A DNA stretch of 32,892 bases from positions 1 to 32,892 of the forward strand of contig PKTF01000384.1 in the NCBI GenBank assembly GCA_002869275.1, read 5' to 3'. A program made the translations under genes and the position numbers. The notes beneath the pieces are model-generated. The model saw only the letters and a program-made list of their open reading frames with translations, made no database searches and had not been told where the DNA came from. Shown piece after piece: positions 1 to 32,892 of this stretch. Position 1 is the first letter of the stretch. Every line of letters begins with the position of its first letter. Source of the DNA: Ignavibacteria bacterium (GTDB lineage: Bacteria; Bacteroidota; Ignavibacteria; SZUA-365).

Positions 1-3000
1 AGCATGAGCCAGGGTGACAAGCTCGAGCGTGTGATCGAAGGGGGACTCGCCTTCGTCGCTTCCATGAACCCCGACGGTCTGCCATGCGATGAAGCGTCCG
101 TTGTCACCTTCTGTTCGCGAGACAGTGTCAGTCTCAAGGTCGGCATGACGCGTGATAAACTGCAGCTTATCAACGCCATCGAATCGATGCGGGCATGGGG
201 ACAGACGGCCCTGTGGGACGCCGTCGCTCTCGGCGTCGTGGAAATGGAGAATGCCGATAAGGCGAACCGCTGCCGCGCGGTCGTGGTGCTCTCCGACGGC
301 GGTGACAACGACAGCCAGTTCTTCTTCTCTGCCCAGGCCGTTGCACAGTTTGCTCTCGCTCACAATGTCAAAGTTTACACCATCGGGTATGGCATACAGA
401 AGCCCGGTCATCAACAGGCGTTGCAATACCTCGCCAATGCCACCGGCGGTTCATATTACTTTTCCGCCGACGGTAAGGACATCGCGCAGATCTATGCGAC
501 GATCAAGGGAACCATCAAGGACTCCTACCAGGAATGTCTGATCTCGTATGAGACCGGTTGTCCCGACGGACAGATGCGCACTGTCGAACTCGTGCTGAAG
601 GATTTCTGCGGCGGATCGGAATCACGCACCCGTACCTACGTCGCGCCCCTGGACCAGTCGCAGTTCGAATACGTGTCTATTAACATCGGTTCGGGAGAGG
701 TGCGATCGACACAGGAGATCGTCGTTCCCGTTGTGCTGGAAACGCCCGTCGACGCGGTGTTCTCAAAATGCAATATCAGTATTGGTTTCAACCATAATGT
801 CCTGGGACTCGTCGACCCGTACATCAGTACCGATGGAACCCTTCTGGAAGGGAAAAATGTCGGTTTCAGACCCTTTACATCCAGCGTGCTCGTGATGCTG
901 GAGGAACATGTGCAGCTCACCACCGCTACCGGCGGGGTGCTGTTCTATCTTCATTTCCGCGCGGGAGATGTTGTCAATTCCGTTTTCTCGGACGTGTTCT
1001 TCGGCAGCTGGGAGTTTGACGCCTACTGCCTCCGACCACTTCTCCGAAATGGACGGATCAAAATCCTTCCCCGTGAACCGGTGCTGAACTGTGAGGTGTT
1101 CGCACCAGACGCCCTGAACTGGAATGATGAAGAGAAACAGTACGAACCGAACCCCTTCGGTGTATCTGTCTCTGTCTACAATAAGGGGAACAAGGAAGCG
1201 TTTAACGTCCGCGCTATTCTCGTGACGGATCCCGACATCGTCGAACTCGTCACACCCACCGAAACCTCACAACTGATGTCGCCGCGGACGATCGGACCGG
1301 GACAGGCTGCAACGGCACACTGGACTCTGCGTGCGACGAAACAGGAAAATCTCGATTCCATCCCGATCTACTTTTCCATCATCTCCGACAATCACTCGCA
1401 GATTGCCTGCTGGAAACGCATCGTGGTTGATCCGGCCCTTTCCTCGGCCCTGGTGTGCGACCTTTCGGCTCCCGATACGATTTACTTCAGGGAGCAGTAT
1501 TACGAACCCGAGGAATTCGATATACAGGTGCACGCGACCAACGTAGGAAGTGGGCAGACGAAGGACGTGCGCGCACAGCTTCTGCAGGACACACGTTTCA
1601 CCATTGTGCCGCCTGCAAATCAACAGCTCGCCGATGTTTTGCTTCCGCTGGAAGAAACCTCTGGTACTTTCCGTGTGAAAATTCACCCGCGAGAAACGGA
1701 CGGGTACGACACCGTACGTGTCAATGTGCAGGGAGACGATACGAATCCCGCCTGGTGCTATTATCCCATCTGGGTGCAGCGCGTGCGCATGCCCGAATTT
1801 TCACTGCTCTGCACAACGCCTGACAATACACTGGAATTCAGCGACGAGACCTACGACTACGAACCCAACCCGTTTGTCGTTACCACGGTGGCTGAGAATA
1901 TCGGTGAAACATATGCCGAGGACTGCCAGATCATGTTCCTCGGGCCGGCACGCTTTACTCCCATCGGCAGCAATCCACGCCCCGAAGGCACGATGCAGGT
2001 CAATGAATGGCGCCGGCAGGAATGGACGATACAGGCTCTGCCGCGCAGCGTTGCCGGCTGGGATACCCTGCATTTTCAGATCATGGGACGCGGCGGACTC
2101 GGCAGGCAGATTGTCATCACGGATTGTTTTCTTCCCGTGTATGTACCGGCCGTCCGGCACCCCGAATACACCGTCACCTGTTCGACAGTCGACTCGCTCA
2201 CCTACAGCGACAACCGATACAGTCCTGATCCAATCATATTCTCGGCGCGAATCGAAAATATTGGCAACGCGAAAGGACGCGCTCTGTCGCCGACGATAGT
2301 CATTCCTCCCTCGATCTCACTCGTGGAGGGAGAAACCGCGGAAAAATCCGTGCCCGCACTCGATATCGGCGAACACGTTGATCTCACGTGGCTGCTGCAT
2401 CCGGAAATGCGTGCCTATGACGATATATACGATATCTGCGTTCACGTGGTCGATTCTATCGGCGTGTCGGAGAAATGCTGCCAGCCCGTATTTATTCCGA
2501 AGGCCGAAAATCCCATTCTCATGCCTTCTTGCTGGACCATCGATACCCTCTTCATTGATGTCACCACTGGAAATTATCTCGGAAATCCTTTTGATGTCGT
2601 GCTCAACCTCACCAATATCGGACTCGGCATCGCCGAAAACGTGACAACGGAAATCAGCGTGCTGGGGTCTTTCATAAATGTTGTCGATGCCCGGCTGAAA
2701 ACACTCGGTGACATCGATGCCGGCGCATCGCGGCGTGTGACCTGGTCCGTCGAGGCCCTGAAGCGCGATGCTTCCGCAGACATCCCCATGGTCCTGACCA
2801 TCAAGTCCGACAACCACGAAACCCGTGAATGCCAGGTGGTCGTTCATGTTCCGGCGACACAGAGTCCGCTGCTGAGCGCGTTCTGTTCGTCCATCCCCGA
2901 GGATTCGCTGTTCTTCGACTGGGACACCGGTGATTTCGAATATCCCGAATGCACGCTGCACCTGACTGTCAGCAACAACGGAGCAGTGGAAGCGCAGAAT

Positions 3001-3954
3001 GTAACCGCCCTGCTCGTGGTACCCTCGGGCGTGCTTCTGAGCAATGGTGAAGTGACGCAGAAACCTGTCGTACCGTCGGTACTGAAGCCCGGTGAGAGCG
3101 GAACGGCGAGCTGGCGTTTCCGCGCAAAACGTTTCAACGAAGACATGCTTCGTGAATTCCGTTTCGTCGCTCGCGCCGATAATGCCGACGCCGTCGAATG
3201 CGCCGACCTGCTCTTCATCGAAGGTTCGCCGCGGCACGTCCTCCTCACGCTTCCCGAGTACGTCCTGCTGCGGTATGGTGAAAAACTGGATATTCCCGTG
3301 TACATCGACCGCACCATCGGCAAAGACCTCTCCGAGTATGTCGTGCACCTGTATTACGATCCTGACGTGATGTCACTGCACGGCGTCACCAACAGCGGGA
3401 CGCTCACCGGCATCGGATGGGTGGGTGTGCAGATGAAAAACTGGGGCAGCGGACATGTGGAGATCAGCGACTACACAACGGGATCACCGCTGGCAACGAA
3501 CGAAGGCGTACTCCTGAAACTGCAGGTCGAAGGTATCTTCAACGGCAGTGCCGGATACGCTGATTTCGGCGAATCCGTCATACATCTCGATTCGACGATG
3601 GCCCTGATGAACCGGGGTGAAATCTCCGTGGGAACGCGGGACGGACGCGTTATTGCGACCAACCAATGTCTCGAGCCGCTGCTGGCGACAGAACAATTCG
3701 ATCTGCAGCAGAACAGGCCCAATCCGTTTAACCCGCGCACACTGATCGAATTTACCCTCCCACAGGATGACCGCGTGCGCCTCACGGTGTTTGACCGACA
3801 TGGAAGAGAGTTGTCGGTGCTGTTCGAAGGAATGCTCGAGAAGGGAACACACGCGTTCGAATTCGTTGCCGATGATCTCCCTTCAGGACTGTATTTCTAT
3901 CGCCTCTCGACACCGAGGCATTATGAAGTGCGAAAAATGATCCTCTCGCGATGA
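1..3954 (+). CDS. T9SS-secreted VWA / cohesin-like / CARDB-repeat protein, 5'-truncated
   Basis: The gene is open at the left window edge: the frame starts with codons for Ser-Met-Ser, which look like the end of a DxSxS-type MIDAS metal site, so the start and signal peptide lie outside. Of the 1317 visible residues, about 1-185 are the rest of a von Willebrand factor A domain (including VVLSDGGDND). About 222-355 resemble a cohesin-type beta-sandwich. Six repeats of about 120 residues follow, each opening with Cys (near 363, 484, 602, 725, 842, 960), often with a YxPNPF-like and an NxG motif, and closing with a second Cys. A second cohesin-like domain (about 1078-1220) precedes the type IX secretion tail (about 1238-1316, RPNPFNP, ending KMILSR). 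The likely product is a large adhesive or structural surface protein exported by T9SS; the ligand is unknown. Its stop is 10 nt before the paralogous next gene, so the two are probably co-transcribed. Confidence 0.88.
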   Translation, partial: SMSQGDKLERVIEGGLAFVASMNPDGLPCDEASVVTFCSRDSVSLKVGMTRDKLQLINAIESMRAWGQTALWDAVALGVVEMENADKANRCRAVVVLSDGGDNDSQFFFSAQAVAQFALAHNVKVYTIGYGIQKPGHQQALQYLANATGGSYYFSADGKDIAQIYATIKGTIKDSYQECLISYETGCPDGQMRTVELVLKDFCGGSESRTRTYVAPLDQSQFEYVSINIGSGEVRSTQEIVVPVVLETPVDAVFSKCNISIGFNHNVLGLVDPYISTDGTLLEGKNVGFRPFTSSVLVMLEEHVQLTTATGGVLFYLHFRAGDVVNSVFSDVFFGSWEFDAYCLRPLLRNGRIKILPREPVLNCEVFAPDALNWNDEEKQYEPNPFGVSVSVYNKGNKEAFNVRAILVTDPDIVELVTPTETSQLMSPRTIGPGQAATAHWTLRATKQENLDSIPIYFSIISDNHSQIACWKRIVVDPALSSALVCDLSAPDTIYFREQYYEPEEFDIQVHATNVGSGQTKDVRAQLLQDTRFTIVPPANQQLADVLLPLEETSGTFRVKIHPRETDGYDTVRVNVQGDDTNPAWCYYPIWVQRVRMPEFSLLCTTPDNTLEFSDETYDYEPNPFVVTTVAENIGETYAEDCQIMFLGPARFTPIGSNPRPEGTMQVNEWRRQEWTIQALPRSVAGWDTLHFQIMGRGGLGRQIVITDCFLPVYVPAVRHPEYTVTCSTVDSLTYSDNRYSPDPIIFSARIENIGNAKGRALSPTIVIPPSISLVEGETAEKSVPALDIGEHVDLTWLLHPEMRAYDDIYDICVHVVDSIGVSEKCCQPVFIPKAENPILMPSCWTIDTLFIDVTTGNYLGNPFDVVLNLTNIGLGIAENVTTEISVLGSFINVVDARLKTLGDIDAGASRRVTWSVEALKRDASADIPMVLTIKSDNHETRECQVVVHVPATQSPLLSAFCSSIPEDSLFFDWDTGDFEYPECTLHLTVSNNGAVEAQNVTALLVVPSGVLLSNGEVTQKPVVPSVLKPGESGTASWRFRAKRFNEDMLREFRFVARADNADAVECADLLFIEGSPRHVLLTLPEYVLLRYGEKLDIPVYIDRTIGKDLSEYVVHLYYDPDVMSLHGVTNSGTLTGIGWVGVQMKNWGSGHVEISDYTTGSPLATNEGVLLKLQVEGIFNGSAGYADFGESVIHLDSTMALMNRGEISVGTRDGRVIATNQCLEPLLATEQFDLQQNRPNPFNPRTLIEFTLPQDDRVRLTVFDRHGRELSVLFEGMLEKGTHAFEFVADDLPSGLYFYRLSTPRHYEVRKMILSR

Positions 3955-3964
3955 CAAAAGGCCC

Positions 3965-6586
3965 ATGACAGTTCGACGAACAATACGTACCCGTGGAAGG
4001 ACCGCTCTGGTCCTTTCACTGTTCCTGCTGCTATTTCTGATCAACGCGAACGCCAACACCAACGGGTTCGAGATGGAATGTTCTGTGGCGGGACCGGACG
4101 CGGTTTTTTTCGACAAGGTGAATTTCAACACCTATCTCCCGAGCAGTTTCATCATCGATGTGCTCCTGGTGAACACGGGCTCGACTCCCGTCGACAGTGT
4201 GGTCGCCTTCCCACGTTCGAATCAGCGCTTCACAGTTATCTCGGATCCGAGTATCCTTCTCACCAATCAGCTGCTGCCGGGTGACAGTGCGCGTGCGACA
4301 TTCGAGCTTCAGGTGAATCCCCGAAGTACCAGCGGATTCGATACCATCTTCGTTGCCATCTCCGGCAAGGAAGGTGCACGGACGGAATGCCAGCTTGTGA
4401 TCTGGGTCGAAAAGGAATACAAGCCGGATAACATCCTGACCTGTCCCGCACCGGGAAGCATCAGTATCAGTTTCGTCGATACGCTGAACAGTTACATCCC
4501 CGATCCTATCCCCGTATACCTGAGCGTGATCAACAACGGCGATGCACCATCGAAGGAAACCCGCCTGCTGTTCGCTGCGACGGAAGGCATCACACCGGCG
4601 GACGGACAGAGCCGCACACTTGATCTCGGGGTACTTGCGCCTATGCAGCGCATTGATACAGTGTTTTACCTGCGTGCGGTTCCTCGAAGAAACGACACGA
4701 CGGTGACGCTGCCGTTCACCGTGCAGGGAAAAGGCGGACTTGGCGACAGGATAATCGAAAGCGGCTGCGAACACGACATCGACATACCCCCGATCCGGGA
4801 GGTGCTGTTCGAGCTCGAGTGTGAAAGCGCACCGAAAATCGAATTCGTTGACGGGCAGTATAATCCCAACCCCTTCGACTGGGAAGTCGTGGTACGCAAC
4901 ACCGGAAACAGCCGCGCAAAAGATGTTCGCGCCGTGGTTTCGTTACCCGTGGCCTACGTGCTCGAAGCGCCATCGACATCGGAAATTATCATCGGAGACA
5001 TGGATGCGTTTTCCGAGACGACCGTGTCATGGAAAATCAGGGCACGTGAGGTTTTTGAACCCGACACGAGCGAACTCCGCGTGCTGGTGTTCGACATGTT
5101 CAACCGTACTGCGGAATGTGGTGACAGTCTGATCTTGCCGGCGATGCGCGAACCCGATCTCGAGGTAAGCTGCGAAATCGTCCCCGACACCATTCGCGTC
5201 AATACGCAGAACGGCCTGTATCAACCGACGGACTTTACGTTTACTGCGATTCTCCGCAACATCGGTACTGATCCAGCGGACTCCGTGTATGCTGAGATCA
5301 TCATCGCGGATCCGGATATCAGGCTGCTGGAACCTGAGCAGACACGTGTATTTGTCGATGCCGAGATCGCACCCTCGGCGTTGAAGCAGGTTGAATGGCG
5401 CATTGCGCCGCTGCCCACGCCACAACCTCGCGACCTCGAAATTCGTCTGCGCATTTCCAGCGGAAATAATCCGACGGTAACGACGGCATGTACCGTTCAC
5501 ATCGAGGCCGCCCTGCTGCCCGAATTGCACTGCGCAGCGGCGACGCTCCCGGAAGACACGCTGCATTACAGCATTGCGACCCTGGAATATGATCCACTGC
5601 ATTTCACCGCAACGTTGCGTAACTCCGGAAGCATCGCAGCACAGGAGCTCGAAGCGACCCTGCTTCTGCCACCCAATATCAGTCTGCCCGCAACCGAGTC
5701 GGCTATCAAGTATCTCGGCCGACCGCTTCCAGAGGATTCGACATGGACAGTGCAGTGGGAGTTGGTTCCGGAGAAAAAACGGAACGGGACTCTCGACACG
5801 ATTCGCGTTGAATTTCGCGCCGGCGAATTGACGGCCGAATGCTTCGATGCCATCTTCATCATCGGGATTCCTCCTGTGACTGTATTCACGGTTCCCCGCA
5901 ATATCGTCGAGCGCCATGGACGTGAATTCACAGTTCCGATTCTCATCGATGAATCACAGAACAAAGATATCCAGGATATCGAACTGTTCATCAACTACGA
6001 TGCATCCCTGATCGACTTCATCGAATGGGAGCGTGACAGTACCCTGCTTGCTGATGACTGGAGCATCAGCGCCTCTGGTGGTGACGGACGGATTTCTTTC
6101 CATGCCAAACGATCGGATGAAGCGCTCGAGGGAATTGGTGAATTGATCCGCATGCGTTATCGTGTGCGTTTCGGTGATGGCGACGACATCCTGCGCTGGG
6201 CTGTCAGTCCGGTAGAATTCGATTCCCTTGCCAGCGCAGTAAATCGTGGCAGCGTGCTGGCCCGGTATTATAACGGACAGGTCATGGTCAGCGGTGACTG
6301 CCTGTATCCACTCGAAGCGACGAAGCAGTTTGTCATCGGGAACAGTCCGAATCCCTTTAACCCCGTCACGGTTATTCACTGCAGCATATCGGAAACGCGA
6401 GAGGTCTCGCTTGAAGTCCGTGACGCCCTCGGTCGTCAAGTGACGACGCTGCACGAGGGAACATTGGAAGCGGGGACTCACAGATTTCATTTCGATGCTG
6501 CCGGCCTGCCGAGTGGTTATTATTTTGCACTCTTACGTCTCGATGGCAGGCCGATCTCCATCCGAAGGATGCTCCTTCTGCGCTGA
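3965..6586 (+). CDS. T9SS-secreted CARDB-like repeat protein with cohesin-like domain
   Basis: This 873-residue protein is a shorter paralogue of its upstream neighbour. A signal peptide is clear (Arg-rich start, Leu-rich core, NANAN cleavage region near residue 30). Five repeats of about 120 residues begin with Cys near 39, 160, 286, 403 and 523, each closing with a second Cys and carrying the same N-x-G turn as the upstream protein. A cohesin-like domain (about 638-770) comes next, then the T9SS sorting tail (about 794-873, SPNPFNPVT, ending RRMLLLR). It lacks the VWA domain and the first cohesin-like domain of its partner. The ATG is 10 nt after the preceding stop with a short AAAGG just before it. 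It is probably exported across the outer membrane and anchored or released by the T9SS sortase. The binding partner is unknown; the shared architecture suggests a common surface structure. Confidence 0.88.
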   Translation: MTVRRTIRTRGRTALVLSLFLLLFLINANANTNGFEMECSVAGPDAVFFDKVNFNTYLPSSFIIDVLLVNTGSTPVDSVVAFPRSNQRFTVISDPSILLTNQLLPGDSARATFELQVNPRSTSGFDTIFVAISGKEGARTECQLVIWVEKEYKPDNILTCPAPGSISISFVDTLNSYIPDPIPVYLSVINNGDAPSKETRLLFAATEGITPADGQSRTLDLGVLAPMQRIDTVFYLRAVPRRNDTTVTLPFTVQGKGGLGDRIIESGCEHDIDIPPIREVLFELECESAPKIEFVDGQYNPNPFDWEVVVRNTGNSRAKDVRAVVSLPVAYVLEAPSTSEIIIGDMDAFSETTVSWKIRAREVFEPDTSELRVLVFDMFNRTAECGDSLILPAMREPDLEVSCEIVPDTIRVNTQNGLYQPTDFTFTAILRNIGTDPADSVYAEIIIADPDIRLLEPEQTRVFVDAEIAPSALKQVEWRIAPLPTPQPRDLEIRLRISSGNNPTVTTACTVHIEAALLPELHCAAATLPEDTLHYSIATLEYDPLHFTATLRNSGSIAAQELEATLLLPPNISLPATESAIKYLGRPLPEDSTWTVQWELVPEKKRNGTLDTIRVEFRAGELTAECFDAIFIIGIPPVTVFTVPRNIVERHGREFTVPILIDESQNKDIQDIELFINYDASLIDFIEWERDSTLLADDWSISASGGDGRISFHAKRSDEALEGIGELIRMRYRVRFGDGDDILRWAVSPVEFDSLASAVNRGSVLARYYNGQVMVSGDCLYPLEATKQFVIGNSPNPFNPVTVIHCSISETREVSLEVRDALGRQVTTLHEGTLEAGTHRFHFDAAGLPSGYYFALLRLDGRPISIRRMLLLR

Positions 6587-6666
6587 TCCCATGAACCTGT
6601 GATCTAGTCAGAAAAAGCATTACGGATTCTTCTTCCGCACCATTCTCATCACGATGCGACACCTGT

Positions 6667-7395
6667 ATGACTTCAGTCTCGCCCTTTCGTCTGTTCTGCA
6701 TTTTCCCGCATCCGGACGATGAATCCTTCCTGATGGGCGGAACCATCGCCTCGATCACGCAGACGGGTAAAGGCGATGTGGCACTCTATACACTGACACG
6801 GGGTGAAAGAACCCGTAACGCTGCTGAGCAGAATCTGTCTCCCGTTGAAGTTGCGGAAATCCGTTCCGCGGAAGTGCTCGAGGCATCGGAGATACTTGGT
6901 ATCTCAAGCCATTTTCAGGGTGATTATCCCGACGGCGGACTGCGAGATTATGATCCGCGTGATATCGAAAAGGATCTTGCTGAAAAGATCCGCGCGGTCA
7001 ATCCGCACGTCCTCTGTACGTTCGATGTACAGGGAGGGTCCGTCCACCCCGATCACATTACCCTGCACCACGTGGTGAAACGAGTTTTTGTCGATCTGCG
7101 AGAGCAGCTGCCGGCGTTGCAGCGACTGTGTTTCTGCGTGCTTCCGAAAAAGAAAATCATGTCCTGGCCGCGCGCCGTGTTCGGAGTTGATGACGATCGT
7201 ATACATGCCGTTCTCGACGTGGCTCCATGGCGGGATATCGAGGAACGTGCTGTCCACGCGCATCGCAGTGTACGCCGCGATGTCGAGGAGAATAATTTCG
7301 ACAACTGGATGCTATGGGAAGAGGAGTATTTCAGTTTCTACAGGGAAACGCCTCAGTCCGTCGCCTCGAGCCTGTTTGACGGACTCCACCCCTGA
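6667..7395 (+). CDS. PIG-L / LmbE family deacetylase
   Basis: The 242-residue product carries the family signature HPDDE at residues 15-19 after a short beta-strand (LFCIF), followed by a Gly-Gly turn and TLTRGER. HPDH at 127-130 supplies the expected later zinc-ligand histidine. Length is typical of the family. Known members are zinc-dependent de-N-acetylases acting on N-acetylglucosamine-containing small molecules (GlcNAc-phosphatidylinositol, mycothiol and bacillithiol precursors, antibiotics). The substrate here cannot be read from sequence. A bacillithiol-type role (BshB) is possible but no bshA or bshC is in the window. It has no signal peptide and is likely cytoplasmic. It lies 80 nt after the second repeat-protein gene without an obvious Shine-Dalgarno, and ends before a strong hairpin shared with the convergent smc. 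Confidence 0.9.
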   Translation: MTSVSPFRLFCIFPHPDDESFLMGGTIASITQTGKGDVALYTLTRGERTRNAAEQNLSPVEVAEIRSAEVLEASEILGISSHFQGDYPDGGLRDYDPRDIEKDLAEKIRAVNPHVLCTFDVQGGSVHPDHITLHHVVKRVFVDLREQLPALQRLCFCVLPKKKIMSWPRAVFGVDDDRIHAVLDVAPWRDIEERAVHAHRSVRRDVEENNFDNWMLWEEEYFSFYRETPQSVASSLFDGLHP

Positions 7396-7429
7396 CAATC
7401 CCTGCCATGCGCGGGCATGTTCTCACAAA

Positions 7430-7460
7430 AAAAACCGTCCCGAGATACAGGACGGTTTTT
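7430..7460. terminator. Bidirectional intrinsic terminator between PIG-L gene and smc
   Basis: A perfect 11-bp stem, AAAAACCGTCC / GGACGGTTTTT, encloses a 9-nt loop. It has A-rich sequence on the left and T-rich sequence on the right, so it gives a GC stem with a U-tract in both directions. It sits between the stop codons of two convergent genes (7395 and 7493). Confidence 0.9.
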
Positions 7461-7492
7461 CTTTTTTGAGAGTCTGATCTCATATCGAATGC

Positions 7493-10400
7493 TTATGCAT
7501 GCGCGTACTTGGCAACGGCATCCTTGTTGAAATCGACCGCGACCAGTTTGGACACACCTTCTTCCTCCATGGTGACGCCATAGAGGGTATCGGCGGCGGC
7601 CATCGTGCGTTTGTTATGCGTGACAACAATGAACTGCGTATTCTTGGAAAAATCACGCAGAATCTTGATGTAGCGATCGATGTTGGCGTCATCGAGCGGC
7701 GCATCGACCTCATCGAGAATACAGAAGGGACTCGGCTTCACCAGGTAGATCGCGAAGAGCAGTGCGATAGCGGTGAGCGTCTTTTCGCCACCCGAAAGCA
7801 TGTCGATGGAGTGGGGACGCTTCCCGCGGGGCTTGGCGATGATATCGATCTTTGCCTCGAGGGGATCGTCATGTTCCTGCAAAATCAGATCCGCTTCGTC
7901 ACCTTCGTCAAAGAGGGACTTGAAGATTTTGATGAAGTTTTCGCGCACCAGTCCGAAAGTTTCGAAAAACTTCTGCTTCGCGGTTTCATTGATCTCCCGA
8001 ATGGTATCGCGAAGAGTCTGCTCTGACTGAATCAGATCATCACGCTGCGTCGTCAGAAGATCGAGACGGTCTTTCTCCTCTTTCCATTCCTCGAACGCAA
8101 GGGGATTGACCGGTCCCAGTCCGCGAATCTTCTGGCGGAGGTCGTTGATCTCCTCCTTTGCCTGCGCGAGATCGAACACATCGTCTTCTTCTGAGCTCAC
8201 ACGTTTGAGTTCCATCTCGAACTCATCGCGTGCATGTTCTTCGAGCGAACTGATACGCTGCTTGATTTCGCTGACCTTCAGTTCGATCTCATGTACAAGA
8301 TTGATATTCTGATTTTGCTGCTGGCGCTCTTCATGCAGCGTTTCTTCGATACCGCGCAGCTCGGTCCGTTTGGCTTCAAGTTCCTGCTCGATCGCAGAGA
8401 GCCCCTCCTTGCCGGTGCTCTGTTCGCGCTCCAGTTCCTCGAGGTTCCTGCCGAGATCAGCGATCTGGTCGACGAGTCCGGCCGCCGCTTCTTCCGACTG
8501 AACAATCTCCCGAGCTGCATTCTCAAGGGCCTGCTCCGTCTCATGGAGCGAAGAGCTGAGCCGCTCGAATTCATTGCGCAGATTCTGTATCTCGCCGCGT
8601 TTTTCGACGACGGCAAGATTGGCCGTGTTGGCTTCTTCATTGCTGCGGTTATAGGCGCTTTCCAATTCCGTCAGCAGAGAATTTTCTCTCCGCACATCAT
8701 CTTCGACGCTGGACTGCTGAACACGGAGTTCCTCGATCTGCGGTTCCAGGTCCGCCTGTCGCGCATCCATTTCCTGATTCTCATCGGCGAGGCGCTCGCG
8801 TTCCTCTCCGTTCTTCTGCAGGATCCGCTCGAACTTTTCGATTTCGAACATCATCTGTGCGACACGTCGTTCATGTGCCGAAAGGTCCTGCTGGGTCTGC
8901 TTCATTTTTTCGGCATAAGATTTCAGATCGATGCCGCTGTAGTCGAGGTTCTTATCTTCGAGCCGCTCCTGGTTTTCCACCAGCTGGGCTTTGAGCTTTT
9001 CGACTTCACGCGAGAGAGTGGCAATCTGATCTTTTTTTCCGATCATGCTGCCTTCTTCTTGCCCGTGGCTACCACCTCGCACCAGTCCGTTGCTGTCGAA
9101 CATGTCACCGGTCTGCGTCACGCAGCGCAGATCCGGGTATTCCCTGATGCAGGAATGCGCGACCTCGGCATCTCGCACGATCAACACTTGCCGCATCAGC
9201 ATGCTGAACAGGTTATGATACTGCGTGTCGTACTGCACGAGGTCGATCGCCCAGCCCAGGATACCATCTCCCGCAATGGGGAAGGTCGAGGACGTGGCTT
9301 CGGGGATGCGGGAGAGAACGGCGAAGGTGGCTTTTCCCTTGCGGTGCTCTTTCAAATTCTGCAGACCACTGATAGCCTCAGACACATCGTTGACGAGCAG
9401 GTAGTGTGCGGCCTCTCCAAGCACGGCTTCCACCGACACGCGTAGGTTGTCACGGGTGTTCACCGCGTCGGCGATTGTCCCATAACGCGAAGTGGACCAG
9501 TCACGGTTTCGCAGGAGATGCTGTACGCTTTCGTTATATCCCTCGAGACGATCGACGAGCCCGTTGATGAAATCGATACGCGTCATCTTTTCGCCGATCA
9601 TTCCCTGGATTTCAAAGGCGCGATTCTGCAGAAGATCGATTTCATTTCTCAGGGACTGCTTACGTTCCTCCATCGCCTGGAATTCACGTTCGGCTTCGAG
9701 TACTGTCTCCGAGAGCGTGGCCTGACCGGCATCCTCCTCGGCCATCTGCGCACGCAGCGTTTCGAGATGTTCCGAAGCATCGAGGTCTTCGTCCGAAAGT
9801 CGCTGCAGTACCGAATCAATTGTTTCACGTCGCGCGTTGAGCTTCTCCAGTTCATTCTGCAACAGGGCGCCCTGCTGCATCAGTTCCATTCGGCGCTGCT
9901 GCCGCGTTTCCGCCTGCAGTTTTTTCTGCGACACCTGCTCCTCGATATCCCGATGGGCGCTGCGGCGTGATTCGCTCTGCTGCTCAAGCAAACCGAGTTC
10001 CTGCGAATTCCCCTCGAGCCGGACTGTCAGGTCTTTCTTTCCCTGCTCGATCTCAGATATACGGATCTCATAACCTTCTTTATCCTTCTTCAATCGCTCG
10101 GCCCTCTGGAGGAGGGAGCGCTCCCGTTCTTCATTGACGAGCAGGTTCTGGCGTGTTTCACTTATCCGGGACACAAGTCCTGAATACTCTTCCCGCCGCG
10201 CATCGAGGCGCTGTTCAATTTCATTTTCCTCATTGCGATATGCCGAAAGCAGCGTTTCCTCTTCTTCCATGCGGCTGTTCATCGATTCGCGTTTCTCGAT
10301 GGTCTCGGCTAAACGACTCTCGAGCGGCTCAAGTCTGCGGAAGAGGTTATCGTAGTCGCGCTGCAGCACATCGACCTCCAGCACCCGGAGGCGGTCCATG

Positions 10401-11053
10401 TATTCGTTGTAGCGTTCCGCCTTTTTTGCCTGCCGGTTGAGCGAGTTGACGGACTTGCTGACTTCGGCAATGATGTCATCAACGCGCAGCAGGTCCGATT
10501 CGACATCGCTGAGCTTGCGCAGCGCTTCTTTCCTGCGGGCCTTGTATCTCGTCACCCCCGCCGCTTCCTCGAAGAGACGTCGACGTTCTTCGACCTTGTC
10601 GCTCAGAATGGTCTCCACCATTTTCAGCTCAATCACCGAATAGGCATTCGCACCCATGCCGGTGTCCATGAAAAGGTGAAGGATGTCTTTGAGACGACAG
10701 GTCGTCCGATTCATCATGTATTCGCTTTCACCCGAACGGAACACACGGCGGGTGATAGTCACCTCGTTGTAATCGAGAGGGAGGATCCCCTTGTTGTTTT
10801 CGATTGTGAGGGAAACCTCCGCCAGCCCGATCGGCTTTCGCATCTTCGTGCCGTTGAAGATGACATCTTCCATCTTGTCGCTGCGGAGGGTGGAGTAGCG
10901 CTGCTCCCCGAGTGCCCAGCGAAGGGCATCGACGATATTGGTCTTTCCACAACCGTTCGGACCGACGATGGCAGTGATGCCGTCATTCAGCACAAGATTG
11001 GTTTTGTTAGCGAAGGATTTGAACCCGAGGATTTCGAGCTTGCTGAGATACAT
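7493..11053 (-). CDS. smc: Chromosome segregation/condensation ATPase SMC
   Basis: This 1186-residue protein has the full bacterial SMC layout. The N-terminal ATPase half has Walker A GPNGCGKTN at residues 31-39. A long Glu/Arg-rich coiled coil follows, then a hinge at about 520-660 with the glycine-rich SNGLVRGGSHG segment, the returning coiled coil, and the C-terminal half with signature LSGGEKT near 1085 and Walker B CILDEVDAPLDD near 1112. Length is normal for the family. SMC dimers with ScpA/ScpB form a ring that extrudes DNA loops and individualises sister chromosomes; in studied bacteria ParB at parS loads it. Two parS sites lie about 3.3 kb upstream in this window. It starts 24 nt after the stop of the GH2-like gene and is probably co-transcribed with it. 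scpA and scpB are not in the window. Confidence 0.98.
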   Translation of the reverse strand: MYLSKLEILGFKSFANKTNLVLNDGITAIVGPNGCGKTNIVDALRWALGEQRYSTLRSDKMEDVIFNGTKMRKPIGLAEVSLTIENNKGILPLDYNEVTITRRVFRSGESEYMMNRTTCRLKDILHLFMDTGMGANAYSVIELKMVETILSDKVEERRRLFEEAAGVTRYKARRKEALRKLSDVESDLLRVDDIIAEVSKSVNSLNRQAKKAERYNEYMDRLRVLEVDVLQRDYDNLFRRLEPLESRLAETIEKRESMNSRMEEEETLLSAYRNEENEIEQRLDARREEYSGLVSRISETRQNLLVNEERERSLLQRAERLKKDKEGYEIRISEIEQGKKDLTVRLEGNSQELGLLEQQSESRRSAHRDIEEQVSQKKLQAETRQQRRMELMQQGALLQNELEKLNARRETIDSVLQRLSDEDLDASEHLETLRAQMAEEDAGQATLSETVLEAEREFQAMEERKQSLRNEIDLLQNRAFEIQGMIGEKMTRIDFINGLVDRLEGYNESVQHLLRNRDWSTSRYGTIADAVNTRDNLRVSVEAVLGEAAHYLLVNDVSEAISGLQNLKEHRKGKATFAVLSRIPEATSSTFPIAGDGILGWAIDLVQYDTQYHNLFSMLMRQVLIVRDAEVAHSCIREYPDLRCVTQTGDMFDSNGLVRGGSHGQEEGSMIGKKDQIATLSREVEKLKAQLVENQERLEDKNLDYSGIDLKSYAEKMKQTQQDLSAHERRVAQMMFEIEKFERILQKNGEERERLADENQEMDARQADLEPQIEELRVQQSSVEDDVRRENSLLTELESAYNRSNEEANTANLAVVEKRGEIQNLRNEFERLSSSLHETEQALENAAREIVQSEEAAAGLVDQIADLGRNLEELEREQSTGKEGLSAIEQELEAKRTELRGIEETLHEERQQQNQNINLVHEIELKVSEIKQRISSLEEHARDEFEMELKRVSSEEDDVFDLAQAKEEINDLRQKIRGLGPVNPLAFEEWKEEKDRLDLLTTQRDDLIQSEQTLRDTIREINETAKQKFFETFGLVRENFIKIFKSLFDEGDEADLILQEHDDPLEAKIDIIAKPRGKRPHSIDMLSGGEKTLTAIALLFAIYLVKPSPFCILDEVDAPLDDANIDRYIKILRDFSKNTQFIVVTHNKRTMAAADTLYGVTMEEEGVSKLVAVDFNKDAVAKYAHA

Positions 11054-11077
11054 GGTTTCTGTTCTATCTGAAGAAAA

Positions 11078-13723
11078 CTACACCGCCACGTTTGCGAACG
11101 ACCACCAGAGATCGATGTAGTACCGCATGTAGGCGACAATTTCAAATTCGTTATTGAGGGAGATGAAGCAGTACGCCAGGCCGGCTCCGATCAGGACAAA
11201 ACCAGCCAGGTACGCAAAGAGCGGGCGAATGTCAAAAACAATCGCAGAACCTTTCAGCATTCTGCTGACAATCCAGATGTGGAATATCACCAGAACAAGG
11301 ATGATCAGGATTTCCAGAAGTACCGGATCCATGATGCGGTACAGCACCATGCCGAACGGTGCAAGAATGATCATCGGCAGGGCCGACCACATACTCACAC
11401 TGTATGCATCGAACATGAATACCTTGCGGCGGACAATCAGGGACAGCACGCGAAGGGACAGGGCGAAGAACAGCAGCAGGACGAAGAAAAGCACTGTCAG
11501 AACCAGGGTGTGCTCCAACGGATTCCATGCGGCGAAATTCAGCCACTGCTTCAACCAGATCGTATGCACGAACTGTGAAAGTACTTTATCCATCAAAATG
11601 TTGATGCGCCAGAAATACAGAACGTTCGCATATAGCAGCGCAGCGGAAAACGAACCGAGAAGCCCAACCATCGATGTCTGGAATATCGAGAGCATGCGCT
11701 GATCACGTACGTCCGCATAGAAATTGTACGGGCGGAGAAGTGAGCGGACGACATTTTCACGGAAACGGCGGAACAGGTTATATACGATCGCGAAAATGAA
11801 AATGATGAGAATACCGAAAATGACGAAGCTGACCGGATGCTGCTCCTCATAATTTCCCGTAACAAGAACCGGCGGCTTTTCATTGTTGAAACTGCTCTTG
11901 AGCACATCGTACGCGATACGCTTCTGCCGAAATCGATCAACCACACCGGTGGTGGCGACGTACTCATACACACGATCCACCGCCATGATCGGACGCGAGA
12001 CGGCCCAGTCAGAGAACGAGTGAACGGTCACTCCGTCATATCCGAGATCTCTGATTTCCTTGTAGAGCTGAAGATAAAACTGTCCCTGTGCGTCAATGGA
12101 GCGAGGATCACTGTACCCATTGTAGTTTCCGATCTGCACCGGATACATCAGCGAAGACACAATGACAGGGTGCCCTTCGAGCTTGTCTGCAAGTCCGCTG
12201 ATCATTGCGCTGACCGATTCGGTTGACTGCGGCATGATATCCAGGCCTGCAAAATGCAATCCTTCCGGCAGTTCCGATGGAAGCATCGACTGGAAGGTCA
12301 TATACTTCAGCAGTCTCTCCGATTCGCGAGTCACCTGAGAGACATTGTCGACATAATCCAGAACCGCAGGTGTCAGGTGCTGCACCCCCTGTGCCAGTCC
12401 GAGCGCAATCAGCGACGGGCGGTTGAAATCACGTGCAATGACCTCGCGGGCGATATTTTTCGCCGAGGTGTGAATACCAGCTTTGGAGAGGAGAGAAGAC
12501 GGTACATCCTGCAGCGGAAGGTCGTGAAACACCAGCAGGCCATAGCGGTCACACAGCGCCATGAACGCGGGATGCGGTGATCCAGCGGCGAGCCGTACGG
12601 TATTGGCGCCGAGATTCTTCATCATCAGCACATCCCGTTCCATCTCATCAAAGGAAAGAGAGCGCCCGTGCCGCGGGGAATCCTCGAGATACGTCATCGC
12701 CTTGATGTACAGCGGTGATCCATTTAAAACGAGATTGCCGTCCCGCACTTGAATACTGCGGAATCCGATAGGCTGGCGGGTTTCGTCAAGCACGACACCG
12801 CCACGAAGCGTGCGCTGGCGCAATTCGTAAAGATTTGGTGCTTCCGGAGACCAGAGATTCACTGAGGGAAGAGAGATCGATATTTCTACTTCTTTGAGAC
12901 GATCCGATTCGACCGTGACGCGCTGCGGCTCACTGCCGGCGAGAACAAGGCCGCTGATCGGTTCCACAATCTCTATCAGATGTTGTACGCTGGATTTGCC
13001 GAAGGACTGCGTGCCGCCGATGGTGTCGGAGGGGAGGGACGAAACTTCACCGGAGTTCAGAAGCGCCCGGTAATGCAGCCTGGCCGAACGTCCGGCGCCG
13101 GTGACCTGAGTGGTGACGAACGATTCCTGAACCCACACTCCCTGATGTGCCGCCAGTCCGATGTCGTGCACGATGCCGCCGTAATTCAGACGATCCCACA
13201 TCTGCTCATAGAGGGGAATGGTTTCATGCGTGTCGAGAAAATTATGCACGCTGATCTCAATGGAGTTCGTTCCCGGCTTGATGATACCCGGTGAGATCTT
13301 GAAATTGAACGAGGTCAATCCGGCGTGTTTTCCGATAAACTGACCGTTAATGGTTATTTCACAGTAATAGGAAATGCTGAGAGCGACGATCTGGAACACC
13401 GAACGCGAGGCCATGGCGCGGGGAACACTGAAGTCCCTGCGAAAGACGACGGCATGCCTGCCCTTGTATGACGAAGGAACGTTCACCTGCTTCCACGACT
13501 CGTCATCCTCTGTCCGATACTGCCACATGCCATTGAGATCAATGACGGAGCGATACTCGGATGGAGCCAGCAGTCCAGCGCTCTCCTCGCTGATAAGCGA
13601 ATTCCGCTGCTGCATGAAGGTCACCTGTGCGTGCGCCGAAGATGCGAGCAGCAGGAGAACAGCAACAACCGTCGCACCTCGAAGGTGCGTCCAGATTCGA
13701 CAGGAATACGTAGAAGGCTGCAT
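11078..13723 (-). CDS. GH2-fold membrane protein, probable catalytically inactive glycosidase fused to a six-helix domain
   Basis: Using ATG 13723 the product is 881 residues with a signal peptide (cleavage near AHA|Q, residue 32). An upstream TTG at 13747 lies at the predicted transcription start, so I prefer the ATG. Residues about 55-300 resemble the jelly-roll and Ig domains of glycoside hydrolase family 2 (NGMWQYR, GTNSIEI, LWSPEAPNLYEL), and about 300-610 the TIM barrel (KNLGANTVRLA, DRYGLLVFHDLP, FNRPSLIALGL). Where GH2 enzymes have GNE (acid/base Glu) this protein has AQG; where they have the nucleophile in a CEY-like strand it reads VIVSSLMYP. Both catalytic glutamates seem missing. 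The C-terminus from about 630 has six hydrophobic segments, and RSLLRPYNFYADVRD before the second resembles the entry to Yip1-like domains. It is likely an inner-membrane protein with a periplasmic carbohydrate-binding or scaffold head. Function unknown. Confidence 0.8.
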   Translation of the reverse strand: MQPSTYSCRIWTHLRGATVVAVLLLLASSAHAQVTFMQQRNSLISEESAGLLAPSEYRSVIDLNGMWQYRTEDDESWKQVNVPSSYKGRHAVVFRRDFSVPRAMASRSVFQIVALSISYYCEITINGQFIGKHAGLTSFNFKISPGIIKPGTNSIEISVHNFLDTHETIPLYEQMWDRLNYGGIVHDIGLAAHQGVWVQESFVTTQVTGAGRSARLHYRALLNSGEVSSLPSDTIGGTQSFGKSSVQHLIEIVEPISGLVLAGSEPQRVTVESDRLKEVEISISLPSVNLWSPEAPNLYELRQRTLRGGVVLDETRQPIGFRSIQVRDGNLVLNGSPLYIKAMTYLEDSPRHGRSLSFDEMERDVLMMKNLGANTVRLAAGSPHPAFMALCDRYGLLVFHDLPLQDVPSSLLSKAGIHTSAKNIAREVIARDFNRPSLIALGLAQGVQHLTPAVLDYVDNVSQVTRESERLLKYMTFQSMLPSELPEGLHFAGLDIMPQSTESVSAMISGLADKLEGHPVIVSSLMYPVQIGNYNGYSDPRSIDAQGQFYLQLYKEIRDLGYDGVTVHSFSDWAVSRPIMAVDRVYEYVATTGVVDRFRQKRIAYDVLKSSFNNEKPPVLVTGNYEEQHPVSFVIFGILIIFIFAIVYNLFRRFRENVVRSLLRPYNFYADVRDQRMLSIFQTSMVGLLGSFSAALLYANVLYFWRINILMDKVLSQFVHTIWLKQWLNFAAWNPLEHTLVLTVLFFVLLLFFALSLRVLSLIVRRKVFMFDAYSVSMWSALPMIILAPFGMVLYRIMDPVLLEILIILVLVIFHIWIVSRMLKGSAIVFDIRPLFAYLAGFVLIGAGLAYCFISLNNEFEIVAYMRYYIDLWWSFANVAV

Positions 13724-13752
13724 GAACACTACCGGATATTGATGCAAGAGAG

Positions 13753-13783
13753 TAAATGTACGAAACGAACGCCAATGAACAAA
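13753..13783 (-). promoter_or_regulatory. Bacteroidota-type promoter for the GH2-like gene and smc
   Basis: On the minus strand TTTG (13780-13783) is followed after 19 bp by TACATTTA (13753-13760). This matches the Bacteroidota -33/-7 pattern TTTG-N19-21-TAnnTTTG except for the last base. The predicted start of transcription is near 13746, about 23 nt before the ATG at 13723, which argues against the TTG start at 13747. Confidence 0.5.
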
Positions 13784-14396
13784 GCCTGTCCGTATCCGCT
13801 ATTTTCGGATATGAAGCAAAAGAACCACAACTGGGTGCGTCGAGAACCTGAATGTCGAGATCACATAGAAACTATCATAAATCAAATAAAAACAGTGATA
13901 TAGATACCTATTGGCTTTGGACGATCTAACCGACACGACCGCCGAATATGCGCACACCCATCGAAGCAGTCTTCAGTCGTACCAACCCATCCCAGCCCGT
14001 CTGAACCGACCATTTTAGCTTTCCTTAAATCAAGGAAGTAGATGCTTTCTGTTCAGTACAGTACGCTGTAACGCGATCCCGGTGTCGACCTACTGTCGCG
14101 AGTCGCGAGAAATGCATTGATACTCCATACCTCATTATGAACTCACTCTCGACCCGCTGCATACACAGAACCAGGGTAGGGGAGATATTGCAACACACGC
14201 ATGGTGCCAAACTCGTCTTACACGACCAGCTCCGGTGGTAGTGAACGCAGTCATTCGGTCTATTAAGCCCACATCCTGCGCTTCCGCAAGAACTCCCGGA
14301 TACGACTCCTCCAATCCGGACCGGAACGTGAGCCCGTATTCATGGAGCCCTTCATGCATCATAAGGACATGTGATCGCTCGTAACTCCCCGAAACA
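13784..14396. other. Non-coding gap upstream of the GH2-like gene
   Basis: No open frame here looks like a protein. The longest (about 90 codons, minus strand, beginning inside parS) has no recognisable composition or ribosome site. The stretch near 13861-13915 is clearly AT-rich compared with its surroundings. It also holds a dyad TTCCTT-AAATC-AAGGAA at 14021-14037 and a 7-bp tandem repeat TCGCGAGTCGCGAG at 14096-14109. I found no good DnaA box (TTATNCACA); the nearest is GCATACACA near 14159, wrong at the first two bases. It could be regulatory, an unrecognised RNA, or part of an origin region. Confidence 0.5.
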
Positions 14397-14412
14397 TGTT
14401 TCACGTGAAACA
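14397..14412. other. parS centromere site 1
   Basis: The 16-bp palindrome TGTTTCACGTGAAACA matches the conserved bacterial parS consensus bound by ParB. Its left half also belongs to a second palindrome, GAAACATGTTTC (14391-14402), which site 2 does not have. Confidence 0.93.
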
Positions 14413-14438
14413 AAAAAACCCCCTCCAGAGGGAGGGGG
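14412..14438 (-). terminator. Intrinsic terminator of the rpmH-rnpA-yidD-yidC cluster
   Basis: An 8-bp GC stem (CCCCCTCC at 14419-14426 with GGAGGGGG at 14431-14438, loop of 4 nt) is followed, reading the minus strand, by seven T residues. It lies 25 nt after the yidC stop and is framed on each side by a parS site. Confidence 0.9.
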
Positions 14439-14439
14439 C

Positions 14440-14455
14440 TGTTTCACGTGAAACA
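14440..14455. other. parS centromere site 2
   Basis: A second perfect copy of TGTTTCACGTGAAACA, 43 bp from the first copy start to start. It ends 7 bp from the yidC stop codon. The terminator hairpin lies between the two copies. Confidence 0.93.
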
Positions 14456-14462
14456 CGGTCTA

Positions 14463-16361
14463 TCAGAATTTGCGATTCTTCTTCGCGGCTTTTCTGGATT
14501 TTTCCTGTTCTTTCGCTTTTTCCTGCATCGAGGACATTGCTCGCTCAGACCAGCTCTTCTTGTTCTTTCCGTCTTTCTTAACAACTTTGGTCAACGGTTC
14601 ATCTTCATGGCGTTTGTTGATCAGGTACTGCTGACCAATGGAAAGGATGTTAAACATGAAGTAGTACAGGTTCAGTCCGGAGGGGAAAGAGTTGAAAAGG
14701 AACCAGAACATCAGGGGCATGATATAAACCATGGACTTCTGACGCGGGTCATTCACTGTCATTTTCTGCTGAATGAACATGGTAATGGCCATCAAAAGTG
14801 CCAGTCCACTGATGAAGCTCATTCCGATTACGGGAAGTTTCATCGGGAGAGAAATCAGGATATCAGGTGCAGAAAGGTCATCGATCCAGAACATGAACGG
14901 TTGGTGTCTGAGCTCGATGGTGGACCTGAATATGGTGAAGAGTGCGAAGAGAATCGGCATCTGCAATGCCATTGGCAGACAGCCGCCTGCTGGATTCACC
15001 CCGTACTCTTTGTACAGCTTCATCATCTCGACGTTCTGCTTCTGCTGATCGTCTTTATATTTCTCCTTCATCTCGGTGATTATCGGCTGCAGCTTTTTCA
15101 TCCGCTGCATCGAGCGCATACTGCTCTTCGTCAGGGGATAAAGAATCAGCTTTACGATAATCGAGAAAATGATAATCACCCATCCATAGTTCGGAATGAA
15201 TGTGTGAAGGAAGCTGAACAGCGGCATAACGAAATATTCCGAGAACGGGCGAACCACGAATTCCCAACCCAGGCTCAGGATTTGCTCAAGGCCCTCGTGC
15301 TGAGCTTGAAGCAGATCATAATCCATCGGACCGATGAACATGACAAACTCAGATTTCTCTCTCTCGTTGCCGCGGTACCGTACTTTGATTCCGGCTTCAT
15401 ACAGTTCTCGCTGTCCTTCATTGGGAAGCGGCTTCATGATACCCTCGATATAGGTACCTGTACCCTTGAAGTCGTTCCTTGTAAGAAGCGCACTCAGGAA
15501 ATACTTATTATTAATCGCCACCCACTCGGTTTCGCCCTGCAGGTTTTCCTTCATCACTTCATCTGCATCATCGGCATTGAAGTACTGGCGTGAATCATCG
15601 ATAAAGACGTTTACTTCCGTGAAGCTCGCTTCTTCGACGCTGTTGCGCTCTGAATGTGCCGGCGAATGGATCGTCACCTGGTATTCATAGTTGGCAATGA
15701 CTTCCGCCATGTTCACCATCTCGATATCCATGTCCACACTGTAGGATCCGTTGCGAATCACATAATGCTTGATGATGGCAACGCTGTCACCCTGTACAGG
15801 GAGGATTGCATCAAAACTATAGGTCATGGAGTCCGCAAGCACGATGCGTCCGTTCTTTGGATACTCGTTAAATCGGAAATACAGATCTTTAGTATCCACA
15901 AAGCGCCCGTCTGTACTCGCGAAGACGATGTTATAGTCGCTGCTGCGCTTCCAGTCGAGCAGTTGCAGGGGGTTATCCCTCCACGTCGTGAACTCTTTCA
16001 GTGTCCATCGCTTCACCGAGCCTCCCTTTGTTGAGAAGACTGCTTCATACAAATCTGTTTCGACGGTGAACGTGGCATCGCTTCCGACAGCCAGATGGCC
16101 AAACCATTTTCCGTAGCGCTGTGTCGCCTCGTCCGATCCCAGGCTGTCAGACTGCTCCGTTGGGCCACTGAAACGATCTGTGGTCATGTTCCGGGCATTG
16201 TCCGGTTGTTCGTCGGCAGGCTGTGCCGCCTTCGCGCTGTCCTGTGCAAGTTCCTGCTCCTGCTGACGCTGAATTTCCTCTGCGTCAGGAGCCGTGTAGA
16301 ACATCCAGAGGACAAATAGGACTGCGATAATTACAAATCCGATAATAGCTTGTCTGTCCAT
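14463..16361 (-). CDS. yidC: Membrane protein insertase YidC
   Basis: The 632-residue protein has the Gram-negative YidC layout: an N-terminal membrane anchor (about 6-22), a low-complexity Gln/Ala/Glu linker, a large periplasmic beta-domain (about 85-355), then the conserved five-helix insertase core. Core signatures include LILYPLTKSSMRSMQRMKKLQP, here given only as its two ends LILYPLTK and RMKKLQP, then NPAGGCLPMALQMPI and FPSGLNLYY. The groove position that is Arg366 in E. coli appears to be Lys (IVKLILYPLTK), keeping the positive charge. The tail is Lys-rich, as in Bacteroidota, and could contact the ribosome. It inserts and folds inner-membrane proteins alone or with SecYEG. The gene starts 27 nt after yidD and ends at a terminator flanked by parS sites. 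Confidence 0.98.
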   Translation of the reverse strand: MDRQAIIGFVIIAVLFVLWMFYTAPDAEEIQRQQEQELAQDSAKAAQPADEQPDNARNMTTDRFSGPTEQSDSLGSDEATQRYGKWFGHLAVGSDATFTVETDLYEAVFSTKGGSVKRWTLKEFTTWRDNPLQLLDWKRSSDYNIVFASTDGRFVDTKDLYFRFNEYPKNGRIVLADSMTYSFDAILPVQGDSVAIIKHYVIRNGSYSVDMDIEMVNMAEVIANYEYQVTIHSPAHSERNSVEEASFTEVNVFIDDSRQYFNADDADEVMKENLQGETEWVAINNKYFLSALLTRNDFKGTGTYIEGIMKPLPNEGQRELYEAGIKVRYRGNEREKSEFVMFIGPMDYDLLQAQHEGLEQILSLGWEFVVRPFSEYFVMPLFSFLHTFIPNYGWVIIIFSIIVKLILYPLTKSSMRSMQRMKKLQPIITEMKEKYKDDQQKQNVEMMKLYKEYGVNPAGGCLPMALQMPILFALFTIFRSTIELRHQPFMFWIDDLSAPDILISLPMKLPVIGMSFISGLALLMAITMFIQQKMTVNDPRQKSMVYIMPLMFWFLFNSFPSGLNLYYFMFNILSIGQQYLINKRHEDEPLTKVVKKDGKNKKSWSERAMSSMQEKAKEQEKSRKAAKKNRKF

Positions 16362-16388
16362 GACTGCTTCTAATTGTGTTTGTTGTCG

Positions 16389-16610
16389 TTACGGAACAGG
16401 GTCGTATCCCCCTTCATTCCAGGGGTGACAGCGTAGTATGCGGCGCAAGCCCAGCCAGCTTCCCTTAAGCGGGCCATGCTTCTGGATTGCTTCCAGAGAG
16501 TACGTGGAACAGGTCGGATAAAACCGACATGACGGTGGAAACAATGGTGAGAGTGCTGTTTTGTACACCCGTATGAGAAATATCAGCAATGCGCCGATGG
16601 CTCGTTTCAT
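16389..16610 (-). CDS. yidD: Membrane protein insertion efficiency factor YidD
   Basis: This 73-residue protein matches YidD over its whole length: an N-terminal amphipathic/hydrophobic helix ([18 protein letters not shown]), then the family signature [15 protein letters not shown] with paired cysteines and [12 protein letters not shown] at the end. YidD is a small inner-membrane-associated protein that helps YidC-dependent insertion. Its ATG overlaps the rnpA stop by 4 nt (ATGA, 16607-16610), a sign of translational coupling, and yidC follows 27 nt later. Gene order is the standard one. Confidence 0.97.
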
Positions 16611-17023
16611 TGCTGTGCCAGAATGTTCTGCAAATCCGTTATCAGTGATTTCATGGATGCGTCTGCAGCGTCAAAGTCAAGCCGTTCGCGTACTCTCCTG
16701 CTGTCCAGTAAAAACACCAGGGATAGCGAAAACGCACGCTCTTCACAGATGGACGTCAATGTGTGCCGTCGCTCGCGGTAGCATTCGCGCATCAACCTGC
16801 GCGCGCGATTGCGAAATACCGCTGATGGGGCCTTTCTAACAGCAAATCCCACCGTACACTGGTATGGTGGGATTTCCCGATGCAATTCATAATAGCATCG
16901 GATATAACCGCTTTGCACGAACCGCCCTCGAGAAAGAACCCGTCCAAAAGCGCGGTATCCTCGAAGGATCTGAAGTTTCGATAACCCGTTACTACGGGAC
17001 TTATCGGTGCTTCGGCTCGTCAC
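16607..17023 (-). CDS. rnpA: Ribonuclease P protein component
   Basis: The product binds the RNase P RNA and helps 5' maturation of tRNAs. The family core is visible: [20 protein letters not shown] at the front, a central beta-sheet, and the RNR motif in [18 protein letters not shown]. The start is uncertain. The core begins near 16975, but no ATG lies just before it. The nearest candidates are GTG 17023 (138 residues, chosen here), GTG 17053 and ATG 17110. All lie inside rpmH in another frame, since rpmH ends at 17001. The choice rests on typical RnpA length (about 110-140). An rnpA frame running through rpmH is known from Thermus, so the longer form cannot be excluded. It couples to yidD by an ATGA overlap. 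Confidence 0.9.
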
Positions 17024-17156
17024 TGACCGTAAGTTTCCAGCGACCGCGTGCACGGCGGCGTGCGAGAACCTTTCGGCCGTTTTTCGTGGCCATACGCGCA
17101 CGGAATCCATGCTTGTTCTTTCTCTTGCGATTGCTGGGCTGAAATGTACGTTTCAT
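17001..17156 (-). CDS. rpmH: 50S ribosomal protein L34
   Basis: The 51-codon frame from ATG 17156 to TAA 17001 encodes a very basic protein that starts [18 protein letters not shown] and continues [19 protein letters not shown], the hallmark sequence of L34. It is slightly longer than the usual 44-47 residues because of a C-terminal extension ([10 protein letters not shown]). A possible AGGAT ribosome site lies about 12 nt upstream. It leads the rpmH-rnpA-yidD-yidC cluster and has its own promoter just downstream of the FecCD gene. Confidence 0.97.
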
Positions 17157-17194
17157 AATATTTCGTTATCCTGGTGATATTCCTTACAGAACTA

Positions 17195-17226
17195 CAAAGT
17201 TAGTGATGAACCTGCCTAAAAATCAA
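17195..17226 (-). promoter_or_regulatory. Bacteroidota-type promoter of rpmH cluster
   Basis: On the minus strand TTG (17224-17226) is followed after 21 bp by TAACTTTG (17195-17202), a perfect fit to the Bacteroidota -7 consensus TAnnTTTG. The leader to the rpmH ATG is about 30 nt. It sits in the 79-bp gap after the FecCD gene, so the rpmH cluster need not depend on the upstream operon. Confidence 0.65.
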
Positions 17227-17235
17227 GTCTTTTGA

Positions 17236-18252
17236 TCATGTTTTTCTGCGCAGAATGTACAGAAACACAGGAGCACCGAGAGCTGCCGTGACGGCTCCTA
17301 CGGGAAGTTCGGAAGGGGCAATCACCGATCGTGCTATAATATCGGAAATTATCAGGAAGGAAGCACCGGTGAAAAACGCCGCAGGAAGCAGAAGACGGTG
17401 ATCCGGGCCGAAAACACGTCGACAGATATGCGGGACGATCAATCCGACGAATCCAATGGCACCAGAAAAACTGACCACAGCCGCCGTCAGCAGAGAAGCC
17501 GCCGCATACAATACGCCCCTGGTTGCACGAACGGATACTCCCAGGTGCCCGGCCGCCTCCGATCCGAGGGCCAGAATATTCATCCTTCCAGCAAACAGAA
17601 GGATCAGAAGGACAAGAGGAAACACAATCGGGATCAGGATGACCACTTCGAGAAGTGTCGCATTCCCCAGGTATCCCACGAGCCAGAAAAGCGCATTGCG
17701 CACGGGACGATCCATCGTGGTGACCAAAGTCAGGATCACGGCGGAAAGGAACGCACCGATCATTACCCCGCTGAGAATGAGCGTATTGTCACCGGTCGTC
17801 CTCGTTGCGCCGAAACGGTAAACGAGCATGACCACAGCCAGGGCACCGACAAAAGCCAGGAGCGGTTGGGCAAGCAGGAAAACGCCACTGACTCCCGTGG
17901 CAATTGCCGTGAGAGCTCCTACGGAAGCGCCACCGGAAACTCCCAGGATGTATGGATCCGCCAGTACATTGCGCAGCAATACCTGGAACACCACGCCGGC
18001 CACTGCAAGTCCGCCGCCGACAAGCAATGCCAGTAATACACGTGGGAGACGAATCTCGGTAAACACGGAACGTGCGGTATGATCGACGCCCCCGTCATCG
18101 GACCACGGCTGCAGCAGTTTCAGTAAATCGCTGAATGTGATATCATATGCACCCACGGATAAACCGGCCAGTACGCTAAGCAGCAATACGCCACCAAGCA
18201 GCAATGAAATGCGTGCTGTATACTGAACGGTCAGTGGTCGCGCAGCATCCAT
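17236..18252 (-). CDS. FecCD/BtuC-type ABC transporter permease
   Basis: This 338-residue, very hydrophobic protein has about ten predicted membrane segments and the FecCD family motifs: RLPRVLLALLVGGGLAVAG, NVLADPYILGVSGGASVGA, and GAIGFVGLIVPHICR near the C-terminus, the loop that contacts the ATPase. Length matches BtuC/FhuB-half permeases (about 320-350). These proteins form the inner-membrane channel for iron-siderophore, heme or vitamin B12 import. The substrate cannot be told from sequence; B12 is attractive because a B12-dependent mutase lies about 9 kb away, but that is inference. No binding protein, ATPase or TonB receptor gene is adjacent, so the partners must be elsewhere. It starts 8 nt after obg, so it is probably translated from the same message. 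Confidence 0.92.
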   Translation of the reverse strand: MDAARPLTVQYTARISLLLGGVLLLSVLAGLSVGAYDITFSDLLKLLQPWSDDGGVDHTARSVFTEIRLPRVLLALLVGGGLAVAGVVFQVLLRNVLADPYILGVSGGASVGALTAIATGVSGVFLLAQPLLAFVGALAVVMLVYRFGATRTTGDNTLILSGVMIGAFLSAVILTLVTTMDRPVRNALFWLVGYLGNATLLEVVILIPIVFPLVLLILLFAGRMNILALGSEAAGHLGVSVRATRGVLYAAASLLTAAVVSFSGAIGFVGLIVPHICRRVFGPDHRLLLPAAFFTGASFLIISDIIARSVIAPSELPVGAVTAALGAPVFLYILRRKT

Positions 18253-18260
18253 GCGTTCAG

Positions 18261-19265
18261 CTACTCCGTGTCAGAGCGCTGTACGTCCTGTACCAGCTTC
18301 CACATCTGATCTTTGAGCTCCGTGATCCCCTGGCCACTGATCGAAGAGAACTTCATTACGATGCCGTCATGCTGCGATATGAACTCGGCCATACGCTCGT
18401 TAATCTCTTCATCGGCCGTATCCGTCTTGGAAAAGGCCACAAACCAGGGCTTTGATTCAAGTTCGCGGCTGTAAGAAGACAGCTCATTCCTCAATACACG
18501 TACATCTCGCTCATAATCATCACTCAGGCATTCAACTATGATTGCCAATACACGCGTGCGTTCCACGTGCTTGAGAAAGGTGATACCGAGGCCCTTCCCT
18601 TCATGTGCTCCTTCGATGAGCCCAGGAAGATCGGCAACCGTGAAACTGTCGTATTCCCTGTACCCCACGATACCCAGATTCGGTTGGAGCGTGGTGAAGG
18701 GGTAATCCGCTATCTTTGGCTGCGCAGCGGAAATGGTCGAAATCAGCGTCGATTTGCCTGCATTCGGAAAACCGACCAGCCCGACATCCGCAATAAGCTT
18801 CAGCTCCAGCATCAGTGTTCGTTCCCGACCCGAACCACCCGGTTCGGCAAAACGAGGGGTCTGACGAATGGAGGTCGCGAACAGGGCATTACCCTTTCCA
18901 CCGCGCCCGCCTTTTGCCGCAGTGTACGTCTGCCCGTCATCCACCATGTCGGCCAGCACTTCTTCGGTGTCCGCATCCTTGATAATGGTACCGCAGGGAA
19001 CCTTGATCAGGAGATCCTGACCTGCGCGACCGAACTTGCGCGAAGACATCCCGTCCGCACCTTTCTCCGCTTTGTACTCCCGCTTGTACCGATGATCAAG
19101 AAGCGTATGCAGCTGTGATGAGGCTACGAAAATCACATCACCACCACGACCGCCGTTACCACCGTCGGGACCACCTTTCGGCACGAATTTTTCCCGTCGG
19201 AAACTGACAAAACCGGCCCCGCCATCGCCGGACTGGATGGAAATACGTACCTGGTCAACAAACAC
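18261..19265 (-). CDS. obg: GTPase Obg (CgtA)
   Basis: The 334-residue product has the Obg fold, rich in glycine turns (SGDGGAGFVSFRREKF, GGPDGGNGGRGGD, KGGRGGKGN) over about residues 1-158, and the GTPase domain after it: G1 GFPNAGKST, switch DYPFTTLQPNLG, G3 DLPGLIEGAHEGKG, G4 as SKTD in place of NKxD, and G5 SSISGQG. Length is typical of the short Obg type without a C-terminal TGS/OCT extension. Obg binds the 50S subunit, takes part in late ribosome assembly and links growth to nucleotide state. It follows the acidic protein gene by 6 nt and precedes the permease gene by 8 nt, a tight three-gene unit. In many bacteria obg follows rplU-rpmA, which is not the case here. Confidence 0.97.
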   Translation of the reverse strand: MFVDQVRISIQSGDGGAGFVSFRREKFVPKGGPDGGNGGRGGDVIFVASSQLHTLLDHRYKREYKAEKGADGMSSRKFGRAGQDLLIKVPCGTIIKDADTEEVLADMVDDGQTYTAAKGGRGGKGNALFATSIRQTPRFAEPGGSGRERTLMLELKLIADVGLVGFPNAGKSTLISTISAAQPKIADYPFTTLQPNLGIVGYREYDSFTVADLPGLIEGAHEGKGLGITFLKHVERTRVLAIIVECLSDDYERDVRVLRNELSSYSRELESKPWFVAFSKTDTADEEINERMAEFISQHDGIVMKFSSISGQGITELKDQMWKLVQDVQRSDTE

Positions 19266-19271
19266 TGGATT

Positions 19272-21269
19272 CTATTTTTTAGTGAGGTAACGCTTGTAAA
19301 TGTCGTCGGTGAACTTCACGGCGAGACGCGAATACATGTCTACGTCATGCTTGATGAACAGCTCATCGATATACTCGGAAGCCTCACGCCACGTTGCCTT
19401 ACCGTTGATTGTCTGCAATGCGTGGGTGAATGCACTTTCGTTTTTCTGAAAAAGCTTCTTGACGTACTTCTTCTTGTCTGCATCTGGAATCTGCTTGGTG
19501 ATGTCACCGAACTGTGCCATGACTTCTTCCAGAGGAACAGCGGGTTCATCCTGAACTTCTTCCTCCTGCTCGTTCTCGGATTCAGGCGGCGTCTCCTCTT
19601 CCACGATGGGGATGTCATTCTCAGAAACCTTTTTCGCCGGCGCGGTCTCTTCGGAATCCATGTCATCGAGGTCGAGCTGCCCGAGAAGTTCCTCGGCAGG
19701 TTTGAGGGTGTCTTCTTCATCAAGTGAAATGCCGGGAAGTACCGCGTCGAGTGCGGCGCTCACATTCTCATCATCGTCGAGCTGCACGTCGGGTATGTCT
19801 TCTGCCTCTTTGTCCCAGTCGATCTCGAGTTCCTCATCTTCCAGTACCTCGTCATCGAGCGAAAGATCAGGGACATCATCAGAGACCGGCGTTTCAGGTT
19901 CCGGCGTGTATACCTCTTCCTCTTCCGCTTCCGGGAATTCCTCCTGGCCGACTTCCTCGATAAGAGCGTAGTCTTCCATTTCCTCCATGGACATATCCGG
20001 TATTTCGTCCCTCTCGTCGAGTTCGTTTTCGATCTCAAGAATCGATGTGTCAGTCGCACCCAGCTCTTCCATTTCCGGTTCATCTTCTTCGATTATCGCA
20101 TCGTCACCGGCAAGGAAGGCTTCGTCTTCCTCGGTGAATTCCTGCACGTCCGGCGGTGAGTCATCGATCAACTCCTCATCGTCGCCGAGATCGGGCAGCA
20201 CTTCCTCCACGAGCTCTTCGACGGCATCGGGAACCTCTATTTCCTGCGTAGGCTCTTCGTCGATGATCAAACCGTCCTCATCGAGCTCTGGAATGTTGTC
20301 AAGCGTATGCGCGGTAACGGAGTGTTCTTCTTCGCTGATGATGAAATCGAGGTCGTCGTCGTCGCCGATTTCCTTGCGGGTTCGGTCGACATGTTCGGGG
20401 GTTTCCACGTGCGGCACGTCGAAATCCTGTCCGGCTGTCACATTCCGCTCCGGCTTCATCGGTGTGGTTCCTTTCACGTGCTGACTCACGATTGTGGAAA
20501 TGTCGAAACTCATGGTATAGTCGACTTCACTGATGATCATCACCAGGTCGTGCAGCGTAATCTGTTCCCTCTGCTCTTTTTCACGGTCCAGACGCTCAAC
20601 AATAGCATTCTGCTTCTTGTCATCGAAGAAAATGGAGAGGGCTTCTATTGGAACGAACTTTTCGGCCGCTGCCGATTCGACCGCGAAAAGGTTGAAAATG
20701 GGCTCTGTCAGATGCGCCAGCTTTCTGCTGTCAAAACTGCGAACGACTTCCTGATCGATATATTCGAGCATCTCGGTGAATTTCTTCGACGTCATCACCG
20801 TCAGCTGCTTCTTCGTGAAATATTCCCGGAGAATGACCTGATAGTATTCATACTCCCAGAAGCACTGCAGCGATTCGAGAATATCATCCGTGGATGCGTG
20901 TTCGCGATCAGCAAAAAGATACTTCTCCAGTGTCCACTGCGGTCGACACACATAGTTGAAGAGCAGCTTGACGTTCTTTTCGAGCGTGCTCCTGTATTCC
21001 TCTTCGCTGAACACAGCATAATCACGTGCCTGTGAAATGATGTGTTCGAATACATTCCTGATGTCATCTTCATCGTAACGGAAGTGCGGAGAATTCAGAA
21101 GCCGTTCCTTCTCATCATCTATCCAGGACTCGACGTCACGCTCGAACATGCGCTTGAGTGCCCTGGGCATCTCCGATGCAAAGATCTGCTTCGAGCTGAT
21201 CGTGTCCTGATCATCCAGCGTCTCCTTCAAGAGAAACGCGATGGTGTCTTCAATTCTCCGTTCGAACAT
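19272..21269 (-). CDS. Unrecognised highly acidic protein upstream of obg
   Basis: I do not recognise this 665-residue protein. Three parts are visible. Residues 1 to about 280 look helical and globular, with many Phe/Tyr/Trp. About 285-570 is a low-complexity stretch dominated by Glu and Asp with Pro, Ser and Val, probably disordered. About 575-665 is a compact, more basic domain (IPDADKKKYVKKLF, then ATWREASEYIDELFIKHDVD). There is no signal peptide or membrane segment, so it is probably cytoplasmic. Overall it is strongly acidic. It ends 6 nt before obg and starts 112 nt after the nadE stop. An acidic tether between two folded ends suggests a scaffold or a nucleic-acid-mimic/chaperone role, possibly tied to ribosome assembly through obg; this is inference only. 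Confidence 0.8.
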   Translation of the reverse strand: MFERRIEDTIAFLLKETLDDQDTISSKQIFASEMPRALKRMFERDVESWIDDEKERLLNSPHFRYDEDDIRNVFEHIISQARDYAVFSEEEYRSTLEKNVKLLFNYVCRPQWTLEKYLFADREHASTDDILESLQCFWEYEYYQVILREYFTKKQLTVMTSKKFTEMLEYIDQEVVRSFDSRKLAHLTEPIFNLFAVESAAAEKFVPIEALSIFFDDKKQNAIVERLDREKEQREQITLHDLVMIISEVDYTMSFDISTIVSQHVKGTTPMKPERNVTAGQDFDVPHVETPEHVDRTRKEIGDDDDLDFIISEEEHSVTAHTLDNIPELDEDGLIIDEEPTQEIEVPDAVEELVEEVLPDLGDDEELIDDSPPDVQEFTEEDEAFLAGDDAIIEEDEPEMEELGATDTSILEIENELDERDEIPDMSMEEMEDYALIEEVGQEEFPEAEEEEVYTPEPETPVSDDVPDLSLDDEVLEDEELEIDWDKEAEDIPDVQLDDDENVSAALDAVLPGISLDEEDTLKPAEELLGQLDLDDMDSEETAPAKKVSENDIPIVEEETPPESENEQEEEVQDEPAVPLEEVMAQFGDITKQIPDADKKKYVKKLFQKNESAFTHALQTINGKATWREASEYIDELFIKHDVDMYSRLAVKFTDDIYKRYLTKK

Positions 21270-21381
21270 AAGCCTTGTCCACGGTTGTGTGTGAATCGAA
21301 TAGGGTTGTACACATGAAGGACCGGGAGAAAGCGTCGGCTTCTCCAGTCACACAAGTATCAGAAAACAATGTAACGGTTCC

Positions 21382-22158
21382 TCAGGAAACCTTGGCGATA
21401 ACCGAAGGAAGGCGTTTGAACTCATTTTGTCGTACGAGATTGCGGACGGACGTGATGAGCGTCTGATCAAAACCTTGCTCGAGCAGTCGCGCATCGTCAT
21501 AATGCTCGTCAATCATAAAATACAACAGAGCATCCGCCTGTTCATATGAAAATCCGAGTTCCTCCTCATCGGTCTGACCGACCCAGAGGTCTGCGCTCGG
21601 TGCTTTGTTCACGATAACGTCCGGCACACCCATACTCCTCGCCAGCTGCCAGACCTGCGTCTTGTATAAATTCCCCAGCGGATTGATCGCGCAGGCAGAA
21701 TCGCCAAATAACGTACTGTAACCCAGATAGGTTTCTGTTTTGTTTCCCGTTCCGACCACAAGCCCCCGCTCTCTCGATGATCTGTCATACAAGACAATCA
21801 TCCGATTACGTGCCATGATGTTTCCCTTGCGGACATTGCTCATGTCCGGATCCGTCGCAATCATCGGGTCTACCATCGGAGTGATTTCCACGGTTTCAGT
21901 ACGAACGCCAAGCTGTTCTGCGAGCAGCACGGCGTGTTCCATGCTGTGAGGATTGCTTGTTGCGTACGGCATCATCACACAGAGGAGGTTCTCCGGTCCG
22001 AGCGCGCGGGCAGTCAGCGCGGCAGCGAGCGCGGAATCCACACCACCGGACAGTCCAATGACGGCGCGGGAAAATCGCGCTCGCGTAAATTCACTGCGAA
22101 TGAACTCCGTCAGAAGATCGGTGATGTTCGAGGCGTCAAGTTTCAGTTGAGGTAACAT
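21382..22158 (-). CDS. nadE: NH3-dependent NAD+ synthetase
   Basis: The protein (258 residues from ATG 22158) makes NAD+ from nicotinic acid adenine dinucleotide, ATP and ammonia, the last step of NAD synthesis. The PP-loop ATP-binding motif SGGVDSA is near residue 38; further family motifs are GNIMARNRMI, GTGNKTETYLGY and INPLGNLYKTQV, then a KAPSADLW motif. It lacks the amidase domain of glutamine-dependent forms, and the length fits the ammonia type. A TTG five codons upstream (22170) would add MFRS; AGGAG lies only 1 nt before the ATG, so the start is not certain. It is transcribed away from the toast-rack gene. A 10-bp palindrome AAACCGGTTT (22190-22199) lies in the shared upstream region. 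Confidence 0.96.
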   Translation of the reverse strand: MLPQLKLDASNITDLLTEFIRSEFTRARFSRAVIGLSGGVDSALAAALTARALGPENLLCVMMPYATSNPHSMEHAVLLAEQLGVRTETVEITPMVDPMIATDPDMSNVRKGNIMARNRMIVLYDRSSRERGLVVGTGNKTETYLGYSTLFGDSACAINPLGNLYKTQVWQLARSMGVPDVIVNKAPSADLWVGQTDEEELGFSYEQADALLYFMIDEHYDDARLLEQGFDQTLITSVRNLVRQNEFKRLPSVIAKVS

Positions 22159-22253
22159 GCTCCTGAACAAGTAATTAATAGAACTTACAAAACCGGTTTC
22201 TGCAAATCAATGCGTGAAAACGCTTTGACGAAACTCAAATCATTTTTATTCGT

Positions 22254-22270
22254 ACAATACACAGTATTGT
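22254..22270. promoter_or_regulatory. Inverted repeat, candidate operator of the toast-rack gene
   Basis: A perfect 7-3-7 dyad ACAATAC-ACA-GTATTGT ends 13 nt before the ATG at 22284. Upstream, TTTG at 22224-22227 with TA 19 bp later is a weak Bacteroidota promoter, which would put the dyad across the transcription start, a typical repressor position. A close relative of the motif occurs upstream of the glycine-rich gene (minus strand, TACAATACAGTATT, 27084-27097). Confidence 0.45.
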
Positions 22271-22283
22271 TTGGAGAAAAACA

Positions 22284-23162
22284 ATGAGACTTCCAGGATT
22301 TATTCTCTTTTCCGCCCTTTTGCTGCTTCTCACCACACAACAACTTGCAGCACAGGACGGATACTCCACCAGGCTCGCGCTCGGTGACGTTCGAGAAATC
22401 GTGGTTGATATTGATGCCGGCTTCGGAACATTCTACCTTAAGCGAAGTGAAAAACCCGCTCTGTTCACCCTCAGGGAGAAAGATCACGAAGATCGTGAAG
22501 AATATAGTCAGCCCGAAACGGAATATTATATAGAAGATGGCATCGGCTATCTGACTGTGGATCTCACCAATGGTGATGACGGCGATATGAACGCGTTAGC
22601 CTGCCTGATCCAGGGAAAGCAATCCCGCATCTGGTATGCAACCATCAGTGATGGTATACCCGTTCGTCTCGATATCACACTCGGGGCGGGAACGGCCGCA
22701 CTGAATCTTACCGGCATTCACATCCGTGCATTCAGCCTCGACGCCGGCGCGGGAACCGTGCGCATCAATGTCGACAAGGCAAACCGCGAAGAAATCGAGG
22801 ACGTTGCGATCAGTGCCGGAGTTGGTTCTGTGACCACGAAGCGGCTCGGAAATTTGCGCTTCCAGACACTCGACTTCGAGGGAGGCATGGGAACATATCG
22901 TCTCGACTGCTCAGGCGCCCTTCCACGAAAATCTCGGATACATACTGATGTCGGAGTCGGTTCGCTCACCCTGGTGCTCCCGAAGGGTGTCGGCGCAAAA
23001 GCCCTTACCAACGATCATTTCCTCAGCTCGACGAAGATGTACCGCTTCATACAGCACAGCGATGATGTCTACATCACACCGGACTATAAAAAGAGCAAAC
23101 GTCGTGTTCTTCTGGATCTGCAGTCGGGAGTCGGATCCGTGTCCGTCCGCTGGGCAAAATAA
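22284..23162 (+). CDS. Secreted toast-rack / LiaF-like protein
   Basis: This 292-residue protein has a clean signal peptide (FILFSALLLLLTTQQLAA, cleavage near residue 23). The mature part is made of repeated short beta-strands with glycine turns: DIDAGFGTF, ITLGAGTAALNLTG, SLDAGAGTVRINV, SAGVGSVTTKRL, FEGGMGTYRLDCS, DVGVGSLTLVLP, SGVGSVSVRW. This ladder is typical of the toast-rack N-terminal and LiaF/DUF2154-like domains, which fold as right-handed beta-stacks. LiaF-type proteins in Firmicutes take part in envelope-stress sensing; whether that holds here is unknown. No membrane anchor follows, so it is probably periplasmic or surface-exposed. A GGAG ribosome site lies 7 nt before ATG 22284. 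It is a single-gene unit ending at a strong hairpin. Confidence 0.78.
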   Translation: MRLPGFILFSALLLLLTTQQLAAQDGYSTRLALGDVREIVVDIDAGFGTFYLKRSEKPALFTLREKDHEDREEYSQPETEYYIEDGIGYLTVDLTNGDDGDMNALACLIQGKQSRIWYATISDGIPVRLDITLGAGTAALNLTGIHIRAFSLDAGAGTVRINVDKANREEIEDVAISAGVGSVTTKRLGNLRFQTLDFEGGMGTYRLDCSGALPRKSRIHTDVGVGSLTLVLPKGVGAKALTNDHFLSSTKMYRFIQHSDDVYITPDYKKSKRRVLLDLQSGVGSVSVRWAK

Positions 23163-23187
23163 ATTCAAGTATTGATGGGTATACATG

Positions 23188-23215
23188 AACAGGCCGTCCT
23201 TATGGACGGCCTGTT
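23188..23215. terminator. Hairpin between toast-rack gene and tRNA-Leu
   Basis: A perfect 12-bp stem AACAGGCCGTCC / GGACGGCCTGTT with a 4-nt loop (TTAT) lies between the stop of the plus-strand gene and the 3' end of the minus-strand tRNA. The U-tract is short in both directions, but position and strength fit a shared terminator. Confidence 0.8.
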
Positions 23216-23218
23216 TCG

Positions 23219-23304
23219 TACTCGAGGCCGGGGTCGAACCGGCACGGGTTTTAAAGCCCACTGGATTTTGAGTCCAGCGCGTCTGCCAATTCCGCCACTC
23301 GAGC
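23219..23304 (-). tRNA. tRNA-Leu (anticodon CAA)
   Basis: The 86-nt RNA read on the minus strand forms a cloverleaf with a long variable arm, as in class II tRNAs. The acceptor stem GCTCGAG pairs with CTCGAGT, ending in a G-U pair; the discriminator is A. The D-loop contains AATTGGCAGA. The anticodon stem CTGGA/TCCAG encloses CTCAAAA, so the anticodon is CAA, reading UUG. The variable arm has GGG/CCC, and the T arm GCCGG-TTCGACC-CCGGC is perfect. CCA is not encoded, since ACG follows the stem. Confidence 0.96.
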
Positions 23305-23357
23305 GCGGAACACAATTTCGTCAATCACGTGTCTCGATGCAAGCCGAAATCATTGCC

Positions 23358-26300
23358 TCACTTCGCGAGAAGCATCCTCCTTGTTTTGATAACGGTGGGC
23401 GTCTGCAACACGCTGATGTAAAATCCGGATGGAAGGGTACTCGCATCAAAGGTCGCGGAATGCACGCCCGGACGAAGGACTGCGTCGACAAGCGTTGCAA
23501 CGCGTCTGCCCAAACCATCCACCACGTATAGAACTGTATGTGCCGCTTCTAGTACTTCGAATACGATTTCAGTCCTCGGATTGAACGGGTTCGGGTGATT
23601 CGGGCGAAGAGCGATCTGTCCGTCTGCATCAAAAAGGCGCGTTCCACCCTCCCGGCAAACACCCAGTAAGGTGAAATATCCCTGCTCAACATCGACGGTG
23701 AGATCTCCGCCTATCGATTGAACATCCGTCAGAAGCAACTGCCCCTCCTCTTCGGTTCCCAGGGTCACCATAAACGGCAGCCTCATGGCAACGTTGTTTG
23801 CGTTCGTCGTCAACGGGATGTCGAGCTCGATGACACGCTCATCTCCGACGATGCTGCCCGCAGGTTCGAATTGCGGTACGAGTAACGATTTGTGATACCG
23901 TAACGTGGCTCGAATTCCCGTAGCGCCGAACAGCTGCATGTTTTCCGCATTTCGCAGATAGAGGAGCACATCGATCACGTTGGAAGGTTCGGCACTGAGA
24001 GTGTCCGCGATGAGAACTACCCGTGCTGTTGCCCGCCGTCCGTTGACCTGAAGCATCACTGGACCGCAGGAGGGTGTGTGCATCAGCTCGAGCTCCTCAC
24101 TGTAGTCGCCGTCTTGCATCGTGTCTTCGAACTCGACTTCCACATCAGCTGAACCGCCGGCGGGAATCGTCACAGGCAATCCGCTGATAATGCGGAAGGG
24201 TCCTGCCGATGATGCGGAAGTAATGGTGATGTCTATCAGACCCGCATTTCGCAGTGTTGCCATGGCGGTCATGGGCAGCGTCGAAGCTCTGACCATACCG
24301 AAATCCAGTGCATCCGCGACGAGCAGAAGGGAGTCCAGATAACCGGTCAGGGCTGTCTCGAGCTGTTGACCGCATGGTTCCGACTCAACGATGAGACGCG
24401 CATTCGTTGCTCCCGCCATTGCGGGCTGAAACACGATCTCCACATCGCGACCCTCCTGTGGTGCGAGTGAAAATGGCGGCATGGGGGATGTGATGGTAAA
24501 GGCCGGATTATCTGTTGAAATTCCGGTAATCTGCACGGTTCCGTCACTGTTATTGAAGATGAATGTCGCCAGCGAAACCATATCTCCCGGACATTGTACC
24601 CGGCCCTCTGCCACGGGTGCGAGGGTGACATCGGGTTCCCAGGCATCGCTCTCAAGCGTGACCTCTTCGTCGATCAAACAGTCGCCAAGATCAATACGAA
24701 ATCGCAACAGGTTGGTGAATGCTCCGGTGGTGACATGTGTCACTCTCAACCTGATTGAAACATCGTCGCCGGGATTCAGCACGATCGGAAAACTCGCCGG
24801 AGCGATGACGGTGTACTCCGGACCAACATTGAATGGGGCCGGAATGGTAAGCGGGATGCTCCCGGTGTTGGTGAGTAAGAAACTGGCGACGGCGCTCGAT
24901 GTATCGTCGCAGATCAGAACAGTAGGAAAGACGAGTGTCTCGACAGATGCAAGGAACTCTGCCAGATCTACCTGCTGCGAGAAGGCGATGTAATGGGGAC
25001 TGCCGCCGGGACTGTTGTTGATGAGATAAAGCGAGTCTGTTTTTAACCCTGTCTGTCCCGGAACTCGTCTCGAGCGCACAATAAACACTTCTTCTTCCTC
25101 GGGAGCGATGAAGACGGGAAACGCCGCAGGTGTCAGCAATTCATAGCCCTGGTCGCCTCGCACGAAAGCGGCTTCCGCGATGACAAGCGTTCCATCGCCG
25201 TCGTTGCGAACCAGCAGGGTGTCGAAACTTTCGTCCTCGCAGAGCAGATCCGGAAGAGTGCGTGCGATATCAGCCACAAGCTCAGGCCGCGTGGAGAACC
25301 AGAAAATGTTTGCAGCAGCCTGGGACATGACAAATTGCGGACGCGAGGCGAATTGATTCGAAGATGGATCAGGAACCGATTGCAGCGCGGCGAGATAGTA
25401 CAACCCTTCTTCTCCTTCGAAGGTAATATCATGGCTCCACGAAGTTCCGTAACCGTTGATGACGGCTATTTCCGTCCAGGGTTCGCGGTCGGAGCGAAGG
25501 AAAAGATGGACGGCTTCGCCGTTTCCCGTTCCAGTAAGGGTGAAGGTCTTGCGCACGAACATCGTGGTGTCTGTCGAGGGTCCGACGAACAAGCTTTCGT
25601 CGACCGGCATTCCGCTGCTGGTCCAGCCGAGCGGTCCGTCCATGCGTATGCGTCCCGCTCCACCAATCGATCCGACACCGGATCCACCGACCGCAGATAT
25701 TTTCCACACCGAAGACAACAGCTTCGTCTCCATCGACACCGCTCCGCCGGAACCGCCTCCCCCATCAGCACTGCTCCCGTCGCGCCCGCCTGCGCCGTTG
25801 GATGTCACGAGATAGGTACTCATCTCAGGGGCGAAGAGACGCAACGCTCCGCCGCCGCCGCCGCCGTCACCCGAGCATGCGAATCCCTGCTGCGGATTGC
25901 CGCCCCCGCCACCGGATCCACCGGCGAGAGGAACGATGAACTCATTTCCGTGTGTCTTGCCACCGTTGCCGAGGTTGGACGATGCACCATCGGTGGCATA
26001 TCCTGCCCCTCCTCCGTTCTGCAGCTGACGCTGTCCGCTTCCACCACCGTAACCACCCGGGGGATCGCAATTCGAACCGCTGTTACAGCCTTCGCCGGAA
26101 GTGCCGAAAGGATGCCCGGTACCACCACCTGACGCTTCGTACGCCGGTGCATTTCCGCCGCGAATTCCATTTAAACTTCCACCGGTCATGCCGATGAAAT
26201 CGCCGCTGCCTGTACCGGGATTGCGATACTCGTCACTGCTGAACGGATTGCCGGCCCGGTTGCGTCCACCGGGACCGCCACCGGTGAAACCGTCTCCCCC

Positions 26301-27044
26301 GTCGCTTCCATCGCCGGTAAAATCGCAGAAGTTTCCGCCTCCACCGCCACCGCCAGGACCTGCATGTTTTCCGTTGGCGTCAACCTGCAAGAGAGTGTTT
26401 GATGCTGTGCGGACCGGTCCGCGTGAAATAATCACAGCAGGGAGATATCCCTGGTTTCCCGGTGCGGCGGCATCGGGGTCGCCGACCGATACGGAGTAAT
26501 TGCTTCCCGAGAGAATGAGACTGTCCACGATCATGGCGCCGCGGGGTGATCGCTGGCCCCAGGATCCGCCGCTGCCGAGCGTACCATCTGCCGAGGAAAC
26601 AATGGCCGGCTGGGGGCGGACGATGTAGAACGTCTGCGTATTGGAAGGTGTACCGTTCCGCACAAAACGGATGGGAATGCGAAACGCCGCACCGACAGCC
26701 TCCCAGTCACTGCTCGTGGGACTCACATCGGGATGAATTAAAAGCTGCGCGGAGACCAGGCGTCCGCTCCATGAAACAACGAAGGGACCAATTTTCACAA
26801 CACCGGTATCGGCCGGGTCAGCACATTCGAGACGCGTGTCGTCATCGGCATGATTCAGGAAGAAGCCGTCGGATCCGAAATTTCCAGGCGCATCGTGCGG
26901 CGCTACGAACTCTACATAGATATTCATTCCGGGGCTCCCGACATCGGGGAGCATGTAGGATATTTCCTGCGCCGGGGCAAAACCGAGAAGAACAGGAAGC
27001 AGTGCAACAATACAAAATGTCGTTAAGCCAAACCGATGTGTCAT
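23358..27044 (-). CDS. T9SS-secreted glycine-rich protein with Ig-like (choice-of-anchor D type) repeats
   Basis: The 1228-residue protein has a signal peptide (LLPVLLGFAPAQ, residues 1-26). An N-terminal beta-region (about 27-165) is followed by a glycine-rich region (about 165-475) with many GGGG, GGSGG and GDGGDG runs, resembling the Gly-rich surface domains found in large secreted proteins. After a linker come four Ig-like repeats of about 105 residues (starting near 595, 700, 807, 909; VRNDGDGTL, LLTNTGSIPL, FNNSDGTVQI, LRNAGLIDI). A cohesin-like module (about 1007-1126) precedes the T9SS tail (about 1144-1228, NHPNPFNPRTEI, ending RRMLLAK). The tail and preceding cohesin-like module are shared with the two repeat proteins at the start of the window. 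It is probably a surface or matrix protein; the ligand is unknown. Confidence 0.88.
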   Translation of the reverse strand: MTHRFGLTTFCIVALLPVLLGFAPAQEISYMLPDVGSPGMNIYVEFVAPHDAPGNFGSDGFFLNHADDDTRLECADPADTGVVKIGPFVVSWSGRLVSAQLLIHPDVSPTSSDWEAVGAAFRIPIRFVRNGTPSNTQTFYIVRPQPAIVSSADGTLGSGGSWGQRSPRGAMIVDSLILSGSNYSVSVGDPDAAAPGNQGYLPAVIISRGPVRTASNTLLQVDANGKHAGPGGGGGGGNFCDFTGDGSDGGDGFTGGGPGGRNRAGNPFSSDEYRNPGTGSGDFIGMTGGSLNGIRGGNAPAYEASGGGTGHPFGTSGEGCNSGSNCDPPGGYGGGSGQRQLQNGGGAGYATDGASSNLGNGGKTHGNEFIVPLAGGSGGGGGNPQQGFACSGDGGGGGGALRLFAPEMSTYLVTSNGAGGRDGSSADGGGGSGGAVSMETKLLSSVWKISAVGGSGVGSIGGAGRIRMDGPLGWTSSGMPVDESLFVGPSTDTTMFVRKTFTLTGTGNGEAVHLFLRSDREPWTEIAVINGYGTSWSHDITFEGEEGLYYLAALQSVPDPSSNQFASRPQFVMSQAAANIFWFSTRPELVADIARTLPDLLCEDESFDTLLVRNDGDGTLVIAEAAFVRGDQGYELLTPAAFPVFIAPEEEEVFIVRSRRVPGQTGLKTDSLYLINNSPGGSPHYIAFSQQVDLAEFLASVETLVFPTVLICDDTSSAVASFLLTNTGSIPLTIPAPFNVGPEYTVIAPASFPIVLNPGDDVSIRLRVTHVTTGAFTNLLRFRIDLGDCLIDEEVTLESDAWEPDVTLAPVAEGRVQCPGDMVSLATFIFNNSDGTVQITGISTDNPAFTITSPMPPFSLAPQEGRDVEIVFQPAMAGATNARLIVESEPCGQQLETALTGYLDSLLLVADALDFGMVRASTLPMTAMATLRNAGLIDITITSASSAGPFRIISGLPVTIPAGGSADVEVEFEDTMQDGDYSEELELMHTPSCGPVMLQVNGRRATARVVLIADTLSAEPSNVIDVLLYLRNAENMQLFGATGIRATLRYHKSLLVPQFEPAGSIVGDERVIELDIPLTTNANNVAMRLPFMVTLGTEEEGQLLLTDVQSIGGDLTVDVEQGYFTLLGVCREGGTRLFDADGQIALRPNHPNPFNPRTEIVFEVLEAAHTVLYVVDGLGRRVATLVDAVLRPGVHSATFDASTLPSGFYISVLQTPTVIKTRRMLLAK

Positions 27045-27091
27045 AGTGTCATCCCGTGCATTCAGGCAGTGTTGTTCAGGGGTAATACTGT

Positions 27092-27120
27092 ATTGTATTC
27101 ATTTGGTCTGAGAGATTCAA
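27092..27120 (-). promoter_or_regulatory. Probable promoter of the glycine-rich T9SS gene
   Basis: On the minus strand TTGAAT (27115-27120) and TACAAT (27092-27097) are separated by exactly 17 bp; read in Bacteroidota style it is TTG, 20 bp, then TA. The leader to ATG 27044 would be about 40 nt. The TACAAT half continues as TACAATACAGTATT, related to the dyad upstream of the toast-rack gene. Confidence 0.45.
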
Positions 27121-27131
27121 TTGAAAAGAAA

Positions 27132-27161
27132 CACCCCGCTTCGCATGCGCGAAACGGGGTG
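27132..27161 (-). terminator. Intrinsic terminator of the methylmalonyl-CoA mutase genes
   Basis: The stem CACCCCG (27132-27138) pairs with CGGGGTG (27155-27161), and the inner arms TTCGC / GCGAA extend the hairpin. Read on the minus strand it runs into a T-rich tract. It lies 30 nt after the mutB stop and before the promoter of the next gene. Confidence 0.85.
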
Positions 27162-27191
27162 AATACGTAGCAACATCGATATTCTATGAAA

Positions 27192-29360
27192 TTATTCTCC
27201 GAGGAGAATTTTCATAAGCTGCTGTGCGGCCAGAGATATCACCGTTCCGGGACCGAAGACCGCTACAGCACCGTTTTCATAGAGGTACTCATAATCCTGC
27301 ACCGGGATCACACCACCGACGACGACGAGTATGTCTTCGCGGTTGATTTCATGCAGCTCCTTGACAAGAGAAGGAACCAGCGTCTTGTGTCCTGCGGCGA
27401 GGCTGGAGACTCCGATGACATGCACGTCGTTTTCTGCTGCCTGACGCGCGGCTTCGCCGGGAGTCTGGAAAAGCGGACCAATATCGACGTCGAAACCGAG
27501 ATCCGCGAATGCCGTGGAAATGACTTTTGCGCCACGGTCGTGTCCGTCCTGTCCGAGTTTTGCTATCATGATGCGCGGACGGCGTCCTTCCTGTTCGGCA
27601 AAACGATCGGTGAGCGCTTTCGCTGCCACAAAGTTACTGTCATCACCTGCTTCACTCGAATACACGCCGGAGATCGAACGCACGACAGCCTTGTGACGAT
27701 CGAACACCTCTTCCATGGCATCCGACATTTCACCGACGGACGCACGTTTCCGTGCCGCATCAACGCAGGCCTGGAGGAGATTTCCGTCTTCCTTTGCCGC
27801 CTGTGTGATATTGGCGAGAGCCTCCTGTACTTCCGTGTCATCTCGTTCGCTGCGCAGTTGCTGGAGTCGGTGTTTCTGGGCCTCGAGCACAGCCGTATTA
27901 TCGACTTCGAGAATGTCTATGGGATCCTCTGTTTCGAGGCGATGCTTGTTCACGCCCACGATCGTGTCCTTACCCGAATCGATGCGTGCCTGTTTGCGCG
28001 CGGCCGCTTCCTCGATACGCATTTTTGGCAGACCAGCCTCAATGGCCTTCGTCATGCCGCCGTGTTCTTCCACTTCCTCGATCAGTTTCCAGCCCCGCTG
28101 CGCAAGTTCATGCGTGAGACGCTCGACGTAGTACGAACCCGCCCACGGATCGACAGCGCGGCAGATGCTGGTTTCATCCTGTATGAACAGCTGTGTATTA
28201 CGCGCGATGCGTGCCGAGAAGTCGGTCGGTAAGGCGATTGCTTCGTCGAGCGCGTTCGTGTGCAGCGACTGCGTATGGCCCATCGCCGCGGCAAACGCCT
28301 CGACGCAGGTGCGCGTCACGTTGTTGAACGGATCCTGCTCGGTCAGGCTCCAGCCGGACGTCTGGCTGTGTGTACGCAGGGACATGGATTTCGGATTCTT
28401 CGGGTCGAACTGCTTGATGAGCTTCGCCCAGATCATCCGGGCGGCACGCATCTTTGCGATTTCCATGAAGAAATTCATCCCGACGGCCCAGAAGAACGAC
28501 AGACGCGGTGCGAAGGCGTCAATGTCGAGTCCGGCTGCGATACCCGCGCGTACGTACTCCAACCCGTCCGCCAAGGTGTAGGCCATTTCGAGGTCGGCGG
28601 TGGCTCCTGCTTCCTGCATGTGATAGCCGGAAATGGAAATGGAATTGAATTTCGGCATGTACTCCGCCGTAAAGGCGATGATATCCGAAACGATGCGCAT
28701 GGATGGTACAGGTGGATAGATGTAGGTGTTGCGCACCATGAATTCTTTCAGAATGTCATTCTGAATCGTTCCGGCGAGCTGGTTCAGACCTACACCCTGC
28801 TCTTCGGCAGCGATGATGTACAGGGCCATGATCGGCAGCACCGCACCGTTCATGGTCATGGACACCGACATCTTGTCCAGGGGAATCTGATCGAAGAGAA
28901 TGCGCATATCAAGTATCGAATCGATCGCCACCCCGGCCTTACCGACGTCGCCGACCACACGGGGGTTGTCGGAATCGTATCCACGGTGTGTCGCGAGATC
29001 GAACGCGATCGAAAGACCTTTTTGTCCGGCAGCGAGATTGCGGCGATAAAATGCGTTTGATTCTTCCGCGGTGGAGAAACCGGCGTACTGCCGCACTGTC
29101 CACGGCCTCGTCGCATACATCGTGCTGTACGGCCCGCGCAGGAACGGCGGGATGCCCGCTGCGAAATCGAGGTGTTCGAGTCCCTGCAAATCCTCTTTCG
29201 AGTACAGAGGAGCGACGGGGATATGCTCGGGTGTCATCCAGTTGAGAGAGTCCAGTGCTTTGCCCGTGTTCTGTTCGCGGGCGGCGTTTTCCCAGTCGGC
29301 TTTTTCGCCAAAGACGAACTCTTCGATGCCGTAGGGAATGCTGGAAAAATCGGGTTTCAT
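27192..29360 (-). CDS. mutB: Methylmalonyl-CoA mutase, large (catalytic) subunit
   Basis: With ATG 29360 the protein has 722 residues. AAGGAA lies 8 nt before this ATG, which supports it over the in-frame ATG at 29390. It interconverts (R)-methylmalonyl-CoA and succinyl-CoA through an adenosylcobalamin radical, linking propionate to the TCA cycle. The barrel domain carries [33 protein letters not shown] and [16 protein letters not shown]-type substrate motifs (named here by their central parts). The C-terminal B12 domain shows DGHDRG (the DxHxxG histidine ligand), VSSLAAGH and VVGGV. Length and motifs match MutB. It follows the small subunit gene by 19 nt and ends before a terminator. The G-protein chaperone (meaB) and epimerase are not in the window. 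Confidence 0.97.
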
Positions 29361-29379
29361 TATTCTGTTCCTTGCTTCC

Positions 29380-31500
29380 TTATTGAACATCGATTCCGAG
29401 GGTGTTGATCAGTTCCGACAGTGTTTCGCCGACATCCGTTCTGACATGGATGAAGGTGTACACGCCGGCGGAGGTCAGTGCATCGATGTCATTTTCCGGA
29501 TTGCCGGCAACGATGACCAGGGCGTTGCTGTTCTGCTTTTTAAGCTCTTCGATGAGCCGCTGAACCCCATCGCGATAGCTTTCGTCATCGCTGCAGACAA
29601 CGACGACATCCGCTCCGTCTGCAGCCGCGGCCTGTGCGGCCTCCTCGGCTGTTTCAAAACCGATGTTATCTTTTATATCCATTCCCGCTGCACCGAAAAA
29701 GCCCGATGCGAACGTTGCGCGAGCCCTGCGCCAGAAAACGGGTCCCAGCGTGGCAAGAAAGACACGGGGACGCTTCTCCGCGCGATCGACGGCCTCCCGG
29801 ATATTCTCAAACTTCTCTGCTGCGCGAACCTGTGGAAGCGGGGTGACCAGCATGGGGTTCTCGTTTTCTTCACGGAGAATGTCGTTGATCTCCGAGACGA
29901 GTATACCAGACTCTGCTTCGTCACGAATCAACTGCGCCAGGCTGCTGCCTGTCTCGGCGAGAGCCTTTTTGAGACGCGCCTCCGTTTCGCTGAGCGCTGC
30001 GCGTTCCTCACGCTGAGAAGCCAGAGCGCTGCAGACGTCCTCGCGCACCTTTTCAGGATTATATGCCGGTGGGGCGAGCTCTTTTTCCGTCAGATTGGGA
30101 TACTGGTTCGTACCGACGATCACGTCTTTCCGTCGAGAGATATTTTCGTTTCTGGTGGAAGCCGTGGCGGCGATCCGCTGCTGTACGAAGCCCTTCTCGA
30201 TTGCGGCGATCATTCCACCCTGAGACTCTATTTCCTGGAACAGTTCCCACGCCTTGCGTGCGAGGCTATCGGTCATCTGTTCCACGTAGTACGAGCCCGC
30301 GGCCGGATCACCCACCTGCGTCAGTTGCGACTCTTCCTGGAGTACGATCTGCGTGTTGCGTGCGATGCGGTGGGAGAACCTTCCCGGTGCGCCGGCAACA
30401 TCGTCGAATGTGGCGATATGCATCGATTCTGCGCCGCCGATTGCTCCGGCCATCCCTTCTACAGTTGCGCGAAGCATATTGACATAAGGATCTCTCACTG
30501 TCTGCTTCCACCACGAACTGCGTACATGCATGCGCATCATCATATCATCGTCCGATGTCGCACCGAAATGTTTTACGATACGCGCCCACAGCAGGCGGGC
30601 GGCGCGCAGTTTTGCGACTTCCATGAAGAAACGTGTACCGACCGGGAAGGTGAAACGCATGCGCGGTGCAATTTCGCCGATTTCCAATCCCATATCGCGC
30701 AGACGGCTCATATATTCCACCGCGCTGGCCAGAACACAAGCCAACTCTTCCACCGCGCTGGCTCCAGCATTGTGGAAGGTCTCGCCGCTGATGCCGATAA
30801 CCGTGGTACGGGTATCGGATACGAAGCGAACCGAATCCGCCATTAATCTCATGGCTGTATCGAGCGCATAGGGAAGCGTTCCGCTGCGCAGGAGCTCCGC
30901 TATCGGATCAAACTCTACATGCTTCGGTGAGCGGTCAGCCGCGGCAAACAAGGCGAGGAAGGTGGGTGATGAGAGCCCTCCATAGACATCGATATCAGTC
31001 TCAGTGGGAATAGCTGCGAGAAGCGTCTGTACGTCTTTCAGACTGTGTGCCTGCACACCTTTTCTTCCCGCGAGTTCGAGGACGTCCTCGGTATCGGCAG
31101 CGTGAACGAGCGCGCTGTCCATCTGCAGTCCGACCACCGTTTGACCGTTGCTCACCCCGTTTTTCATCAACACGGATAGTTCTTCCGCATCGGGGGTATC
31201 AAATACCTGGGCTATCGACCAGGGGTTTGTGGTATTTCCAAGAGGCGTGTTTCCGCGGACGAAAGGAGCGCTGCCGGGAAAGCTTCCCAGATGCGGAATT
31301 TTTTCCACTTCGTTACGGAAATACACCGCATCCAGGGAAATACCTTCAATGGTATTCCACTGTAATTTTTTCTTCAGATCAGCACCTTTCAGATCCGCGG
31401 TGGCTTTCTCGGACCACTCTTCTCTGCTCACAGGGCTGAATTCTCCGAACAAACTGCCGGAGGGTGTTTTTTCACTGGTATTCATTTCTGCACTCTGCAT
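29380..31500 (-). CDS. mutA: Methylmalonyl-CoA mutase, small (non-catalytic) subunit
   Basis: The protein is about 707 residues from ATG 31500; ATG 31485 is equally possible, and the upstream ATG 31548 sits at the predicted transcription start, so it is unlikely. Family similarity begins at [13 protein letters not shown]. It keeps the barrel fold ([56 protein letters not shown]), but the C-terminal cobalamin-fold domain lacks the DxHxxG motif (it reads [15 protein letters not shown] there), as in the known MutA partner. It forms the heterodimer with MutB and stabilises it. No clear Shine-Dalgarno precedes any of the candidate starts. A good promoter lies directly upstream, in the gap after murI. 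Confidence 0.95.
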
Positions 31501-31553
31501 CGTGAAACTGTAAGGCGAAAGCATCAACTTTGATACAATCGCGCCCATCGTGA

Positions 31554-31584
31554 CAAATTTAGCGATTTATTCCCTGCTGATAAA
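31554..31584 (-). promoter_or_regulatory. Bacteroidota-type promoter of mutA-mutB
   Basis: On the minus strand TTTA (31581-31584) is followed after 19 bp by TAAATTTG (31554-31561), a perfect TAnnTTTG. The start of transcription would be near 31545, so the mutase genes can be expressed separately from murI even though they lie on the same strand. The murI stop overlaps the region just upstream. Confidence 0.6.
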
Positions 31585-31593
31585 GCCCGGGAA

Positions 31594-32415
31594 TTACTGG
31601 AGGTGCACTTTGGTAACACGCAGGTCGGCTTTTTGGAGAAAGAGTTCTCCGAGCTGCTTGAATTTCTGAGGGACGTCGGAAACGAAGAACGAGTAGTTGG
31701 GTTGGGCGGTGGACGTGTTGAGAAGATTTTTTTCCCTGAGCATCTGCTCAACCTGGATGGCGGCTGCTTCCCCTGAGTCTATCAGCGCTACCTGCGGTCC
31801 GACATGCTTCTGTATGACATCACGCAGAATAGGATAATGCGTGCAGCCAAGTATGAGTGTGTCGATCTGTTCCTTGCGCAGGTCGGCGAGGTATTCCTCG
31901 GCAATCAAGTCGGATGCGGGATGTGTTCTCCAGCCTTCTTCCGCGAGAGGAACGAAGAGCGGACAGGGCGTGGAGAATATCTCAAACGACGATTTACATT
32001 CCTTGAGCTTCCTGGGATACGATTCACTGCCGATCGTAGCGAGCGTTCCGATAACACCGATGCGACCGTTCTTCGATGCCTTACATGCGGCGGCAGCTCC
32101 AGGTTCAATCATTCCGATGATGGGGATATCGAAATGTGCCTTCAAGTCATCGATTGCTACCGCGGACACGGTGTTGCAGGCCACCACGATGATCTTCACT
32201 CCCTGCTGCAGAAGAAAGCGGGTATCCTCGAAAGCGTATTCGCGAACGACTTCTTCGGATTTACTACCATAAGGCACACGTGCCGTGTCACCGAAGTACG
32301 TGATATTCTCCTGCGGAAGATGCTGCATCAGAGCATGCACGACCGTCAATCCGCCGATACCCGAATCGAAAACGCCGATGCTCTTCTGTGTTTCTGGGAT
32401 ATTCCAGGATGGCAT
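31594..32415 (-). CDS. murI: Glutamate racemase
   Basis: The 273-residue protein makes D-glutamate for peptidoglycan. Family motifs are in order: GVFDSGIGGLTV near residue 13, YFGDTARVPYGSKS, VVACNTVSA with the first catalytic cysteine, GMIEPGAAAA, GVIGTLATI, and LGCTHYPIL with the second catalytic cysteine and its histidine. Length is typical. It is cytoplasmic and cofactor-independent. It begins 15 nt after the stop of the GlnD-like gene, so it probably shares its message, and is followed by the mutA promoter. Confidence 0.98.
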   Translation of the reverse strand: MPSWNIPETQKSIGVFDSGIGGLTVVHALMQHLPQENITYFGDTARVPYGSKSEEVVREYAFEDTRFLLQQGVKIIVVACNTVSAVAIDDLKAHFDIPIIGMIEPGAAAACKASKNGRIGVIGTLATIGSESYPRKLKECKSSFEIFSTPCPLFVPLAEEGWRTHPASDLIAEEYLADLRKEQIDTLILGCTHYPILRDVIQKHVGPQVALIDSGEAAAIQVEQMLREKNLLNTSTAQPNYSFFVSDVPQKFKQLGELFLQKADLRVTKVHLQ

Positions 32416-32430
32416 GTTCAGCTGTATCCG

Positions 32431-32892
32431 TCAGTCTTTGGTTAAATCACGAATGTTGCCGAGGATGTTCTCTCTCAGCGTTGCCTGGTGAACGGGATTG
32501 TCGAAGGGGCGTCCTTCCGGATCCTCAACGTAGAAGGAATCCACGACGCCATCTACCCGCGATGCAATTTTGGCAAATACGACGTTCAATCCAAACGCCG
32601 ATATTTCACTGGTGACCCTGTAGAGCAATCCGAAGGTGTCAGGCGCGTAGACTTCAATAATCGTTTGTGGTTTTCCTTCTTCCCCGGTTTGTACGACGTA
32701 CTCCACATCCGTTTTCACATTGCTGGTCGGAAGCTTTCGCAGCCGACGAATCCATTTCCGTCTGTATCGGATGTACAGCCTTTCTGCATCGAGTTCACCC
32801 GCACAGACCTCTCTGATCAACCTTCGCAGGTCCTGTGTCTGACCGGGTGAAAGATGTCTGCCGCTGATGATATCCACAACACGAAACATGTC
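32431..32892 (-). CDS. glnD: C-terminal ACT-domain part of a GlnD-like protein (PII uridylyltransferase), cut by window edge
   Basis: About 154 residues up to the stop are visible; the frame is open at the right window edge (Asp before the first Met at 32889), so the start lies outside. The second half is an ACT domain: TIIEVYAPDTFGLLYRVTSEI, shown here by its core APDTFGLLYRVT, then FGLNVVFAKIASRVDGVVDSFYV. This is the pattern at the end of GlnD, where paired ACT domains sense glutamine. The preceding part (DMFRVVDIISGRHLSP, then a basic RYRRKWIRRLRK linker) fits the end of the first ACT domain and the link. GlnD modifies PII proteins in response to nitrogen status. Without the nucleotidyltransferase and HD domains a different ACT protein cannot be excluded. 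It precedes murI by 15 nt. Confidence 0.75.
   Translation of the reverse strand, partial: DMFRVVDIISGRHLSPGQTQDLRRLIREVCAGELDAERLYIRYRRKWIRRLRKLPTSNVKTDVEYVVQTGEEGKPQTIIEVYAPDTFGLLYRVTSEISAFGLNVVFAKIASRVDGVVDSFYVEDPEGRPFDNPVHQATLRENILGNIRDLTKD

Follow-up and report, generated by a model that had tools for sequence, protein, structure and literature searches.

The loading of SMC by ParB at parS sites is established in bacteria. Other conserved neighbours of smc, in the rncS-smc-ftsY genes of Bacillus, have no known functional tie to it (PMC10979009). Among membrane proteins, the prokaryotic members of the Yip1 family appeared in a 2019 review without any reported function (PMC6682643), and YknW, a Yip1 protein of Bacillus, modulates transporter assembly (PMC4887032). 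The window analysed here is a stretch of 32,892 nucleotides from an Ignavibacteria bacterium (contig PKTF01000384.1), in which smc is preceded by a gene for a protein made of a signal peptide, a pseudo-GH2 part and a membrane domain, which we call GHM. Our literature searches returned no report of a fusion of GH2 to a membrane domain or of a pairing of GHM with smc.

The features of the locus are listed in Table 1. The open reading frame was present at the stated position; Pfam, a phmmer comparison with solved GH2 enzymes (E=1.7e-25), and the AlphaFold model searched with Foldseek all agreed on the GH2 fold that the original prediction had proposed for this open reading frame, and the GH2 motifs quoted there were found in the sequence. 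Pfam covered the Ig-like domain and the start of the barrel, while no model in the Pfam or NCBIfam searches covered the whole length of GHM. The AlphaFold model, made from 52 homologues, was confident along the whole length of the protein (pLDDT 90.4, pTM 0.86). The roughly 600 residues of its ectodomain matched GH2 enzymes (TM 0.85-0.86 by target length to 6ncw and 6ncx), with a jelly roll, an Ig-like domain and a (beta/alpha)8 barrel homologous to those of GH2, and the six membrane segments announced after the barrel were present as six helices. GHM is a secreted three-domain pseudo-GH2 followed by six membrane helices. Its translation could also start at a TTG located 24 nt upstream of the ATG.

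Table 1. Features of the GHM locus in window coordinates and the basis of each assignment
Feature	Position	Strand	Basis
GHM, whole gene, 881 aa (ATG at 13723, stop at 11078)	11078..13723	-	Pfam, AlphaFold model
Signal peptide, aa 1-32 (...LLLASSAHA/Q, cleavage at the slash)	13628..13723	-	sequence reading; model helix 6-29
GH2 N-terminal jelly-roll domain, aa 55-200	13124..13561	-	Glyco_hydro_2_N2 under Pfam cut-off; model strands, Foldseek coverage
GH2 Ig-like domain, aa 201-320	12764..13123	-	Pfam PF00703 (Glyco_hydro_2), E=1.2e-8
GH2 TIM barrel, aa 321-615	11879..12763	-	Pfam PF02836 (Glyco_hydro_2_C), E=3e-15; model, Foldseek
G446, in place of acid/base Glu	12386..12388	-	alignment with GH2 enzymes retaining both Glu
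S524, in place of nucleophile Glu	12152..12154	-	alignment with GH2 enzymes retaining both Glu
TM helix 1, aa 631-650	11774..11833	-	model
Cytosolic juxtamembrane loop RRFRENVVRSLLRPYNFYADVRDQR, aa 652-676	11696..11770	-	family-weighted conservation, Lys/Arg counts per loop
Yip1-type 5-TM domain, about aa 664-862	11138..11734	-	PF04893 matches in other members; model pLDDT 92
GHM-smc gap, 24 nt	11054..11077	-	no room for terminator
smc, 1186 aa, directly downstream of GHM	7493..11053	-	Pfam SMC_N and SMC_hinge
yidC, upstream neighbour of GHM in the window's order	14463..16361	-	Pfam, synteny
Perfect parS site TGTTTCACGTGAAACA	14397..14412	.	motif scan
Second perfect parS site	14440..14455	.	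motif scan

The catalytic columns were set by aligning GHM with five GH2 enzymes from its own phylum, all of which retain both glutamates. This alignment put G446 (AQG) on the acid/base column, after barrel strand 4, and S524 (SSL) on the nucleophile column, in barrel strand 7, which bears out the earlier reading of AQG in place of GNE and of SSLMYP in place of CEY. Among 96 full-length homologues, a glutamate was present at the acid/base column in 7 and at the nucleophile column in 24; only the nucleophile was retained in 22 and only the acid/base residue in five, while 67 had neither. The question of whether the glutamates are absent in all homologues, raised with the original prediction, received a divided answer, since at least one was missing in 94 of the 96 but the two members of genus g32 (family f18) retained both, as GNE and TEYG. 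With 94 homologues lacking at least one glutamate and 67 lacking both, the loss is a trait of the family and not an error. A sequencing or assembly error, or a decay peculiar to the genome of the window, would be in keeping with the fragmentation of its assembly into 436 contigs, but neither glutamate was found in 12 of 12 members of the window's family and equal losses, with intact frames, were seen in at least 20 families. The homologues rule out a sequencing error behind the missing glutamates, and we consider the chance of any such artefact to be negligible.

Comparison of the 294 barrel columns by family-weighted entropy ranked the acid/base column 137th and the nucleophile column 243rd for conservation. 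In a quick tree of the homologues and the five GH2 enzymes, GHM formed one clade separate from the enzymes, and at least 7 and 10 changes were required at the two catalytic sites. The low ranks of these columns and the widespread loss of the glutamates show that selection maintained the fold and not catalysis, which the family as such has ceased to need. A glycosidase that still works, using other residues or a non-classical mechanism, could be argued from genus g32, from the members that keep one glutamate (5 the acid/base, 22 the nucleophile) and from the strong conservation of the motif GN-NGYSDP-S--AQ past the nucleophile strand. However, both catalytic columns are variable and most homologues have neither residue, the GH2 part is wholly missing in family f12, and no alternative acidic residue specific to the degenerate members was found, the conserved D364, D490, D572 and E347 of the barrel being also present in intact GH2 enzymes. 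Catalysis by GHM is thus highly improbable.

The AlphaFold model showed that the C-terminal domain consists of one transmembrane helix, a basic loop and five further helices. The density of lysine and arginine was 0.23 in the loop that follows the first helix, against 0.07-0.10 in the periplasmic loops; the model and this bias together place the N-terminal side of the five-helix domain in the cytosol, an inferred topology equal to that published for Yip1 proteins (PMC6682643). The same loop, ahead of helix 2, was the best conserved 25-residue window in GHM when families were weighted. The Yip1 profile PF04893 matched 35 of 56 GHM members at E<=1 (best 6e-8), and its curated cut-off of 28.6 bits was passed by L039, L041, L061 and L064 (28.7-32.8 bits, profile positions 3-172 of 173), these full-profile matches coming from members of f5, f9 and f12. 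The C-terminus of the window's own protein, when searched alone in Pfam, gave no Yip1 match; its sole match, BscB_a-b (E=0.41), was rejected as noise. Searches of the membrane domain in NCBIfam gave nothing useful, and those against solved structures gave only weak cytochrome oxidase matches by sequence profile and no match under E=1.5 by fold. GHM had been predicted to be a membrane-anchored periplasmic protein with a putative role in carbohydrate binding or sensing, and a pseudo-GH2 does stand on the membrane, but what holds it there is a transmembrane helix with a five-helix Yip1-type domain, not a mere anchor. One family has lost the GH2 part but keeps the membrane part ahead of smc, which makes the membrane part the core of GHM.

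A first search of 61 genomes found GHM in 59, and a class-wide search found it in 187 of 197 genomes, nearly always in one copy. The phylum sample had it in 59 of 61 genomes of the class and, beyond the class, in 12 genomes from four families; the genomes sampled were mostly MAGs and drafts. It is a core, near-universal single-copy gene of its class for a pseudoenzyme of the inner membrane, and sister lineages, presumably the Chlorobia, carry it too. In genus g16 of f12, GHM is a membrane-only protein of 258-300 aa directly ahead of smc, and six f12 genomes have no copy of GHM, smc being present in the one examined (G033). Within GHM, the closest association with smc is thus that of the membrane domain, and the protein as a whole is ultimately dispensable. 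Family f28 kept smc and has no GHM, and in G279 (f42) a barrel-like remnant with the membrane domain is not near smc. Co-loss as a reading of the absence of both GHM and smc from G199 was set aside, as adjoining genes are missing together in one assembly gap. In G039 (f17), whose genome is a single contig, the GHM homologue L060 is split between three reading frames, either by frameshift errors or by gene decay.

Comparison of 97 GHM loci showed that smc was the next gene downstream in 78 of them, always on the same strand and in 20 families, and in f10 the two genes were located at a shared contig end (split contigs). The gaps were mostly between -1 and +33 nt, with the junctions TAATG (f4 and f14), TAAATG and TAGATG among f4, f14 and f9 and some start-stop overlaps. 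The gene upstream of GHM varied with the lineage (yidC, triosephosphate isomerase, endonuclease III or sugar kinases) while smc was constant. The original prediction had correctly put smc directly after GHM and had offered either a conserved link between envelope and chromosome or chance as the reason; the pairing with smc is conserved and not due to chance, because the whole arrangement recurs in at least 20 families. As the SMC and GHM trees gave broadly the same grouping of families, the pair appears to date to the ancestor of the group and to have been inherited mostly vertically.

GHM was located away from smc in the clade of f8, f16, f17 and f20, in some members of f5 and in f42. In L191 (G030, f16) and L195 (G203, f20), smc is preceded by genes whose sequences look like mreB, mreC and mreD; neighbours for which no family search was made were named by sequence alone. 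At L038, L040, L042, L045 and L152 (f8, f16 and f17), GHM stands head-to-head with the type IX secretion gene sprA, identified in its f8 copy by SprA_N (E=1.9e-48). In the 20 smc loci examined from lineages without GHM, a conserved gene ahead of smc was looked for and none matched the profiles. ScpA was present throughout the genomes, with scpA and parB located elsewhere; no SMC subunit is therefore missing for GHM to replace, and the idea of GHM as a substitute for ScpA was rejected.

In many families, the genes directly downstream include lpxB, lpxK and an acyltransferase-like gene, all of lipid A, and also a PEMT/ICMT-type methyltransferase. These envelope genes and the sprA neighbourhood of the unlinked copies favour an explanation in which GHM maintains the envelope and is mechanistically independent of SMC; its transcript in common with smc would be an old operon retained for control of dosage or growth rate. 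The pseudo-GH2 would then bind peptidoglycan, lipopolysaccharide or a secretion partner, and the Yip1-type domain would assemble or aid a membrane complex, much as YknW acts on a transporter. However, the loci of f1-f3, f12 and f41 have smc but not the lipid A genes, the membrane-only relic of f12 is still ahead of smc, and expression by itself does not obviously explain why a single neighbour was kept in 20 families. The lipid A genes, the proximity of sprA, the lineages with smc only and the rncS-smc-ftsY precedent make an envelope role almost as likely as a functional tie to SMC, and we place it somewhat below an even chance.

The two parS sites of Table 1 were the only ones with one mismatch or fewer in the window's genome, and they are located between yidC and GHM, on either side of a terminator-like hairpin. 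Eleven other genomes of f1-f3 had one or two parS sites at this position. Elsewhere in the class, eleven genomes (L232-L242) had the sites beside genes whose sequences look like mnmE and mnmG, which form the usual origin cluster; the sites were often about 1.9 kb apart, one on each side of mnmG. A general rule that parS stands beside GHM-smc was thus rejected, as it is true only for the window's order. Within that order, the position of GHM-smc next to centromere-like parS sites is suggestive of a pair that moved as a unit. In the complete genome G008, where the parS sites adjoin the GHM and smc genes, parB is at C1:2644701 and parS at C1:3590155, about 945 kb away. A ParB_N match was found in 56 of the 61 genomes searched and not in the window's own assembly (G000), in which its absence is probably a gap between contigs.

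The explanation that we tentatively prefer, without giving it quite an even chance, is that GHM is functionally tied to SMC at the membrane. It is favoured because GHM is near-universal and paired with smc, because the pairing outlives the ectodomain and because the best conserved loop is cytosolic; the adjacency of parS in the window's order also points this way. The association with SMC was judged from gene order, and the copies unlinked in f8, f16, f17, f20 and part of f5, together with the presence of smc without GHM in f12 and f28, argue against an obligatory role. If the tie is real, the membrane and cytosolic part of GHM would be the conserved unit and would act with SMC, or with an SMC loader, at the membrane; it could, for example, localise, anchor or regulate condensin close to the envelope, and the dead GH2 head may bind a periplasmic glycan or protein and so tune the action on the membrane side. 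Two narrower versions of the functional tie are each unlikely. One is a direct physical tether between GHM and SMC. The other, which we hold to be equally doubtful, is a transmembrane condensin partner whose dead GH2 head senses the periplasm while the Yip1-type domain and the loop position or regulate SMC at the membrane, next to parS in the window's order.

If the pairing is functional, GHM becomes a candidate for a membrane-side partner of the bacterial SMC complex, and a tie between chromosome condensation and the envelope becomes testable in cultured members. Even otherwise, GHM is a clear example of a core gene made from a glycosidase that was inactivated repeatedly, and through it a Yip1-type domain of prokaryotes gains a strong genomic setting. 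Two other genes of the window were also noted: a 665-aa open reading frame at 19272-21269, without a match in Pfam or NCBIfam and conserved upstream of obg in f1, and a secreted repeat protein at 3965-6586, which ends in a weak sorting tail for type IX secretion, is convergent to smc and is also conserved in f1.

Comparison with the GH2 enzymes (beta-glucuronidase, beta-galacturonidase and beta-galactosidase) showed that GHM has the same order of domains and the same HPS..A.G and SFSDW-type motifs, whereas it differs by G446 and S524 at the catalytic columns, by the fused membrane domain and by its near-universal presence in single copy. With the Yip1 family (PF04893, which includes the eukaryotic YIPF proteins and the YknW of Bacillus) GHM shares five transmembrane helices, a cytosolic N-terminal side and a C-terminus outside, but it adds a transmembrane helix and a large periplasmic pseudo-GH2 and is paired with smc. 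The rncS-smc-ftsY genes of Bacillus subtilis (PMC10979009) likewise unite smc with a conserved neighbour in one operon; the genes are different, however, and GHM is an upstream, membrane-embedded neighbour retained across several classes. Finally, ScpA/ScpB and the loader ParB are encoded by genes that are functionally tied to smc, and ScpA and ParB are present in genomes with GHM, but these proteins are cytosolic and differ from GHM in both sequence and fold.
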